Assembly (NCBI GenBank): GCA_014695295.1
Contig: JACJNY010000070.1
Coordinates: 186,001 to 250,000, forward strand
Origin: Microcoleus sp. FACHB-61
GTDB taxonomy: Bacteria > Cyanobacteriota > Cyanobacteriia > Cyanobacteriales > Microcoleaceae
Length of the DNA stretch: 64,000 nt
Reading direction: 5' to 3'
Both the position numbers and the translations under genes were made by a program. The notes beneath the pieces were generated by a model that was given only the letters and a program-made list of their open reading frames with translations, did no database searches and was not told where the DNA came from. Shown piece after piece: positions 1 to 64,000 of the stretch; the stretch's first letter is position 1; each line of letters begins with the position of its first letter.

Positions 1-328
1 CAGCCAGAATCCAAACTAGCACAGGATTTGGGCGATAATCACCTCGCTCGATTTGCCAGAAAACTCGATTATAACGCCATGCTGCTAAGGCAATAACCGC
101 AATGCCAAAAACGACCAGACTCAGCCCTAAGTTTTCCGAGTTGAAGAAGGGAGGGGAGGAAACTTGTTGCTGAGTCACTGTAGCTTGAAATTGACGCAGA
201 AATAAACTGAACCGAGCGATCGCCAACCCAAAACCAATTAAAGCGAGTGAAGTTCGTAACCATGCAAGAAACGTGCGTTCATTTGCCTGATGTTCTCGCT
301 GTCGGTCTATTTTAGAACCCTTGTTCAT
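1..328 (-). CDS. DUF202 (YidH-like) membrane protein, partial
   Basis: This reading frame enters from beyond the left edge, so only the first 109 residues are visible. The ATG lies at 326-328. The protein begins MNKGSKIDRQREHQANERTF, followed by LAWLRTSLALIGFG, the DUF202/YidH signature (ANERTFLAW). A second hydrophobic stretch (LGLSLVVFGIAVIALAAW) follows a polar loop containing FQATVTQQQVSSP. The family consists of small inner-membrane proteins of about 110-130 residues with three membrane helices and no established biochemical role. Only the extreme C-terminus is likely to be missing. Family assignment is confident from the N-terminal motif; function is unknown. Confidence 0.85.
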   Translation of the reverse strand, partial: MNKGSKIDRQREHQANERTFLAWLRTSLALIGFGLAIARFSLFLRQFQATVTQQQVSSPPFFNSENLGLSLVVFGIAVIALAAWRYNRVFWQIERGDYRPNPVLVWILA

Positions 329-745
329 CCACCCTACCTTTATAAAATATCTTAAGCTTTCCCGGGTTGATTATTGTTTCAGTTCAGATTGCAGAGGGAA
401 GTATTGGTATTGCGATCGTGATTCATCATCACCAAAAAAGATAGTATCATAGGAATGGCGCAGAAACCGGTTTTTTTTAGGAATAGACTGTGTTATAGCC
501 TTTAATCCCGGTAAAAAACCTTCCAGGCATCCGAGTGCGCAAGTCCTAGCTCATAAACCCGGTTTATACGAAAAAATTTTGGTTTGGTAATTAGAAATCT
601 ACGAATCAAGGGGGTTTCTGAGGATTAGTGCGTCTAGGAGTGTATCAGTAAATTTGCAAAAAAGCGATCGCCCCATCTCTACTAACAGAAAAGAAGAGGA
701 CACAGCATTGCTGTGTCCCTACAAATACTGCGATTAAAACGCTGT
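329..745. other. Gene-free region with dispersed repeat motifs
   Basis: I see no coding sequence here. It holds several copies of the CCGGTTT motif found in other gaps of this window (around 467-474, 506-520 and 556-565). It also holds the GGACACAGCA/TGCTGTGTCC inverted repeat described separately at 698-718. Confidence 0.6.
698..718. terminator. Hairpin downstream of the LCP gene
   Basis: GGACACAGCA, one T, then TGCTGTGTCC gives a 10-bp perfect inverted repeat. It sits 28 bp past the stop of the reverse-strand LCP gene, and on that strand is followed by a T/C-rich run. It could terminate that gene. It may equally be one copy of a dispersed intergenic repeat. Confidence 0.4.
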
Positions 746-2173
746 TTAAAAAGACTTGGCGGCACCGCCGGACTGAGCCTTTTTCTCCAACCAATCCTTA
801 CCCAATCTGATGGTCACGTCCGACTGCAAAGAACCGGTACTCTCAACCAGCACATCTCCAAAACCCAAAAACTGGCGAATCGCTTGAGCACCTTTAATAT
901 CGCCCTGTTGAGCTACTAGAGTAGTTACCTCCAACGGTTCGGGCCAAGCTTTATAAACCTGAACATTCCGATAACCTGCTTGAGTCAGAGTATTGACAAA
1001 ATCTTCAACAGCAGATTGATCTCCGGTACTATCTTGAATCGCCACCTTCAGAAAAGTTGCATCAGCATTCTCAATTGTCCAACTATTCTCACCGAAGTCA
1101 AAATGTTCTGATACCAGAGTTTCGATGCCATTTTGGTCGGGCAACCAAAAACTCCCCTTGTAGTCCTTAGAATCGCTGAATTTGCCGGGAACCATCAACA
1201 TCTGCACGCCAGCGCGCTCGGTTTGAGTAGCAAAACCAGCCAAAGCCACCAATTCTTCTATACTCAAATTCGTGTCAAGGTGAGACTGAATCACCGACAA
1301 AATCTTCGGTAGTCGAGAGAGCAAACCTACATTAACTTCCTGTTCGACAAAAGCCCGCATCAACAATTGCTGGCGCTGCACCCGCCCGATATCGCCCAAA
1401 TCGTCGTGCCGGTAAAGCAAATATTGCACGATTTGTTCGCCGTTGAGTTTCTGCTTGCCAGCCTTTAAATTTATATATAAATGCTGGCTTTCATCGGTAT
1501 ACTTCATGTCTTTAGGGACATTAATAGTAATGCCACCAAGTGCATCTACCAAACTTTTGATGCCTTGAATATTGACTGTGACATAGCGGTCAATTCCCAC
1601 GCCCCCCAAGAGTCCGCTGACTGCCTTCGCTGACGAAGCTGGACCACCGTGGTAATTAGCTTCGTTTATTTTCACCTCCCCTCTACCTTCAACATAGGTG
1701 CGGGTGTCTCGCGGAATGGAAAGCACGCTTAACTTTTTATTTTGAGGGTCAAACCTAACCAAAAGCATGGTATCGGTTAACCCCTTGAAAGAGTTTTGCC
1801 AGACCTCGTATCCCAGATCCTTATCGGCATGGCCGTCGATGTCGGAACTCAGAACTTTAAGTCCTAAAACTAAAATATTAACTGGGCGTGTCAGCTCCGG
1901 CATCTTCATGTTGAGCTTTGCCATGTCGCCTTGAGAAAATACCGCTGCTTCTTCAGGGCTCAACTTTTGTTGCTGAAGCGGCGTTGTGGAAAGGGACACC
2001 GCTAGCAACGCTCCGGCTGTGGCTGAGAGCATGGCTACTCCCGCCAAACCAAAACCAAAACCCAGCCAACGGCCTCGATGAGGCTGGGAAGATTTTTTGA
2101 TTGAAGGTTGAGCAGTTGATTGTTGGATAGGGTCTTGATTAGGAATTTTTTGAGCTGGCACTGGCTTCCTCAC
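746..2173 (-). CDS. LytR-CpsA-Psr (LCP) family protein with LytR_C tail
   Basis: LCP proteins attach undecaprenyl-linked glycopolymers to peptidoglycan or process cell-surface polysaccharide on the outer face of the plasma membrane. After a short cytoplasmic N-terminus there is one membrane segment (WLGFGFGLAGVAMLSATAG), then the LCP domain with VLSIPRDTRTYV, KINEANYHGG, GIDRYVTVNIQG, LVDALGGITINVP and the arginine-rich RHDDLGDIGRVQRQQ. The last ~100 residues resemble the LytR_C domain (SAVEDFVNTLTQAGYRNVQV). The start is unclear: no ATG is available; GTG at 2173 is used here and TTG at 2203 is the alternative. The polysaccharide substrate cannot be read from the sequence. Confidence 0.9.
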   Translation of the reverse strand: MRKPVPAQKIPNQDPIQQSTAQPSIKKSSQPHRGRWLGFGFGLAGVAMLSATAGALLAVSLSTTPLQQQKLSPEEAAVFSQGDMAKLNMKMPELTRPVNILVLGLKVLSSDIDGHADKDLGYEVWQNSFKGLTDTMLLVRFDPQNKKLSVLSIPRDTRTYVEGRGEVKINEANYHGGPASSAKAVSGLLGGVGIDRYVTVNIQGIKSLVDALGGITINVPKDMKYTDESQHLYINLKAGKQKLNGEQIVQYLLYRHDDLGDIGRVQRQQLLMRAFVEQEVNVGLLSRLPKILSVIQSHLDTNLSIEELVALAGFATQTERAGVQMLMVPGKFSDSKDYKGSFWLPDQNGIETLVSEHFDFGENSWTIENADATFLKVAIQDSTGDQSAVEDFVNTLTQAGYRNVQVYKAWPEPLEVTTLVAQQGDIKGAQAIRQFLGFGDVLVESTGSLQSDVTIRLGKDWLEKKAQSGGAAKSF

Positions 2174-2265
2174 ACACAACAAAAATAAAAAAGATAATGG
2201 CAATATGTAGTATCAAGCTGAAGACGCAATCAATCAATACCGTAGGGGCTTAAAAGAACCCTAAA

Positions 2266-2640
2266 TTATGATAAATGTTTGCCCACCACTTGCTCGGCTA
2301 CGCGGCTAATTCCGGGCAACCATAGCGGTTGACGCTTCCAGAGGCGAACCATCAGTCCCAGAGCAACGATGAAATAGCTGGTTGTCAGCAGGCTACTCAT
2401 TAATAACATGGGAAGTGTCGGAGATTCCGCAGAAATCGCTCCAGCTTCTAAAAGAATATGTCCTAAGAGCCAACTAAAAGCAAGGGCAATTGCCAAGCGG
2501 CTGACGGCTTTGCGTTCGGGGCTACCCTGACGGCGGTAAAGAGTCCACAGGGCGGGGAAAAACCCGATGACTGGGATCATTAAGACAAACAGACTGGCAC
2601 GATCGAGTTCAGGATTTTCTAAGGGATCTCTATTTTTCAT
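2266..2640 (-). CDS. Small conserved-looking membrane protein
   Basis: A 124-residue protein I cannot assign to a named family. It begins MKNRDPLENPELDRASLFVLM and has about four hydrophobic segments: LFVLMIPVIGFFPALWTLY, LAIALAFSWLLGHILLEAG, LLMSSLLTTSYFIVALGLMV, and a weaker C-terminal one. The motif RRQGSPERKAVSR lies between the first two, in a probable cytoplasmic loop. It lies on the same strand as the LCP gene with 92 bp between them, so cotranscription is possible but not shown. It is probably a plasma-membrane protein; no function is proposed. Confidence 0.75.
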   Translation of the reverse strand: MKNRDPLENPELDRASLFVLMIPVIGFFPALWTLYRRQGSPERKAVSRLAIALAFSWLLGHILLEAGAISAESPTLPMLLMSSLLTTSYFIVALGLMVRLWKRQPLWLPGISRVAEQVVGKHLS

Positions 2641-2883
2641 AATTCGCTACTCAAAATTTGCAGAAGGTCAGATTTTGCACAAAAGTTATTTGTTGGACGG
2701 AAAATTTATATCCTAAACCAAAATTCGGAGAGCCGGGCTGGTACGATCGCAAAACTTGTCTGTCAGAGGCAAAATTTTTTGGCGCTCCCGATCGGGCAAC
2801 CGAGCGTTGGCAACTTTTCGGCCCGGAGAGCCTTATTTTGATAAACTGGATACAGCACAGGAGACAGGAGAACAGACTTAGCC

Positions 2884-3585
2884 ATGACCCAATCCCAAAA
2901 ACCGATCGTTATTGCTCCATCCATATTATCAGCCGATTTTAGCCGTCTCGGAGAAGAGATTCAGGCTGTCGATCGAGCTGGGGCTGACTGGATTCACGTA
3001 GATGTGATGGACGGTCGCTTTGTTCCTAATATTACTATCGGGCCGCTGATTGTTGAGGCAATTCGCCCTGTTACTACCAAGGTGATCGATGTCCACTTGA
3101 TGATTGTGGAGCCGGAGAAGTACGTCGAGGACTTCGCTAAGGCTGGTGCTGACATTATTTCGGTTCACGCCGAGCATAATGCTTCGCCTCACTTGCACCG
3201 CACCCTCGGCCAAATTCGGGAATTGGGCAAAATGGCTGGTGTAGTTCTGAATCCTTCGACGCCTTTGGAGTTGATCGAGTACGTGCTGGAACTTTGCGAT
3301 TTGGTGCTGATTATGAGCGTCAATCCCGGCTTTGGCGGTCAAAGTTTTATCCCGGCTGTTTTGCCGAAAATTCGCCAGTTGCGCAAAATGTGCGACGACA
3401 AGGGCCTCGATCCTTGGATTGAGGTAGATGGCGGTTTGAAGGGGAACAATACTTGGCAGGTTCTGGAAGCGGGCGCAAATGCGATCGTCGCTGGTTCTGC
3501 TGTGTTTAAGGCGAACGATTACGCAGGCGCGATCGAGGGTATCCGCCACAGCAAGCGCCCGACTCCTGAGTTGGCTGCGGTTTAA
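2884..3585 (+). CDS. rpe: Ribulose-phosphate 3-epimerase
   Basis: Interconverts D-ribulose 5-phosphate and D-xylulose 5-phosphate in the Calvin cycle and the oxidative pentose phosphate pathway. The 233-residue length is normal for the family. TIM-barrel signatures are all present: [16 protein letters not shown] at the N-terminus (catalytic Ser/Asp region), [12 protein letters not shown] with metal-ligand His and Asp, [18 protein letters not shown], and EVDGG with the second catalytic Asp followed by the phosphate-binding loop VAGSAVF. The ATG at 2884 directly precedes the conserved N-terminus. A strong hairpin plus T-run follows at 3697-3731. A long open frame on the opposite strand (2929-3672) is an antisense shadow. 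Confidence 0.97.
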
Positions 3586-3607
3586 CTCACATCTTCTACC
3601 ACTCTCA

Positions 3608-3682
3608 AGAACAGGCTTTCCGGCCTGTTCGACAAAGAGTAAATTTGATTGTGGGGTGTCCCGCCCGCCCATAAAAAGGCTT
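3608..3682. repeat. Dispersed GC-rich repeat, copy 1
   Basis: A roughly 75-bp unit starting AGAACAGGC, containing an AACAGGC/GCCTGTT hairpin, then GACAAAGAGTAA, GTGGGGTGTCCCGCCCGCCC and AAAAAGGCTT. It matches a second copy at 28302-28378 along its whole length. The GC-rich core also appears as a perfect palindrome at 59477-59525. Confidence 0.75.
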
Positions 3683-3696
3683 TTTCTGGTTTTTCT

Positions 3697-3731
3697 CGTT
3701 CCCAGCCAAAGCAGGCTGGGAACGCTTTTTT
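3697..3731 (+). terminator. Rho-independent terminator after rpe
   Basis: An 11-bp perfect stem (CGTTCCCAGCC / GGCTGGGAACG) with a 6-nt loop, followed by CTTTTTT. It lies between rpe and the convergent thioredoxin-fold gene. Confidence 0.85.
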
Positions 3732-3760
3732 AGACTCGGTTCCCAAGAGTGATGAATTAC

Positions 3761-4561
3761 TTATTTCGAGAGACTAGCGAGAATGCTTTCCATCTCAGAA
3801 AGCTCGACCGCCCCGGAGAAAGTTTGGCCGTTCATAATAAAGAAGGGAGTCCCTTCAATTCCCAGTTGTTGAGCGAGTTGCACGTCTTTGGCAATGGCGG
3901 CTTCGGCAGGGGGGCTGTTGCGATCGGTGTTGAATTTATCTAATTTTAGATTGAGCTTTTGGGCGATCGATGCGTACAAGGGCTCGCCTAACTCTTTCTG
4001 CCCTTCAAACAAAGCGCTGTAATATTCCCAGAATTTGCCCTGCTGTTGGGCAGCCCAAGCTGCTTTAGCTGCTGGCAGCGCTTGAGGGTGAATTGAAGTC
4101 AAGGGAAAATGCTTGTAAGCTAAAGTAACTTTATCCTGGTGTTTTGCCATAAACTGCTTGACAGTATCGTGAGCGCGCGCGCAAAACGGACATTGAAAGT
4201 CAGAGAATTCTAAAAGTACAATCTGCTGCGAAGCTGATCCGGTGCTGGGAGAATCCCCGATCGCAGATTTGGGATTCGTTTTCATCTCCTGCAAAAATGA
4301 CTGCTGCGCTGCTTTGAGAGACTGCTGCTGCTGTTGCTGGTAGGCTTGTACCGACTCTAAAATTGCTTGCGGGTTTTCGCGGATAACCTGCAAGACTTGC
4401 TCTTTCAACTTGGGATCGACTGAAGTGCCAGCCGCTGACTGCGCGGGGGAACAACCGATAAATACAAGGCAACCTGCCAGGAGTGCAGCAAAGCAGAATG
4501 CTTGCTGGCTGCGGAGTTTTCGCCAAATAGTGGATAAGTTCATCTTTTTTTTCTGATTCAC
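3761..4561 (-). CDS. DsbA-like thioredoxin-fold lipoprotein
   Basis: A 266-residue thiol-disulfide oxidoreductase of the DsbA/DsbG-like family, expected to act outside the plasma membrane. The N-terminus (RKLRSQQAFCFAALLAGC) is a lipoprotein signal with lipobox LAGC and lipidated Cys at about residue 31. A glutamine-rich helical spacer follows (residues ~50-95), then the thioredoxin domain LLEFSDFQCPFC with the CPFC active site at residues 124-127. The cis-Pro loop is seen as EGTPFFIMNG near the C-terminus. The start is GTG at 4561, or ATG at 4543 (MNLSTIWRKL). Such proteins supply or isomerise disulfides in exported proteins; the partner is not evident here. Confidence 0.9.
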   Translation of the reverse strand: MNQKKKMNLSTIWRKLRSQQAFCFAALLAGCLVFIGCSPAQSAAGTSVDPKLKEQVLQVIRENPQAILESVQAYQQQQQQSLKAAQQSFLQEMKTNPKSAIGDSPSTGSASQQIVLLEFSDFQCPFCARAHDTVKQFMAKHQDKVTLAYKHFPLTSIHPQALPAAKAAWAAQQQGKFWEYYSALFEGQKELGEPLYASIAQKLNLKLDKFNTDRNSPPAEAAIAKDVQLAQQLGIEGTPFFIMNGQTFSGAVELSEMESILASLSK

Positions 4562-4795
4562 GGCAACACTTAATCCTACATTTAATTTTGCGGAGTGTCA
4601 GGTATACCGCAGTTTACGGTTGTGCAGGTATTTTTAGCTGTGAGCAATAATTAGTCATTGGCAATTGGTAATTCGTAGTCGGTAATTGGCAATGGGTGTT
4701 AATCACCCAAACAGCTACGAGTCCAATAATTAAAATTTAAATTCTCGGGATTTATTATAATATTATGTCCCCTCGAACGACCGCAATCAAAAAGG

Positions 4796-4853
4796 TTTGT
4801 CATGAGGAATTGAGCCCTCACAATCTTATGAGGACTCAATTCCTCATGACAAA
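4796..4853. repeat. Long inverted repeat with 25-nt arms
   Basis: TTTGTCATGAGGAATTGAG continues to CCCTCA, and pairs after an 8-nt loop with TGAGGA followed by CTCAATTCCTCATGACAAA. The 25-nt arms have one mismatch. No T-run follows directly, so it does not look like a simple terminator. It could be a small MITE or a structured RNA. Confidence 0.75.
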
Positions 4854-4892
4854 CGCGATCGCGGTTATTTTACATGACTAGATATAAAAGAT

Positions 4893-4924
4893 AAAAGGAC
4901 GATCGCCCAGGCGATCGTCCTTTT
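4893..4924 (-). terminator. Bidirectional terminator hairpin
   Basis: AAAAGGACGATCGCC and GGCGATCGTCCTTTT are perfect 15-nt arms around CA. It is placed just past the stop of the reverse-strand gene at 4971 and incorporates a HIP1-like core. Confidence 0.75.
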
Positions 4925-4970
4925 ATTTGCTGCAGGTATTATCAGCTTTTAGGCTTGTCTGAATTCGAGA

Positions 4971-5483
4971 CTATTTGCGATTGTTGAGCCATTTAGCAGC
5001 AACTATTCCCAAAATACCCGCAACAACTGGATTGCCCAAAAACTTCATCAAACTCGGCTGTTCCGCCAGCACTTCTCGGAAAATATCCGGGTGATTGTGA
5101 TAGGTAAACGAGGCCAGCTTGGTAACGTCATCAGCATTCATGCGGCTGGCGTGGTGCGTAGAAAGTCCTAGCTGCTTTTCCAAATGCCGATCGTCCAATC
5201 CTCTCTTGCCCAAATGCTTGAAGAATTCGCGAGCCACGTCGTCGCGTTCGTTTGGCTTAATTTGGGCGATCGCCTTTTGCAATTCCGGTTCCAACTGAGC
5301 CGGCGGGAGCGAGTCGTGATTCAGGGAACGCCCGAATAATTGTTTGCGCTGATCCGGCGAAGTTCTCTGAGCAAAATCGTCAAAATTTTCGTACTCTTCA
5401 CCGGTTGTCTCCGGCATCATTTCTCGATCGCCCTGCGCCAAATCGTTCATGATTTGACGCTTGTAATTATCGCTGCTACTCAT
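4971..5483 (-). CDS. Hypothetical protein with C-terminal hydrophobic segment
   Basis: A 170-residue protein that I do not recognise by name. The first ~70 residues are polar and acidic (MSSSDNYKRQIMNDLAQGDR; TGEEYENFDDFAQRTSPDQR). The middle is helical (ELQKAIAQIKPNERDDVARE, HLGKRGLDDRHLEKQLGLS). The C-terminus ends in a short membrane-like helix, NPVVAGILGIVAAKWLNNRK. GGAAGAGAG upstream of the ATG could be a ribosome-binding site. It is the first of a reverse-strand series with a lipoprotein, CsbD and a small charged protein, so a general-stress role is a guess from context only. Confidence 0.75.
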   Translation of the reverse strand: MSSSDNYKRQIMNDLAQGDREMMPETTGEEYENFDDFAQRTSPDQRKQLFGRSLNHDSLPPAQLEPELQKAIAQIKPNERDDVAREFFKHLGKRGLDDRHLEKQLGLSTHHASRMNADDVTKLASFTYHNHPDIFREVLAEQPSLMKFLGNPVVAGILGIVAAKWLNNRK

Positions 5484-5599
5484 GGTAACTCTCTTCCAAT
5501 CTACACAACTGTTCTGTGTCTACTTGAGATTGTTTCGGCTTCAAAAAACTTCAGAATATTAAACCGTCGCGCGGCTTTAATTTAAGCTTTCTAACCAGG

Positions 5600-6043
5600 T
5601 CAAGACTTGTATTCAATTTGATTTGATTGCTGGTCGTACTTAGCAGTCAAAATCAGTTTTTTGTCAGGAGCGTAAACCAAAACACTTACATCCTGATTTG
5701 GGAAATTGCGGTGAAAACCTTGTGCTAAAGATTTGGCCAAATCTTTCACTTCAGTAGGGCGGACTTGCGGGGTAATTACAACTCCCAACTTGTTATTGTC
5801 GCGCACGTAAGCATCCTGAACCAGGCCCTGAGCCGTCTTTGTTACCCATTGACCAAAATCTTGACCTGCGGCGGTATTCCCGCGTTCTAGCTGCGCGTAA
5901 CTACCCTGATTACCACCACTTGCTACAGATACATCACTGGGTTTTTGGGCTGAAACGCTGGGCGCGCAGGCAGTAGTAACTGCCAGCATTAATACCAATA
6001 GTACGCCCGCAATTATTTTGCGGCTCTGCTGCAATAAACTCAC
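5600..6043 (-). CDS. Small predicted lipoprotein
   Basis: A 147-residue protein with an N-terminal lipoprotein signal: IIAGVLLVLMLAVTTAC, with Cys26 as the likely lipidated residue. The start is GTG at 6043, supported by GGAGG seven bases upstream. The mature part contains GQWVTKTAQGLVQDAYVRDN, VVITPQVRPTEVKDLAKSLA and a C-terminal strand-rich segment (VSVLVYAPDKKLILTAKYD). It resembles small cyanobacterial lipoproteins of unknown role. It lies between the hypothetical at 4971 and csbD on the same strand, with gaps of 77-117 bp. Confidence 0.8.
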   Translation of the reverse strand: MSLLQQSRKIIAGVLLVLMLAVTTACAPSVSAQKPSDVSVASGGNQGSYAQLERGNTAAGQDFGQWVTKTAQGLVQDAYVRDNNKLGVVITPQVRPTEVKDLAKSLAQGFHRNFPNQDVSVLVYAPDKKLILTAKYDQQSNQIEYKS

Positions 6044-6120
6044 CTTTTTTCCTCCGTTCAGAAAACATTTGGAATACTTGAAAGGGTCAGGTTGCTCGAC
6101 CCTCTCAATTAGTATTAGGC

Positions 6121-6303
6121 TTAGTCTAGTTTCTTTTTGAGCTCATCTTTTACATCTTCGATCGCGTGACCTGCTTCAGCTTTTGCCTGCTTGGCTTTGC
6201 CTTCTGCTTTATCCTTCGGGTCGCCAGTAACATTGCCTAGGACTTCTTGAGCTTTGCCTGCGATGTTGTCGCCAGTTGCGTTTGCTCTATCTTCAGTGCT
6301 CAT
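6121..6303 (-). CDS. CsbD family stress protein
   Basis: A 60-residue, highly charged helical protein of the CsbD family, whose members are induced under general stress in many bacteria. The family pattern is clear: NATGDNIAGKAQEVLGNVTG followed by lysine/glutamate-rich helix DPKDKAEGKAKQAKAEAGH. A good ribosome-binding site (GGGAGA) lies about six bases before the ATG. The biochemical function of CsbD proteins is unknown. The preceding 380-bp gap holds an unusual inverted repeat (6445-6553) in what would be its leader or promoter. Confidence 0.92.
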   Translation of the reverse strand: MSTEDRANATGDNIAGKAQEVLGNVTGDPKDKAEGKAKQAKAEAGHAIEDVKDELKKKLD

Positions 6304-6444
6304 GGGTTTCTCCCTATCTGTATCTCAGACATTTTCTACTTAATAAACTCATCATAGGTAACTAGGAGCTGCGTTGCACTCTACCTCTAGGAATAAAAAA
6401 TGAAGAAAAAATGAAGATGGAAGATGGAAAAGTTATTTTTCTGC

Positions 6445-6553
6445 CTTGGACGGACTGCCACTTTCATACTTACCAGTTTTTTTCACCGTTTCTGGTGGCT
6501 GCAATGAAGTATTTCTCTGAAAAAACTGGTGGATGGTCACCCGTGCGTCCAAG
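6445..6553. repeat. Nested inverted repeat upstream of csbD
   Basis: Outer arms CTTGGACG (6445-6452) and CGTCCAAG (6546-6553) enclose inner arms ACCAGTTTTTTTCA (6472-6485) and TGAAAAAACTGGT (6518-6530). The spacing on the two sides is nearly equal (19 and 15 nt), so a single long imperfect stem of about 109 nt is possible. A run of seven Ts follows at about 6558. It lies in a 380-bp gap with no gene. Confidence 0.6.
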
Positions 6554-6631
6554 ACACTTTTTTTAAAACGCAAAAGAATTTAAAATTCTAATTTTTTTTT
6601 ATTTAATTCTGCTTTCTGCCTTCAAAAGGCA

Positions 6632-6662
6632 GGTGTGGGCAAGATTGCATCTTACCCACACC
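6632..6662 (-). terminator. Hairpin after the small charged protein
   Basis: GGTGTGGGCAAGAT (6632-6645), loop TGC, ATCTTACCCACACC (6649-6662), with one mismatch in 14 bp. It sits 21 bp past the stop of the reverse-strand gene at 6684. Confidence 0.65.
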
Positions 6663-6683
6663 CTAAAAAAATCCGTATTAGTT

Positions 6684-6890
6684 TTAATCTACCTTGTGAT
6701 GACATTCTTCATCTATTTTGTGCTGAAGTTCTTCTTGCAACTGTTCGACAGCGCGCATAGTTTGAGCCGCTTCTTGTTTTTGCTGACCGAGGGCTTTTTC
6801 TGTTTCCTCGCCCAGCAATGTTTCCTTTGATTTTGGTAGCGTTACTTGATTTTCGCTGTCTGTGTGGGTCGCGTTTTCTTCAATACTCAT
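6684..6890 (-). CDS. Small charged helical protein
   Basis: A 68-residue hypothetical protein: MSIEENATHTDSENQVTLP then a glutamine/glutamate-rich amphipathic helix (ETEKALGQQKQEAAQTMRAV, EQLQEELQHKIDEECHHKVD) that looks like a coiled coil. No named family is recognised. The opposite-strand frame at 6633-6830 is hydrophobic and has no better claim. I prefer the reverse frame because it continues the reverse-strand stress-gene series and is followed by a terminator-like hairpin. The Shine-Dalgarno signal is weak (GTGAG). Confidence 0.55.
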   Translation of the reverse strand: MSIEENATHTDSENQVTLPKSKETLLGEETEKALGQQKQEAAQTMRAVEQLQEELQHKIDEECHHKVD

Positions 6891-7295
6891 AAGATCTCAC
6901 GGTAAGTGGGAAACTCAGTCCCTTCAGGGCTGAGAGGAAAGCGGTACGAGCGATTTTAACCGCCGTGTGGATATTTTGAAACCATTACCACCTTGGAGTT
7001 GTTTAATTCGGTGTGCTTTTGTAATGCACTTTCAATGGGACAATTACCATTGCCAATCTCACAATCCTATACGCATAACGGTTTGGCTCTTTGGAGCCTC
7101 TCTGACAGGGGTAATGTTAGCTTGCGCGTTAGTTAACGGTCGGTACTATATTTAGGACACTAACTTAACCCAATAAATTTGTTTAATCCTAAATTTCGCG
7201 ATTCAAAAAACTAGCTTCGCATTCTTTGGTAGGTCTTTAAACTCTTACCGTTAACGTAGTACCCAAGGTACTTAGTCCCGTAAACTGCGGTTTAA

Positions 7296-7345
7296 GTCTT
7301 AGGCTAGAAGCCCAGTGTCTTTAGACCTGGGTCGTTGACTTGTCT
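7296..7345 (+). mobile_element. Possible IS605/TnpB-type right-end remnant
   Basis: The segment with GAAGCCCAGTGTCTTTAGAC, then CTGGGTCGTTGAC, has the layout of cyanobacterial IS200/IS605 right ends (GAAGCCC, hairpin, GGGT, then a TTGAC/TTCAC-like end). The intact TnpB in this window ends similarly, with GAAGCCCCTAC before GGTGGGTAGTTCAC (about 43360-43404). No recognisable TnpB coding sequence precedes it. Confidence 0.35.
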
Positions 7346-7586
7346 TGACCCTATTGTTGGTTAAAGTTATTTTTAACAAGGGTAGTTACAAGTTAAGCTT
7401 ATACTTATAATAACGCCAATCATGAAGCGTTCTCTCTGCCTGAAGATAGATAGGGGCTGGAGAGATAGTTTTTAATTTAAAAATAAGAGAAATTAGGGAG
7501 ACTTCCATCGACCGGAAGAAAGATATGGGAAGGGCAAGAGAGCGTGAGTGCGTGAAATTATTGATGACTCGCAATGCTATCCCGTG

Positions 7587-7641
7587 AATGAGTGGAGGAG
7601 AGGGGAGGAGCGGGGAGGGCGCGGGAGAGCGGGGGAGGGGG
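7587..7641 (+). repeat. G-rich purine tract
   Basis: About 50 nt of almost pure purine on the plus strand (GTGGAGGAGAGGGGAGGAGC, then more G-runs). Several runs of four or five Gs could form G-quadruplexes. It lies about 275 bp before the sensor kinase. A related tract is at 37682-37743. Confidence 0.6.
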
Positions 7642-7912
7642 ATAATTTTTCAGCAGCGCGCGCATTAAGTGCCGAATGTTGTATGAGGCTCTTTCGACAT
7701 CCGTAAAAAATGAAGAGAGAAATAGGCGACAGGTTAGTGCAGACTTAAGTCTATGCTGAGAGTTTGACCGTTAAAATCAACAGGGTGCAGCAATTCCCAA
7801 GTTTGGTGGCGATCGGGTTAAATAATCTGCTAAATAAGAGTTAGCGTCAGGGCTAACTTCCTGCCGGATCGAACTAAAATTTCTGTTATTAGTAAAAATT
7901 ATCTAAAACCCT

Positions 7913-10840
7913 ATGGGAGCAAGGAGCAGTAACCCCCTCGAAGCAGCCGGCCCGACTCGTGAGCCGATCAAAATAGGCGTGTTGCATTCGCTGACGGGCA
8001 CGATGTCCATCAGCGAAATTTCTGTTAAAGATGCGACGCTGTTAGCTGTTGAGGAAATTAATGCGGCGGGAGGGGTGCTCGGACGCCCATTGGAAGCGGT
8101 GATAGAAGATGGAGGCAGCGATTTGCAGACTTTTGCTCAAAAAGCTAAGCAATTGCTCCTAGAAGCGCAGGTGGCGGTGGTATTTGGCTGTTGGACTTCG
8201 GCGAGCCGCAAAGCTGTACTGCCGGCTTTCGAGCACGGCAGCGGGTTGCTGTTCTATCCGGTGCAGTATGAAGGGCTAGAACAGTGTCCGAATATTTTCT
8301 ACACTGGTGCTGCCCCGAACCAACAGATTGTGCCTGGGGTGAATTACTTGCTGGCAGAGGGGAAGCGGAAAATTTTCCTGTTGGGTTCGGACTATATCTT
8401 TCCCCGCACGGCAAATATGATTGTGAAAGCTCAACTGGCGGCACTGGGGGGAGAGTTGGCGGGGGAAGTGTATCTGCCGCTGGGTTCGAGCGAAGTGGGC
8501 GAGGCGATCGCACATATCTTAGCAGTGAAACCGGATGCTATTCTCAACACTCTCAACGGTGACAGCAATGTGGCTTTTTTCCAAAAGCTGCGGGAAGCTG
8601 GCTTGAAGCCCGAGGATTTGCCGGTGATGTCGGTCAGCGTAGCAGAAGAGGAAGTGCGGGCTATCGGGCCGTCCAATATTGCTGGACATTTGGTGGTTTG
8701 GAACTATTTTCAAACGGTGGATACACCGGAAAATCGTAAATTTGTCAAGGCTTATAAAGCCCGATACGGGGAAAATCGAGTCACGGATGACCCGATCGAA
8801 GCTGCTTATTTGGGCGTTTACCTGTGGAAGCAAGCAGTAGAAAAAGCTGGTTCGACAGATGTGGTTAAAGTCAGGGCGGCTGCTAAAAATATTGAGTTTG
8901 CAGCGCCCTCGGGCAAGGTAAAAATAGATGCCCAAACGCAGCATACTTGGAAAACAGTGAGGATTGGTAAGGTGAGGTTGGACGGTCAAATTGAGGAGAT
9001 TTGGAATTCGGGCGCACCGGTGCAGCCAGATCCTTTTCTCAAAGCCTATCCTTGGGCGGCGGCATTTGCTCCGAGGCAGATTTCTTTGGGAACTCGGGCT
9101 TCTTTGATCGGGCTGTTTGTCATCTTGGTACTGATAACTTGGATGGCGGTGGGAGTCGGGTGGATGGGTTCTGTGGATATGAAGAACTATTTGCTGGCAA
9201 TAAAAGCTGCCTCAGCTCCGGGGGCCGGGGTTTCTGATGGAGCAATGGCGGTGCTGGTGCAGCAAACTCTGGCGGTGGCGAGCCGCACTCAGCACTGGCT
9301 GCTGGGGGCTTTGGTTTTGAGTTCGATCGCGGGGATAGTGGGTTTTGTGTCGGTGTCGGCAATTATTCGGAATCTCGGCTTGCTGCGGGAAACGGCTGAA
9401 CTGATGGCGAGCGGTGATTTGACGGCTCGATCGTCTGTGGTTTCTAATGACGCGATCGGGGTGCTATCTTCTACTCTCAATACAATGGCTCAGCAAATTA
9501 GCAATTTGCTCAACGGTTTGGAAGTGCGCCAGCGGCAGCTAGAGGAACGATCGGGCGAATTGGAAGTCGCTAAGAATGCTGCGGAAGCTGCCAACCGAGC
9601 GAAAAGCACATTTTTGGCAAATATGACTCACGAGTTGCGGACGCCCTTGAATGCGATTATCGGCTACAGCGAGCTGCTGCAAGAAGAGGCTCTGGAACTC
9701 GGCGAAGAAGAGTTTGTGATGGATTTGGCAAGCATTAATATGGCAGGCAAGCAGTTGCTCAACATTATTAGTGACATCCTAGATATTTCTAAAATTGAAG
9801 CAGGAAAGATGACTCTTTTCTTGGAGACTTTTGAAGTGTTGAATTTGATCGAGCAGGTTGTTACTACTGTTCAACCCCTGCTAGGGAAAAATGGCAACAC
9901 TTTGATAGTCAATTGCGATCCTAATATTGGCACGATATACGCTGATTCGGGGAAGCTGCGGCAAGCGCTGTTGAATTTGGTGAGCAATGCTGCTAAGTTT
10001 ACCGAGCGAGGCAAAATTACGATTAATGTTTGGAAGGAAGAAGGGGAAGTTTTGCAGATCGACAATTCTGAAGAACTCTGGGCAGATCTTTCTGGGTGTC
10101 AAAAGCCTTCGATCGTGTTTCAAGTCACCGATACCGGGATTGGCATGACTGAGGATCAGGTGTCGAGGCTGTTCGGAGCTTTTACCCAAGCAGACGATTC
10201 TACTACCCGCAGATACGGCGGCACAGGTTTGGGGCTGACAATTAGCCGGAAGTTTTGCCAGATGATGGGCGGGGACATTACGCTTGAAACCGAGTTTGAT
10301 AGCGGTTCTACTTTTACGATCAGGTTGCCGGTGGTGGTAAAAAGCCAGAAAGAACCGGCGCCCGCTCCAGAAATCAAACCAATGCAGCCGAAGTCTTCCG
10401 ACAAGTTAGACACGAGTGTAGCGGCGACAGTAGCGGAGGAAAAAGAAGTGCGATCGCCACCGCTGGAGCTGCCCGATGCTGCTACTGTCCTAGTGATTGA
10501 CGACGATCCAGACGCGCGGGATTTGATGACCCGCTGCTTGTCGAAAGAGGGATTTGGGGTGCGATCGTCGGCTAGCGGTGAAGGGGGGCTTCTGTTGGCT
10601 AAGGAGTTACTGCCGGACGCGATTATTCTGGACGTGATGATGCCGAGTATGGACGGCTGGGCGGTACTCTCGGCGTTGAAAGCCGATCCGGATTTGGCTG
10701 ATATTCCGGTGATTATGATAACTTTTTTGGACGACAAAAATCAGGGTTTGGAATTGGGAGCGGCGGAGTATTTGAGGAAGCCTTTGGATTACAAGCGCTT
10801 TGCTGCTTTATTGAGCAAATATCAGGGCCCCGGGAAGTAG
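7913..10840 (+). CDS. Hybrid histidine kinase with UrtA/AmiC-like ligand domain
   Basis: A 975-residue sensor kinase. Residues ~18-370 are a type I periplasmic-binding fold of the urea/amide/branched-chain amino acid class ([25 protein letters not shown]-like ending), close to UrtA/AmiC in motif order ([20 protein letters not shown]). Two membrane segments follow at ~398-418 and ~462-485, then a HAMP-like linker, HisKA with phospho-His ~573 ([16 protein letters not shown]), HATPase_c (N-box ~688, DTGIGM ~740, [16 protein letters not shown]) and a C-terminal receiver (~857-975; IDDDPD, phospho-Asp ~907 in ILDVMMP, Lys ~956). There is no N-terminal signal peptide and an in-frame stop lies just upstream. 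The likely ligand is urea or a short amide, by inference from fold similarity. Confidence 0.92.
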
Positions 10841-11627
10841 TTATTAGTCATATCTATTCTGGTTGCACGAGCAAGATATTGTTGACTGTTAACTGTTGGC
10901 TGTTGACGAAAATTATGCTTTCGGAACAACTGGCTGTTTAGACATTTAAACAATATCGATGCAACCGGAAACGATATCAGTAGTCATTAGCCCTTAAACT
11001 CTGAAATGTGAAAGATGAACTGTTAAATGTGTTGTGAACTATTAACAGTTATATCAACCGCGAAGACGCTGAGGACGTTATTAATTGTTGAAATTCTTGC
11101 TTGAATAGTTTTCTGCGGAAAATCTTCTGCTATAACTGTTATCACTTACAAAAAATATTTTAATTAATATTTAATCGCTCTCCTGCCAAGGGTTCAGATA
11201 CTCTTGTTGTAACTAAAAAGCGAGATTTTGTGGATTGAGTAGTTCGCTTTGGCAGCGAGTTCAACTTCTTTGGCTAACCTGCGATCACATTAGGAATAGA
11301 GATGTGCAGCGCTTTTTCGATCGTGCTTTTCGTGGCCCAGTTGATCTATTTAACAATGGCGAAAGGATTGTTAAGCGTTGCGGAATCACGGGATGAAAAT
11401 AGATAAGTTGGAAATTCCGAAGATGTTCTGACGCGCTTGTTGCATTTTTGGCAGATTGAGTTGTTCCTACCATAAATCAGCAACGCCGATTGTTAAAATT
11501 GGCAGGGTTAAATAAATCGCTTGAGACGATTTAATGGCTCGATCGCATTCGTCAAGAAATTCTCTAAAAATGTTTCATTAGTCATTAGTTAACAGCGAAA
11601 GACTAATAACTAATGACTAATGACTAA
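10841..11627. other. Gene-free region of about 790 bp
   Basis: I find no coding sequence. It contains short repeat phrases common in this genome (TTAGTCATTAG, TTGTTGACTGTTAACTG). An imperfect inverted pair is also present, GGTTGCA...GATATTGTT near 10861 and AACAATATCGATGCAACC near 10951. The short reverse frame at 11285-11473 shows no family feature. Confidence 0.55.
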
Positions 11628-12110
11628 TTAATCTAAGAAGCCCATTAATGCCGAGCTATCGTCAATTTCGTTTGACGCAATAGGGCGGTTTCCTCCCATT
11701 GTGGAGTAAACTTCATCAATGTGCAGAGTGCTCATGGCAATAGGGCGGGCACCAGACATACTGAACATTTCGCTGACTTGCATGGCGCTGGAGCCGATCG
11801 GGCGATTGCCGAGTGTAGCAACCACTTCAAAGTCGCTGGATTCGACTGGGCGATTGCCTACAATGCCGTAGGTTTCGCTGAGGTGCAGGGTGCTAGTGCC
11901 GATCGGGCGGTTCCCCGAGATCGAGACGGTTTCGCTGATGGTAAAATCGTCTGGGCCGACGGGGCGGTTGTCATGCAGGAGTTGAGGCCGATAAAGTTGA
12001 ATTCCTGTTGCTTTGGCATCCGTGGGTTCTGTCGGTTGGCTTTTGGAACTGCCTTTGCCGCGGCGGGCGATCGCTTTGCCTTTGCCTGTACCTGTACTGC
12101 TCGTATCCAT
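11628..12110 (-). CDS. NRPI-repeat protein, unknown function
   Basis: A 160-residue protein: a basic, Ser/Gly-rich N-terminus (KGKAIARRGKGSSKSQ) followed by six tandem units of about 19 residues, each opening with (N/A)RP(I/V) and containing an acidic or Ser-Glu position near the middle. Examples are NRPVGPDDFTISETVSISG, NRPIGTSTLHLSETYGIVG and NRPIGSSAMQVSEMFSMSG. It ends in NEIDDSSALMGFLD. There is no signal peptide, membrane segment or cysteine. I believe similar repeat proteins exist in other cyanobacteria, but I know no function. It is divergent from uvrB across 180 bp. The regular units suggest a repeat fold or a multivalent binding surface; that is inference. Confidence 0.75.
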   Translation of the reverse strand: MDTSSTGTGKGKAIARRGKGSSKSQPTEPTDAKATGIQLYRPQLLHDNRPVGPDDFTISETVSISGNRPIGTSTLHLSETYGIVGNRPVESSDFEVVATLGNRPIGSSAMQVSEMFSMSGARPIAMSTLHIDEVYSTMGGNRPIASNEIDDSSALMGFLD

Positions 12111-12290
12111 AATTCTTTTCCTCGCTTATTGCTGTTGATTGCTGGGTTCGGACAACTGCTTTTGTGGGCTTTCTGCTTTCTATTTCGGCCGATGATTAAA
12201 ATAATATTACAAAGTCTAACTATTTTCTTAAAGAAATTGCAGAATCTCTGCATTTTTGTTAAGATTTATGGGTAATAGCTACATTTTCCT

Positions 12291-14303
12291 ATGGTAACTG
12301 CGGCAGCATCTTTTCAATTGCAAGCGCCCTTCCAGCCCACAGGCGACCAACCGCTAGCGATCGCCCAACTCGTCAAAGGCATCGAAGCCGGGGATCGATT
12401 TCAAACCTTACTCGGTGCCACAGGTACGGGCAAAACCTTCTCCATTGCCTCGGTGATTGAAAAAGTCGGCAGACCCACCTTAGTTCTAGCACACAACAAA
12501 ACCCTGGCCGCCCAACTGTGCAACGAACTGCGAAATTTTTTCCCGAACAATGCAGTCGAATACTTTGTCAGTTATTACGACTACTACCAACCTGAAGCAT
12601 ACATCGCCGTCACCGATACTTTCATTGAGAAAACGGCAGCAATTAACGACGAAATAGATATGCTGCGACACTCAGCCACGCGATCGCTCTTTGAACGCCG
12701 CGACGTAATTGTAGTTGCTTCAATTAGCTGCATCTACGGTTTGGGAATGCCCGCAGAATACCTGAAAGCGGCTATTCCTTTGCGAGTAGGAATGGAAGTC
12801 AACCAGCGGCAAGTTTTGCGCGATTTAGTCAACGTCCAATACAGCCGCAACGACATAGATTTAGGCAGAGGCAAATTTCGCGTCAAAGGCGATGTTTTGG
12901 AAATTGGCCCCGCTTACGAAGATAGAATTATTCGAGTTGAATTCTTCGGGGACGAAATTGATGCCATTCGCTACGTTGACCCCGTAACAGGTAAAATCCT
13001 GCAAAGTTCAACGGCTTTAAATATCTATCCAGCCCGCCACTTTGTCACGGCCGAAGATAAATTAGAGGCAGCTTGCCAAGGAATAGAACTCGAATTAGAA
13101 GACCGACTGGCAGAATTTGAAAAAGAGGGTAAACTATTAGAAGCTCAGCGTTTGGAACAGCGCACGCGCTACGATTTGGAAATGCTGCGCGAGGTAGGTT
13201 ACTGCAACGGAGTCGAGAATTATTCGCGGCATTTAGCAGGGAGAAAGGCGGGGGAACCGCCGGAATGTTTGATTGATTATTTCCCGAAAGATTGGATGTT
13301 GGTGATAGATGAATCTCACGTCACAGTGCCGCAAATTCGGGGGATGTACAACGGCGACCAAGCGCGGAAAAGAGTATTAATAGAACACGGTTTTCGCTTG
13401 CCCAGCGCGGCAGATAACCGCCCTTTAAAAGCAGAGGAATTCTGGGCAAAAGAGAATCAGTGCATCTTTGTTTCTGCTACGCCTGGGGATTGGGAAATGG
13501 AAATATCTGAAGGCAGAGTTGCAGAGCAAGTAATTCGCCCTACCGGAGTAATAGATCCGACAATTTTCGTGCGCCCGACGGAAGGACAAATTGATGATTT
13601 GTTGGGGGAAATAAAGGAGAGAGTAAGTCGGGACGAGCGAGTTTTGGTGACGACTTTAACGAAGCGGATGGCGGAAGATTTAACCGAATATTTGCAGGAA
13701 AGGGGAATTAGAGTGCGGTATTTGCACTCGGAAATTCAGTCGATTCAACGCATCGAAATTATCCAAGATTTGCAGGATGGTAAGTTTGATGTATTGATTG
13801 GTGTGAACTTGCTGCGGGAAGGTTTGGATTTGCCAGAAGTTTCGCTTGTGGTAATTTTGGATGCGGATAAAGAGGGGTTTTTGCGATCGGGACGTTCGTT
13901 GATTCAAACGATTGGAAGGGCGGCGCGGCACGTTCAGGGACAGGCTATTTTGTACGCGGATAATTTGACGGATAGTATGGTTAAGGCGATCGACGAAACG
14001 GATCGACGCCGGGGGATTCAGCTAGCGTACAATAAGATGCACGGGATTACGCCGCAGCCGATCGCGAAAAAGCGATCGAGTAATGCGATTTTGGCATTTT
14101 TGGATGTGTCGCGCAAGCTGAATTCTCAGCAGTTGGAGGAGGTTTACGAACAAGTAAACGAGTTATCTTTGGATGAGATTCCTCAGTTAATCGGGCGGTT
14201 GGAAGCGCAGATGAAGGCGGCGGCTAAGAAGTTGGAGTTTGAGGAGGCGGGTAAATTGCGCGATCGGATTAAGCATTTGCGGGATAAGCTATTGGGACAT
14301 TAA
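12291..14303 (+). CDS. uvrB: Excinuclease ABC subunit B
   Basis: UvrB is the damage-verifying helicase-like subunit of nucleotide excision repair; it is loaded by UvrA and recruits UvrC. The 670-residue length is normal. Walker A is [12 protein letters not shown]. The beta-hairpin region is [11 protein letters not shown], the Walker B region is DESHVT, and later motifs include [18 protein letters not shown] and QTIGRAARH. The C-terminal UvrC-interacting UVR motif is [20 protein letters not shown]. The ATG at 12291 precedes the family-typical N-terminus. It is transcribed away from the NRPI-repeat gene. Confidence 0.98.
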
Positions 14304-14375
14304 GCTTGTTGTCAGGGAATTGAGGGGAGTTTTTAACCGCAGATGCAGGCAGATAAACGCTGATGAAGGGAGAAT

Positions 14376-14753
14376 TCAAAAGCCAAACATCGCTTTTAGT
14401 CCATTTGCGATCGGCTGATACTCTTCTGCGGTTAAATCTCCTCGGTAGCCCAAAACACGCTTTATGTCCACAGCACGTATTTGATCCAGCAACACAGTAG
14501 AGTCATATCGTAGGTTTCCCATTCCAGCCTGAAGCTGCGGATATAGCGTTGAGTTTCGTGTCGCCCAATCTCCTTGTTGTGTCGTCAAGGGAACGACTAT
14601 TACCAACGAAAACCGCGTTATCCCTGTGACATTTGGCAAAGCTACAATTACGGCAGGTCGAGTGTTTTCCTGTTCGCGACCGGGGGGAATTTGAGCCGGG
14701 AAGTTAACTAGCACTACAGCCCTCACCTGCAAAAAATTAGGTGGCTGACTCAC
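14376..14753 (-). CDS. MazF/PemK-type toxin
   Basis: A 125-residue PemK/MazF-like endoribonuclease. Family signs are VRAVVLVNFPAQIPPGREQE near the start, NTRPAVIVALPN (the conserved RPavV strand), FSLVIVVPLTTQQG (the vPiTs strand) and STVLLDQIRAVDIKRVLG (the vl.dQir.vd motif), all in order. MazF toxins cut mRNA at short sites. It is encoded directly after a DUF433-containing antitoxin, overlapping it by 17 bp, as expected for a type II toxin-antitoxin operon with the antitoxin first. All recognisable core motifs are present, so it may be active. Confidence 0.9.
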   Translation of the reverse strand: MSQPPNFLQVRAVVLVNFPAQIPPGREQENTRPAVIVALPNVTGITRFSLVIVVPLTTQQGDWATRNSTLYPQLQAGMGNLRYDSTVLLDQIRAVDIKRVLGYRGDLTAEEYQPIANGLKAMFGF

Positions 14754-15417
14754 AAATTTTCTCTACCTTTTTATTGCCAATGTCGATCGGGTTTGTTTCT
14801 TGAATCCGCCACGCAGCATAGGCTAGAACTTCTTTAAAGTCTTCTTCTTCAAGGTCTGGATAAGTTTGGCGTATTTCTGCTGTTGAATAGTGAGACGCCA
14901 TCATTGAGATGATAGTTTCAACAGTTATGGGTAAGTTGCGAATGCAAGGTTTTCCCGCCATGAATTCTGAATCGGAGGTAATTCTAGTAAATGGCTGGAT
15001 ATCTTCTTGGCTATTCGTTGCTCTTTCATTGTCCAGAATTACCATTCCAACTCCCGGAATAAAATGCACAGGCTTTGTGCCTTCGAGGGGGTCTACATCT
15101 CCCCAATCATAGGGGGGAATTTCATTATCGACGAGGTAAAGTTGACGCCAAGGCGATTTTGCCAATGCTTCCTCAGAAATGTCAGGAAAAAATATTAGCA
15201 CTTCTGGGATGCCAACTGGAAAACCATTGAGTTTGCTCAAGCCATCTATAATGGCGGCTAGGACGGATAAGTCTAGGTGGCTGAGGTTTTCGGCTTTTTC
15301 GATCAGTTGGTATACGGTTTCAGGATTGAGTGTTTCGCCCACAGCTTCGACTAAGTTTTCGGGGGTGAAACCTCGACATTTCAAGTATTCGGCTAGTTGT
15401 AAGCGAATTGTACTCAT
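14737..15417 (-). CDS. Antitoxin: N-terminal helical domain fused to DUF433
   Basis: A 226-residue protein. The first ~80 residues are helical and look like a DNA-binding or regulatory domain (RLQLAEYLKCRGFTPENLVE, PETVYQLIEKAENLSHLDLS). The middle is strand-rich (WGDVDPLEGTKPVHFIPGVG). The C-terminal ~75 residues are a DUF433 domain: ITSDSEFMAGKPCIRNLPIT, VETIISMMASHYSTAEIRQT, YPDLEEEDFKEVLAYAAWR. DUF433 proteins are antitoxin-like and contain a helix-turn-helix. Its 3' end overlaps the MazF-like gene by 17 bp, so it is most likely the cognate antitoxin. At 226 residues it is much longer than the usual ~75-110. Confidence 0.85.
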   Translation of the reverse strand: MSTIRLQLAEYLKCRGFTPENLVEAVGETLNPETVYQLIEKAENLSHLDLSVLAAIIDGLSKLNGFPVGIPEVLIFFPDISEEALAKSPWRQLYLVDNEIPPYDWGDVDPLEGTKPVHFIPGVGMVILDNERATNSQEDIQPFTRITSDSEFMAGKPCIRNLPITVETIISMMASHYSTAEIRQTYPDLEEEDFKEVLAYAAWRIQETNPIDIGNKKVEKICESAT

Positions 15418-15585
15418 GGGTTTAGTTGAGAAAGATTTTAGGGTGAAGTGCGATCGCCCTTTACCCTTGTCCTATTTTTTGGATGGGAAGGGCGATCGTA
15501 CTTTTTACCAGATTCCTAGCCTTTGGGCTGATTCGCGATCGGATAAGTTTTTGTCTGAGCGCTAATCATCAGAAAGGTTACATAG

Positions 15586-15777
15586 CTATTGAGCTTGTCC
15601 AAACTTAGCTATGAAATGGTAAATTTCGTCATTACTCAGGCGGCCAAAGTCTGGCGGGTTAACTATGCCCCTGCCTTTGACTACCAGTTGGGCTATCGCA
15701 ATCAGCATGGTACGGACTTGCCAGCCTAAAGGGTTAGGATACAATTGTCCATCTTCTGTGCTAAAATTTTGGGACAT
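15586..15777 (-). CDS. Small hypothetical protein
   Basis: A 63-residue frame, MSQNFSTEDGQLYPNPLGWQ, then VRTMLIAIAQLVVKGRGIVN and a C-terminal amphipathic helix. The composition is protein-like, with a short hydrophobic middle (TMLIAIAQLVV). No family is recognised. It lies upstream of the antitoxin gene on the same strand, 168 bp away. It could be a leftover or a small accessory gene of that region. Confidence 0.5.
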   Translation of the reverse strand: MSQNFSTEDGQLYPNPLGWQVRTMLIAIAQLVVKGRGIVNPPDFGRLSNDEIYHFIAKFGQAQ

Positions 15778-16191
15778 TTATTTAAAATTAGTGAGGTTGA
15801 CTTGTGGTGGTCTGAAGTTAGGATGTCAAACCACCTGGAGTTCGCTAGCTAAAACGAGGGCTCTGTCTGAATTAGTAGTTCAGGCGGCCTTTTTCGTTTT
15901 TACTACTTTGAACCGCAGATGCACGCAGATATAGGCTGATGAATTGCAGAAGTCTGCGACAAGAATCTTTAGAACGGCTTGATACAGGTCAGTGCAGCCG
16001 CTTCAAGATTCACAATTACAACACAGCGTGCCTATTACTTGCCGTGTTAGGAACCTGTTCTACTTTTAACAGGTTGATGGGGAATTTGTCAAGCCGATTC
16101 CGAATATTTTTTTTTAAGAATCAGGGATTAATACTGAGTGTTATCCGGTATCGTATCCTGATTGTTGCAAACTACATTTATTGAGAGTTTC
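15778..16191. other. Gap before the tandem arrays
   Basis: No convincing gene. It contains one copy of the dispersed phrase AACCGCAGATGCACGCAGAT (about 15910), also seen near 14336 and 47218. Confidence 0.5.
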
Positions 16192-16305
16192 TTACTAAAC
16201 GAGATTTAGTTTATTAAACGAGATTTAGTTTATTAAACGAGATTTAGTTTATTAAACGAGATTTAGTTTATTAAACGAGATTTAGTTTATTAAACGAGAT
16301 TTAGT
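16192..16305. repeat. Six tandem 19-bp palindromic units
   Basis: The unit TTATTAAACGAGATTTAGT is repeated six times head to tail without spacers. Units 2-6 are identical, and the first differs at one base (TTACT for TTATT). Each junction between full units makes the 11-bp palindrome GTTTATTAAAC, so five identical palindromes recur every 19 bp. It is not a CRISPR array because there are no spacers. Confidence 0.95.
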
Positions 16306-16310
16306 TCTTT

Positions 16311-16362
16311 ACTAAAATAGGATTAATATTTTAAATACTAAAATAGGATTAATATTTTAAAT
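16311..16362. repeat. Two tandem 26-bp units
   Basis: Two exact 26-bp copies beginning ACTAAAATAGG, directly beside the 19-bp array, followed by a truncated third start (ACTAAAA). Confidence 0.9.
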
Positions 16363-16442
16363 ACTAAAAAAAGTGAGTTTTATTTACGATCGCCCCTACC
16401 GATCGACACTATCCAAGTCAACAAGCGATTTGGGAGACAGCA

Positions 16443-16613
16443 ATGAGCAAATTTCAGTTATTCGATGCAGTGAGTTTAACCGAACCCATCGCCCAAAACA
16501 TTCTCTTTCATTGTGGTACGGGCATCTCGCCCGTACATCATCTGCGGTTTAAATATTCATTGACAACAAAAAAGAGCGCTCGCCTCCCAGCGCTGGGAAT
16601 GGAGGTTAAATAA
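16443..16613 (+). pseudogene. Truncated DUF4926-like gene
   Basis: A 56-codon frame. The first ~20 residues, MSKFQLFDAVSLTEPIAQN, match the start of DUF4926 proteins (small proteins often near toxin-antitoxin-like genes; pattern: FxLFDxVALTE). The rest is not protein-like. It reads through the hairpin repeat GTACGGGCATCTCGCCCGTA (16517-16536) and a stretch that recurs just downstream. Two exact 27-bp copies lie at 16546-16572 and 16614-16640, both starting GGTTTAAATATTCATTGAC. I infer a gene broken by repeat insertion or rearrangement. Confidence 0.6.
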
Positions 16614-16671
16614 GGTTTAAATATTCATTGACAACAAAAAGACCGATCGCCCAAAACACCACCCAAACCAA

Positions 16672-17196
16672 CTACTTGCTCAATACCGCAGCATCCGTAC
16701 TGCTAGCAAAAGCCGGACGAATAAATTCCTTTTTCTCTTCCAACGTGATGTAACCCTTATCTACAGCTAGCTGCATCACTTCCTGAAGAAAACCTCTGAG
16801 CACATCTAATACGTGAGTGCGATCGCACTCAAACTGCTTTTCCCAGCACGAAGTCCCAAACTTGATCCAAGTGCAGTTAATCTTATTGTCGATCGGTAGC
16901 AACATAATAGTGAACCAACTCTCACCAAAGTCTATTTCTATTGGTTTACCTTGCGATAGCTTCGCAATTTCCTGTGGAAAGTTATTCTCTATCATCATGC
17001 AAATATCTAAAGCTAAAAATACCTCGATTTTCTCATCACCTATTTCTATTAAAACTTTATGGTCGAACTCAAAGCAGAAACGTCGCCATCCCATTTCAAA
17101 ATGAGAAAGCTCTCCCAATGGATCTTCAGGAGGCTCTGCGTAGTTTTCTAAGAAACGCTCGGATAATTTAAAGTTAAATTTTTGACTGCTATTCAT
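16672..17196 (-). CDS. Hypothetical protein
   Basis: A 174-residue soluble protein with no recognised family. It begins MNSSQKFNFKLSERFLENYA and has a mixed strand-helix make-up (HKVLIEIGDEKIEVFLALD, GESWFTIMLLPIDNKINCTW). The C-terminal part contains a helical stretch VLDVLRGFLQEVMQLAVDKG, then ITLEEKKEFIRP. There is no signal peptide or membrane segment. Size, acidity and single-domain look resemble immunity-type or contact-system proteins, but nothing in the sequence proves this. It stands alone between accessory DNA and an aldo/keto reductase. Confidence 0.7.
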   Translation of the reverse strand: MNSSQKFNFKLSERFLENYAEPPEDPLGELSHFEMGWRRFCFEFDHKVLIEIGDEKIEVFLALDICMMIENNFPQEIAKLSQGKPIEIDFGESWFTIMLLPIDNKINCTWIKFGTSCWEKQFECDRTHVLDVLRGFLQEVMQLAVDKGYITLEEKKEFIRPAFASSTDAAVLSK

Positions 17197-17359
17197 CGCT
17201 GTTCATCCTAAACAATATAAAAACTTAATAAGTTGGGTTTCGTTTTGTGATCTCAACCCAACCTACTAATATCAAAGTTGCGGTAAATTTTGCCTCTATT
17301 TCTTAGTCCGCGCAGGCGGAATTTGTGTGTATAGAAGCGGTTTCAACCGCCGAGATATC

Positions 17360-18397
17360 TTACGGTGTTGGGTTCGGATACTTAGCGTGCACCGCATTGA
17401 TTTCCGCTACGATCTCCTTATCCAAATTCACCTCCAAACTACCGATATTTTCCTCCAACTGTTCGAGGCTGGTTGCACCGATAATTGTGCTAGTTACAAA
17501 CCAGCGCGATCGCACATATGCCAAAGCCATCTGCGTCGGACTTATCCCATGTTTCCCCGCAATCTCAACATACGCTTTCACCGCATCGTTCAGATTAGTT
17601 TTATCGTAACGCTGGCCGAATCCCGCAAATAAAGCCAGCCGCGAATTTTCGGGCATTCCATTCAAGTATTTACCCGTTAACAGCCCAAATCCCAAAGGAC
17701 TATAAGCCATCAATCCCACATTCTTAAAGCGGCAAGTTTCTGCTAAATTTAGGTGGAATGTCCGATTGCTCAAACTGAAAGCATTCTGAATCGAAACAAC
17801 TTTCGGCAAACCGTGTTTTTCCGCCAATGCACAAAACTCGCAAACTCCCCAAGGCGTCTCGTTACTCAAACCCAAATAGCGGATTTTCCCAGCTTTAATC
17901 AAGTCAGCAAATACCTCTAACTGTTCCAAAATCGGTACAGTTTCGTGCTCATGGGCGATGTCGTAATCCGGCGCGCCAAATAACGGCACGTAGCGGTCTG
18001 GCCAGTGGATCTGATACAGGTCGATGTAGTCAGTTTGCAAGCGCTTCAGGCTGTCATTTAGGGCTTTTTCGACATTTGGGCGATCGATCTGATTTTTCCC
18101 TTCCCGAATCCACTTTAAGCGAGTGCTTCTGCCCGCCACTTTAGTCGCTATAATGACTTTATCCCGCTGCTGTTTCGTCAACCATTCCCCGATATATTCC
18201 TCTGTTTTTCCCTGAGTTTCCGCCTTTCCAGGGACGGGATACATTTCTGCCGTATCGATAAAGTTGATGCCTCTATCGATCGCAAAATCGAGCTGTTGGG
18301 CCGCTTCCTCAACGGTGTTCTGCTGGCCGTAAGTCATCGTACCCAAACAGATTTCAGATACTGATAAGTCGCTGTTGCCGAGTTTTTTGTATTCCAT
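17360..18397 (-). CDS. Aldo/keto reductase (Tas-like)
   Basis: An NADPH-dependent oxidoreductase of the aldo/keto reductase superfamily, about 345 residues from ATG 18397 (MEYKKLGNSDLSVSEICLG). Catalytic tetrad positions are visible: Asp and Tyr in FIDTAEMYP, Lys in VIIATKVAG, His in YQIHWPDRY. The C-terminal NADP-binding part has TSTIIGATSLEQLEENI. Its length and MTYGQQNT motif near the start match the Tas/YajO branch. An upstream in-frame ATG at 18418 would add seven residues. The physiological substrate is not predictable. It is monocistronic. Confidence 0.93.
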   Translation of the reverse strand: MEYKKLGNSDLSVSEICLGTMTYGQQNTVEEAAQQLDFAIDRGINFIDTAEMYPVPGKAETQGKTEEYIGEWLTKQQRDKVIIATKVAGRSTRLKWIREGKNQIDRPNVEKALNDSLKRLQTDYIDLYQIHWPDRYVPLFGAPDYDIAHEHETVPILEQLEVFADLIKAGKIRYLGLSNETPWGVCEFCALAEKHGLPKVVSIQNAFSLSNRTFHLNLAETCRFKNVGLMAYSPLGFGLLTGKYLNGMPENSRLALFAGFGQRYDKTNLNDAVKAYVEIAGKHGISPTQMALAYVRSRWFVTSTIIGATSLEQLEENIGSLEVNLDKEIVAEINAVHAKYPNPTP

Positions 18398-18605
18398 GAT
18401 TGCGATTGCTTGCTGCAAAATTATCTGCTTCTATATTACCGAAAAAAATCATTTAGTTGCTGAATAAAAAAAAAGTACGTGAAGCGCAGCTATTCCGGAA
18501 AAAATCTCCCTTTTCCCTCTTTTACTCTGCGCCCTCTGCGGTTAAAATATTTTAAAACCTGTCCGCCATTAAATGTTAATATAAATAATTACGCCCCGAT
18601 AGTTT

Positions 18606-19745
18606 ATGAGTAACCGCCCGCCCAAAGTTCCGTTTGTAAATCTCTTCCTGCAACATCAACCAATCCAATCCCAAATAGCAGAAGCAATTAGAAAAATTAT
18701 CCAGGAAGGAGACTTTATTTTAGGCCAAGCACTCGCCGAATTTGAAACAGCATTTGCAGCAGCTTCTGGAGTAAAATACGGCGTAGGAGTGGCTTGCGGA
18801 ACAGATGCGATCGCTCTGGGACTCCAAGCTTGCGGCATTAATCCGGGCGACGAAATTATCATACCCGCTAACACTTTTATCGCCACCGCGATCGCCGTCC
18901 TCCAAGCCAAAGCTATACCTATTCTTGTAGATTGCGACCCGGAAACCGCCCTGATTGACCTCACAGCAGCCGAAACAGCAGTTACCTCGAAAACTAAAGC
19001 AATTATCCCCGTACACCTTTACGGTCAAATGGTATCCCCCCGGCAGCTTTTAGATTTTGCGAAGCGCCACGATTTAATCATATTTGAAGATGCCGCCCAA
19101 GCGCACTTAGCCGAAAGAGAAGGATACCGCGCGGGTTCCATTGGTAAAGCAGCAGCATTCAGCTTTTATCCCAGCAAAAACCTCGGTTCTTTTGGCGACG
19201 GCGGGATGTTAATTACTAACGATGCACAACTCGCAGAAAAAATGCGAACTCTCCGCAATTACGGAGCACCCAGCAAATATTTGCACACAGAAATCGGCAC
19301 CAACAGCCGCCTCGACAATTTGCAAGCGGCCGTGCTCAATATTAAATTGCCTTACTTAGAAAAATGGAATCGCGATCGCGCCGACGCCGCCGAACACTAC
19401 AATACTCTACTAGAACCCCTGAAACACAAAGGCATTGTACCGATCGCCAACCACAGCAGCAGCGGTCACATTTATCACCTCTATGTTATCCAAATTACTG
19501 ATGAAAGCTCGATCGACCGCAACACCCTTCAGGAAAAACTCGCCCAAGACGGGATTCAAACAGGTATACACTATCCCGTACCTTGTCACCTGCAACCCGC
19601 CTACCAAAACTTAGGCAATCGGGGCGACTTCCCCCGCGCAGAAGCCCTGTGCCAACAAATTTTATCATTGCCAATGTATCCCGGATTGAGCAATACTCAG
19701 ATCGAGCAAGTTGTTCGGGCGATCGAACTATCATTGAATTGCTAA
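18606..19745 (+). CDS. DegT/DnrJ/EryC1/StrS sugar aminotransferase
   Basis: A 379-residue PLP-dependent aminotransferase that normally converts a nucleotide-linked keto-sugar into an amino-sugar. The family start VPFVNLFLQHQPI is followed by GVACGTDAIALGLQA, EIIIPANTFIATA and FEDAAQAHLAE, with the PLP lysine in FSFYPSKNLGSFGDGG. RNYGAPSKYLHTEIGTNSRL and the C-terminal GIHYPVPCHLQPAYQNLG are also typical. It precedes the exosortase-polysaccharide export genes on the same strand, so it may supply a sugar for an exopolysaccharide; that link rests on context. Confidence 0.95.
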   Translation: MSNRPPKVPFVNLFLQHQPIQSQIAEAIRKIIQEGDFILGQALAEFETAFAAASGVKYGVGVACGTDAIALGLQACGINPGDEIIIPANTFIATAIAVLQAKAIPILVDCDPETALIDLTAAETAVTSKTKAIIPVHLYGQMVSPRQLLDFAKRHDLIIFEDAAQAHLAEREGYRAGSIGKAAAFSFYPSKNLGSFGDGGMLITNDAQLAEKMRTLRNYGAPSKYLHTEIGTNSRLDNLQAAVLNIKLPYLEKWNRDRADAAEHYNTLLEPLKHKGIVPIANHSSSGHIYHLYVIQITDESSIDRNTLQEKLAQDGIQTGIHYPVPCHLQPAYQNLGNRGDFPRAEALCQQILSLPMYPGLSNTQIEQVVRAIELSLNC

Positions 19746-19894
19746 TTGTTCATAAAACTTATGCTGGAGGTGTTTCAAGCAGTAAGGTGCGGTTCTCAAA
19801 GCGTTTTTGTAGATAATTAACAAATCTTTAACAGACCGTTCAAAACCGCAAAGCGTTGCGAATCCAGCGCGGCAATCTCAAAACTTCTCAAACC

Positions 19895-20773
19895 ATGCAC
19901 ATCCAGCGCAGAATTCGCATTGTTTTCAAGCGATACCTCTTGGGCGAAGGTATCACGGTGCTCCTAGTGCTGCTGTACGCCCCCCTGCTAGTACACTGGT
20001 ACGACGGTTGGTTCAACAAAAACATCAGCATCGAACACGAATATTTCAGCCACGGACTAATTGGTTTGCCCTACGCAGCTTATATTGCTTGGACGAACCG
20101 AAAGTCCTGGCGGCGCTTGCCCAACTCACCGCATTTTTTGGGAGGCTTTTTGCTGGTAATAGCGACGCTTTTTTATCTGAGTCGCTTGAGCGATTTAGTA
20201 AATTTATCCCTGCCAGTAATGCTAGCCAGCATTTGCTTATCTTTAAAAGGACTTCCCGGCTTGCAATTGCAGGCGCTGCCGCTTTTATTCGTATTTCTGG
20301 CATCACCAAACCACATTCCTTATCTAATAGAACCCTACGCATTGCCGTTGCAGCAATTCATTGCTGAAACCTCAGGCTTGATATTAATTAAGGTTGGTCT
20401 CAACGTGAGAGTGGAAGAAATTTATCTCTACGTCAACGAGCGCATTGTAGAAGTTGCGCCGCACTGTGCAGGCTTGAAAATGCTGTTTACCAGTCTTTAC
20501 GTCAGCTTAATTCTCCTGGATTGGACGGGAGTTTGGAGTTCCCGCAAAAAAAGCATTTTGTTTTTAGTTAGTACATCTATCATTAGCATCACTTCCAACA
20601 TTTTTCGCAACACTTTGCTAACTTACTTTCACGGAACCGAGAGAGAGGGGCTTTTTACTTGGCTGCACGCCGGATGGGGCGGAGACTTGTATTCTGCTTG
20701 TATACTAGGGTTATTGGTACTTCTCCTCAACGGGATGGAAAAGTATTTCCCAAGTCAGTCTGGCCATTCATGA
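19895..20773 (+). CDS. Cyanoexosortase B
   Basis: An eight-helix membrane protein of the exosortase/archaeosortase family, 292 residues from ATG 19895 (a TTG at 19856 would add 13). Exosortases cleave PEP-CTERM-type sorting tails on exported proteins. The catalytic triad positions are present: Cys in VAPHCAGLKMLF, Arg in SNIFRNTLLTYF, His in LFTWLHAGWGG. The early motif EHEYFSHGLIGLP is typical of the family. Its last codons overlap the start of the next gene (ATGA at 20770-20773), which is the usual partner. No PEP-CTERM substrate is encoded in the window. Confidence 0.9.
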   Translation: MHIQRRIRIVFKRYLLGEGITVLLVLLYAPLLVHWYDGWFNKNISIEHEYFSHGLIGLPYAAYIAWTNRKSWRRLPNSPHFLGGFLLVIATLFYLSRLSDLVNLSLPVMLASICLSLKGLPGLQLQALPLLFVFLASPNHIPYLIEPYALPLQQFIAETSGLILIKVGLNVRVEEIYLYVNERIVEVAPHCAGLKMLFTSLYVSLILLDWTGVWSSRKKSILFLVSTSIISITSNIFRNTLLTYFHGTEREGLFTWLHAGWGGDLYSACILGLLVLLLNGMEKYFPSQSGHS

Positions 20774-21489
20774 AACAGATGATTTCAGCACAGAAACTAC
20801 TGCGGCGGTATCAATTATCTAAAATTATGGTACTGGTGTTTTTGCTGGTATTAGTTGGGGCAGTAGCAATTCCCGGCTACGCGACGGGAAGGTGGCCTTG
20901 GACAAACCCGCCAACCCTTGCCAACCTCAAGCAATTAAGAAGTGTGCGCCAAAACGGGATAAAAATTCCTGGGTGGCAGGTAATAGGCGTTCAGAATAAC
21001 GTCCAAATTGGCGCTCACAGATGGTTAGTTGAAGAAATTAAAAACGATCGAACAATTGCCATTTTATTGCTGTTGCCTCAAAATTACCCCAAAAACCAGC
21101 CCCAAGTGGAATGGCTAGATATCGATGGATTTCACAGGTGGCAAACCGATTCTCATCGCACTTTGAGGTTTACAGTTAAATTACCATCTATACCCGACCA
21201 GCCACCGCCTACTGTCGAGGCGAGGTTTTTCCGAAGCTGGACTCCCCAACAAACTTTTGCTGTCATGCAGTGGTACGCTTGGCCTAACGGTGGTTCTCCA
21301 GCAACCAGCCGTTGGTTTTGGGAAGACAGCATTGCTAGACTGTCGAACCGCCGCGCTTCTTGGGTTGCTGTCAGTATCATCCTTCCCATTCAACCGCAGG
21401 GCGACATTAAGATAGCTCAACCATTGCTGGAATCTCTTGCCGAAAGTGTCCAGGCTAAATTAATTACAGAAACTTTTCGGTTTCAGTAA
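20770..21489 (+). CDS. Cyanoexosortase B-associated protein
   Basis: A 239-residue protein starting at the ATG that overlaps the exosortase stop by 4 bp, a sign of translational coupling. It has one N-terminal membrane helix (SKIMVLVFLLVLVGAVAIPG) and an outside domain with PGWQVIGVQNNVQIGAHRW, a strand-rich core, and HRTLRFTVKLPSIP. The conserved WYAWPNGGSP region is followed by SRWFWEDSIARLSNRRASWV. This matches the small protein regularly encoded next to cyanoexosortase B, of unknown mechanism. A longer frame from 20659 lies inside the exosortase gene and is unlikely. Confidence 0.85.
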   Translation: MKQMISAQKLLRRYQLSKIMVLVFLLVLVGAVAIPGYATGRWPWTNPPTLANLKQLRSVRQNGIKIPGWQVIGVQNNVQIGAHRWLVEEIKNDRTIAILLLLPQNYPKNQPQVEWLDIDGFHRWQTDSHRTLRFTVKLPSIPDQPPPTVEARFFRSWTPQQTFAVMQWYAWPNGGSPATSRWFWEDSIARLSNRRASWVAVSIILPIQPQGDIKIAQPLLESLAESVQAKLITETFRFQ

Positions 21490-21617
21490 GCAGGTAGGTG
21501 CAAATAAATCGGCCTAGAGGGTGGGCGGGTTTTGCCACAATCAACTGCTTCCTAGTAAATATCTGGGTTCAACCCGTCCGAAAATATCTTATTGTTTTTT
21601 CTCGTCGCTATATTTAG

Positions 21618-23195
21618 ATGAAAATTACAAGTCAGGTCATTATTCAAAATATTACTTTTTTAAATCCTCTGAAAATGCGGGAAAAATCCACTATTAAAAA
21701 TCGCCTCGCTTTTTCCTTGGCAGGCTTGTATTCAACTGCTTGGACTCTATCTTTTGCTGCTTTATTCTGGGGCTTTAACAGCAAAATTTTTTCGGAAACG
21801 GCTTTAGCTCAATCTGTTGTTCCTAGTTCCGAGCGGCTCCTGCCGCCACCGCCATTGCGCGTACCGCCACTGCCGCCTGCCAATTTCAACCGGGAAATTA
21901 ACCCTGCTTTTCGGAATCGGCCCTACCGTCTGGGCCCGGGAGACCAGATTACTGTTCAAGTTCAGCGCTTCCCAGAGCTAGGTTTTACAGGTGCAATCAG
22001 CCCTGAAGGGGTAATTGTAATGCCGCTAATCGGAACAGTAAATGTGCGCGGTCTTACTGTCGAAGAATCACAGCAGCGCCTCCGGGAGCGCTTTACCCAA
22101 TTTATCAAAAATCCTCAAGTCTCGGCTGCTTTGCTAGTTCAGCGCCCTGTAGTGGTGACTGTGACGGGGGAAGTGGCGAGACCGGGTTTTTATCCGCTGC
22201 AAACCCCCCAGCTTCCGACGGCTCTGGCGGCGGCTGCTGGGACTACTCCTACGGCGGAACTGCGGGCGGTGCGGGTGCGGCGGACTCTGCCGGGAGGTGC
22301 AGTCGCGGAGCAAATTGTTGATATTTTGACACCGCTGCAAACTGGTATTGCTCCGCCGGATTTGCGTTTGGAAGATGGAGATGCGATCGTCGTACCGTAT
22401 AAACAGGTTACGCCCGATCGCAAGTCGGATCAAGATTTAGCATCTAGGTACAGCCTAGCTGCTGCCGCTGTCCCCGTCCAAGTCACTGTCACCGGAGAAG
22501 TCAGCAAACCGGGTTTTTACACGCTTCCGGCGGGTTCTGGTCGAATTTCGGCTGCTTTGGTGGCTGCGGGGGGAGTCACGGGAAAAGCCGATTTGCGGGA
22601 GGTGCGAGTGCGGCGGACGCTGATGGACGGCTCGTCGCTGGAGGAACCTATCGACCTCTACACTCCCCTAGCAAATGCTAACGATTTGTTCGATTTTCCT
22701 TTGGCCTCGGGAGATGTGATTGTCATCCCGGAATTGGACGCTAGTACCAAAAACCTAGACTACGACAAAGCTCTGGTGGCGCGGTCTACCCTGATTAAGC
22801 CCAGGATCTACGTTCGAGTTTTGAGTTACGCTAGTGGTGGTTTGACCTCGTTCTACGTAGAAAATGGCAGCAGGTTTTTGGATGCTGTCAACAACTTGCC
22901 TGTTAATCTTGCTAACTTGCGGAAAATAGCCCTGATTCGGTTCGACGAAAAGCAAGGTAGAGCAATCAACCGTTCGATAGATGCTAAAGCTGCTTTGGAG
23001 GGCAATATTTCTCAAAACCCCCTGCTCGAAGATAATGATGTAATTGTGATTGGTAGGAATCTGGTAGAGCGCATTGGTTATGTAATCAATACTTTTACTC
23101 GACCATTCCGCGATACTTTGGGATTTATTCTGTTCTTTGAGCAGTTGAGAAATGGGGTAACAGATCTGTTCGGGCCGTCACGTAATGATAGGTAG
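21618..23195 (+). CDS. Polysaccharide export protein with SLBB domains
   Basis: A 525-residue exported protein of the Wza/GumB class, expected to span periplasm and outer membrane as the exit channel for exopolysaccharide. The N-terminus has a signal-like helix ending near ETALAQS; an internal ATG at 21675 (MREKSTIKNRLAFS) gives the neatest signal peptide. A proline-rich spacer (LPPPPLRVPPLPP) precedes the Poly_export domain (YRLGPGDQITVQVQRFPELG). Two to three SLBB beta-grasp units follow, each with VTVTGEV.(R/K)PGFY. The C-terminus has RLFVNTF-like hydrophobic character (LVERIGYVINTFTRPFR). It is followed by the Wzc-like gene, its usual partner. Confidence 0.92.
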   Translation: MKITSQVIIQNITFLNPLKMREKSTIKNRLAFSLAGLYSTAWTLSFAALFWGFNSKIFSETALAQSVVPSSERLLPPPPLRVPPLPPANFNREINPAFRNRPYRLGPGDQITVQVQRFPELGFTGAISPEGVIVMPLIGTVNVRGLTVEESQQRLRERFTQFIKNPQVSAALLVQRPVVVTVTGEVARPGFYPLQTPQLPTALAAAAGTTPTAELRAVRVRRTLPGGAVAEQIVDILTPLQTGIAPPDLRLEDGDAIVVPYKQVTPDRKSDQDLASRYSLAAAAVPVQVTVTGEVSKPGFYTLPAGSGRISAALVAAGGVTGKADLREVRVRRTLMDGSSLEEPIDLYTPLANANDLFDFPLASGDVIVIPELDASTKNLDYDKALVARSTLIKPRIYVRVLSYASGGLTSFYVENGSRFLDAVNNLPVNLANLRKIALIRFDEKQGRAINRSIDAKAALEGNISQNPLLEDNDVIVIGRNLVERIGYVINTFTRPFRDTLGFILFFEQLRNGVTDLFGPSRNDR

Positions 23196-23339
23196 TCATA
23201 CCATTTTCGATTTTCGATTTTCGATTTTCGGTTGGGAATGACTTATGCGATATGGGTTGAGAACGCGAACATAAAGTGGCAGGCTTTTTGGGAATGGGTA
23301 TAATTAGTCAGCAGTCATTAGTTATGGTTAACAATTAGC

Positions 23340-23378
23340 AATCTAAAATCTAAAATCTAAAATCTAAAATCTAAAATC
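23340..23378. repeat. Heptanucleotide AATCTAA tract
   Basis: Five to six head-to-tail copies of AATCTAA end four bases before the ATG of the Wzc-like gene, where a ribosome-binding site would be expected. A related CGATTTT heptamer tract lies at about 23207-23230. Such short tandem heptamers are common in filamentous cyanobacteria. Confidence 0.85.
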
Positions 23379-23381
23379 GTC

Positions 23382-25610
23382 ATGACTTTATCCGTTGTTA
23401 AACGTTATTTAATTGCTTTCGACCAATACAAGTGGGTGGGACTGGCTACTCTGGCGGTGACTGTGGGCGTGTCGGGAGTAGTGGCTGTGCAGCCAACTCC
23501 GCCGCCAGTTTACGTTGCTGCAGGTACGCTGGCCTACCGCAGGCCGAGCGTGATTTTTTCATCGACTACTACTAAAATTCAACAGGAAGGACAAGAAATA
23601 ACTAAAGAGATGCTGCTGGATAAAAGAGTGGTTGAAGCAGCAGCTAAAAAAGTAAAGGTTTCTGCTAAAAAGCTGGCAGACAACGTGCAGGTAAAGATGC
23701 CGAGTAAGAATAATGACCCCAGCGCTTTGATTCAAGTATTGTACAAAAATGCCGATCGCAAAAAAGCAGAAGCGGTAGTAGAGGCGCTGATGAAGGCAAT
23801 GGTGGCTCGCAGCCAAACTATTAATACTTCTAGACTGCGAGAAACGATCGGCCAAATAAACCAGCGGTTGCCGAAAGTAACTCAGGAACTCAGAGAGATA
23901 GAAGCAAAACTTGAAGCCTACGAAAAACGAGAAGGAACTTCAATTTTAGCAGCTCAGAGCGGTGTACTGCCGCAAGCGATTACCAGCAGCCAACAGCAGC
24001 AGCGACAACTCCGCGTGCAACTGGGAGGAATTGAAGCTCAAATGAAAAGCTTGCAGGATCGCTTGGGATTGAATGTGGAGCAAGCTTACGTCGCTCAAGC
24101 ACTCTCAGCAGATCCAATTATTGCGCAACTGCGAGTGCAATTGTTTTCGCTCGAATCTCAGCTCAAAATTCTCCGCACCGACTTGCAGGAGGAACACCCA
24201 AAAATTGTAGAATTGGTCAAACAAAAACAAGTTTTTGAGCAGCAGTTGCAGCAGCGACAGTCTGAGGTGCTCGGCGGTAACGGGGTGGCGGCTCCGCTCA
24301 GAAGTGCCGATCGAATTCGGGTAGACTCTTCTTTAGACCCGGCCAGACAGCAGTTAGCTCAAAGTTTGATTGCTTTGCAAACGCAGCAGGATACGGTGCA
24401 ACAGCAACTCCAAGGAATCGAGAAAACTGAACAGCTATTACGCCGGGAACACGCGACAATCCCCAACAAGCAGTTAGAACAAGCGCGGTTGGCCCAGCAA
24501 GTGGCGCTGAAAAAAGCTCTCTACGATAAGATGCAGTCGGCTTTGGTAGATGCTGAGGCGGCGGTAGCTGAGACAACCGGGAGTTTGACAATCGCCCAAC
24601 TTCCCAAAACTGAGGACGTTGAGTCAAACAAGAGAGGTTTGCCGGTGATGCTGGCGCTGGGGGGATTTGTGGGATTGCTGCTGGGCGGCGGGTTGATATT
24701 TTTGTTGGGGATGCTCAACGGCAAGTTTTACAGTTGGGAAGAAGTGCGGGCGGCTTTGGTGGAAAAAGAGGTGCCGATACTGGGAGTTTTGCCTGAAGTC
24801 ACGATGTTTGATTCCTACGGCGATGAAATGCCGCTCGCCCTGGCGGCAAATTCTCCCTATTTGGAATTTTACGAGCGGTTGCGCACTAATTTGCGCCGGA
24901 TCGGGGACAAACCGGTGAAGGTGGTGCTGCTGACTTCGGCGACTGGTTTGGAGGGAAAAACTTTTAGCGCTTACAATTTGGCCATTGCGTCGGCTCGATC
25001 GGGTAAGCGGACTTTGTTAATTGAAGCAGATTTGCGATCGGCTTCTAATGTTGAATCTTTGAAAATCGCCGCCGATCCTCTGGCGGCGGTGGAACCTTTG
25101 CACTATTACGGCAATCTCAGCGAGTGCGTCCGTTTGGTTCCAGAGGTAGAGAACCTATACGTAGTGCCGAGTCCTGGCTTTTTGCGGCAGGCCTCCGCCG
25201 TACTCGAATCGAGCGAAATGCGGAGATTGTTTGAGGATGTTCGCAACCGCTTTGATTTTGTGGTTGTGGATTCTCCGGCGTTGAGCGAGTGCAACGACGC
25301 GCTGACGCTGGAACCGTACACGGACGGTATGATTTTGGTGGCGCGGCCTGGTTACACTTTGTCTAGTATGTTGTCTGAAGCTGCCGATCAGTTGCTGGAA
25401 TCTGACGAGGAGGAGTCGCATAAATCCGGGCCGCGGCTGTTGGGAGCGATTATTAACGGTGCTGATATTGCAGTGAAGTTCCGCAACGATATTGAGGAAT
25501 TCGAGTTGCCTTTGAGTGCGATGAGCAATCGCGCCATCGAAGTGCGATCGAGACAATTACCGCAGCAGTCAAAGCCTAAAAATAAGGCTATTAATAGTAA
25601 ATTGAGATAA
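23382..25610 (+). CDS. Wzc/GumC-like polysaccharide co-polymerase with ATPase domain
   Basis: A 742-residue protein. Near the N-terminus a membrane helix (WVGLATLAVTVGVSGVVAV) and a Wzz domain (PPPVYVAAGTLAYRRP) begin the chain-length part. Long coiled coils occupy ~160-400 (QINQRLPKVTQELREIEAKL), then a second membrane helix (LPVMLALGGFVGLLLGGGLI) and a cytoplasmic BY-kinase-like ATPase domain with VVLLTSATGLEGKT, TLLIEADLR and FVVVDSPAL. The Walker A is unusual (ATGLEGKT instead of PGEGKS/T). The C-terminus (LPQQSKPKNKAINSKLR) has no tyrosine cluster. It should control export and length of the polysaccharide with the preceding SLBB protein, but tyrosine autokinase function is doubtful. Confidence 0.92.
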   Translation: MTLSVVKRYLIAFDQYKWVGLATLAVTVGVSGVVAVQPTPPPVYVAAGTLAYRRPSVIFSSTTTKIQQEGQEITKEMLLDKRVVEAAAKKVKVSAKKLADNVQVKMPSKNNDPSALIQVLYKNADRKKAEAVVEALMKAMVARSQTINTSRLRETIGQINQRLPKVTQELREIEAKLEAYEKREGTSILAAQSGVLPQAITSSQQQQRQLRVQLGGIEAQMKSLQDRLGLNVEQAYVAQALSADPIIAQLRVQLFSLESQLKILRTDLQEEHPKIVELVKQKQVFEQQLQQRQSEVLGGNGVAAPLRSADRIRVDSSLDPARQQLAQSLIALQTQQDTVQQQLQGIEKTEQLLRREHATIPNKQLEQARLAQQVALKKALYDKMQSALVDAEAAVAETTGSLTIAQLPKTEDVESNKRGLPVMLALGGFVGLLLGGGLIFLLGMLNGKFYSWEEVRAALVEKEVPILGVLPEVTMFDSYGDEMPLALAANSPYLEFYERLRTNLRRIGDKPVKVVLLTSATGLEGKTFSAYNLAIASARSGKRTLLIEADLRSASNVESLKIAADPLAAVEPLHYYGNLSECVRLVPEVENLYVVPSPGFLRQASAVLESSEMRRLFEDVRNRFDFVVVDSPALSECNDALTLEPYTDGMILVARPGYTLSSMLSEAADQLLESDEEESHKSGPRLLGAIINGADIAVKFRNDIEEFELPLSAMSNRAIEVRSRQLPQQSKPKNKAINSKLR

Positions 25611-26011
25611 TTTATGTGGCTTGATTCTTATCAAGCAATCTTCAACGAAATCTGGATATATGGTAGGCTGCGACATAAGCAGCTTAAGCAGAAATCACCG
25701 TTAACAGCCAGTCGATTTTAGATTTTAGATTTTAGAATTGAAGAATTGAAGAATCGACTCCACAGATGAATCTGGGAGGCTGAACTTTGGTCTAACATTT
25801 TGCGCTCTTGGCGGCTCCTGTCTTCAAGCAAGTATCAGTTTTTGGGCCAGTTCAACAGTCAACAGCCTGTCGATTTTAGATTTTAGATTTTAGATTTTAG
25901 ATTGAAAAATTGACTCCACAGATGAATCTGGGAGCTTGAACTTCGGTCTAAAATTTTTCGCTTGTCAACAGTCAACAGTTAACAGTGATTACTTGACAAT
26001 CTGTCATCGTC
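25611..26011. other. Repeat-filled gap
   Basis: No coding sequence. It is mostly two direct copies of a ~95-bp repeat (listed separately), plus AACAGTCAACAG phrases. Confidence 0.6.
25704..25957. repeat. Direct ~95-bp repeat, two copies
   Basis: Copy 1 at 25704-25801 and copy 2 at 25862-25957. Each holds GTCGATTTTAGATTTTAG heptamers, then TCCACAGATGAATCTGGGAG and a GGTCTAA-ATTTT end. The number of heptamers differs between copies (about three versus four), which points to slippage. Confidence 0.8.
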
Positions 26012-26287
26012 CTATTGATTGGATTCCGGGCGTTTGGAGTGTTTATTCTGGATAAACTGTTCCAAATCGGCGATCGCATCTTCAAAATCTGACAAATTAA
26101 TTTTCGCAGGTCTAGCCTTCTTCGGCGGACTCGAAGACTGACTCGAAGACTTAGCCTGAGGCGGTGGAGATTTAGGTTGTGCAGGTTGACTGCTGTTCGA
26201 TTCTATAGAATCGAACAATTCATCAAGGGACTCAAAAAATGATTGAGCCGAGGCACGGCGTAAATCTTTCTGGTCGTCATCCGTCAT
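26012..26287 (-). CDS. Hypothetical acidic protein with proline/serine linker
   Basis: A 91-residue protein from ATG 26287, chosen because GGAG lies six bases upstream; a longer frame to 26380 adds unlikely N-terminal residues. It opens with MTDDDQKDLRRASAQSFFES, then LDELFDSIESNSSQPAQPKS and a disordered Pro/Ser/Lys stretch. It ends with a helix NLSDFEDAIADLEQFIQNKH. No domain is recognised. The two helices joined by a disordered linker suggest a small adaptor-like protein; no function is claimed. Confidence 0.7.
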   Translation of the reverse strand: MTDDDQKDLRRASAQSFFESLDELFDSIESNSSQPAQPKSPPPQAKSSSQSSSPPKKARPAKINLSDFEDAIADLEQFIQNKHSKRPESNQ

Positions 26288-26727
26288 AAGCCACTCCATA
26301 GACTCTAAAAGTTGCCAACAAACTCTGCCCGCCTCCGGCGCGTGCAGACATGAAAAGCCGACTAAAACAAGCAGGCGCACACAATTTAACCGGTCGGTGG
26401 AATGCTTGCGGCTGAACTTGCTGCCCCAATATAAAACCCACAGCGGGCAGTGTCAGCCTTCAAACTATATTTAACTTTACACCCGCCTACTGAGTGATTT
26501 GAGACTTGGTGCAGACCCCGCTCAAAATCATTGACCCTGAAAAAATCTCAGTTACGGCTCTTTCGTTGTCTAATTAACCCTAGTCTAGTCGAGAATAAGG
26601 AAACAGGACTTGCGCAACTATTACCGCTGTTCAAGGGTTGCTATGGCAACGCGCCAGCTCGAAAGGACGGACATACGGTGTTTTTTGCTTGAGTTCTAAG
26701 ATTTCAAAGGCATTAGGAGATTTTAAG

Positions 26728-28164
26728 GTGACTCAGGGATTTGATTACGATTTAGCAATTATCGGCGCTGGCGTGGGCGGACACGGGGCGGCCATACACG
26801 CGGTTAGCTGCGGGCTGAAAGTGGCAATTATCGAAGCGGGAGACATGGGGGGGACTTGCGTCAACCGCGGCTGCATTCCGTCTAAGGCGCTGTTGGCGGC
26901 TTCCGGGCGAGTGCGAGATTTGCGGAATGCCCACCACCTGAAGACTTTGGGCATTCAGTTGGGCAGTGTGGATTTCGATCGCGGGGCGATCGCAAATCAC
27001 GCTAACACTATTGTTAGCAAACTTCGCGGCGACTTGACCAACAGCCTCAAACGTTTGAACGTGGATACTATCCAAGGTTGGGGCAAAATTGCCAGTGCTC
27101 AAAAAATTACCGTCGAAACTGATAAAGGCGAGAAAACTATCACCGCCAAGGATATTATTCTCGCTCCCGGTTCGGTTCCCTTCGTCCCCCCCGGGATAGA
27201 AATTGACGGCAAAACTGTATTTACCAGCGATGATGCTGTCAGGTTGGAATCGCTGCCGAAGTGGATCGCAATTATTGGCAGTGGCTATATCGGTTTGGAG
27301 TTTTCGGATATTTACACGGCCCTGGGCTGCGAAATTACCATGATTGAAGCTCTAGACCAATTGATGCCGACTTTTGACCCGGATATTGCTAAGTTGGCAG
27401 AACGAGTGTTAATTGCACCCCGCGATATTGAAACAAAAGTAGGTGTTTTGGCGAAGAAGATTACTCCGGGTTCGCCGGTAATTATTGAATTAGCTGATTT
27501 CAAAACTAAGGAAGTTGTCGAAGTTTTGGAAGTTGACGCTTGTTTGGTAGCAACTGGCAGAGTTCCGGTGAGCAAGAATTTGGGGTTAGAAACTGTTGGC
27601 GTGGAAACCATGCGCGGTTATATCCCAGTTAACGATAAGATGCAGGTTTTGGCGGCGGGAGAACCGGTGCAAAATTTGTGGGCGATCGGGGATGTTAACG
27701 GCAAGATGATGTTAGCGCATTCTGCCTCTGCTCAGGGAATTGCCGCAGTAGAAAATATTTGTGGCCGTGCCCGCGAAGTTGACTATTTGAGTATCCCGGC
27801 GGCGGCGTTTACTCACCCGGAAATTAGCTATGTGGGGATGACTGAACCTGCGGCGAAGGAGTTAGGAAAAACTGAAGGGTTTGAGGTCGGTTCTGTCAAG
27901 AGTTATTTTAAGGGAAATTCTAAGGCTATTGCGGAGGGTGAAACCGACGGTATGGCTAAGGTGATTTACCGGAAAGATACTGGGGAGTTGTTGGGAGTTC
28001 ACATTTTCGGTTTGCACGCTGCGGATTTAATTCAGGAGGCGGCAAATGCGATCGCCCAGCGCGATTCTGTTAACAATTTAGCATTCCGAGTTCACACGCA
28101 CCCGACGCTTTCGGAAGTGTTGGATGAGGCTTTCAAACGGGCTGCTGGAGCGGGTAGTCATTAA
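26728..28164 (+). CDS. lpdA: Dihydrolipoyl dehydrogenase (E3)
   Basis: The FAD flavoprotein E3 of the 2-oxoacid dehydrogenase complexes and the glycine cleavage system, reoxidising dihydrolipoamide with NAD. The start is GTG at 26728, with AGGAGA seven bases before it, giving 478 residues. Visible motifs: the FAD dinucleotide fold [15 protein letters not shown], redox disulfide [15 protein letters not shown], the NAD fold [12 protein letters not shown], the second FAD motif [15 protein letters not shown], and the dimer-interface His/Glu pair in [16 protein letters not shown]. Length and motifs are normal. It is transcribed alone. Confidence 0.97.
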
Positions 28165-28191
28165 TTTGTAGGGGCGGTTTTATTTTTTTAT

Positions 28192-28220
28192 ATCCCCGAC
28201 TTATTCAATAAGTCGGGGAT
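28192..28220 (+). terminator. Hairpin after lpdA
   Basis: ATCCCCGACTT and AAGTCGGGGAT form a perfect 11-bp stem with a 7-nt loop, 28 bp after the lpdA stop. The following bases are only moderately T-rich. Confidence 0.55.
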
Positions 28221-28255
28221 TTCAGTATTCTGTTTTAGGGCGGTGGTAGAGCAAG

Positions 28256-28489
28256 TTAAAGGAGATGAAAGTACTCGCAATTGCATCTTTTAGCATTCTC
28301 CAGAACAGGCAAGATGCCTGTTCCACAAAGAGTAAGTTTTTTTGTGGGGTGGGCATCCTGCCCGCCCGTCAAAGGCTTATTGAGATGGGAACCGTAGATC
28401 ACCATTTGGGTGAGGCGATCGCCGTAGAGTTGCTCGAAGTGCGATCGAAGTTGCATCAGTATGTTCTTAAGTTTATCGTTAATGCTCAT
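28256..28489 (-). pseudogene. Truncated minimal nucleotidyltransferase (MNT) gene
   Basis: The frame starts well: MSINDKLKNILMQLRSHFEQ, then LYGDRLTQMVIYGSHLNK, the beginning of an MNT-type nucleotidyltransferase with the GS active-site motif (family pattern LYGSRARG). After about residue 38 it runs into the dispersed GC-rich repeat at 28302-28378, and the remaining residues are meaningless for this family; the catalytic Asp pair is absent. MNT proteins act as antitoxins that nucleotidylate HEPN toxins. No HEPN gene is next to it. I read it as a gene cut by repeat insertion. Confidence 0.7.
28302..28378. repeat. Dispersed GC-rich repeat, copy 2
   Basis: Begins AGAACAGGCAAGATGCCTGT and continues to GTGGGGTGGGCATCCTGCCC and AAAGGCTT. 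It is homologous to the copy at 3608-3682 over its whole length. It interrupts the MNT-like gene. Confidence 0.75.
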
Positions 28490-28594
28490 ATTTGTTATAA
28501 AGGATTGCAGGGCGATCGGACATTTACTAGGTTAATATAATTTCACTAAATTGAGACATTACATCAATGCAGCCAACAATAATTAATTAGTTCC

Positions 28595-31588
28595 TTAACT
28601 GTGCCAAGCTTCATAATAGTCTGGGAAAGGCATAGTTTGAGTGCATTGCGAAAGAACCTCGTAACACTTACGATAAATATCGAAATCTTCCTGGGTATAT
28701 ATCTGATTTTGCAGAGGATGTTTTAAATTTGAGACTGCAGATGACAGCGGATATCTTTTAAGTATTTTTCCCAAACTATAAGCGATGTAAATAGGAATAT
28801 CTGGATCGTTGTAAATCATGTCTATTAATACCTTGATTACTTCTTCGTGCCTTACGTTAGTATTACCCAGGTATTGAATGGCAAAATTACTAATTACAAA
28901 ATTGCTGTGGCGACTCAACTCAATCAGTAGCGCAACTGCTTGCTTATCATTAGTACCAAATTCGCCTAAAAGCCTGACCGCATCCCGAAAAATACCCTCA
29001 TTAGGACTATTGTGAATTATATCAATAAGTGGCTGAATTGCTTTAGGAGATTTAGAGCAAATATGCTCGAATGTTTCTTCTGCCCATCTACGTTTTAATT
29101 CGTCTTTACTAGATTCTTTTTCGTCAAGCAGCCAGTGGAGTAATTGCCAAACACCATCAAAAAGGCTACGTTCAATAATTATGCCAGCTTTAGGATGGGC
29201 GGGTGCAATTTTCGCTAAGCTAAAATACGCTTCACTAGGAATAAATTCATCAGCACTTTTTTCTATCAGAGCGACTAACCTCGCGATCGCTTGCTCATTA
29301 CCGGGAACGATTTTCCCCAAACACTCAGCAGCTTTTACACAAGTGTACTCATCCTGACTGTTTTGCATCATATTATTCAGCTCATCTATCAATTGCTGAT
29401 TGTTCTGACCAATAAATTCTAAGCTATTAAATGCTTTATCAATGATATACCTCCCTTGGTCAAGAGGATAGATATCGAAAGTTGTACGAATTAAGTTAAT
29501 AAGTGCATCGATTGCTTGTTGGTTGCCCGTTCCAATTTTTCCCAAACTGAGAGCCATATCTGCCAACATAGCATTAGTAGCATTATTGCTACTGTTAAGC
29601 ATCAGGTTAATTAAAGCAGGGATGCTTCGGCTGCGATCGCTCTCTTGGAATGCAGCTATAGCTGCTTTTGAACTTGGACAACTTTCCGTAACCAACATCT
29701 GCCTCTCTAAATTGAAATAACCAAATGCCCATCTCATCAATTGCGAAAGGATTGTATCAGCACAGCTACATTCCTTAAACTCAGCAATACCTATGGCTGC
29801 TAAACAATACGCTCGGTATTCATAAAAACCTTTGCGATCTAAAATACAATCCCGACATCCATCTTGAAATTCAACCAAAGCCTTAATAAACGCTTCCTTA
29901 TTCTCTGTTCGTACATCCTCGCGCCCCAGCCACAATAAAATAACCTCTTTCCAGTGGCGCTCAAAAATTCGGTAACTTGCTTTAGAGTCTTTGGGGTTGT
30001 CAGGAATGTGATTCAGGAAAAAGTTCCAATCATCAATGGTACGCGCCGCGAAATATTCCTGAAACGTGGGATGCCAGAAAGCATAAACGGGTTCTTCAGG
30101 TTCATCTGCATCCATTCCCACTTGATTCAGCCAACCCAAATCCAGGGCCAATTGCAGCAGAGAATCTTTATCCTTTGGCTTGCCCAAAAGCTGACAAACA
30201 AACTTATGTCGCAAGCGAAACCGAGTAGGTTCTTTATCGATCGCTTCTCTGGCCAACTCTCCCAGCTTAGCATTCAGCCGCTCTTGATTATTAGAGTCCA
30301 GGGGGAAATACTCTGCTTTCCACTCAAAGATTTTATCGACAAATTTTTGATATAATTTCGCTTTTGTATCAGGCAAATCGCCGTCTCGCCCTTGCCAAAT
30401 TGCACACAACAGGGTCAACCTTAAAGGATTTTTGGCTAAATCCTTAATCCGTTCCTTTCCTGGTTGATGAATTGCTTGCCACAAGCGATCGCCCAATGCG
30501 TTATCTTTACTAAACCACTTCTCGATAAACTGCTGTACCTGGGGATATGTGAACGGTTGAGTAATATAAAATTCAAAGCCATCCAAAATGCGGGGGTTAG
30601 CCTGCCAAACATTCAGCCGACAACTTGTTACTATCCGCACATGAGTCAGCAAACCCCTTGCAGATAAGGTTTCCTGCATCTCTGCTGCCATTTCATCTAG
30701 CCCATCTAACAGCAACCACACCTGCCGCTGTTCCAACTGACTTTTCCAAGCTGTCTGCAAGTTTTCAGTGACAGTTCCCTCTGCATCTCGCAGCCAATCA
30801 TTAAATATGTAATCAATTAGATTCGTCGCTAAACGTCCTAGAGAAACCCAAATCACCAAATCATCTGTATTATCTAACAGCCAGAAAGCGATTTTCTGTA
30901 AAAGCGTGGTTTTGCCTCCTCCTGGTTCACCAATGATGGCAATTCGATCGTTTTTCTTAGTGCTCAGGAGTGTTGTGAGAAATTGGCTGTATTCAAATCT
31001 TTCGGTTTTGCTGTACCCCGTTGACTCATACAACAGCGAACCCTGTTCAGGTGATGAGTCGCCTCCAACCTTTTGGATTTGCTCCTGCTGCACTAAGGTC
31101 AAATCTACATAGATATTTTCATCAATCAGATCGCGGTTCATCTGAGGCATTAGCTTATTGCTGCTTAGTCGCTTCTGTTCTAGCAGCATCCGGCGACAAA
31201 CCTCCTGCCATTTGTCGGGAGTGTCCTGAAATGGCAAACCTTCAGTCTCATTATTCGCAGCAAGGTTAGAGGTTGCAGGTATGTCAGACAGCTTTCCTGT
31301 TTTCTGATATTGAGCATATCCAGTTTTCAGCCACTCTCGCAGTAGCTCGAATTTACCCTTTTTACCAGAATCAAGCTTGGGGCAACTTTGAGAAAACTTG
31401 CCATAGACTTCTCCTAATCGTCTTCCCAGCGTAGCCTCGCTGACGTTCAGCTCATTGGCTAACTTCGCGTTTGATACCTTTGACTTTAAATTTCGCTCAG
31501 CGAACCTCGTCATGAAAACCTGTCTATCGTCCACATCGAACAAGCTGTGAGTATCAGCAACTTTTTCCAGAAAGTCATCCCAGGACAT
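28595..31588 (-). CDS. NACHT NTPase with HEAT-like repeats
   Basis: A 997-residue STAND-class protein. Residues 1-70 form a helix-turn-helix-like domain (NAKLANELNVSEATLGRRLG). The NACHT ATPase has Walker A GEPGGGKTT at ~220-228 and Walker B VWLLLDGLDEM at ~290-300. A helical region then includes YAFWHPTFQEYFAAR, typical of NACHT C-terminal helical domains. The last ~330 residues are HEAT-like repeats (IGKIGTGNQQAIDALINLI, LGKIVPGNEQAIARLVALI, LGEFGTNDKQAVALLIELS). Proteins of this layout can act as nucleotide-dependent sensors, and some bacterial NACHT proteins defend against phage. Which ligand the repeats bind is unknown. No effector domain is evident besides the N-terminal HTH-like part. 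Confidence 0.92.
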   Translation of the reverse strand: MSWDDFLEKVADTHSLFDVDDRQVFMTRFAERNLKSKVSNAKLANELNVSEATLGRRLGEVYGKFSQSCPKLDSGKKGKFELLREWLKTGYAQYQKTGKLSDIPATSNLAANNETEGLPFQDTPDKWQEVCRRMLLEQKRLSSNKLMPQMNRDLIDENIYVDLTLVQQEQIQKVGGDSSPEQGSLLYESTGYSKTERFEYSQFLTTLLSTKKNDRIAIIGEPGGGKTTLLQKIAFWLLDNTDDLVIWVSLGRLATNLIDYIFNDWLRDAEGTVTENLQTAWKSQLEQRQVWLLLDGLDEMAAEMQETLSARGLLTHVRIVTSCRLNVWQANPRILDGFEFYITQPFTYPQVQQFIEKWFSKDNALGDRLWQAIHQPGKERIKDLAKNPLRLTLLCAIWQGRDGDLPDTKAKLYQKFVDKIFEWKAEYFPLDSNNQERLNAKLGELAREAIDKEPTRFRLRHKFVCQLLGKPKDKDSLLQLALDLGWLNQVGMDADEPEEPVYAFWHPTFQEYFAARTIDDWNFFLNHIPDNPKDSKASYRIFERHWKEVILLWLGREDVRTENKEAFIKALVEFQDGCRDCILDRKGFYEYRAYCLAAIGIAEFKECSCADTILSQLMRWAFGYFNLERQMLVTESCPSSKAAIAAFQESDRSRSIPALINLMLNSSNNATNAMLADMALSLGKIGTGNQQAIDALINLIRTTFDIYPLDQGRYIIDKAFNSLEFIGQNNQQLIDELNNMMQNSQDEYTCVKAAECLGKIVPGNEQAIARLVALIEKSADEFIPSEAYFSLAKIAPAHPKAGIIIERSLFDGVWQLLHWLLDEKESSKDELKRRWAEETFEHICSKSPKAIQPLIDIIHNSPNEGIFRDAVRLLGEFGTNDKQAVALLIELSRHSNFVISNFAIQYLGNTNVRHEEVIKVLIDMIYNDPDIPIYIAYSLGKILKRYPLSSAVSNLKHPLQNQIYTQEDFDIYRKCYEVLSQCTQTMPFPDYYEAWHS

Positions 31589-31657
31589 CAGCTATCTCTC
31601 CCGTCTTATTCATTAAATTATAGTCTTTATTGTCAAATAGCGGGTTCAATGTGAAGG

Positions 31658-31690
31658 TTGATAGCATCTTGATAGTATCTTGATAGCATC
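31658..31690. promoter_or_regulatory. Three phased 11-bp repeats upstream of the NACHT gene
   Basis: TTGATAGCATC, TTGATAGTATC and TTGATAGCATC follow each other without gaps, 70-100 bp before the NACHT start codon. An 11-bp period puts the copies on one face of the helix, as expected for a regulator site. The role is inferred. Confidence 0.5.
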
Positions 31691-31768
31691 TTGTGGGTTC
31701 CTGTTTGGATGGGCATTGTGTAATGGGTGTAGGGATAAATCAACAACCCAAACACAGAGGATTAACTT

Positions 31769-31966
31769 ATGAAAAACAGCAATACTTCAAGCGAAAGCAG
31801 AGAACGGCAACCTGTAGGCGTGCAGCTTTGTCTTCCTTGGGGCGAGGAAAAAAATTACTATGATTCTCCCCCATCGCGAACTAAGATCCGGAGTCAATGC
31901 AGAAGGGAAATTAAAAAACAAGACTCCCAGAAAGTTGTCATTGTTCTGAACAAAAAGTCTCACTAA
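31769..31966 (+). CDS. Small basic hypothetical protein (uncertain)
   Basis: A 65-residue frame, MKNSNTSSESRERQPVGVQL then CLPWGEEKNYYDSPPSRTKI and a lysine/arginine-rich end. GAGG lies about nine bases before the ATG. It is divergent from the NACHT gene, and the 11-bp repeats lie between the two. No family is recognised. It may be a spurious frame. Confidence 0.35.
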   Translation: MKNSNTSSESRERQPVGVQLCLPWGEEKNYYDSPPSRTKIRSQCRREIKKQDSQKVVIVLNKKSH

Positions 31967-32242
31967 CCATCGCATCTTGTAGAGACGCGATCGCTCGTGT
32001 CTCTACAAATGCAATTTGGGAATTTTCACATAACCATCCGTGTGACAGCTTTCCACCTGTCGCTACACAATTAAAGTCCGCGCAACGCGAGACTTGTGCA
32101 ATTTAACCCGCGCAGGCGGGTTTTGCCTTTGTAAGGGCGATTTCAATCGCTGCATCTGCGATCGCTGCGGCTTCAATCCTTACTCGCCAATTGCAAAAAT
32201 CCCGATCGCCCCTACAATAATCCTTAGTATCAACCAGTAACA
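31967..32242. repeat. Intergenic repeats before trpC
   Basis: It contains an inverted repeat TTGTAGAGAC/GTCTCTACAA (31977-32008) and a second repeat type, GTCCGCGCAACGCGAGACTT then AAGGGCGATTTCAATCGCT. The latter is related to the copy near 17307 (GTCCGCGCAGGCGG then GCGGTTTCAACCGCC). Confidence 0.6.
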
Positions 32243-33142
32243 ATGCTTCAAATCCGCCGCCGTCCCCCCAGCACATCCGTCTCCGTCCTCTACCTCAGCT
32301 ACCAAATCGCCGTACCCGACGCCGAACCCCAGCACATCCTCGAAGAAATCGTCTGGCAAAAAGAAGTAGAAGTGGCCCAAAAGCGCGATCGCACCCCGTT
32401 AGCCGATCTTCACAAAAAACTCCCGTTTGCACCGCCCATCCGCGACTTCCTCGGCGCCCTCAAAAACGGTAAAACCACACCCGCTATCATCGCCGAAGTT
32501 AAAAAAGCTTCCCCCAGCAAAGGCGTAATTCGCGAAGATTTCGACCCGGTGGCGATCGCCCTAGCTTACCAACAAAACGGCGCTAGTTGCATCTCCGTAC
32601 TTACCGATGAAAAGTTCTTTCAAGGCAGCTTCGACAACCTCGCTAAAATCCGTGCCGCCGTCGATTTACCCTTACTTTGCAAAGAGTTTATTATCTATCC
32701 CTACCAAATTTATCTCGCCCGGATTCACGGCGCCGATGCTGTATTGTTAATCGCAGCCATTCTATCTGACAAAGACTTACAATACTTTGTAAAAATTGTC
32801 AAGACATTGGGCATGACAACTTTAATAGAAGTTCACACTCTCGAAGAACTCGATCGAGTATTAACCCTAGAAGGCGTTAACCTGATCGGCATCAACAACC
32901 GCAACCTAGAAGACTTTTCCGTCAGCCTAGAAACTACCGGTCAACTATTAGCCGATCGACAAACCGAAATCCAAGCAAAAGGCATCCTCATCGTCAGCGA
33001 GTCAGGAATCCACACTCCCGACGACCTAGCTAAAGTTGCCAGCGCCGGAGCCGAAGCCGTTCTCATCGGCGAATCTCTGGTCAAACAGCCCGATCCAGGC
33101 GCCGCTTTAGCCTCCCTTGCCGATCGCCCTCCCAGCCTCTGA
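32243..33142 (+). CDS. trpC: Indole-3-glycerol phosphate synthase
   Basis: Closes the indole ring of tryptophan by converting carboxyphenylaminodeoxyribulose 5-phosphate to indole-3-glycerol phosphate. It has 299 residues, including the N-terminal extension usual in cyanobacteria ([20 protein letters not shown]). Barrel motifs are intact: [15 protein letters not shown] with catalytic Lys, [57 protein letters not shown] and IVSESGI with the phosphate-binding region after it. It stands alone with no other trp gene nearby. Confidence 0.97.
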
Positions 33143-33491
33143 AAGGCGAGACCGCTTGACAAACAACCCTTAATTCTGATAAAAAATGATTGAGTAGGTA
33201 AATCATGAGAAGTTCTAGCCTGCATCGACTCAAGCGCTACTGTAAAAAAAAATAGCACTCAAAGCTATATTGCATAGAAATATTTTGCCAGAAAGCAATT
33301 AAATCTATTCTGTAAGCCTGTCGATCGCAAAATTTAGCGTGTCCAACGCACCCAGCCCCGAATATGCGATCGGCAAAGCAGGGGTTTTTGTACGGTTAGA
33401 AAACAAATAAAAAATCGGGCATCTAATGTTCACCTGTGATGCCTCATTGAATTGCAATGGGGTGTCGGTTCGCTGAGGTATGTTAGCTTTC
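33143..33491. other. Gap between trpC and the small cyanobacterial gene
   Basis: No gene is seen. It has an imperfect palindrome ATGATT...AATCAT (about 33186-33206), A-rich runs and nothing else recognisable. Confidence 0.5.
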
Positions 33492-33737
33492 ATGGAGCCA
33501 ATCCCCCTTCCTTCGTACATTCATTATGAATTGCTACTTCAATTGTTAGAACGCAAAACGATGTTTGCTGTCAGTCCACAATCGCCGCAGCAGCAACAAG
33601 TTCACCAACTTATTATTACCCTGCGCAAAGCCCTGGCGATTCAAAAGCAATTAGAACAAAGCTGCGAGCGATCGAACTTAGCGGTAGAACATCGCTGGTC
33701 TCTAAATGAAATTAACCACAAGGGAGTTAAAAGTTAA
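33492..33737 (+). CDS. Small cyanobacterial protein, DUF5340-like
   Basis: An 81-residue protein from ATG 33492 (MEPIPLPSYIHYELLLQLLE). It has a conserved-looking N-terminus, then RKTMFAVSPQSPQQQQVHQL and a helix IITLRKALAIQKQLEQSCER. It resembles the cyanobacteria-specific DUF5340 family by memory of its N-terminal motif. No function is known. An ATG four codons earlier (33480) is possible. It lies 83 bp before the aminotransferase gene on the same strand. Confidence 0.7.
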   Translation: MEPIPLPSYIHYELLLQLLERKTMFAVSPQSPQQQQVHQLIITLRKALAIQKQLEQSCERSNLAVEHRWSLNEINHKGVKS

Positions 33738-33820
33738 AAAACTTAGAGTATCGACGCGACGTATCGTATCGTATTTGATTTATTCTATATAACTCCCACA
33801 GGAAAAGTTAGGACAATATC

Positions 33821-34978
33821 ATGGACAACAAATTAATGCTGATGATTCCCGGCCCGACGCCGGTGCCTGAAGCGGCATTGTTAGCGATGGCAAAACACCC
33901 GATGGGCCACCGCAGCAAGGAATTTGACGGGATTTTTGCAGAATGTACCGAAAACCTCAAATGGTTGCACCAAACCAGCAGCGACGTGCTGAGTTTAACG
34001 GTTTCCGGTACCGGCGCGATGGAAGCTGGGATAATTAATTTCCTGAGTGCGGGCGATCGAGTTTTAATCGGCACCAACGGCAAATTTGGTGAACGCTGGG
34101 CCGAAGTCGCCGAAGCTTACGGTTTAAACGCCGAAATTATTAAAGCCGAGTGGGGCCAACCTTTAGACCCCGAACACTTCCGCGAAAAACTCGAAGCAGA
34201 TAAAGACAAGCAAATCAAAGCTGTCATCCTCACCCACTCGGAAACCTCTACCGGCGTCCTCAACGACCTCGAAACCATCAACCGCCACGTTAAAGCCCAC
34301 GGTGAAGCTTTAATTATGGTCGATGCTGTCACTAGCTTAGGGGCTGTCAATATTCCTATGGACGCTTGGGGAATCGATGTCATTGCTTCGGGTTCTCAGA
34401 AAGCTTACATGATTCCCCCAGGTTTGGGTTTTGTGGCCGTCAGTCCCAAAGCTTGGGAAGCTTATAAAACTGCGAAACTGCCCCGCTATTATTTAGATTT
34501 GGGCAAATACCGCAAAGAAGCGGCCAAAAATACGACTCCTTTTACTCCGCCGGTCAATATGTTTTTTGGGCTGCAAGTAACATTGCAGATGATGAAAGCC
34601 GAAGGATTAGAAAACGTTTTCGCGCGGCACAAACGGTTGATGACAACTACTCGCGCTGCTGTAAAAGCTTTAGGTTTGCCTTTGTTTGCTGCTGACGATG
34701 CAGCCAGCCCTGCGATTACCTCGGTTATGCCACCAGAATCCGTAGATGCTCAAAAAGTGCGGACTTTGATGAGAAAAAGATTTGACATTGCTCTCGCCGA
34801 CGGACAAGACCATTTGAAAGGTAAAATCTTCCGAATCGGCCATTTGGGCTTTGTGGGCGATCGCGATATCCTAGCAGCAATTTCCTCTTTAGAAGCGGTG
34901 TTGCGAGAATTGGGTCATGAAGGCTATACTCCTGGTGCCGGCGTTGCCGCTGCTGCCAAATTCTTGGCTGAATCCTAA
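33821..34978 (+). CDS. Alanine/serine-glyoxylate aminotransferase family protein
   Basis: A 385-residue class V PLP aminotransferase. The start MLMIPGPTPVPEAALLAM is typical of the alanine/serine-glyoxylate group (the former soluble hydrogenase 42-kDa subunit family). Other marks: TVSGTGAMEAGIINFL, THSETSTGVLNDL, the PLP-Asp in LIMVDAVTSLGAVNIPMDAW, and the PLP lysine in VIASGSQKAYMIPPGLGF. In cyanobacteria such enzymes handle glyoxylate from photorespiration. The exact amino donor cannot be told from sequence. TTAGGA about eight bases before the ATG may serve as ribosome-binding site. A strong shared terminator follows. Confidence 0.93.
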   Translation: MDNKLMLMIPGPTPVPEAALLAMAKHPMGHRSKEFDGIFAECTENLKWLHQTSSDVLSLTVSGTGAMEAGIINFLSAGDRVLIGTNGKFGERWAEVAEAYGLNAEIIKAEWGQPLDPEHFREKLEADKDKQIKAVILTHSETSTGVLNDLETINRHVKAHGEALIMVDAVTSLGAVNIPMDAWGIDVIASGSQKAYMIPPGLGFVAVSPKAWEAYKTAKLPRYYLDLGKYRKEAAKNTTPFTPPVNMFFGLQVTLQMMKAEGLENVFARHKRLMTTTRAAVKALGLPLFAADDAASPAITSVMPPESVDAQKVRTLMRKRFDIALADGQDHLKGKIFRIGHLGFVGDRDILAAISSLEAVLRELGHEGYTPGAGVAAAAKFLAES

Positions 34979-34990
34979 TCTTCAGTTGTT

Positions 34991-35035
34991 AAAGGATTTT
35001 AGATTTTGGATTATCTCTAAAATCTAAAATCCTTT
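34991..35035. terminator. Bidirectional terminator
   Basis: AAAGGATTTTAGATTTT (34991-35007) pairs perfectly with its complement at 35019-35035 across an 11-nt loop, followed by T-rich sequence. It lies between two convergent genes and touches the stop codon of the reverse one. Confidence 0.85.
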
Positions 35036-35250
35036 TAATATGCTTCGGATAACCAATCAAAAATTTTATCCAACTGTTCTAAACTGACTAAACCGTACTG
35101 CCACAGAACCATCGGCAAGGAATCCGGGTCTTTATCGCGCGGGCGCTGTTTGTGACCGCCACGACGTTCGGCGACAGCAATTGACGCGGGAGAAATTGCC
35201 AAATCTTCTTGTAAAAATCGAATTAATCGAGTGTATGTAGCGGGTGCCAT
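35035..35250 (-). CDS. DUF2949 family protein
   Basis: A 71-residue cyanobacterial protein with the DUF2949 pattern: LIRFLQEDLAISPASIAVA in the first half and LPMVLWQYGLVSLEQLDKIF in the second. A ribosome-binding site (GAGGTG) lies about seven bases before the ATG. Its role is unknown. It converges on the glyoxylate aminotransferase gene across the shared terminator. Confidence 0.85.
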   Translation of the reverse strand: MAPATYTRLIRFLQEDLAISPASIAVAERRGGHKQRPRDKDPDSLPMVLWQYGLVSLEQLDKIFDWLSEAY

Positions 35251-36242
35251 CTGATTTCACCTCTAAGTATAAGACACCATTTTCTGATGGGAAGCTGATG
35301 TTTTTGATGAGTAATAAGCCAGTTTTAAATTTGTCTTGTAACCGTTGATAGCTGTTAAAACAGTATTAGCGGTTCAACTGCCAAACATAATGCTGAGTGC
35401 GACTGTAAAACGAACCTTTCCCAAAAAGCGAAAGGTTTTGCAATTTTGCTGTTGTCGATCCTATCGACTTGCGATCGCGATCGAATCTAAACTGAATACC
35501 TGGGGATCTTTGCAGCGCGAATCGAAATAAATTCTGCTACCTAAAACTAATAAACCAGGTTCAGAGTTTAACTTCATCTGCCGAAATGCAGAATCCGCAA
35601 ATCTACTTCACCAACATTGGTTAGATATTTCTATCCAACCCCAACCTGCTACCAGAAGTTCACTTTGCCAATTAACTTGGCTCGTAGAACTTTACTTCAG
35701 ATAGGTTTAGTAGATTTAGCTCGAAATTCAGAAGTTCCAGAGAATTTCTTTTCGTGCTGCTACCTCTTGAGGCTGAGTATCGTCTCTCAGGATTGGTAAC
35801 GAGTCGCTGACTCCTCTCATACCCGCGATTAACAATCTACAGCTTCCGCAAACAAGCTCAAGTCCAGACTGGCTGAGATCGACATCGTAGCAAATCTTTT
35901 GGTGTTTGTACTGAATCTTACATTAATATCTTACAAGATTTAATCAATTTTTGTAAAGTTTCTAAATTTTCTCCGGTATTCCGAAGGCAGACGGATCTCT
36001 GGGCGATGGAAATCGGGGGATGGTGTGTGTGTGCAGATTTTACTGGAACAACACTTCGGACATTGTTTGATTGCCAACCGTAGAATAAGGGTTTCAGGCT
36101 ACAACCTCAAAACTTAGTTCGCTGAGGCAGGTTGACCTGAGAAACCCGGTTTCTAGGAAATTTTGGGTTGACTAACCAGAAATATCGCAAGAAACCAGGT
36201 TTCTAGCCCCCATGCGATCGCCAACTGAAACAGTCCGTAGTT
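35251..36242. other. About 1 kb without a recognised gene
   Basis: Only short frames occur (such as 35345-35530 and 35617-35799) and none looks like a known protein. Towards the right edge lies a pair of AGAAACC palindromes (36140-36204). It may hold a decayed gene, but I cannot identify one. Confidence 0.5.
36140..36204. repeat. Paired AGAAACC-GGTTTCT palindromes
   Basis: AGAAACCCGGTTTCT (36140-36154) and AGAAACCAGGTTTCT (36190-36204) are each self-complementary and lie 35 bp apart. It is one of several such pairs in the window (41714-41779, 60260-60330, 60766-60830). Confidence 0.8.
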
Positions 36243-36758
36243 TTACTGAAAAAACTCGATTTCAATACGATCGCCCACTTTGACACCGAGTTCAGCAGCT
36301 CGCCCGCCCCGGAGTTCAATAACTCGATCGACAGCAGTATCGGGCCCGTAGGTAGGACAAGGATCGGCAGTACAAGGAGGTGCAGAAACTTGTATTGCCT
36401 CAACCACCCCATCCCGGACAAAAATCATATCCAGAGAAATCTTGCAATTTTTCATCCAAAAATTGACCAACCGCGCCGGTTTAAAGTCAAACAGCATTCC
36501 TCTGTCATCCGGCAAAGAAGTTCTGTACATTAAACCCGTAGCCTGCTGTTCCACTGTTTTCGCCACTTCGAGTTCGATTGGGCGATCGCCTATCCGAGCT
36601 CTAGCAGAAACAGGCAGCAGTTGACCCGATGTTGTCGCCGTCGGAGACTGATCCGCCAGAATACCAGTAGCACCAGCATCCGCGTCAGCTAAAGTCGGCG
36701 AACATCCCAGCAAAAATATAATTACCCCAATACTCAGGAAATTAGCTAAATAACTCAT
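36243..36758 (-). CDS. DUF192 domain lipoprotein
   Basis: A 171-residue exported protein. The signal LSIGVIIFLLGC ends in a lipobox with Cys19. After a disordered Ala/Thr/Ser segment, the DUF192 domain covers ~55-171: LEVAKTVEQQATGLMYRTSL, DDRGMLFDFKPARLVNFWMK (the family GMLF..fWMkn motif) and SLDMIFVRDGVVEAI, ending with VKVGDRIEI. The domain is common in bacteria and has no proven enzymatic activity. Reverse strand; the gene upstream is an NblR-type regulator, 184 bp away. Confidence 0.9.
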   Translation of the reverse strand: MSYLANFLSIGVIIFLLGCSPTLADADAGATGILADQSPTATTSGQLLPVSARARIGDRPIELEVAKTVEQQATGLMYRTSLPDDRGMLFDFKPARLVNFWMKNCKISLDMIFVRDGVVEAIQVSAPPCTADPCPTYGPDTAVDRVIELRGGRAAELGVKVGDRIEIEFFQ

Positions 36759-36761
36759 AAT

Positions 36762-36942
36762 GATTTTAGATTTTAGGTTTTAGGTTTTAGATTGGCAATT
36801 GGCAATTGTTGACTGTTGACTGTTGACTGCGTTGAGTGATGACTGCGTTGAGTGATGACTGCGTTGAGTGATGACAACTGACAACTGACAACTGCCAACT
36901 GACCACAGACTAATGACTAATGACTAATGACTAATGACTGCT
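36762..36942. repeat. Short tandem repeat tract between DUF192 and nblR-like genes
   Basis: TTTTAGA/TTTTAGG heptamers (about 36762-36793), three copies of TGACTGCGTTGAGTGA, and repeated ACAACTG and CTAATGA phrases. All are low-complexity tandem runs, with no gene. Confidence 0.75.
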
Positions 36943-37638
36943 TCAAGATTCGCGCATCACGTAGCCAACACCGCGCACCGTCTGAATCAAGCGCTTTTCG
37001 CCCTCATCTTCAATCTTGATCCGCAGATAGCGGATGTAAACCTCAATTACATTCGACTCGCCCAGAAAGTCGTAACCCCAAACATTTTCCAGAATTTGTT
37101 CCCGAGTCAAAACCTCGCGGGGATGTTCCATCAAATACTTTAGCAGCTCATATTCTTTCATCGTCAGGTCGATCGCCCGTCCATTGCGCAGGGCCCGCCT
37201 AGAGGCCAAATCCAAAACTAAATCGCCAAACCTCAATTGTTCGTTGCTGGTGTTATCCGGCTGCAAATACAAGCGCACCAACTGCAAAAACTCCTCAGTG
37301 CGGTAAGGTTTGAGAAAATAATCGTCCGCCCCGGCTTCCAGACAAGCTACGCGATCGTCAACTGTATCACGACCGATCAATAGCAGCACCGGCACCCGAT
37401 TACCAATACTTCTGAGGTGAGAACACAGTGACAGCCCGGACTCTGGGCCAAGTATCCGGTCAATTACAATCAAAGCTGGCTGCAATTCACGGGCTAAATC
37501 TTGGCCGGTGGCGGTATTAGAAGCCACTACCGGTTCGTAGCCGGAGGATTTTAAGTCGAGACTCAAGTGTCCGGCGAGAACTTCGTCTGTTTCAACTAGC
37601 AGGACACAGGGATTGCGATCGAGAGTAATTGCAGCCAT
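36943..37638 (-). CDS. nblR: NblR-like OmpR-family response regulator
   Basis: A 231-residue two-domain regulator from ATG 37638. Receiver (~11-125): CVLLVETDE at the acidic pocket, candidate phospho-Asp60 in LIVIDRILGPESGLSLCS, and VACLEAGADDYFLKPYRTEE. The DNA-binding winged helix (~135-231) has LTMKEYELLKYLMEHPREVL, TREQILENVWGYDF and IQTVRGVGYVMRES. The unusual VIDRILGPESG sequence and TVDDRVACLEAG context match cyanobacterial NblR, which controls phycobilisome breakdown and survival under nutrient or light stress. Assignment to NblR rather than another OmpR regulator is likely but not certain. Confidence 0.8.
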   Translation of the reverse strand: MAAITLDRNPCVLLVETDEVLAGHLSLDLKSSGYEPVVASNTATGQDLARELQPALIVIDRILGPESGLSLCSHLRSIGNRVPVLLLIGRDTVDDRVACLEAGADDYFLKPYRTEEFLQLVRLYLQPDNTSNEQLRFGDLVLDLASRRALRNGRAIDLTMKEYELLKYLMEHPREVLTREQILENVWGYDFLGESNVIEVYIRYLRIKIEDEGEKRLIQTVRGVGYVMRES

Positions 37639-37681
37639 TGAATTGACCGGTGAAGACCATAACTGTTCTAGCACGTCTCAA

Positions 37682-37743
37682 GGAAGAGAGGGAGAGTGGG
37701 AGAGAGGGAGAGGGGGAAAGTGGGAGAATGGGAGAGTGGGAGA
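37682..37743 (+). repeat. GGGAGAG purine tract in the nblR-like upstream region
   Basis: About 60 nt of irregular GGGAGAGTGGGAGA-type repeats on the plus strand, starting 44 bp upstream of the regulator start codon. It is similar in kind to 7587-7641. Confidence 0.7.
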
Positions 37744-37903
37744 ATTACCCATCACCAATTACGAATTACCCATTAAGCTATGGGGCATTTAAATTGAAGT
37801 TCGATCGCCACGGGTTCTCCTGCCCCTGCCACAAGAGTTTAAGTAAACAGTAGTTTACAAATTAAATGGGCTACAGCTTACCAATTACCAAATTGAATAA
37901 TTT

Positions 37904-38824
37904 ATGAGCATCATCGTATTCGGCAGTATCAACATCGACCTAGCAGCAAAAACTCCCCGGTTGCCGCAACCAGGGGAAACTATTATCGGTAGCAATTTTT
38001 TCACAGCCGGTGGTGGCAAAGGAGCAAATCAAGCCGTCGCGGCCTCTCGTCTCGGCACTTCTACCAACATCATCGGCCGCGTCGGCAACGATAAATTTGC
38101 TGAAGAATTGTTGACAAATTTACAATTTTATGGTTTAAATACAGACAATGTATTAATAGACCAAAACACTCATTCAGGAGTGGCAATTATCGCGGTAGAC
38201 GAGACAGGTCAAAATAATATTATTGTGATTCCGGGCGCGAATAACAATGTCGGTGAAGCAGATATAGAACGTCTAAAAAAACTGTTAACAGCAGCTACAT
38301 CTTTGCTGTTACAGTTAGAAATTCCGCTGGAAGTTGTCCAAAAAGCTGCGAAAGCTGCTCGTCAAGCGGGGGTGCGAGTTATTCTCGATCCAGCACCGGC
38401 TAGGGCGGATTTGCCGATCGAGCTTTATCCGCTAATTGACATTATGACGCCGAATGAAGTGGAAGCCAGCCAGTTAGTCGGTTTTCGGGTGAATGACACC
38501 GAAACAGCGATTTTAGCTGCCAAACACTTGCAGGAGCGCGGTGTCAAGAATGTTATTGTCAAATTGGGCGATCGCGGGGCTGTTGCTGTTACTGCGGATG
38601 AAACCTTTTTTGTACCGGCTTTTGCTGTGGAGGCGATCGACACTGTGGCTGCTGGTGATGCTTTTAACGGCGGGTTAGCCTCTGCATTAGATGCCGGTCT
38701 GTCCTTGTCAGAGGCGGTGCGGTGGGGCGCAGCAGCGGGCGCTCTGTGCACAACTAAAGTGGGTGCTCAAGGTGCTATGCCCGATCGGGCAACTTTTGAT
38801 AAATTTTTGCAGAATTTAATTTGA
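37904..38824 (+). CDS. rbsK: Ribokinase
   Basis: A PfkB-family sugar kinase of 306 residues that phosphorylates D-ribose. N-terminal motifs: VFGSINIDLAAKTPRLPQPG and TAGGGKGANQAVAASRLG (substrate-binding GGKGANQA). The middle has VGNDKFAEELLTNLQ and VILDPAPAR. C-terminal: NVIVKLGDRGAVAV, and the anion-hole/catalytic motif DTVAAGDAFNGGLA, in which most ribokinases have TGAGD. It is divergent from the NblR-like gene. No ribose transporter is nearby. Confidence 0.95.
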   Translation: MSIIVFGSINIDLAAKTPRLPQPGETIIGSNFFTAGGGKGANQAVAASRLGTSTNIIGRVGNDKFAEELLTNLQFYGLNTDNVLIDQNTHSGVAIIAVDETGQNNIIVIPGANNNVGEADIERLKKLLTAATSLLLQLEIPLEVVQKAAKAARQAGVRVILDPAPARADLPIELYPLIDIMTPNEVEASQLVGFRVNDTETAILAAKHLQERGVKNVIVKLGDRGAVAVTADETFFVPAFAVEAIDTVAAGDAFNGGLASALDAGLSLSEAVRWGAAAGALCTTKVGAQGAMPDRATFDKFLQNLI

Positions 38825-38952
38825 ATTTGTCAGGTGCGCGTTAGTTGAATTTGTCAGGTGCGGAATGCGCACCCTACTTTGACTTGTAAAGCGCGCATTA
38901 GTTGAATTTGTAATTTGTCAGGTGCGGAAGGCGCACCCTACTTTAATTATTT
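38825..38952. repeat. Short GAATTTGTCAGGTGCG repeats
   Basis: At least two incomplete copies of a unit with GAATTTGTCAGGTGCGGAA and GCGCACCCTACTTT, between the convergent rbsK and rca genes. Confidence 0.7.
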
Positions 38953-40224
38953 TTATGGCCGCTGAATAATTGTTTCAACTACCCGCCGCTTGACTTTTGG
39001 ATCGATACCAATCAGCCGCACGTATTCGCCGCCGTGTTCCGCCAAACAAGTTTCTAAAGATGCAACCACATCTTTTTCTTGTTCAGTTTTAATTGTCGCG
39101 CAACTTTGCCAAGAACCAGTTTTAAATCGGCGATTATCTGCATATTCCATCCCTATTTTGCAGCCTCTTGCTAATAACTGCTTTACTTGTTCCAATACCT
39201 CGGAACTCAGCCGCGCCGCATGACCGTTACCCGCTTCAGAACTTGGCTCAACGTAAGCCTTATAATATTTGGATGACGGGTCGTTTAATTCACTTTGCGT
39301 GGGCGCAGCAGCAGGGGCATTGGGGGTTCCTTGAACGTTAAACAGCCGCGATTGGTTGTATTCATCTACTAAGCGCATTTCCTTAATCCGCTTTTGTTGG
39401 CCCACCATCAAACTGCCCATTTCTATTAAATGAGCGAGACTGAAATTCGGGTTATGGAAATCTGGCGCTGCTTCCAAAGTGTTTACCAAACGCTTGGAAA
39501 CTCGCTCAATTCCTATTTTGTGAATGAATTCGCGGATTTGTTCGTCATAAATGCGCGATCGCAAAGCGCTAAAAAAGTCGATCGCCTGATCGGGAAACTT
39601 ATCGACTAACGCCACAATATCGGTTTTTGACAATTTGTCCGACTCAAAAATTCCCCCAACAATGCCAATTTTATCATCCCGGCTGGGTTCCCAATAAAAC
39701 TTTTCCATCCGCCCGTCGCGAATCAGCGGCGCGTACAGCGTAGAAAAATCATTTCCGGTGACAATAATCGGCACTCGGTGCAGCGGCGTACTGTCATAAC
39801 TTCCGGGTAACTGCACGTTAGTTGGATTATCAGCAATATTCATCAGAGTCGCATTGACCATCTGAGTATTGACAGTATATTGAGTAGTAGTATCGAACCT
39901 GCCAGCACCAGCATCCAAATCGTTAATAAAGATGGCGCACATCTCGCCGCGCACGCGAATTTGCTCCGCAGCTTCCCGATAGCGCAAGCGAATTAAACGC
40001 GCCGGATCTCCTGCATCCGGGCTTTCTAATTCCCCACCAGATATCATCACCGGTTCAAAGCCCATTCGCCGAAAAACCAGTTCGGTTTGAAAAGTTTTGC
40101 CTTCTCCTTTGCGGCCGTGAATTCCCAAAATTAGGGGAACTCTTACCCCGGGCAAATTTAAAAAGTTCTTAGTGACGTGCACCGCAACTTTATCGAGAAA
40201 GTTAGGAGAAATGTAATAACTCAT
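38953..40224 (-). CDS. rca: Rubisco activase with SSUL domain
   Basis: A 423-residue AAA+ ATPase that frees inhibited Rubisco. Walker A is GIHGRKGEGKTFQ (~35-46), Walker B region CAIFINDLDAGAGRFD, and other AAA+ marks include VPIIVTGNDFSTLYAPLIRD with a sensor/arginine-finger region (GRMEKFYWEPSRDD). After a flexible linker (~310-335), the C-terminal ~85 residues resemble the Rubisco small subunit: LSSEVLEQVKQLLARGCKIG, ADNRRFKTGSWQSC and YVRLIGIDPKVKRRV. This is the cyanobacterial form in which the small-subunit-like domain draws the activase to Rubisco, linked to carboxysome recruitment. No Rubisco genes lie nearby. It converges with rbsK. Confidence 0.95.
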   Translation of the reverse strand: MSYYISPNFLDKVAVHVTKNFLNLPGVRVPLILGIHGRKGEGKTFQTELVFRRMGFEPVMISGGELESPDAGDPARLIRLRYREAAEQIRVRGEMCAIFINDLDAGAGRFDTTTQYTVNTQMVNATLMNIADNPTNVQLPGSYDSTPLHRVPIIVTGNDFSTLYAPLIRDGRMEKFYWEPSRDDKIGIVGGIFESDKLSKTDIVALVDKFPDQAIDFFSALRSRIYDEQIREFIHKIGIERVSKRLVNTLEAAPDFHNPNFSLAHLIEMGSLMVGQQKRIKEMRLVDEYNQSRLFNVQGTPNAPAAAPTQSELNDPSSKYYKAYVEPSSEAGNGHAARLSSEVLEQVKQLLARGCKIGMEYADNRRFKTGSWQSCATIKTEQEKDVVASLETCLAEHGGEYVRLIGIDPKVKRRVVETIIQRP

Positions 40225-40352
40225 CAGTAGATTTGTGAGGGATTAATGGATGTTACTGTTATGATTTTATGACAAAACTAACAGCCTGCACCGCTAACCG
40301 GGATTTTTACCGTACAATCGAGCTTTACATATTATGTGTTAAGGAGCGATTC

Positions 40353-41624
40353 GTGAGTCCAGAAACCTTACTAAAAGAACAAAGTGTGCAAGCCGAAGCC
40401 AGTCCCTTCAGTTCTGAGAGCTTCGACAGCTATGTAATGACAACTTACGGGCGTTTTGCGATCGCCCTAGAACGGGGCCTCGGCTGCCGCGTTTGGGATA
40501 CCGAGGGCCGCGAATATCTCGATTTTGTGGCTGGTATTGCTACCTGCACTCTGGGACACGCCCACCCGGCAATGATTGCAGCGGTAACTAAGCAAATTCA
40601 GACCCTGCACCACGTTTCTAATCTTTATTACATCCCCGTACAGGGCGAGCTGGCAAAGTGGCTTGTAGACCATTCTTGCGCGGACAGAGCCTTCTTTTGC
40701 AACTCCGGCGCGGAAGCTAATGAAGCGGCAATTAAACTCGCCCGCAAATACGCCCACGAAAAATTAAATATCTCGAATCCGACAATCATTACCGCTGTTG
40801 CGAGTTTCCACGGGCGGACTTTGGCGACAATTACGGCAACCGGACAGCCTAAATACCAGAAGGGTTTTAGCCCCTTGGTGCCGGGATTTCACTATGTGCC
40901 CTACAACGATATTAGTGCGATCGAAAGTGCGATCGAGCAACTCGACAAAGACGAACGCCAAGTAGCTGCAATTATGCTGGAAGCGCTGCAAGGCGAAGGC
41001 GGAGTTCGCCCCGGAGATATCGCCTACTTCCAGCGAATTCGGGAAATTTGCGACGAAAAAGGCATTTTGCTCATTCTCGACGAAGTGCAAGTCGGGATGG
41101 GACGCAGCGGCAAATACTGGGGCTACGAAAACCTCGGCATTGAACCGGATATCTTTACGTCTGCGAAAGGGTTGGGTGGCGGTATCCCGATCGGCGCTAT
41201 GCTGTGCAAATCTTTCTGCGATGTATTTGAACCGGGAAGTCACGCCAGCACTTTCGGCGGCAATCCTTTTGCTTGCGCTGTAGCTTTGTGCGTTTGCCAA
41301 ACTTTAGAACGGGAAAACCTTCTAGAAAACGTGCAGCAGCGCGGGGAACAGTTGAAAGCAGGGCTCAACAAGTTGGCGGCCGAATATCCGCATTTAATTG
41401 CCGAAGTGCGCGGCTGGGGTTTGATTGTCGGGATGGAATTGCAAGCTGACATCGAACTTGCATCCGCTGATATCGTCAAATCTGCGATCGCCGCAGGAGT
41501 GCTCTTGGTTCCTGCAGGGCCGAAAGTGCTGAGGTTTGTCCCGCCGCTGATTGTCACCTCCGCTGAAGTCGATCGAGCTCTGCAGGCAGTGGAGTCAGCG
41601 TTGGGATCTCAAGCGGTACAGTAA
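40353..41624 (+). CDS. argD: Acetylornithine aminotransferase
   Basis: PLP class III aminotransferase of arginine biosynthesis, making N-acetylornithine from the semialdehyde. The start is GTG at 40353 with AAGGAG six bases before, giving 424 residues; a longer frame to 40269 lacks support. Motifs: YGRFAIALERGLGCRVWDTE, FVAGIATCTLGHAHP, FFCNSGAEANEAAIKLAR, LILDEVQVGMGRSGKYWGYE and the PLP lysine in TSAKGLGGGIPIGAM. The C-terminal HASTFGGNPFACAVA and RFVPPLIVT are typical. It is divergent from rca. Confidence 0.95.
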   Translation: MSPETLLKEQSVQAEASPFSSESFDSYVMTTYGRFAIALERGLGCRVWDTEGREYLDFVAGIATCTLGHAHPAMIAAVTKQIQTLHHVSNLYYIPVQGELAKWLVDHSCADRAFFCNSGAEANEAAIKLARKYAHEKLNISNPTIITAVASFHGRTLATITATGQPKYQKGFSPLVPGFHYVPYNDISAIESAIEQLDKDERQVAAIMLEALQGEGGVRPGDIAYFQRIREICDEKGILLILDEVQVGMGRSGKYWGYENLGIEPDIFTSAKGLGGGIPIGAMLCKSFCDVFEPGSHASTFGGNPFACAVALCVCQTLERENLLENVQQRGEQLKAGLNKLAAEYPHLIAEVRGWGLIVGMELQADIELASADIVKSAIAAGVLLVPAGPKVLRFVPPLIVTSAEVDRALQAVESALGSQAVQ

Positions 41625-41713
41625 AATTTACTGAGTTGATTTTTGTTAGCTGTAGCGCTGAAACTCGCGCAATATCCTAGATAACTCACTTAGTCCAGGA
41701 CACACTCTTCCTC

Positions 41714-41779
41714 AGAAACCCGGTTTTTTTTGAGATTTCTCGTTACTAAACCCCATAGTTTCCCAGAAACCGGGTTTCT
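41714..41779. repeat. AGAAACCCGGTTT inverted pair
   Basis: AGAAACCCGGTTT (41714-41726) pairs with AAACCGGGTTTCT (41767-41779), a perfect 13-nt inverted repeat of the dispersed family. Confidence 0.8.
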
Positions 41780-41806
41780 TAGCCTAAGTCCGATCGGGGT
41801 AAAAGT

Positions 41807-41842
41807 AAACCCGTCCCGCTGCAAATGAGTCGGGGCGGGTTT
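41807..41842 (+). terminator. GC-rich hairpin downstream of argD
   Basis: AAACCCGTCCCG and CGGGGCGGGTTT (one G-T pair) with a 12-nt loop. It is a probable terminator, although 180 bp after the argD stop. Confidence 0.55.
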
Positions 41843-42099
41843 GTCAAGTTTAGAACTGTCTGTGAAACCCGCCCCGACAGACAGAGGGCGCCTTTAAGCG
41901 ATGGTAGGTGCTAGTTTCGCTATCTTGTCTGTTGGGACTTGTGAATCCTGGTTTAACTATTTCGCGCCCTTTCCACTAAACGAAGTACCGTTATAGTGGG
42001 AAGGGCGGGTGACGACGATCGCATCTTTGAGCAGTTTTTGGGACAGCTTTCAAGACATACAAGATGCAATCGTCATCACCAAATTTTTCCCTAAGGCTG

Positions 42100-43404
42100 T
42101 GCTCGTCAACTGTATATTGTGAGAGAATAGAAGAACCAAGGAGGTGATGTTGAGTGCTACCCAGGGCTATCCAAGTTCGTTTGTATCCTACCGAAAAGCA
42201 ACAAATACAATTAGTTCCCGCTTTGGGTTGTGCGCGTTGGTGCTCAAATTATGGTCTAAATAAATCAATTGAATTTTATAAAAAAACTGGTAAAAAACTT
42301 GGCGACTCCGAACTCAACACACTTTTACCCGATCTCAAAAAATCATATAGAAGTGCATGGCTAGGTGAGTGTTACAGCCAAGTTTTGCAAGCTACTACGC
42401 TCAAGTTAACCACTGCATACAAAATTTTTTCTCATAAACGTGCTGGGTTTCCTAAGTTAAAAATGCCGCATAAAAAACAGTCTGTACCGTATCGTCAAAA
42501 CCTCAACATTGTTGGGGAAAGTATCAAATTTATTCGCTATATTGGAATAGCTAAACCCCAAATATCTAGATTGATTGAGTGTAAAAATAATAGTGTAATT
42601 ATTATTAGGAAAAATTATTCAGGCAAATCTCTGGCATCTATTATCCTGAATGAAATTGAGTGTGAGAACCAGACAACAAAAGAAGGTAGGATTTATGGCA
42701 TTGATTTAGGATTGAAACACTTTGCTATTGTCACAGAGGGCGAAAAAAAATCTAAATATGACAATGCCAAGCATTTTGCCAATCACGAGAAGAACTTGAA
42801 GCGCCAGCAGCAAAAGTTAACGCGCCAGCAGACAAGAAATAATTGTGGGTACAAATATAAAAAAGTTGTTGCCAAGGTAGACGAACAGTTGAGGAACTCG
42901 CGGCAATATTTTCTACATAAACTTACTTATAAGTTGGTCAGCGATAGCCTCGCGGTCATAGTAGAAAACCTTCATGTCTTGGGCCGGGTTCGCAATCAAA
43001 ATTTGGCGAAAGCAATATCTGATGACGGTTTGGAAACTTTTACCAATTTCTTAGCGTACAAGTGGGAACGCAAAGGCGGGGACTTAGTTGAGATTGATAG
43101 ATGGTTTCCCAGTTCCAAACTCTGTTTTAATTGTTTCCATCAAATGACCGAGATGCCATTAGATGTGAGGGAAGGGACTTGTCCTCACTGTGCTATCGAT
43201 CGCGATCGGGCTCGGGAGGGGAAGGCAGCGATAAATATGAGAGCAGAAGGTATCAAAATACTACAGGTGGCAGGTTCAGCCGTCTCTGCTTTAGGAGGCG
43301 GGGTAAGACCAAAGCTGGGACGAAAGTTTAAGCTGAGGCACTCGCCTATGAGTACAGAAGCCCCTACTATATTCGGTACTCGGATTTAGCGGTGGGTAGT
43401 TCAC
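42100..43404 (+). mobile_element. IS200/IS605-like element (TnpB only)
   Basis: The element carries tnpB without tnpA. The right end is probably at GGTGGGTAGTTCAC (about 43391-43404), overlapping the end of the reading frame and forming a hairpin-prone segment. The left border is set loosely. Confidence 0.55.
42154..43389 (+). CDS. tnpB: TnpB-type RNA-guided nuclease of IS200/IS605 element
   Basis: A 411-residue TnpB-like protein, start GTG at 42154 with a near-perfect ribosome-binding site (AAGGAGGTGAT). N-terminal MLPRAIQVRLYPTEKQQIQL, then RuvC parts: Asp184 in YGIDLGLKHFAIV, Glu271 in AVIVENLHVLGR. A zinc ribbon has CFNC and CPHC. The third catalytic part reads IDRDRAREGKAAINM; the family pattern is DRDxNAAxN, so several residues separate Asp351 from AA. 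The 3' end runs into sequence resembling the element right end (GAAGCCCCTAC...GGTGGGTAGTTCAC). No TnpA transposase is present. TnpB nucleases use an RNA made from the element end; activity here is uncertain. Confidence 0.9.
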   Translation: MLPRAIQVRLYPTEKQQIQLVPALGCARWCSNYGLNKSIEFYKKTGKKLGDSELNTLLPDLKKSYRSAWLGECYSQVLQATTLKLTTAYKIFSHKRAGFPKLKMPHKKQSVPYRQNLNIVGESIKFIRYIGIAKPQISRLIECKNNSVIIIRKNYSGKSLASIILNEIECENQTTKEGRIYGIDLGLKHFAIVTEGEKKSKYDNAKHFANHEKNLKRQQQKLTRQQTRNNCGYKYKKVVAKVDEQLRNSRQYFLHKLTYKLVSDSLAVIVENLHVLGRVRNQNLAKAISDDGLETFTNFLAYKWERKGGDLVEIDRWFPSSKLCFNCFHQMTEMPLDVREGTCPHCAIDRDRAREGKAAINMRAEGIKILQVAGSAVSALGGGVRPKLGRKFKLRHSPMSTEAPTIFGTRI

Positions 43405-43456
43405 TTGGTTGCACGGAAGCAGCGCTCCTATGGTTAATAGTTTGGCGGAATGCACG

Positions 43457-46400
43457 ATGAACGAACAGCGTCGCAAAACTGATGTTAATATGCTCCAAGC
43501 GCTGCTGGAAAATCCTGTGGAGTCAGGAATAGATTTGATTTTGAGCACGAACCCAAAGTCGATCGACTTGGGATTCGTGCAAACGCTTTATTTGGAAGAA
43601 CCGGCACTGACGCGAGAAAGTTTGCTGAAAGCTGCAAAATTTTTCCAAAAGGCGATCGCACCCTTAGAATCGGCAAAGGGCAATTCTAAATTGCCCGCAA
43701 CCGGCGCAGCATATCTGGCTTTTTTAGCAGAAGTATTGCACGCAGTGGCGCGCAGCGGTGATTCGCAGCACCTGTACTCGCTGCTGAGAAACAATTTAGA
43801 TAAACTCGATCAGAATTTCGCACAACTGCTGCGCGGCTGGGCAACTTTAGTGTTTTCTGCTGCCAAAGAATCCGAGAGAAGGCGCGTTGCAGCCCTGATC
43901 GGCAATCTGAGTAACAAAATTGGGCGGTTTCCCCTCGGCAGCAAGGCTAATAACTTGGAAATCGAAATTGCCGGTTACGAAACAGTTGCTAAGGTTTTTA
44001 CCCGCAAAGACTTTCCCCAGGAATGGGCGGCGATGCAAAACAATCTCGGCAACGCTTACAGCGATCGCCCCAAAGGTGATAAGGCTCAAAATATCGAACA
44101 GGCGATCGCTTGCTTTGAAAATGCCCTGCAAGTGCGCACGCCCGAACAGTACCCAGAACAGTGGGCAACGCTGCAAAACAATCTGGGCAACGCTTACAGC
44201 GAGCGCGTCAAAGGAGATCCGGCAGACAATCTAGAACGGGCGATCGCCTGCTATCAAAACGCCCTGCGAGTTCGCACCCGCGAAACTTTCGGGGAAGAGT
44301 GGGCGAGCACTCAAAACAATCTCGGCCGTGCTTACAGCCGCCGGCTGCGGGGCGACAAAGCCCAAAATCTGGAACTGGCAGTCGCTTGCTACCACAATGC
44401 TTTGCAAGTCTACAACCGCAAGGTGTTTCCCCGGCGCTGGGCCACGACTCAAAATAATTTGGCAAATGCTTACTGCGAGTTCCTGCAGGGCAACCGAGCC
44501 GAAAATCTCGAATACGCGGTCACCTGCTATCAGAGAGCTTTGCAAGTGCGAACTCGGGAAGCTTTTCCGCTGCAGTGGGCGACGACTCAAAGGAATTTGG
44601 GCCGGGTGTTTGTCGATCGCATCAAAGGCGATCCGGTGGAAAATGTGGAAATGGCCCTCGCCTGCTATCAAAATGCTTTACAAGTCTACACCCGCATCAA
44701 ATTTCCCGAAGCCTGGGCTTCGATCCAAACTTACCTCGGTAGGATTTACAGTCGGCGGGTGAAAGGGGAAAAAGCCGAAAATATGGAAATGGCGATCGCG
44801 TGCTATCAAAATGCTTTGCTGTTTTGCAACCGCCAAAAAACTCCCGAACGCTGGGCAATGCTGTGTGCTTACCTCGGCCGCGCTTTCTGCGAACACGTAA
44901 AAGGGGAAAAAAACCGCAACCTCAAAAGCGCGATCGCCTGCTATCAAAATGCCGGCGAAGTCTACACCAGGCAGGCATATCCCAACCGCTGGGCAATGCT
45001 GCAAATTTATCTCGGCCGGGCTTATTCGCAACTGACGGAGACGGAAAACTTGTCCCACGTGGAAAGCGCGATCGGCTGCTATCACAGCGCCACCCAAGTC
45101 TACAGTCGCGAAACCTATCCCCACCGCTGGGCTGAAATTTTATTTTATTTGGGTCAAGCTTACCGAGTTCGAGGCGAGTTGCTTCGTGCCTACGGGGTTT
45201 TTACTGCTGCTGTCGATACTGTGGAATTTTTGCGTTGCGAAGTTGGGGTTGATACAGTCGATTTGGGCGATCTGACGAGTACCGCAAAAGTCAAATTAAC
45301 CCGCACCTGGGCTGGGCTCTATAAATGCCTGGTGCAAGTTTGCCTGGAACTCGGCGCCAGCCAACCCGAATATTACGCTAAGGCTCTGGAATACGCCGAA
45401 CGCCACAAAAATCGGAATTTGGTAGAACTGCTGGTTAAATGCCACCTGACTCCGAAAGCCGAAATTCCAGCAGCGGTGCGAAGCGAGTTGGAGTCGCTGC
45501 AACGGCAAATAGCGGGGGAACAGCGGCACCAAGAACAGGGAGAACGCCAGCCGAACACTACCTTGATTTCTGAGGGCGATAGCCAAGGTTTGACCAGCGG
45601 TTCTCTGCTGCCGAACTCGGACTTGATGCACTTAAATCAATTGTGGCGGCAGTTTGACGGGTTGATTGCTCGGGAGGTGCAGGCAAACGACCCTTTCTTC
45701 AGCCTAGCTCGCAAAGTTGAACCGATCGCTTTCGAGCAAATTCGCCAATTGTTGCCTGATGCCAATTCCGCTGCTGTGGTGTGGGCGAGTTTGGGGGACT
45801 TGCTGGTCGCTTTTGTGGTGGTGAAGAGTGCACAATATCCGGCCGTTCACCTGTGTTCGCCGGAAAATGCTTTGGCTGTCGAAAGTTGGGCCCAAGAGTA
45901 CCTCAGCGCTTATTCTGAACAAAAAGGCCGCTGGATCAATCATCTCCCGGCTCGCCTCAAACGTTTGGCATCGCTGCTGGAAATCGATCGAGCGGTGGCG
46001 CTGATTCCGGAGAATTGCGATCGCCTGATTTTTGTGCCGCACCGATTTTTGCACGCTTTGCCGCTCCACGCTTTGCCTCTGGGGATGAGAGACGGGTTTG
46101 AGGACGGCGGGGGAATTTTTCGGTCTGGGTGGAGCGATCGCAGCGGTTTTGATGTGGAAACCTACAGCGTTTCGGATTTTTCTCAAGGTTCGGCATTTGC
46201 CGACGTTTCAGCGCCTGCTGCTTATTTGATCGATCGATTTCCCGGAGGAATCCGCTATGCTCCTACCTGTCAGCTATTGCTGTTGAAACAAAGTGCGCGC
46301 GAAGCAGCTATTGGTCGGTACAGACCGCGTTTGGAGCACCTTTTGGCAGTTCCAACTTTCACCAGAGATGCGTTCTACAGCAACATTGAAATCGGCCATA

Positions 46401-47086
46401 TTTCCCAGTATTTTTCCAGTGCAGAAGTTGTGCGCCAGAAGCCGGCAATTAAAGAGGCTTTTTCCCGAGGGATGTCTGCTAATAATGGGGATTTACCCCA
46501 GCAAATAGGGCAGTTGCAGCAGAAAAAATGCGCTCACTTTGCTTGTTTGAGTTTGCTTAATTTGGCTTTGCCGCTGAAATCCGCAGTGTTTTTGAGGAAT
46601 GAGTTTCTGAGTTTGGAGGAAATTTTCGATCTGGATTTTCGGCAATATTTTTTAGTTACTTTATCTGGTTGCGAAATTGCGGCCGGCGGAGTTAGCGGTG
46701 CAGGAGGAGATTTTGTTGGTTTGTCGGCGGGTTTGTTGTATGCTGGCACCTCTAGTGTGGTCAGCAGTCTTTGGAAGGTGAACGATGTTTCGACACTGCT
46801 GCTGACGAGCAAGTTTTATGAAAATCTCGGACGGTTTCCTCGGTTGCAGGTGGGAGATGTGGCGATCGCGCTGGGGGACGCTCAAAGGTGGCTGCGGGAT
46901 TTGACTGGCGAGGAGTTGGAGGTGTTGCTGGCGGATTTTCAACCTCAAATTTCGCAAATGTTCGATCGGCTTTCTCAAAGTTCTCGCCTGATTGCGGAGG
47001 CTTCTTTGCAGCAAATTCGCAACCGCAAACCTTATCCTTTTGCGAATCCTTATTATTGGGCGGCTTTTACTGCGACTGGGGTTTAG
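43457..47086 (+). CDS. TPR-CHAT domain protein (caspase-like)
   Basis: A 1209-residue protein from ATG 43457 (MNEQRRKTDVNMLQALLENP); upstream in-frame starts reach 43409. After an N-terminal helical domain come eight regular 46-residue TPR-like units (~195-562; NNLGNAYSxR.KGD and ALQVxTRExFPxxWA). A helical bridge follows, then the C-terminal CHAT protease-like domain (~740-1209): RFLHALPLHALPL, catalytic His ~1027 in CAHFACLSLLN, and Cys ~1072 in VTLSGCEIAAGG, where most CHAT proteins have HFACHG and LSACE. SAGLLYAGTSSVVSSLWKVN is conserved. CHAT proteases act in signalling and defence, but the target here is unknown. The gene starts some 50 bp after the TnpB element. Confidence 0.9.
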   Translation: MNEQRRKTDVNMLQALLENPVESGIDLILSTNPKSIDLGFVQTLYLEEPALTRESLLKAAKFFQKAIAPLESAKGNSKLPATGAAYLAFLAEVLHAVARSGDSQHLYSLLRNNLDKLDQNFAQLLRGWATLVFSAAKESERRRVAALIGNLSNKIGRFPLGSKANNLEIEIAGYETVAKVFTRKDFPQEWAAMQNNLGNAYSDRPKGDKAQNIEQAIACFENALQVRTPEQYPEQWATLQNNLGNAYSERVKGDPADNLERAIACYQNALRVRTRETFGEEWASTQNNLGRAYSRRLRGDKAQNLELAVACYHNALQVYNRKVFPRRWATTQNNLANAYCEFLQGNRAENLEYAVTCYQRALQVRTREAFPLQWATTQRNLGRVFVDRIKGDPVENVEMALACYQNALQVYTRIKFPEAWASIQTYLGRIYSRRVKGEKAENMEMAIACYQNALLFCNRQKTPERWAMLCAYLGRAFCEHVKGEKNRNLKSAIACYQNAGEVYTRQAYPNRWAMLQIYLGRAYSQLTETENLSHVESAIGCYHSATQVYSRETYPHRWAEILFYLGQAYRVRGELLRAYGVFTAAVDTVEFLRCEVGVDTVDLGDLTSTAKVKLTRTWAGLYKCLVQVCLELGASQPEYYAKALEYAERHKNRNLVELLVKCHLTPKAEIPAAVRSELESLQRQIAGEQRHQEQGERQPNTTLISEGDSQGLTSGSLLPNSDLMHLNQLWRQFDGLIAREVQANDPFFSLARKVEPIAFEQIRQLLPDANSAAVVWASLGDLLVAFVVVKSAQYPAVHLCSPENALAVESWAQEYLSAYSEQKGRWINHLPARLKRLASLLEIDRAVALIPENCDRLIFVPHRFLHALPLHALPLGMRDGFEDGGGIFRSGWSDRSGFDVETYSVSDFSQGSAFADVSAPAAYLIDRFPGGIRYAPTCQLLLLKQSAREAAIGRYRPRLEHLLAVPTFTRDAFYSNIEIGHISQYFSSAEVVRQKPAIKEAFSRGMSANNGDLPQQIGQLQQKKCAHFACLSLLNLALPLKSAVFLRNEFLSLEEIFDLDFRQYFLVTLSGCEIAAGGVSGAGGDFVGLSAGLLYAGTSSVVSSLWKVNDVSTLLLTSKFYENLGRFPRLQVGDVAIALGDAQRWLRDLTGEELEVLLADFQPQISQMFDRLSQSSRLIAEASLQQIRNRKPYPFANPYYWAAFTATGV
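44039..45142 (+). repeat. Eight coding repeats of 138 bp (46 aa) in the CHAT gene
   Basis: Each unit encodes xxLGxAYxxRxKGDxAxN then AIACYQNALQVxTRxxxPxxWA. Spacing is exactly 46 residues for all eight, with a ninth degenerate start at FYLGQAYRVRG. Confidence 0.9.
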
Positions 47087-47431
47087 TGATTAGTTATTAG
47101 TCATTAGTCATATCACATCTGTTAGCATCGGAATTATTCCTATCTCTCTTCTCGACCTCTGCGTGAATCAGCGTCAATCCATTGTCATCTGCGGCCCGAG
47201 AAATTATCTTTTTTTCACCGCAGATGAGGGCAGATAAAAACAGATTAACGCAGATGAATTAGATCAATCCCGGTTGCACCATCCGTGATTGTTGACTGTT
47301 GACTTGATTTTACTATTCCGATGCTACGGGAATTGATATCATTAGTCATTAGTCATTTAAAAACCCGACACTAACAACTTATTTAAAATTGTCAGTGTCG
47401 GGTACAAATTCAACAAATTACCAGCAAAAGT
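47087..47431. other. Convergent intergenic gap
   Basis: No gene. It carries dispersed phrases (TTAGTCATTAGTCAT, ACCGCAGATGAGGGCAGAT) and the terminator hairpin at 47363-47403. Confidence 0.55.
47363..47403 (-). terminator. Terminator for gltX
   Basis: ACCCGACACT (47363-47372) and AGTGTCGGGT (47394-47403) form a perfect 10-bp stem. On the reverse strand a TTTT run follows directly, fitting gltX, whose stop is 29 bp away. Confidence 0.8.
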
Positions 47432-49651
47432 TTAGGACTTTTTGCCGAAAATTTGTTCTTTCAAGGCTTGAATTTCTTGACCTAATTGTTGCCGGTTGGA
47501 CGATCGCAGCAAATAGCGGTAGACAAACCATCCGGTGTATCCGATACCAATTAGCTCGAATGTGGGTGCTAGCAGGGGGATGTCGTTGAGTTCATCTATT
47601 ACCCCCAAAAGCACTTTCAAAGAGATAATCGAGGCTACAATTACACCGATAACAGTCAGGGGACTTTTGTATTGCTCGTAAAAGCTGCCGATGTAAGCGG
47701 GAAACTCGGACAAAATTGAGAGAATTTGTTCTTTGATCTGCTGGGTCTGACTTGGCGGTTCGTCGGTAATTATGACTTGTGTTGTACCCATCGAACTTTC
47801 TGCTTCATTTCCGGCAGGAATTTCGGTGATGATAACGGTTGTTTCTGGTTCGTTTGATGAAGTCATTTCTCCACTCGCAATAGTTTTTTGCTGGTTGGCG
47901 GCAGGTATTTCAACTGCTGCTGCGGCTGTTTCCACAGTCGATATATCGACTGCTGAAACCTCGGTGGCGGCTGTTTCCACAGACGATATTTCGACTGCTG
48001 CGACCTCCGTTCCGGCTGTTTCGGTAGCCGATATATCGACTGTTTCTGGAACCGGTATTTCGACTGCTGTCACCTCGGGCGCTGCTGTTTCAACAGTCGG
48101 TGTTTCGACCGCTGGCTGTTCTGTAACAGGAGTTTCGGCGACTGTTTCTGCGTTTGGTTGTTCTGGGGTACGAGTTTCGTCCGCGACACCAACAGCCGGC
48201 AAATTCAAGTTGCTAATGGCATCAAGCAAGCGGGTTTTAGCCGTCCCCCGCTGATGAAGGATTACCCACGATTCTATCAGGTCGGGGCCGTGCATTGCAC
48301 CTGTCAGAGCGGCTCTGAGCGATCGCATAATTAGCCCTTTGTTCAGATTTTTCTCTTTACTGAGCTTTTTAGTGATTTTCTGAGCTTCCGCTGATGTCAG
48401 GGAGGAATGACTTTCCATCGCTTCTACAACTGCTTGTAAAGCCTGTGCAGCCCCTGGTTGCTGCAACTGTGCGAGTGCTTCTTCTTCATATTCCACCGTG
48501 GTGGAGAAGAACAACTTGCACATATCCACAGCATCGGTTAAGCGAACGAGACTCGGGCCGATTAAAGCAGCTATTTGTTCGAGCCAAGAGCGGTCTGCCT
48601 CGGAGTCAAACTCATAACCGCCTTTCTGCCACCAATAAGGTATCAGCAAATCAGTCAATTGCGGCACTGGCATTTTGTGCAGGTATTGACTGTTAAGCCA
48701 ATTGAGTTTATCCCAATCAAATTTTGCACCGGCTTTGTTGACTCGATAGAATGTAAATAATTCTGCTGCTTCCGACAGTGTAAATATTTCCTGCGTTGAA
48801 TCCGGCGGAGTCCAACCGAGCAAAGTCATGTAATTAACTAAAGCTTCGGGCAGGTAGCCCATATCTTTGAAGTCAGAAATCGAGGTTACGCCGTCGCGTT
48901 TAGAAAGCTTTTGTCCTTGGGAGTTTAAAATCAGCGGCGTGTGGGCAAATTCTGGGATTGTCGCGCCCAAAGCTTCGTAGAGCAATATTTGTTTCGGAGT
49001 ATTGCCGATGTGATCTTCGCCGCGGATGACGTGGGTGATGCCCATGTCGATGTCATCGACAACTACGGCGAGGTTGTAGAGTGGTTGGCCGATGACGCCG
49101 CCGCTGGATGCACGGGCAATCACCATATCGCCGCCGAGGTCGCTACCTTTCCAGGTTACGGTGTCGCGCACCATGTCGTTCCAAGAAATTGTGCGATCGT
49201 CGTCGATGATAAACCGAATCACAGCTTGTCGCCCTTCGCCTTCAAAAGCTGCGCGCTGTTTGCTTGTCAAGTTGCGGTGCCGGTTGTCGTAGCGGGGGGC
49301 TTGTTTGTTGGCTTTTTGTGCTTCCCGCATTTCGTCGAGTTCTTCCGACGTGGTGTAGCAGCGGTAGGCGAGTCCATTGTCGAGAAGGGTTTGGACTGCT
49401 TGGCGGTATATTTCCAGACGCTGCGACTGAAAACTCGGGCCTTCGTCCCAGTTCATACCCAGCCAGGTGAGACCTTCGAGAATGTTATCGGTGTATTCGC
49501 TTTTAGAACGTTCTACGTCTGTGTCTTCTACCCGCAGGATGAATTTGCCGCCTTGGTTGCGGGCAAACAGCCAGTTGAATACGGCGGTTCTGGCGGTACC
49601 GATGTGTAGGTTTCCGGTGGGACTGGGGGCTAGACGGACTCTGACATTCAT
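47432..49651 (-). CDS. gltX: Glutamyl-tRNA synthetase with C-terminal CAAD domain
   Basis: A class I aminoacyl-tRNA synthetase that charges tRNA-Glu, and in cyanobacteria usually also tRNA-Gln before amidation; it also supplies Glu-tRNA for tetrapyrrole synthesis. From ATG 49651 the protein has 739 residues, about 480 being the enzyme: [19 protein letters not shown] (HIGH-type) and LSKRDGVTS (KMSKS-type). Beyond it lies a ~140-residue linker rich in VET/AVEI repeats. A CAAD-like domain follows, with two membrane helices ([38 protein letters not shown]) and a C-terminal amphipathic helix. CAAD domains anchor some cyanobacterial synthetases to thylakoids. A longer open frame upstream to 49918 is not conserved-looking. 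Confidence 0.95.
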
Positions 49652-50038
49652 GTAGATTTTTGCTTTTAGATTGGGGGCGATTTGCTGGTTGGGCGAATAG
49701 CTGATGTTTAAGACTTCAAATTTTATTATATTTTGTTGCCGACTTAATAGTTGTGCTTGGCAGGTGCTTTGCCTCGAATTGCTTGATAATAGGCGATCCT
49801 CTTCGAGGGCTTTCCTTCGGATGGCGGAGCTAACAAGCGATCGGGCGAAAGTCTCCGGCAAGGCACTAGAAGACACCTTGATGATATTAGCATTGCGGGC
49901 GACCAAGACTGGATTCACCTTTGGGACTATTTTTCACAGCACAAATAACTGCTTTAGGAGTACCCAAGCCGCACCTGATAACTATTGATGCTTGTAAAAT
50001 GTTTGTGTGCGATCGACGACATTAAAATATATTTCCCT

Positions 50039-50536
50039 ATGTCTGCTGCTAAAACTGAGTTTTCCGAATCTGTTGCGCCCTCACCCGAGTCTGTTGCGCC
50101 TGCTTGGCAGATTGAGTTGCTGTACGACGGTGAATGTCCTCTGTGCGTGCGGGAGGTTAATTTCTTGAAAAAACAGGACGCGGGGCGAGGTTTAGTGTCG
50201 TTTGTGGATATCGCGGATGATGGCTACAACCCGGAGGCCCACGGCGGAATCGACTACGAAACGGCGATGGGGCGGATTCACGCGGTGTTACCCGACGGTA
50301 CGACGGTTAAAAATGTAGAGGTTTTTCGCCGCACCTACGAGATTTTAGGGATGGGATGGATTTATGCAGTTACTAAGTTACCAGTCCTCGGGGCGATCGC
50401 CAATTGGCTGTACGGAATTTGGGCTGACTGGCGACTGATGCTGACGGGAAGGCCGGATTTAGCAACTATTATGAGCGATCGAACTCAGCGGATCGAGTGC
50501 GAAAGTCAAGGCCGCTGCCAACCCAACTCGAAATGA
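50039..50536 (+). CDS. DUF393 / DCC-family thiol-disulfide oxidoreductase
   Basis: A 165-residue protein from ATG 50039. The DCC signature is LLYDGECPLCVREVNFLKKQ, with two cysteines of a thioredoxin-like CxxC. Further family positions: LVSFVDIADDGYNPEAHGG, DGTTVKNVEVFRRTYEIL and the hydrophobic-aromatic WIYAVTKLPVLGAIANWLYG. Members are presumed thiol-disulfide or electron-transfer proteins with unknown partners. It is divergent from gltX. An earlier in-frame start at 49985 would add 18 residues that do not look like the family. Confidence 0.88.
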   Translation: MSAAKTEFSESVAPSPESVAPAWQIELLYDGECPLCVREVNFLKKQDAGRGLVSFVDIADDGYNPEAHGGIDYETAMGRIHAVLPDGTTVKNVEVFRRTYEILGMGWIYAVTKLPVLGAIANWLYGIWADWRLMLTGRPDLATIMSDRTQRIECESQGRCQPNSK

Positions 50537-50633
50537 GTCATATTTAGTAAGTTCGATCGGTCTATCAGAAGATGTCAGTAGAAACAGACTGCAACTAACC
50601 TTAAAGATGGACTACTATTAAAGGTCAAAAAAA

Positions 50634-50843
50634 ATGCAAGATGCAGGCTATACAGTCTTCATGGGCTTCGGCAGTCTCTGGATACTTATGGGAATTGCCG
50701 CTGTGATTTTCCTCTTCAAATCGGACGGTCAAAAACTTAGGTTTGGCAAATGGGGACTGCTAGTTGCTATTCCTATTCTCGTCCCCATCGTCCTGGTTTT
50801 GGCATATCAGATCGCCCGACCCTTTATTTCCTCGCACCTTTGA
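50634..50843 (+). CDS. Small two-helix membrane protein
   Basis: A 69-residue protein with two membrane segments: YTVFMGFGSLWILMGIAAVI and WGLLVAIPILVPIVLVLAYQ, separated by a charged loop (FKSDGQKLRFGK). No named family is recognised. It lies on the same strand as the DCC-family gene, 97 bp downstream. Confidence 0.65.
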   Translation: MQDAGYTVFMGFGSLWILMGIAAVIFLFKSDGQKLRFGKWGLLVAIPILVPIVLVLAYQIARPFISSHL

Positions 50844-50951
50844 GCGCTGCTGGGAGTCGATCGTAACTGCAAGCAGGAGTTTTTTTGCCAGCCTTTTCGG
50901 GTAAACTGTATCGCGTAGTAGTTAGTTTACCTAAAACACTTTGTCGATCGA

Positions 50952-51571
50952 ATGCCTAAGCCAAGTAAGCCGACAACCAAAGCTCCGACTGTACTCGATC
51001 TCTTCTGCGGTGCAGGTGGGATGAGTTTAGGTTTTCAAAATGCCGGCTGTGAGATTCTAGGAGGTATTGATAAAAATCCCCATGCCATCAGAACCCATCA
51101 TAGAAACTTCCCTAACTGCGAGCTCAAGCTTGCTGCCAAACCAATCGAATCCATTACTGATTTAAGTGAACTGGGTCTACAGCCCGGAAAAGTTGATATT
51201 TTAATTGGCGGGCCGCCGTGCCAAGTATTTTCAGTTGTTGGCAATGGCAAAATGAGGTCTTTAGGCAAACAGATAGAAAGCGATCTTAGAAATTTTTTAT
51301 ACGAACAGTTCATCCGTTTTGTAGAATATTACAAGCCACTATTTTTTGTAATTGAAAATGTTAATCATCTCCGCAACCACTGGATATTTCCTCTTTTGAT
51401 AGAAGATTTGGAAAAAGGAGTGCATAAAAAAACAAATTGCAATTATCCAGGCTATAATATTAGCAAACTTTCCCAGAGCGCTTTGTATTTGACGCACCTA
51501 TGACTAGGATGTGGGAGTTAGTTGGGAATTCTGTGCCGCCTCTTTTAGCACAGGCGATCGCCGTCAAGTAG
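50952..51571 (+). pseudogene. DNA (cytosine-5) methyltransferase with internal deletion
   Basis: The frame holds C5-methyltransferase motif I (VLDLFCGAGGMSLGFQNAG), motif IV (LIGGPPCQVFSVVGNG, catalytic Cys present), motif VI (FFVIENVNHL) and ends at 51503. One base out of frame the sequence continues with motif X (MTRMWELVGNSVPPLLAQ), ending at 51571. The whole region between motif VI and motif X, including motif VIII and the target-recognition domain, is missing. An intact enzyme would be about 330-400 residues; this is ~205 codons in two frames. It is therefore almost certainly inactive. An HNH endonuclease-like gene follows 15 bp downstream. Confidence 0.85.
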
Positions 51572-51586
51572 CTGAAGTAGTAATAA

Positions 51587-52399
51587 ATGACTTTAGGAAA
51601 GCGTTGGACACGAGATGAACTCATTATCGCAATGAATTTATACTGCAAGCTACCATTTGGACAGCTAGATCGTCGCACGCCAATTATTATTGAAGTAGCT
51701 CAAAAGCTGGGAAGAACACCAAGCAGCCTATCAATGAAGCTTTGTAATTTAGCTTCATTCGATCCTGTACTGCAAGCCCGTGACATTAAAGGCCTTCGCG
51801 GTGCAAGTAACGCGGATCGCGGCATTTGGCAAGAGTTTTATACAAATTGGGAAGAACTAGGAGTTAAAAGCGAAGAACTATTACAAGAACTATTTGATAA
51901 TGTAATACCTGAAGAGTATCAGCTACCGCGACAACCAAAATCTCAAAATGTCAGGGAAATCAAAATACCTAAAAGTCAGCCAACTGGCGAGACAGAAGTA
52001 GAAGCTAGTGTAAAAGCACGAATCGGACAAAGTTTTTTTCGCCAAACTATTCTAGCTAACTACAACAGCCGTTGCTGTATTACTGGTAATCCAATTCCAC
52101 AACTTTTGATCGCGAGCCATATACTACCTTGGGGCGATTACCCAGAACATCGACTCGATCCTCATAATGGTTTGTGCCTTGCTCGTACTCAGGATGCAGC
52201 TTTTGATGGGGGAATGATTACATTTGATGAAGATTATCGACTGGTTCTTAGTTCATATCTTGAAAGTTTCTTGCCGGAAGATGTATTAGAGCATAACTTT
52301 GTTGCCTATCACGGGAAGCAAATGCGTTTACCTGAAAAATTTCAACCTAATCCTAACTTTCTCCGCCGTCATCGAGAAGAAATTTTCCTTGACAATTAA
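51587..52399 (+). CDS. HNH-type restriction endonuclease-like protein
   Basis: A 270-residue protein. The first ~80 residues have WTRDELIIAMNLYCKLPFGQ and a helix-turn-helix-like part (VAQKLGRTPSSLSMKLCNLA). The HNH nuclease core lies at ~160-220: SRCCITGNPIPQLLIASHIL, PWGDYPEHRLDPHNGLCLAR and DAAFDGGMITFDEDYRL; the conserved S-H-I, N-G-L and F-D-G positions are all present. It is intact from start to stop. Placed directly after the C5-methyltransferase fragment, it looks like the restriction enzyme of a former type II system. The target site cannot be read. Confidence 0.88.
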   Translation: MTLGKRWTRDELIIAMNLYCKLPFGQLDRRTPIIIEVAQKLGRTPSSLSMKLCNLASFDPVLQARDIKGLRGASNADRGIWQEFYTNWEELGVKSEELLQELFDNVIPEEYQLPRQPKSQNVREIKIPKSQPTGETEVEASVKARIGQSFFRQTILANYNSRCCITGNPIPQLLIASHILPWGDYPEHRLDPHNGLCLARTQDAAFDGGMITFDEDYRLVLSSYLESFLPEDVLEHNFVAYHGKQMRLPEKFQPNPNFLRRHREEIFLDN

Positions 52400-52549
52400 A
52401 TTAACAGGTAGAGTTGCAAATTTTTTGCATACCCTTGACAAACAAGATTATTATCTTTTTCTGCGACTGCTTGCCCGCGATCGAATCGGCTTTGTACCTC
52501 GCTCTCAACTTGGTCATCTGGGGGACTGCGGGTTGGCAGTTGAATTTGT

Positions 52550-52991
52550 GATCGCCTCTCAGCCCAGGCACCAGAACAAACCGAATCCAAGTCGGTTTAT
52601 TAATTTTACTCAAATATCTTGCGAGAATTAGTGTTGGTTCGAGATCGAGGCTGGTGACATTCCGATACGTTGCAGGAGCGAAAGATTTAATATCGAGTAG
52701 AACGAGCTCGGTAAATTCTAAAACGGGTTTCGCTGCCTGCAAGTCGCAGTATCCAGAGCTATCTAATCCCGTGTGAATTCCTAATGTTAGACAACGCTTA
52801 AAAATTTAGGTGACGAAGTGAGCTTGAAACAATGCCTCACCTCCACTAATGGTAACTCCACCTCCCGAATAATTCATGTAAGACCTGTATTTCTGAATTT
52901 CTTCGAGTAGTTCATCAACACTGACCTTTTTACGGTTTTCTAGATATCGGCAATGTGGATTAGAACAGTAAAGGCAACGTAGCAGACAGCC
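52550..52991 (-). pseudogene. Remnant of pyruvate formate-lyase activating enzyme gene
   Basis: On the reverse strand a radical-SAM protein can be read from 52991: GCLLRCLYCSNPHC (with CxxxCxxC) then KKVSVDELLEEIQKYRSYMN and SGGGVTISGGEALFQ. After AHFVT comes an in-frame TAA (52826-52828), then IFKRCLTLGIHTGLDSSGYC, ELVLLDIKSFAPATY and INKPTWIRFVLVPGL. The 5' end (before the first Cys) and the 3' end (after VPGL) are lost. This matches PflA in order and content. No pflB is in the window. It is a clear decayed gene with a nonsense codon. Confidence 0.85.
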
Positions 52992-53034
52992 TGCTGTTTA
53001 CCTTCTGATGTTGATCTAGGCTTTGTGAAACAAA

Positions 53035-53064
53035 CGCTGGTACTGTGAAAACTCAGTACCAGCG
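53035..53064 (-). terminator. Terminator downstream of tRNA-Asp
   Basis: CGCTGGTACTG and CAGTACCAGCG form a perfect 11-bp stem with an 8-nt loop. On the reverse strand TTTGTTT follows. It lies 54 bp past the tRNA 3' end. Confidence 0.75.
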
Positions 53065-53118
53065 GTTATTTTTCAGCATATCGCCTTTTTCAGCAATCTG
53101 AACATTTTCTATTTTGAA

Positions 53119-53192
53119 CGGGACAGACGGGGCTCGAACCCGCAACTTCCGCCGTGACAGGGCGGTGCTCTAACCAATTGAACTACTGTCCC
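53119..53192 (-). tRNA. tRNA-Asp (GTC)
   Basis: A full 74-nt cloverleaf on the reverse strand. The acceptor stem starts GGGACAG and ends CTGTCCC, with discriminator G. The D-loop region is AGTTCAATTGGTTAGAGC, the anticodon arm is CCGCC-CTGTCAC-GGCGG with anticodon GTC, and the T-arm is GCGGGTTCGAGCCCCGT. No CCA is encoded. The G discriminator agrees with tRNA-Asp. Confidence 0.97.
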
Positions 53193-53248
53193 TCGTTTTG
53201 CCGTTTTTTCAGGCACAATTTCTATTATGCCTATCACTTCACCTTTTG

Positions 53249-54376
53249 TCAAGAGGTTTTTTGAACTTTTATTTGGAACCCCAAAATTTGAGTCTCTTGC
53301 AGGGGACTGAAGTTGTTGTCACTCACCAAAATCAGACCTCTGCTAGCATCCGCTAGGGCGGGGCCAAATGTCAACCCCTCAATGTTGTCTAGGGGAATTT
53401 TCAGGGTTTCCAAATCCAGCAGCAAGCGTTTTTGAGCGGGAGAAACCTCGCTGAGGCGGCTTTTGAGGCTTTCGAGTGCTTCAATACGATCGCCCTTTTC
53501 CAGAGAAATCTCAAAAATTCTGATAGTTGTGCCGGTTTCCAGGGAGAAAGCACGCTCTAAACTCAGCAAGCGGTTATCGTCGAGCGCCAACAAATCCACT
53601 AAACCGTTGGTAGTTAATTTTCCCACAGGATTCGCGCCAGCGGGTAGCGGTTCGGTGATGTAGAGGAACGATGCTTCTGGATTGCCGCTCACCGCATCGT
53701 AGCGCAAAATCCGGCACGGACTCCCGGTTTCCAGGGAAGCTACGGCGCCATCTTGAACCAAGGCGTTTTCTGTGGCGGTGAATAGGTATTTGCGATCGGG
53801 CGTTAAAGTTAAACTTTCAAAAGCGAGATTGTTGCGGATGCCTTTACTGCCTTTGTCGTCGGGCAAAAATAGTTCAGGAATTGCCAGCGTTTTCAGGAGT
53901 TTACCATCGAGGGAGAACTCTTTGATAAAAGGATTTATTTGGCGATCGACATCTCCCTCAGAAGAAACAAACACGCTATTGCCAGTAAAAGCTATCCCTT
54001 CGGGATCTAAACTTAATTCAGGAAAACTTTTGCCGTTTTCATCTAATAAAGTAGTGACACCAGTAAAAGCAATTTGCTCTTTTTCCAGTTTACCAGATGG
54101 CAAGTTGATTTTGAGAGTATAGAATCGGGCCGGAGCCTTGCTGCTGCGGTCATCAGAAATGGCATAATAAACTTGTTTCTCGGCATCATAAGTAATGCTC
54201 GAAAGTCCGCCAATTTCCGTCCCCTGAAACGGAGAACCTGTAGGAAATATTGCTCTGCCGATAAAATCTATTTTCGTAACGGCGAAAGATTTGGCTGACT
54301 GGTTTACCCAAATAGCAACAGTTGCTGCAATCAAAAAACAGACAATAAATATAGTTGCTTTTCTTAGCTTTCGCAT
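53249..54376 (-). CDS. Esterase-like activity of phytase family protein
   Basis: A 375-residue exported protein. The N-terminus has a signal or anchor helix ([19 protein letters not shown]). The rest matches the phytase-esterase-like beta-propeller family: [20 protein letters not shown] then [59 protein letters not shown] and a C-terminal [40 protein letters not shown]. The family (PF13449-type) is named for presumed phosphoesterase activity, rarely tested. It probably works outside the cell membrane. The substrate is unknown. Confidence 0.9.
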
Positions 54377-54463
54377 TTTACCAATAAATACATTTTACCT
54401 ATCTTCCTCTTCCCTTTCTTCCTTCGCGCCCTTCGCGTCTTCGCGGTTCGTTATATCTGAAAA

Positions 54464-56326
54464 TCATGGCTCATGCTTCAGCAAAAAATTGGTCAACCAA
54501 TCTTTAACTATGTATGTAGCGCGACAGTCGTCCTCATTGTACCGGACGATCGCCTCCAAGAGCGATCGATCGCCAGTTCTGAGCCAATCCTCGTACCAGC
54601 AGACGCACTGAGCACCATTAGCCTTAGCATCTCGCCAGTCAAAACCCAGCCAGCGGGCAATTGGTTTGAGTGCGTAACTTTCCACCGGCATAATCGCCTT
54701 TTGCGTCACTTGTTTGTGAATATCTACAAACCGTTTCAGCACGGGTTTCCACAAATAAGCTGGAGTATTGTAAAGTTTAGCCAGCCGCTTAAAAGTCTTG
54801 ACTTCGTAGTCGCAAAAGTGGAAAATCGGAGCAATCGGATAAGCCCACATTAGTTCTAAAAATTGCTCCCAGATTGCACCTTCCTCTGCTGCTGATTCTG
54901 CTAAAAAGCCGTGAAATTTTTCCGTATTGTTGTACCTGTCAACAACTAAGACTCCGTGGAGGTAATCTAAGTTTAACTCGGGTTCCGCTTCAATGTCAAA
55001 GTAGAGTTCGATTGGGGCGATCGGCAAAAAGACAGATTGGGAATACGGAATAGGTTTCTTGCGGAGAATGGGCGCAGGTATAGAAGATGTCGCAGGTTTA
55101 TTTTCTCTAATTTTTACTTCCTCAACTGCGATGTCATTCAAGATATTGTCTACAATATCTGGTACTATTTCAGATGAATTAAGTTCTTCTGAATTCTCAC
55201 TTCTACCTTCTTCTCGATCGTTAATCCCTGTATCCGTGTCAAAATCCGTGTCGTGCCTTCCTTCTTCCTTCTTCCCTCTTCCTTCTTCCTGCTTCCTGAC
55301 ATCCGTTACAGAATCCGTTGCCGAACTTCCTTCTTCCTTCTTCCTTCTTCCTTCTTCCCGCAACAGCGGTTGATTTAGCAAATGCGATTGAGCTTGCTGC
55401 ACCACATCAAAAGCAACTCTGTCTGGGAATTCGGGATACTCAGCCAGCAGTTCGGAACTAGCATTAGCGAGAGCTTCAACATCAGTAATTTCGAGAGTTT
55501 TTAGTCTAGCATAGCGGCTGGCAGTAACTCCCGGCAATAAGGAAAGATGTTTAATAGATTCGGCTTCGGCGTGACAGATAGTATACCAACCGCAAAGATT
55601 GCACTTTTGCCGGGAAATAAACACCTCGGGTTTATCCCGATTTTCTATCATCTGAATGCAGTCGTCTAAAATCTCGAACATCTGAGGAGTTCGCTGGTCG
55701 AGATTCACCTGCCACCACCCTTTTTTTCGCAGCATCAGCCACGCAGTCTCGGGCATTGTTTCCTGCACAAAAGCTAAAACATGGGCGTGAAAAGCTGCGA
55801 TAATTTGATACTCTTGTTTTGGTCGCTTGCTAAGCCAAATATCTGCAGTAATATAACTCCAATTGCCAAATTTTGATTGTCCGGGCTGTTTGATTAATAA
55901 ATGGGGGCGGCTGATCAGGGTAATGTTTGAAGAGGGAAGATTGGAGGATGAAAAATGAACGGGAGTTTCGGGGATTTCGCCAAATTCTGGGAAATATTGA
56001 CTGTCAATTCCTACCAGAGAAGTTGTTGCGCCGTTGGTTTGGCCGAATTCGCCCTGGATCAGAACTCCTCGGTAAATGCGATCGACCCCTTGCTGCATTA
56101 AACTCAATGTAGCGGCCGCGCCGGCTTCCCAATCCCCTCTAGGATAATATGGTTGTTGGTAAGTCTCGTGTTCCAAAGCTTCCTGCTGGTATGCGGCGCT
56201 GTCGCGCATCAGTTTCAGCAGAAAGTCGCTGGGGGGGTCTAGTTGTTTCCAGTCTCCGCAGGTATCTAAAAATGCTCGGAGATGGCATCGCTGATAGGAA
56301 AGTAGCAGTTTGTCAGTTATTAACAT
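54464..56326 (-). CDS. TM0106-family RecB-like nuclease
   Basis: A 620-residue protein. The N-terminal half is RecB/PD-(D/E)XK-like: MLITDKLLLSYQRCHLRAFL, TSLVGIDSQYFPEFGEIPET and WSYITADIWLSKRPKQEYQI (candidate catalytic strands). A four-Cys/His iron-sulfur-like patch includes RQKCNLCGWYTICHAEAES. The C-terminal half is an RNase H-like exonuclease domain: LYFDIEAEPELNLDYLHGVL, IFHFCDYEVKTFKRLA, ending with YNEDDCRATYIVKDWL. Between them (~330-400) is a highly charged linker of EEGRxKKEEGR units and DTDFDTDTGIND. Part of the linker DNA is identical to an intergenic stretch just upstream of the gene. Function is presumed DNA or RNA processing. Confidence 0.9.
   Translation of the reverse strand: MLITDKLLLSYQRCHLRAFLDTCGDWKQLDPPSDFLLKLMRDSAAYQQEALEHETYQQPYYPRGDWEAGAAATLSLMQQGVDRIYRGVLIQGEFGQTNGATTSLVGIDSQYFPEFGEIPETPVHFSSSNLPSSNITLISRPHLLIKQPGQSKFGNWSYITADIWLSKRPKQEYQIIAAFHAHVLAFVQETMPETAWLMLRKKGWWQVNLDQRTPQMFEILDDCIQMIENRDKPEVFISRQKCNLCGWYTICHAEAESIKHLSLLPGVTASRYARLKTLEITDVEALANASSELLAEYPEFPDRVAFDVVQQAQSHLLNQPLLREEGRRKKEEGSSATDSVTDVRKQEEGRGKKEEGRHDTDFDTDTGINDREEGRSENSEELNSSEIVPDIVDNILNDIAVEEVKIRENKPATSSIPAPILRKKPIPYSQSVFLPIAPIELYFDIEAEPELNLDYLHGVLVVDRYNNTEKFHGFLAESAAEEGAIWEQFLELMWAYPIAPIFHFCDYEVKTFKRLAKLYNTPAYLWKPVLKRFVDIHKQVTQKAIMPVESYALKPIARWLGFDWRDAKANGAQCVCWYEDWLRTGDRSLLEAIVRYNEDDCRATYIVKDWLTNFLLKHEP
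55225..55258. repeat. 34-bp sequence shared by a coding linker and the intergenic DNA
   Basis: On the reverse strand this begins GCACGACACGGATTTTGAC. The identical 34 bp, in plus orientation, lies at 56362-56395 in the gap upstream of the same gene. Confidence 0.9.
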
Positions 56327-56361
56327 TTAGTATTCGCAAGGCATAGAATAAGTAGAAGGAA

Positions 56362-56395
56362 AGCACGACACGGATTTTGACACGGATACAGGGAT
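56362..56395. repeat. Intergenic copy of the 34-bp repeat
   Basis: Matches 55225-55258 in inverted orientation over all 34 bp (GCACGACACGGATTTTGAC and onward). It lies 36 bp upstream of the nuclease start codon. Confidence 0.9.
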
Positions 56396-56465
56396 TGATT
56401 ATTTAGCTTGAGGCAAAAGTCAAAGGATAGAAAGTTCACACCATCAGTTATTCAATATTAACGCT

Positions 56466-57638
56466 ATGAATAATTCCCCAGAAAAAATGACAAAGGACAA
56501 TCACCGGCAACAATTCCCAGCTTTGGCCAATAAAGCTTATTTTAACTACGGCGGACAAGGGCCGCTGCCTGAGCCTGCTTTAGACGCGATTTATCAGGGT
56601 TTCAAACGGGTGCAGCTTGGGGGACCGTTTTCGGCCCAGGTGCTGGCTTGGGTGGTTCAGGAGGCGATGCTGACGCGACGTGCGATCGCATCTGAGTTGA
56701 CGGTACCTCCTGAAACCATCGCCCTAACTGAAGATGTCACCGTCGGCTGCAATATTGCGCTGTGGGGCATTGACTGGAAAGCAGGCGACCATTTGCTGAT
56801 TTCTGACTGCGAACACCCCGGCGTTGTAGCTAGTGTAATGGAACTTCAGCGCCGTTTCAAGATTGAGGTTTCGATTTGTCCGTTGGCGGCTACTTTGAAT
56901 GAAGGTGATCCGGTGGCGGTGATTGCTGATAATTTGCGGCCAAATACTCGCTTGTTGGTTATCAGTCACATTTTGTGGAATACTGGCCAAGTTTTGCCTC
57001 TGACTGAGATTGTGAAAGTGTGTCATCAAACAAAAGTCAAAGTATTAGTTGATGCGGCTCAATCTGTGGGGGTTTTGCCTTTAAATTTGATTGAATCAGG
57101 GGTTGACTTTTATGCTTTTACTGGTCACAAATGGTGGTGCGGTCCGGAAGGTTTGGGGGGACTTTATGTGAGTGCGGAAGCTTTGGCAGATTTGCATCCG
57201 GTGTTTATCGGTTGGCGGGGAATTGTAACGGATGCTAATGCTAAGGTGCTTGGGTGGAAGTCTGGATCGCAGCGCTATGAAATTGCGACTTCGGCTTATC
57301 CTTTGTATGCGGGTTTGCGGAGTGCGATCGCCCTGCAACATGAATGGGGTACGATCGAGGAAAGGTATGCAGAAATTTGCCGTTTGAGTAAGTATCTCTG
57401 GGAGCGTTTGTCGGAACTTCCCGATGTGGAATGTTTGCGGACATCTGCGCCGGAAGCGGGTTTAGTTTCGTTTCGATTGATGAATAAGATGCCGCACCAG
57501 CAGTTAGTTGCTTTGTGGGAAAAACAGGGGATTATGGTAAGGACTATTCCTTCTCTTGACTGTGTGCGGGCTTGTGTTCACTATTTTACAACTGAGGCGG
57601 AGATTGATAAGTTGGTAGGGGCGATCGCCATAGCGTAG
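56466..57638 (+). CDS. Class V aminotransferase, cystine lyase (C-DES)-like
   Basis: A 390-residue PLP enzyme. The start region QFPALANKAYFNYGGQGPLP is typical of NifS-like enzymes. Other marks: ALTEDVTVGCNIALWGIDWK, LISDCEHPGVVASV, VKVLVDAAQSVGVLPLNL (PLP-binding Asp-x-x-Gln) and the PLP lysine in FTGHKWWCGPEGLGGLYVS. The C-terminal GIMVRTIPSLDCVRACVHYF is the isopenicillin-epimerase-like end. The closest type I recall is the cyanobacterial L-cysteine/cystine C-S-lyase (C-DES), which releases sulfur from cystine. The active-site cysteine loop of true desulfurases is not obvious. The exact reaction is uncertain. Confidence 0.85.
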   Translation: MNNSPEKMTKDNHRQQFPALANKAYFNYGGQGPLPEPALDAIYQGFKRVQLGGPFSAQVLAWVVQEAMLTRRAIASELTVPPETIALTEDVTVGCNIALWGIDWKAGDHLLISDCEHPGVVASVMELQRRFKIEVSICPLAATLNEGDPVAVIADNLRPNTRLLVISHILWNTGQVLPLTEIVKVCHQTKVKVLVDAAQSVGVLPLNLIESGVDFYAFTGHKWWCGPEGLGGLYVSAEALADLHPVFIGWRGIVTDANAKVLGWKSGSQRYEIATSAYPLYAGLRSAIALQHEWGTIEERYAEICRLSKYLWERLSELPDVECLRTSAPEAGLVSFRLMNKMPHQQLVALWEKQGIMVRTIPSLDCVRACVHYFTTEAEIDKLVGAIAIA

Positions 57639-57875
57639 GGTGCGTGGCCTGGAGCTATTTCAAATAGCTGGAAAATCTCATAGCGACGCACCTACAAAAT
57701 TAGGGGCGATCGCACTCCACCCCGAAAAATATTATTTCAAACTATGATGCAAGAGGCGTTAGTTTTTTGTGGGATTTACCTTATAATATGGTAAGTATGT
57801 TGCCAGCACATTTTTTGAATTTGGTAAGTAAAAGCGTGAAGATAATTTTAGATTAATTACGGAGGGCAATAAACG

Positions 57876-58100
57876 ATGAATTTAGAGCAAGCAGTTTTAG
57901 ATAAGTTGCGGGCATTGCCCCCTGAACGACAGCAAGAAGTTTTAGATTTTGCTGAATTTCTTCAACAAAAAACTATGGCTAAACGACCGCTAAAGAGTGT
58001 CAAAGGGTTGTGTGCTGACTTAAAAGTAGATATTACGGAAGAAGACATCGCCCAAGCCCGACAAGAAATGTGGGCAAATTTTCCCAGGGAGATTGTTTGA
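57876..58100 (+). CDS. DUF2281-type antitoxin
   Basis: A 74-residue protein. The first ~35 residues are the DUF2281-like LRALPPERQQEVLDFAEFLQ. The C-terminal part has DLKVDITEEDIAQARQEMW, the common toxin-binding tail of VapB-like antitoxins. A ribosome-binding site (GGAGGG) lies nine bases before the ATG. The stop TGA overlaps the following toxin ATG by one base. It is the antitoxin of a VapBC-type type II pair. Confidence 0.9.
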   Translation: MNLEQAVLDKLRALPPERQQEVLDFAEFLQQKTMAKRPLKSVKGLCADLKVDITEEDIAQARQEMWANFPREIV

Positions 58101-58504
58101 TGCCCTCAGTCGTAGCAGATACTCATACCCTAATTTGGTACATTTTTGAACTGCCAAGATTGTCGCCAGCAGCATTAACAGCATTAGAACAAGCGGTTAA
58201 TGAGGGAAATTTTATCTACTTTTCCGCAATTACAATTGTAGAAATTTCTTACTTGATTGAGCGAGGGCGTTTGGCAGGCGAGGTGCTGACACGAATTTTA
58301 AATGCTGCGGACGATCCAAATGTGGGGATTATGCTAGCACCTTTGGATCGCAATATCTCGGCAACTATTCAACAAATTGACAGGGCAACGGTTCCTGATA
58401 TGCCAGACAGGATTATTGCCGCAACTGCTTTATCTTTGAGTCTTCCGTTAGTTACTCGCGACGCAAAAATTCAAGCGTTAACCACTATTCAGACAATTTG
58501 GTGA
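58100..58504 (+). CDS. vapC: PIN-domain toxin (VapC-like)
   Basis: A 134-residue PIN-domain ribonuclease from ATG 58100, chosen because it overlaps the antitoxin stop by one base. Catalytic acids: Asp in VVADTHTLIWYI, Glu in ITIVEISYLIERG, Asp in PDMPDRIIAATALSLSLPLV and Asp in TRDAKI. VapC toxins cut specific tRNAs or rRNA. All acidic positions are intact, so it is probably functional and neutralised by the DUF2281 partner upstream. Confidence 0.92.
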   Translation: MPSVVADTHTLIWYIFELPRLSPAALTALEQAVNEGNFIYFSAITIVEISYLIERGRLAGEVLTRILNAADDPNVGIMLAPLDRNISATIQQIDRATVPDMPDRIIAATALSLSLPLVTRDAKIQALTTIQTIW

Positions 58505-58613
58505 GTATGAATCGAATAGTAGCGAAATATTTCTTGTGCCTTTTGAGAGAGATCAGTAAATCAACCATTGCGATCGGGAAGTTTTCATTTGAGTAAAACT
58601 TTAGCATCAGCAG

Positions 58614-58925
58614 TTATTCATTTTCAGCAAGCCAGCGATTGATGTCTTCTCGGTTATGTTCGTAATAGTTCGCAACCCCTTGCAAATCCTGAAGGGTGAG
58701 TCCCGGATAATTATAGAGAAGTTCGGCTTCAGTTGCGCCCTGTTGTTGGTAAGCGACAATCGTCCAAACGGGAATGCGGGTATCGCGAATTCGCGCTGCT
58801 CCGCCACAAATTCCTGGAGTTTTGTGAATGGGATACTCAAGGGTTTGGACAAATTTCAGGGTTGCTGCCAATAAGTCATCAGGCAGTGTTTCAATGGTTT
58901 GGAGAAGTTGTTCTTTGATGGTCAT
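58614..58925 (-). CDS. DUF433 antitoxin-like protein
   Basis: A 103-residue protein with an N-terminal DUF2281-like helix (MTIKEQLLQTIETLPDDLLA, ATLKFVQTLEYPIHKTP). A DUF433 domain follows: GICGGAARIRDTRIPVWTIV, QQGATEAELLYNYPGLTLQD and LQGVANYYEHNREDINRWLA. Such proteins usually pair with a DUF5615/PIN-like toxin encoded just after. Here no toxin follows on the reverse strand: the next gene downstream is the convergent VapC. It may be an orphan or act in trans. Confidence 0.88.
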   Translation of the reverse strand: MTIKEQLLQTIETLPDDLLAATLKFVQTLEYPIHKTPGICGGAARIRDTRIPVWTIVAYQQQGATEAELLYNYPGLTLQDLQGVANYYEHNREDINRWLAENE

Positions 58926-58951
58926 AATCGATATCTAGATGCAATAGCGGT

Positions 58952-59005
58952 TTATAAATTTGCAGCTTCGATAATTTGCTCGGTGGCAATAGATGCGTCT
59001 ATTTC
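58952..59005 (-). pseudogene. DUF433 C-terminal fragment
   Basis: On the reverse strand 17 codons read EIDASIATEQIIEAANL and stop. The first part is nearly identical to EIDASIVAEQIIEP in the gene at 59040-59318. I see nothing upstream in frame that continues the domain, so it looks like a duplicated scrap of that gene. Confidence 0.7.
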
Positions 59006-59039
59006 CTATCTATGTGGGGATTCTGCTAGCACCTTTATG

Positions 59040-59318
59040 CTACCAAACTTCATTACCCACAGCACCTCCGCTATCAATTTCATTATGAATGTTCTCAGGT
59101 GCGATCGCCCCAACCAACTCCTCAAGCGAATACCGCCGACGAACGATAGGCTCGATAATTTGTTCGGCGACAATAGAGGCGTCTATTTCCTGACAGTGGA
59201 CTGCATAAAAAGCGAATACATCGTTCACTTGAGCTTCACTTAAATCATACTCAGCGGCAATTTGATTTAGCGAAAAACCCCATTTATGGGCTGCAATGAC
59301 TACTGTTTGCATCCGCAA
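59040..59318 (-). CDS. DUF433-like protein with MazE-type tail
   Basis: A 92-residue frame. Residues 1-60 resemble the second half of a DUF433 protein (TVVIAAHKWGFSLNQIAAEY, LSEAQVNDVFAFYAVHCQEI). From ~62 on it resembles the MazE-type antitoxin tail: YSLEELVGAIAPENIHNEID then GGAVGNEVW, the segment that binds MazF. It starts with TTG at 59318, or ATG at 59312. No MazF gene follows; the next sequence is another DUF433 scrap. It is probably a recombinant remnant, possibly still translated. Confidence 0.6.
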   Translation of the reverse strand: MRMQTVVIAAHKWGFSLNQIAAEYDLSEAQVNDVFAFYAVHCQEIDASIVAEQIIEPIVRRRYSLEELVGAIAPENIHNEIDSGGAVGNEVW

Positions 59319-59445
59319 CCGAGTGCTAAATAGAGAGATTATGGGAGCAGGAATGTACGGACAAATAATTTTTCTTTTCCTCTAATCTCTAATCTGTAAA
59401 GATAAATTATGGATATTAATACGATGATTGTGCTTAAGGCTCGCA

Positions 59446-59549
59446 AATTAAATAACTTACAATTGTAATTGTTATTGTGGGGTGTCCCGCCCGCCCGTCC
59501 AAAAAGGGCGGGCGGGACACCCCACTTTCCTTGTGTAAGTTATTTAATT
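59446..59549. mobile_element. Palindromic MITE-like element
   Basis: Outer arms AATTAAATAACTTACA (59446-59461) and TGTAAGTTATTTAATT (59534-59549) are perfect 16-nt complements. An inner perfect 20-bp stem follows (GTGGGGTGTCCCGCCCGCCC at 59477-59496 with its complement at 59506-59525). The GC-rich core is shared with the repeats at 3608 and 28302. Confidence 0.75.
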
Positions 59550-59647
59550 CTCATTCCTAAGCTTATAATTTAAGTTCCAGGCCTGTAGGGTGCTTTCATA
59601 AAGTTGTGGCTAATACGCCTCAATTAGTGTTACTTTAGCAGCACTAC

Positions 59648-59811
59648 TCCGGACAGTTTTTGGAACGAGACTACAAGCTTTACAGCGCAAGGATCATAAA
59701 TAAAGTCCAATTAAATGCAACGAGCGGGGTGGAGCTGACATTGATTTAATTATCCACAGTGGCTCAAAGTCCTACATAATAAGCCATTGGGCCATATAAA
59801 AACTGTCCGGA
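59648..59811. mobile_element. 164-bp element with 14-bp inverted ends
   Basis: TCCGGACAGTTTTT (59648-59661) and AAAAACTGTCCGGA (59798-59811) are exact complements. Both are preceded one base out by TA, as in a TA-targeting MITE. No reading frame lies inside. Confidence 0.65.
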
Positions 59812-59888
59812 CTATTGAGCAGGAGACGTTTAAAAAAGTATTCTGCTAAAGTTAAATAAATATCACACTTCTTGAGGTACGAGGGTAA

Positions 59889-60248
59889 ATGATTAACAAG
59901 TTGTTAAGCAAAGTAACGATCGCTGCGGGGCTGTCACTGCCCCTGTTAGCGCTGACAGCAGCTAGCGTTTTCGCTGAGATAATCAAAATTTCGGTAATTA
60001 ACAACAGCGGCAAGACGATGACAGCCATCTATATCGGCCCTCCCGATACAAATGATTGGGGAAAAAACGAGCTACCGTCCCCCATTGCCGATCGGGAAAC
60101 GCAAAATTTTTCTTGGGATCAAGCTGACTACGGCGGCTCGGAAGCGGGCTGTATTTTTGATGTCAGCGCCGAATACTCAGACGGCAAATCCACTGAGTTA
60201 TATGGTGTTGACCTTTGTAAAACGCCTACGCTCAACTTCAAGAAATAG
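59889..60248 (+). CDS. Small secreted protein, unknown function
   Basis: A 119-residue protein with a clear signal peptide (KVTIAAGLSLPLLALTAASV, cleavage near SVFAE). The mature ~90 residues begin IIKISVINNSGKTMTAIYIG, followed by PPDTNDWGKNELPSPIADRE and a strand-rich end with two cysteines (AGCIFDVSAEYSDG; GVDLCKTPTLNF) that could form a disulfide. Similar small exported proteins exist in cyanobacteria and other bacteria, with no known role. GAGGTACGAGGG lies just before the ATG. It lies right after a MITE-like element. Confidence 0.8.
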   Translation: MINKLLSKVTIAAGLSLPLLALTAASVFAEIIKISVINNSGKTMTAIYIGPPDTNDWGKNELPSPIADRETQNFSWDQADYGGSEAGCIFDVSAEYSDGKSTELYGVDLCKTPTLNFKK

Positions 60249-60259
60249 ATAATGTAGGC

Positions 60260-60330
60260 AAAAACCGAGTTTTTTCCAGTCTGATATTCACCAAAAAGAT
60301 TTTGGATTGTGGAGAAACCCGGTTTTTGCG
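60260..60330. repeat. AAACCGAGTTT / AGAAACCCGGTTT pair
   Basis: AAAAACCGAGTTTTTT (60260-60275) and GAGAAACCCGGTTTTTG (about 60312-60328), another imperfect member of the dispersed AGAAACC family, just after the secreted protein gene. Confidence 0.6.
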
Positions 60331-60469
60331 ATCGACTGATTTTCAGCAAAAAATCGAAAATCGAGTTAGGAGAGAAGTAAGGCGATCGCGATGGGAAGCT
60401 GGAAAATGGGCGCGAGCGCAACACCTATTCCCCAAGATAGTGAGTAAGAAGTTTGTTCGCCTCGTCATC

Positions 60470-60515
60470 CATCTGTTCACTGCTCAAAGCTATGCTTTAA
60501 GATTGTGAACAGATG
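60470..60515. terminator. CATCTGTTCAC hairpin
   Basis: CATCTGTTCAC (60470-60480) pairs exactly with GTGAACAGATG (60505-60515) across 24 nt. It could be a terminator or a small structured RNA; no clear T-run. Confidence 0.4.
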
Positions 60516-60765
60516 TAATCCTCATCTCACAAGCCTTTCATCTCTTTTTTTGTCAACTCCTAATACTGTACCGATGCCCTAGCTAGTAATATTACTCTGA
60601 GGAATTTACCTTTGGTAAAATAATGTATATACAGAGTATCTACAGTGTAGCGACTAAGCGGATGTTTGACAAGCACAGAAAATCTGATAAAAAAGCCGTA
60701 AAGCATAGCTATCCCGTAGCCGATCGCCCTTTTCGCCCAAATTTCGACCTACGCACCCCAACAAA

Positions 60766-60830
60766 AGAAACCGGGTTTTTCACTAAATCTGCCATTTCCA
60801 TGCAGTATCTTCGCAAAAAACCCGGTTTCT
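60766..60830. repeat. AGAAACCGGGTTTTT inverted pair
   Basis: AGAAACCGGGTTTTT (60766-60780) and AAAAACCCGGTTTCT (60816-60830) are perfect 15-nt complements. Confidence 0.8.
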
Positions 60831-60852
60831 GAGCTCTCAGGCCTAAGTCCTA

Positions 60853-62091
60853 TTAATGACTGTGCCCGTGCCCGCCATGAGAATGTCCGTGATCACCATG
60901 AGAATGCCCACCGTGAGAATGTCCACCGTGATTGTGTCCGTGATCGCCATGAGAATGCCCGTGTTCCCCGTGAGAATGGCTGTGCTCGCGCTGCGCCGCA
61001 GCCAAACTCGGATTAACAGCAACCGCAGTCTCACTCAACAACGCTTCAATCTGCGGATTTGCCCACTCAGCCGCCATTTTCAGAAACTCTGGATGGTCGT
61101 TAACGCAAGGCAATTTGCGGTAAGTAACTCCTTGACGCTGTTTCTGCAAAGACTCAATAATGTGGTCTACATCTAACAAAGTTTCGTGATTTTCTGTCGC
61201 AAATCCGATCGGCATAAAGACGATCGCAGTTGCACCCAGATCGATCAAATTCTTCGCAGCTAACGTTGCATCCGGCTGCGTCCATTCAATCAGCGGTGTG
61301 TCGTGGTTCAGCCAACCCACCGAAATCAAAGGATAGCGATACATCAAACGTTCCCGCACGCGATCGTACAAAGCTTGACTTTCCACAATTCCCGAAGTAA
61401 AGCCCTTCGCCTTGTGCGGACAACCGTGATTCATCAGCACAATCCCAATCTGAGAAGGCAAATGCGCTACAGCTAAATCGTTCTTAATTTCTTCTTCAAC
61501 CAAATCCGCCATTAGCTGGATGTAAGCAGGTTCATCGTAAAAAGAAGGAATGTAGCGCTGTCCTTTTACCCAATGTTCCTTACCATCAAAGGTTTGTGCT
61601 AAAGCTTTATTCACCTGTTCGACTGCAATGCCGCTGGTGAAAACAGAATCAACTACCAACAGCGGATAAATCAGAATTTTGTCAAATCCTTCTGCTTGAA
61701 TTTGAGGGATTACTTGTTCCGGCAAAAACGGCGCGCAAAAGTTAAAAGCTTTGAAAACTTTTACCCGATCGCCCCATTTCTCCTGTAAATTCTTTTCAAT
61801 CCCAGCGCGCTGCTGTTCAAAAATTGCATTGTGCGGCGAAACGAATTGACCGTGTTGGTGACTCCACTCGTGCAAGTCAAAGATTGCTAAAATCTTCGCC
61901 AGCGGCGGATAAATCCAAAGCGGTACTGGCGCAAACTTTGCCGTAAGCAAATTTAAAGCTTGTTCGTTGTAGTTGGCAAAATCGTCGTAGCTTTCGACTT
62001 CGCCATAACCCATCAGTAAGACAGCAACCCGATCATTACTTGCGGGTGCTGCAGATGTTTTAGACTCGATTTTTTCTGGAGAAGCAACCAC
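60853..62091 (-). CDS. Ferrochelatase-like protein with histidine-rich tail
   Basis: A 412-residue protein. The core (~20-365) looks like a class II chelatase fold: VAVLLMGYGEVESYDDFANY, LWIYPPLAKILAIFDLHEWS, FKAFNFCAPFLPEQVIPQIQ, LIYPLLVVDSVFTSGIAVEQ, IGIVLMNHGCPHKAKGF and IVFMPIGFATENHETLLDVD. It differs clearly from the usual HemH start. The last ~45 residues are HSHG-type repeats (EHGHSHGDHGHNHGGHSHGG), a strong metal-binding sequence like those of nickel or cobalt storage tails. It is often annotated as ferrochelatase in cyanobacteria. Another tetrapyrrole chelatase or metal-buffering role is possible, and the inserted metal cannot be told. Confidence 0.75.
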   Translation of the reverse strand: MVASPEKIESKTSAAPASNDRVAVLLMGYGEVESYDDFANYNEQALNLLTAKFAPVPLWIYPPLAKILAIFDLHEWSHQHGQFVSPHNAIFEQQRAGIEKNLQEKWGDRVKVFKAFNFCAPFLPEQVIPQIQAEGFDKILIYPLLVVDSVFTSGIAVEQVNKALAQTFDGKEHWVKGQRYIPSFYDEPAYIQLMADLVEEEIKNDLAVAHLPSQIGIVLMNHGCPHKAKGFTSGIVESQALYDRVRERLMYRYPLISVGWLNHDTPLIEWTQPDATLAAKNLIDLGATAIVFMPIGFATENHETLLDVDHIIESLQKQRQGVTYRKLPCVNDHPEFLKMAAEWANPQIEALLSETAVAVNPSLAAAQREHSHSHGEHGHSHGDHGHNHGGHSHGGHSHGDHGHSHGGHGHSH

Positions 62092-62670
62092 TGTGTATTC
62101 CTCAATTTTATTTATTCTAAGAGATCCAAGCAGGATGAAGGGTGAATCTGAGATTTTTCATTGTTTGCGATCGCACGACTGACGTGCGCGGGGCTGATTC
62201 CCGGTTTCTGCGCCCATACTTCCCGGTCAAACCTCTTATTTATCCTAGAAACCGGATTGATGAGCATCAGTCCTAAGTCGGTTTTTTGACCCTGACCCGA
62301 AATTCGTATGGCAGCTAAGCTGGCAGGCCTCTAATTTTCACAATCCTGTTTCTTTAAGCTTTTGTGGGGTCAGCTTCGACGCCGCCGGAAAAGTTAAATC
62401 TAAATACAGAACAGCTTAAAACTAGAATCAGCCTTTGCTAAGCTTGACAGAGGATGGGGCCGGGGGGGATAAGTTTTATGTTTTCTTAAGACTCCCTCAC
62501 CTTGCCTCAGATTAAAGCTGTTTGGAGCGTTCCCAGCATTTAACTTGGGGGGATACTCTTCAAACTTGACTCTATTATAAGTTTAACACCCTATCCCCAG
62601 GGGTAGTATATGATATAGTAGGTATATGATAAAGTTATGTTGCGAACTATATTAACTTTCTTGACGAACT
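62092..62670. other. Upstream region of the last operon
   Basis: No gene in 579 bp. It holds weak members of the CCGGTTTCT family (about 62198 and 62248). Just before the ATG at 62671, imperfect direct repeats occur (TGCGAACT/TGACGAACT; GTATATGATA twice). These could be promoter or regulator sites, but I cannot assign them. Confidence 0.5.
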
Positions 62671-63252
62671 ATGAGACTGGTAATTTGCCCCGGATTCCAC
62701 GAACCAAAGCTAACCGACTGTTTCCTGGCGGGACTTTCGGAGCTTTGGGGACTGGCAGCCGATCGCCAAAACCAGCAAATAGTCTATCCTGTCAAGATTT
62801 TTCCCGCTCATAAATATCCGCCTTTTTCTGCTATTGACATATTGCACTTTTTGTGCAGCGAAGACTTAGCAGGAGAAAGTCTAGTATTTGTCAGCTTTTC
62901 GGCAGGAGTAGCCGGGGCGATCGGGGCGGCTTGGATGTGGCAGCAACTCGGCGGCAAAGTCGGGGCTTTTTTTGCCTTAGACGGTTGGGGAGTACCTCTG
63001 GGGGGCAATTTTCCCATCCACCGAATCAGCCACGATCGCTTCACGCACAGGAGTTCGGCAATTCTCGGTGGCGGTGGAGAAAGCTTTTATGCAGATCCCG
63101 CGATCGAACATTTGGATTTATGGCGAGCTCCCCAAACGGCAAAAGGCTGGCACGTCAGCCAAACCGCCGGGATTGAGACTGTCGCACCCACAACCGCAGC
63201 AAAATTTTTAGTCCACCTATTGAAACAATACGGAGTCCAATCAGTTGTTTAA
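62671..63252 (+). CDS. Hydrolase-like cyanobacterial protein
   Basis: A 193-residue protein that starts MRLVICPGFHEPKLTDCFLA and has a nucleophile-elbow-like sequence, LVFVSFSAGVAGAIGAAWMW, typical of alpha/beta hydrolase folds (G/A-x-S-x-G becomes F-S-A-G). A possible late His lies in AKGWHVSQTAG, after ILGGGGESFYADPAIEHLDL. The usual catalytic acid is not certain. I recall similar proteins only in cyanobacteria. The stop overlaps the start of the DUF3120 gene by 8 bp, so the two are translationally coupled. No enzymatic activity is claimed. Confidence 0.7.
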   Translation: MRLVICPGFHEPKLTDCFLAGLSELWGLAADRQNQQIVYPVKIFPAHKYPPFSAIDILHFLCSEDLAGESLVFVSFSAGVAGAIGAAWMWQQLGGKVGAFFALDGWGVPLGGNFPIHRISHDRFTHRSSAILGGGGESFYADPAIEHLDLWRAPQTAKGWHVSQTAGIETVAPTTAAKFLVHLLKQYGVQSVV

Positions 63253-63970
63253 TCTTAATTTAGTATCCTCTGCGATCGCACCTATTGCCACCATCGCCCG
63301 CCTCGACAATTCTGTCACTTCAGCCACAACAAACAGCATCAAACCGTGGTTAATATTTAGCGCCTCAGCATTTTTAGTCTCAATTCCCGTCTTCGTGCAG
63401 GCACCGTTAGTGCGTTTATATCCAACCATCAGTTTGCTATCAACTATCCCCTGGTTCGTTCTGAGTTTAATTCTAATTTTCCGCCCCAAAACCCAACTTT
63501 GGGGAGATTTATTATTAGGATTTGCCGGATGTTGGCTGGCAGGTTCTATCTATTGGGGCTGGTTTAGATGGGAACCAATTTTACATCTACCTATAGAATC
63601 AATTGGCTTACCTTTTGCTATTTGGTGCTTGGGCAAATCTTGGGGAAAAGTTGGCGGCTATTTTTACTTGGGTTCGCTATTTGGCACTGCCATTACCGAT
63701 TTATATTTTTACTTAACAGGCTTGATGCCCTACTGGCGGCAAGTGATGCACGCGGAACCGGAATTAGCAATGCCGATTTTTCAAAGTGCGATCGGTCAAA
63801 TCGAAACTCCTTGGGGCATAGGCTGTGCTTTAGTTTTAATCGCTGTGTTGCTAACCGTCGGTTTGCTGAGTTTGCGCGATCGAGAACTGCACTGGCGCGC
63901 TTTCAGCGGAGCTGTGTTAAGCACGCTTTTGGTAGACGGTTTATTTTGGCTGGCTGCTTCTGCGGCTTAA
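63245..63970 (+). CDS. DUF3120 membrane protein
   Basis: A 241-residue cyanobacterial membrane protein with about six or seven helices, including KPWLIFSASAFLVSIPVFVQ, LSTIPWFVLSLILIF, LLLGFAGCWLAGSIYWGWFR, GGYFYLGSLFGTAITDLYFY, GIGCALVLIAVLLTVGLLSL and the last near VLSTLLVDGLFWLAASAA. The motif APLVRLYP and the polar loop MPYWRQVMHAEPELAMPIF match DUF3120. The start is TTG at 63245, overlapping the previous gene by 8 bp; no ATG is available near the family N-terminus. Function is unknown. Confidence 0.88.
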   Translation: MFNLNLVSSAIAPIATIARLDNSVTSATTNSIKPWLIFSASAFLVSIPVFVQAPLVRLYPTISLLSTIPWFVLSLILIFRPKTQLWGDLLLGFAGCWLAGSIYWGWFRWEPILHLPIESIGLPFAIWCLGKSWGKVGGYFYLGSLFGTAITDLYFYLTGLMPYWRQVMHAEPELAMPIFQSAIGQIETPWGIGCALVLIAVLLTVGLLSLRDRELHWRAFSGAVLSTLLVDGLFWLAASAA

Positions 63971-64000
63971 GATTTATCATTGGTTCCTATGTTGGTAATT

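Follow-up and report, generated by a model that had tools for sequence, protein, structure and literature searches.

A leaderless UrtA-type domain fused to a membrane-tethered hybrid histidine kinase: a candidate intracellular urea sensor in Microcoleus

The 64,000-nucleotide stretch of Microcoleus sp. FACHB-61 DNA analysed here (the window) encodes a hybrid histidine kinase that begins with an UrtA-type ligand domain and carries no recognisable export leader. We put the probability at roughly 70% that this protein is a membrane-tethered kinase whose cytoplasmic UrtA-type domain reports intracellular urea, judging from its sequence and that of its homologues. The reading draws on a ligand pocket that matches that of urea-binding UrtA, on two membrane helices that would leave the ligand domain and the kinase on the same side, and on homologous loci that uniformly lack a leader.

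Gene and domain architecture

The open reading frame starts with the ATG at position 7913 and was searched with the Pfam HMMs and with the NCBIfam model for UrtA, TIGR03407 (Table 1). The ligand domain scored 539.9 bits against the UrtA model, above the cut-off of 492.75, and the Pfam family Peripla_BP_5 covered residues 19–378 with an E-value of 9.4e-156, in agreement with the original prediction that this domain starts about 18 residues in. That prediction had also named a HAMP, HisKA, HATPase and receiver fusion; the last three were all found, making up the domain set of a hybrid histidine kinase, and the HAMP-like region fell just below the Pfam cut-off. The in-frame stop predicted two codons before the ATG is present as well. 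A frameshift or misplaced start was considered and rejected, as the three upstream frames are broken by stops, the gene's own frame contains no leader and the orthologues agree; in another frame, about 500 bases upstream, a short hydrophobic stretch is followed by stops.

Two further observations concern the upstream DNA. The roughly 45 bases 5' of the ATG (7868–7912) are alike in most Microcoleus orthologues despite the closed frame and represent a possible promoter or leader element, and a purine-rich, G-heavy low-complexity run lies upstream of the gene at 7590–7645.

Homologous loci were gathered from 27 of 29 same-genus genomes (the window's own included), from two of 69 other relatives (G047 and G077), from database records and from genome G399. 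This resulted in 39 loci, including Laspinema palackyanum (L045) and L179 (from G399), which represent 33 distinct sequences with the window's own copy counted; two are cut at a contig end and some are one gene present in two collections. The first pocket count, the 114-row tree and the charge and identity counts omit the minus-strand orthologue loci L011, L014, L015, L016, L018, L024, L025 and L035, and the leader and pocket counts were redone with all 39 loci.

Table 1. Positions of the kinase gene and its features in the window
Feature	Position	Strand	Basis
UrtA-type ligand domain/hybrid histidine kinase, 975 aa	7913..10840	+	ORF translation, Pfam
In-frame TAA stop, two codons 5' of the start codon	7904..7906	+	Sequence; same distance in 29/39 homologous loci
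N-terminal tail, 17 residues, without hydrophobic stretch or twin-arginine motif	7913..7963	+	Hydropathy, motif scan
UrtA-type ligand domain, residues 18–378	7964..9046	+	TIGR03407, Pfam, fold search
Nine pocket residues (span)	8192..8638	+	Alignment to UrtA of MIT 9313; residue list from PMC10392092
Membrane helix 1, residues 398–418	9104..9166	+	Hydropathy, charge counts, AlphaFold
Hairpin loop, residues 419–461, variable, predicted periplasmic	9167..9295	+	63% mean identity, acidic > basic, AlphaFold
Membrane helix 2, residues 462–485	9296..9367	+	Hydropathy, charge counts, AlphaFold
HAMP-like region, residues 482–530	9356..9502	+	Pfam, 24.6 bits (cut-off 25.0, 0.4 bits short)
HisKA domain, residues 563–631; His573 (counted from sequence)	9599..9805	+	Pfam
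HATPase domain (HATPase_c), residues 678–807	9944..10333	+	Pfam
Receiver domain (Response_reg), residues 859–965; Asp907 in IILDVMMP (counted from sequence)	10487..10807	+	Pfam

Ligand pocket

In UrtA of Prochlorococcus MIT 9313, which binds urea with a Kd of 141 nM, each of nine pocket residues was mutated, and eight were found to matter for binding and F192 hardly (PMC10392092). The window protein keeps all nine in an alignment (W94, S96, Y115, Q118, E120, Y161, F163, N215 and S242), as do 38 of the 39 loci, the exception being L179 with six. The first pocket alignment omits nine duplicate rows and L085, whose sequence stops at residue 252. Eight of the positions are invariant in 71 of 71 single-domain UrtA proteins; at position 192, 63 of these have F and 8 have Y. 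Among solved structures the nearest is the periplasmic urea-binding protein of Caldicellulosiruptor saccharolyticus (8tg1), at 65–66% identity. When the parts of the kinase were compared across 21–22 rows, the ligand domain, with a mean of 88.6% identity to the window protein, was second only to HisKA (93.6%) in conservation, ahead of the receiver (85.8%) and the ATPase (75.6%).

Because the UrtA urea pocket is complete and AmiC matches only four of its nine positions, urea is expected over short amides, and we consider it the probable ligand. A cytosolic urea/amide sensor resembling AmiC had been proposed for this gene; the cytosolic part of that proposal is supported, and the pocket is not of the AmiC type. 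With four matching positions and 33% identity, an AmiC-like amide sensor was set aside as the default and kept as an alternative for the ligand. Recognition of another small amide or amidine, such as acetamide, guanidine, allophanate or a urea derivative, is unlikely on this evidence, the near-invariant nine residues and the five at which AmiC differs both counting against it. In its favour, the same fold serves AmiC for short amides, the soluble fusions described below differ at pocket positions, and a urea-type ABC cluster beside amidase genes has been suggested to carry another amide in a published survey that deals with permeases (PMC3098086).

Membrane topology

The original prediction recognised only two membrane helices, and this holds: the hydropathy (KD) profile exceeds 1.5 only at residues 398–416 (19-mer KD 2.59) and 467–485 (2.36), receiver residues 891–922 peaking at 1.42 and the N-terminus showing no peak. 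Of the 39 loci, 38 extend into the membrane region (L085 ends before it, at residue 252), and all 38 have hydrophobic segments at both places, with an additional third peak at 438 in L041. Over 23 rows, the mean number of K and R residues per 21-residue flank is 3.39 before the first helix and 3.48 after the second, and the 41-residue loop averages 2.48 basic and 3.43 acidic residues. An AlphaFold model of residues 1–560, built from a 29-row alignment (mean pLDDT 78.4; below 50 at residues 384–395 and over most of 485–560), contains a confident ligand domain followed by helices 392–434 and 442–499 with a short turn between them. In this model the membrane element, whose helices are joined by about 43 residues, is a hairpin rather than a domain. 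A pair of helices leaves the ligand domain on the same side of the membrane as the kinase.

Sensor kinases usually pass their signal through a hairpin and a HAMP, and textbook members sense periplasmic ligands. The input could accordingly be sought in the membrane or periplasmic hairpin, with the UrtA domain serving as a docking or dimerisation module that exerts no ligand control, a proposal to which the nearby ORFs scanned lend something in that no urea gene was identified among them. We consider it improbable, since the loop is short and variable (Table 1), with seven residues fewer in both L036 and L037, and conservation is seen instead in the ligand domain and the pocket.

Absence of an export leader

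The ligand domain was originally described as lacking a signal peptide, and comparison of homologue N-termini and upstream DNA was proposed as a check. That comparison leaves the description standing: no leader was found ahead of the ligand domain in any of the 39 loci, as judged by hydropathy and inspection by eye. The stop lies exactly two codons upstream of the aligned start in 29 of the 39; in nine others the frame stays open for 6 to 43 codons, and the start of L179 is about ten residues further in. Single-domain UrtA proteins, mostly cyanobacterial, served as the control. With motif patterns devised for this analysis, a twin-arginine-type motif was found between the Met and the domain in 67 of 70, and in the other three (L047, L071 and L111) a hydrophobic run with a cysteine at its end was seen by eye; the twin-arginine motif of L047 sits ahead of its start codon and is for that reason outside the 67. 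An export signal is recognisable in single-domain UrtA and not in the kinase. Twin-arginine export translocates folded proteins, which makes it plausible that an UrtA domain folds and remains in the cytosol. Calcium in UrtA crystals was dropped as a marker of location, calcium chloride being part of the crystallisation buffer in the published description.

The missing leader, the charge pattern, the AlphaFold hairpin and the existence of soluble fusions with neither leader nor membrane pair together indicate that the ligand domain is very probably cytosolic, and they support the earlier view that it lies with the kinase on the cytoplasmic side. Export by an unrecognised route to sense periplasmic urea, through a start further upstream or N-terminal translocation driven by the first helix, is very improbable: in 7 of 23 distinct proteins the frame is indeed open for 6 to 43 codons before the Met, and the 43 of L017, the longest, hold a mildly hydrophobic stretch (12-mer KD 1.21), but the frame is closed in most loci, the DNA of its relatives that aligns with the L017 stretch is closed by stops, two helices behind an N-terminus on the outside would place the kinase outside as well, and we know of no bacterial route for leaderless translocation of a folded N-terminal domain of about 380 residues.

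Proposed mechanism

In the cytosolic reading, urea would arrive through UrtABCDE or by diffusion, or would be produced inside the cell, and the two lobes would close around it through the conserved W-S-Y-Q-E-Y-F-N-S pocket. Closure would be relayed to the dimeric HAMP/DHp region, either via the element formed by the two helices and their hairpin or by direct cytosolic contact, whereupon His573 autophosphorylation and transfer to Asp907 would change. A phosphotransfer protein or regulator could then tune how urea is taken up and used, or how the cells move towards it. We consider it reasonably likely that urea controls the kinase. At an affinity of 141 nM, a cytosolic sensor could be saturated unless ureolysis holds urea low or the affinity is shifted; about 4 mM intracellular urea is reported for cultures of the heterotrophic partners rather than for the cyanobacterium (PMC11844795). 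An intracellular sensor need not be the chemotaxis sensor. The protein stops behind the kinase in L045 and L179 and just inside the receiver in L036 and L044, so the output may differ between orthologues.

Distribution and genomic context

Among the same-genus genomes, 27 of 29 gave a match over the whole query (residues 1–529); the copy in G003 is cut after residue 252, and G006 has only an UrtA-level match. Close matches come from records named Microcoleus, Tychonema, Microcoleaceae and similar. A query consisting of the linker, helices and HAMP passed an E-value of 1e-15 in 24 of 388 genomes of the cyanobacterial class, with the whole query covered only in G000, G001, G018 and G399 and the other matches aligning to the HAMP/kinase part. 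The membrane-tethered type is rarer than the soluble UrtA-domain family.

The genomic context of the kinase was examined by a Pfam scan of ten nearby ORFs, which identified no urea function and no urt genes beside the kinase. The scanned order includes a LytR-like protein, a DsbA-like thioredoxin, two ORFs without a family, the kinase, another ORF without a family, UvrB and DUF433; the next forward-strand ORF begins at 11721, 880 bases downstream. As to an AmiR-type partner, no ANTAR family was found among the ten ORFs, three smaller ORFs (2266–3672) lying outside the scan. At least one neighbour is conserved in 13 of the 15 neighbourhoods compared, and L044 and L142, from the same organism, have none. 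No function was inferred from the neighbours.

Elsewhere in the genome, a single-domain urtA adjoins urtB and an UrtC-like gene on a separate contig (C69), and urease and urea carboxylase are encoded on contigs C40 and C23, respectively. Urease was found in 28 of 29 same-genus genomes, the exception (G015) being 87% complete. Of 98 genomes, 13 have a urea carboxylase above the cut-off, 11 from the same genus and 2 from outside it; the sensor is present in all 11 of the former and also in most same-genus genomes without the enzyme, and both of the latter lack the sensor. A strict link between the sensor and urea carboxylase does not match this distribution and was not used as support.

Several other genes of the window were noted for their domain composition. 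A reverse-strand gene (28595–31588) encodes a NACHT domain, HEAT repeats and a C-terminal NCC-H motif, and its match to the antiphage protein EruA is weak and far below the cut-off. TPR repeats are combined with a CHAT domain at 43409–47086 (forward strand). On the reverse strand, a class I tRNA synthetase of the E/Q type ends in a CAAD domain (47432–49918), and the C-terminal domain of a Rubisco activase resembles the Rubisco small subunit (38953–40224).

Soluble UrtA-domain fusions

A second fusion family was found in other cyanobacteria (L102, L119–L132, L134, L135 and L196–L225). Of 17 retrieved proteins, all but L133, a plain UrtA, are UrtA-domain fusions; these 16 have neither leader nor membrane pair, although a weak internal hydrophobic segment (KD 1.64) occurs in L119. 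The output domains were identified by Pfam in five representatives and assigned by eye in the remainder. Behind Peripla_BP_5, L102 and L120 carry GAF and HATPase domains, L129 a HATPase with a weak HisKA, L135 a GGDEF domain, and L123 PAS repeats with a guanylate cyclase.

A profile of the linker of these fusions matched 61 of the 388 class genomes, spread over 26 of 159 genera, a count that includes at least one probable plain UrtA (G111, a 455-residue frame with 37 positions matched) and one partial match (G382). When the N-termini of 30 loci from this search were read, none had a convincing leader, the start of L211 being cut, the frame of L201 stopping at 258 residues and several C-termini being cut by the fetched stretch. 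L208 has a single weak internal hydrophobic segment (KD 1.62). Fewer than 12 residues precede the domain in 16 of 46 protein records, two of the 46 being genes already among the 17. The highest N-terminal hydropathy (12-mer KD 1.76) was seen in L130, in codons ahead of the Met that is common to L127, L134 and L135. The original prediction held that related sensor domains are normally exported; this applies to single-domain UrtA but not to the cyanobacterial UrtA-domain fusions sampled here, which have no convincing leader.

All nine pocket residues are present in 9 of one set of 17 soluble fusions and in 15 of the 30 loci, two genes being in both sets. The pocket is strongly altered in L221, L222, L224, L225 and L132/L206 and partly so in L131 and L223; given these changes, the soluble family probably does not have a single common ligand. 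In L221, L222, L224 and L225 (frames of about 1,010 residues, genus group g88), most of the urea pocket is lost, and these proteins would be expected to bind a different ligand or none.

Origin of the leaderless forms

In a quick tree of 114 rows, the membrane-tethered group formed one clade (support 100) that joined 8tg1 and the Bacillaceae UrtA L047 (97). Cyanobacterial UrtA and the soluble fusions lay elsewhere, and the latter were not resolved as one group. A more careful tree of 57 rows, which omits L131, L132 and many near-copies and whose bootstrap had not settled, recovered the tethered and the soluble groups as clades (100/100 each) and again joined the former to 8tg1 and L047 (99/98). 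The soluble fusions formed their own clade in a 24-row analysis as well. The trees place the ligand domain among UrtA-type proteins and far from AmiC, whose branch is very long. Forcing all leaderless forms together cost 21.9 log units (AU p 0.031, 24 rows), the grouping for this test having been named after the first tree had been viewed. A single origin of all leaderless forms is thereby moderately rejected, and two separate origins are favoured. Its grouping with Bacillota-type proteins suggests an acquisition of the tethered kinase's ligand domain from outside cyanobacteria.

Significance and comparison with known systems

Urea detection in cyanobacteria was not described in the open-access literature matches listed, and the kinase, found in almost all same-genus genomes, is a concrete candidate urea sensor that may explain it. 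According to PMC11844795, urea is the likely nitrogen currency between M. vaginatus and its soil-crust partners, M. vaginatus moves towards urea by chemotaxis, and co-culture induces its urtB and urea carboxylase/allophanate hydrolase genes; the word 'sensor' is absent from its main text. In a survey of cyanobacterial urea genes (PMC6737895), two M. vaginatus strains belong to the small number that have the complete set for transporting and degrading urea; the main text of this survey lacks the terms 'histidine kinase', 'sensor' and 'GGDEF'. The leaderless relatives would represent binding-protein domains used as intracellular receptors fused to second-messenger enzymes. Since the kinase passes the UrtA model cut-off, such genes could easily be given the annotation 'urea ABC transporter substrate-binding protein'.

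Taken jointly, the two families would mean that exported urea-binding proteins became intracellular urea sensors at least twice in cyanobacteria, as a tethered Microcoleus-type hybrid kinase and as a widespread soluble family driving histidine kinases, diguanylate cyclases and nucleotide cyclases, forming one signalling class that lets filamentous cyanobacteria read partner-supplied urea. We offer this wider reading tentatively, at slightly less than even odds. Among the open-access literature matches listed, which mostly do not cover subscription papers, there was no leaderless UrtA-domain kinase and no fused, membrane-tethered urea kinase.

Cytosolic binding-protein sensors are already known in AmiC and NasS, and the kinase can be set beside these and beside its own relatives. 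It shares the fold, the nine pocket residues and a model score above the cut-off with UrtA of the UrtABCDE importer (TIGR03407; PDB 8tg1, 7s6e and 8hic); UrtA, however, is an exported single-domain protein that works with a permease, whereas the kinase is leaderless and fused. The soluble fusions likewise have an UrtA-type domain at the extreme N-terminus, no recognisable leader and a signalling output, but lack the membrane pair and HAMP behind the domain. AmiC is located in the cytosol, and the AmiC–AmiR system of Pseudomonas (PDB 1pea and 1qo0) offers the same fold and an amide receptor that serves as a regulator. The AmiC-like trait of the kinase, a cytoplasmic location without a leader, is predicted from the charge counts and the 39 loci. 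AmiC differs in being a separate protein, at 33% identity, that acts via the antiterminator AmiR, whereas the kinase is fused and membrane-tethered. The complex that AmiC forms with AmiR (PMC3795266) fits a cytosolic AmiC. The same paper describes NasS, a predicted cytoplasmic sensor, as related to the exported nitrate-binding protein NrtA, with the leader missing and the ligand residues retained. NasS–NasT differs from the kinase in its binding-protein family, its nitrate ligand and its output through the RNA-binding NasT, and resembles it in the same evolutionary step, the loss of a leader from an exported binding protein.
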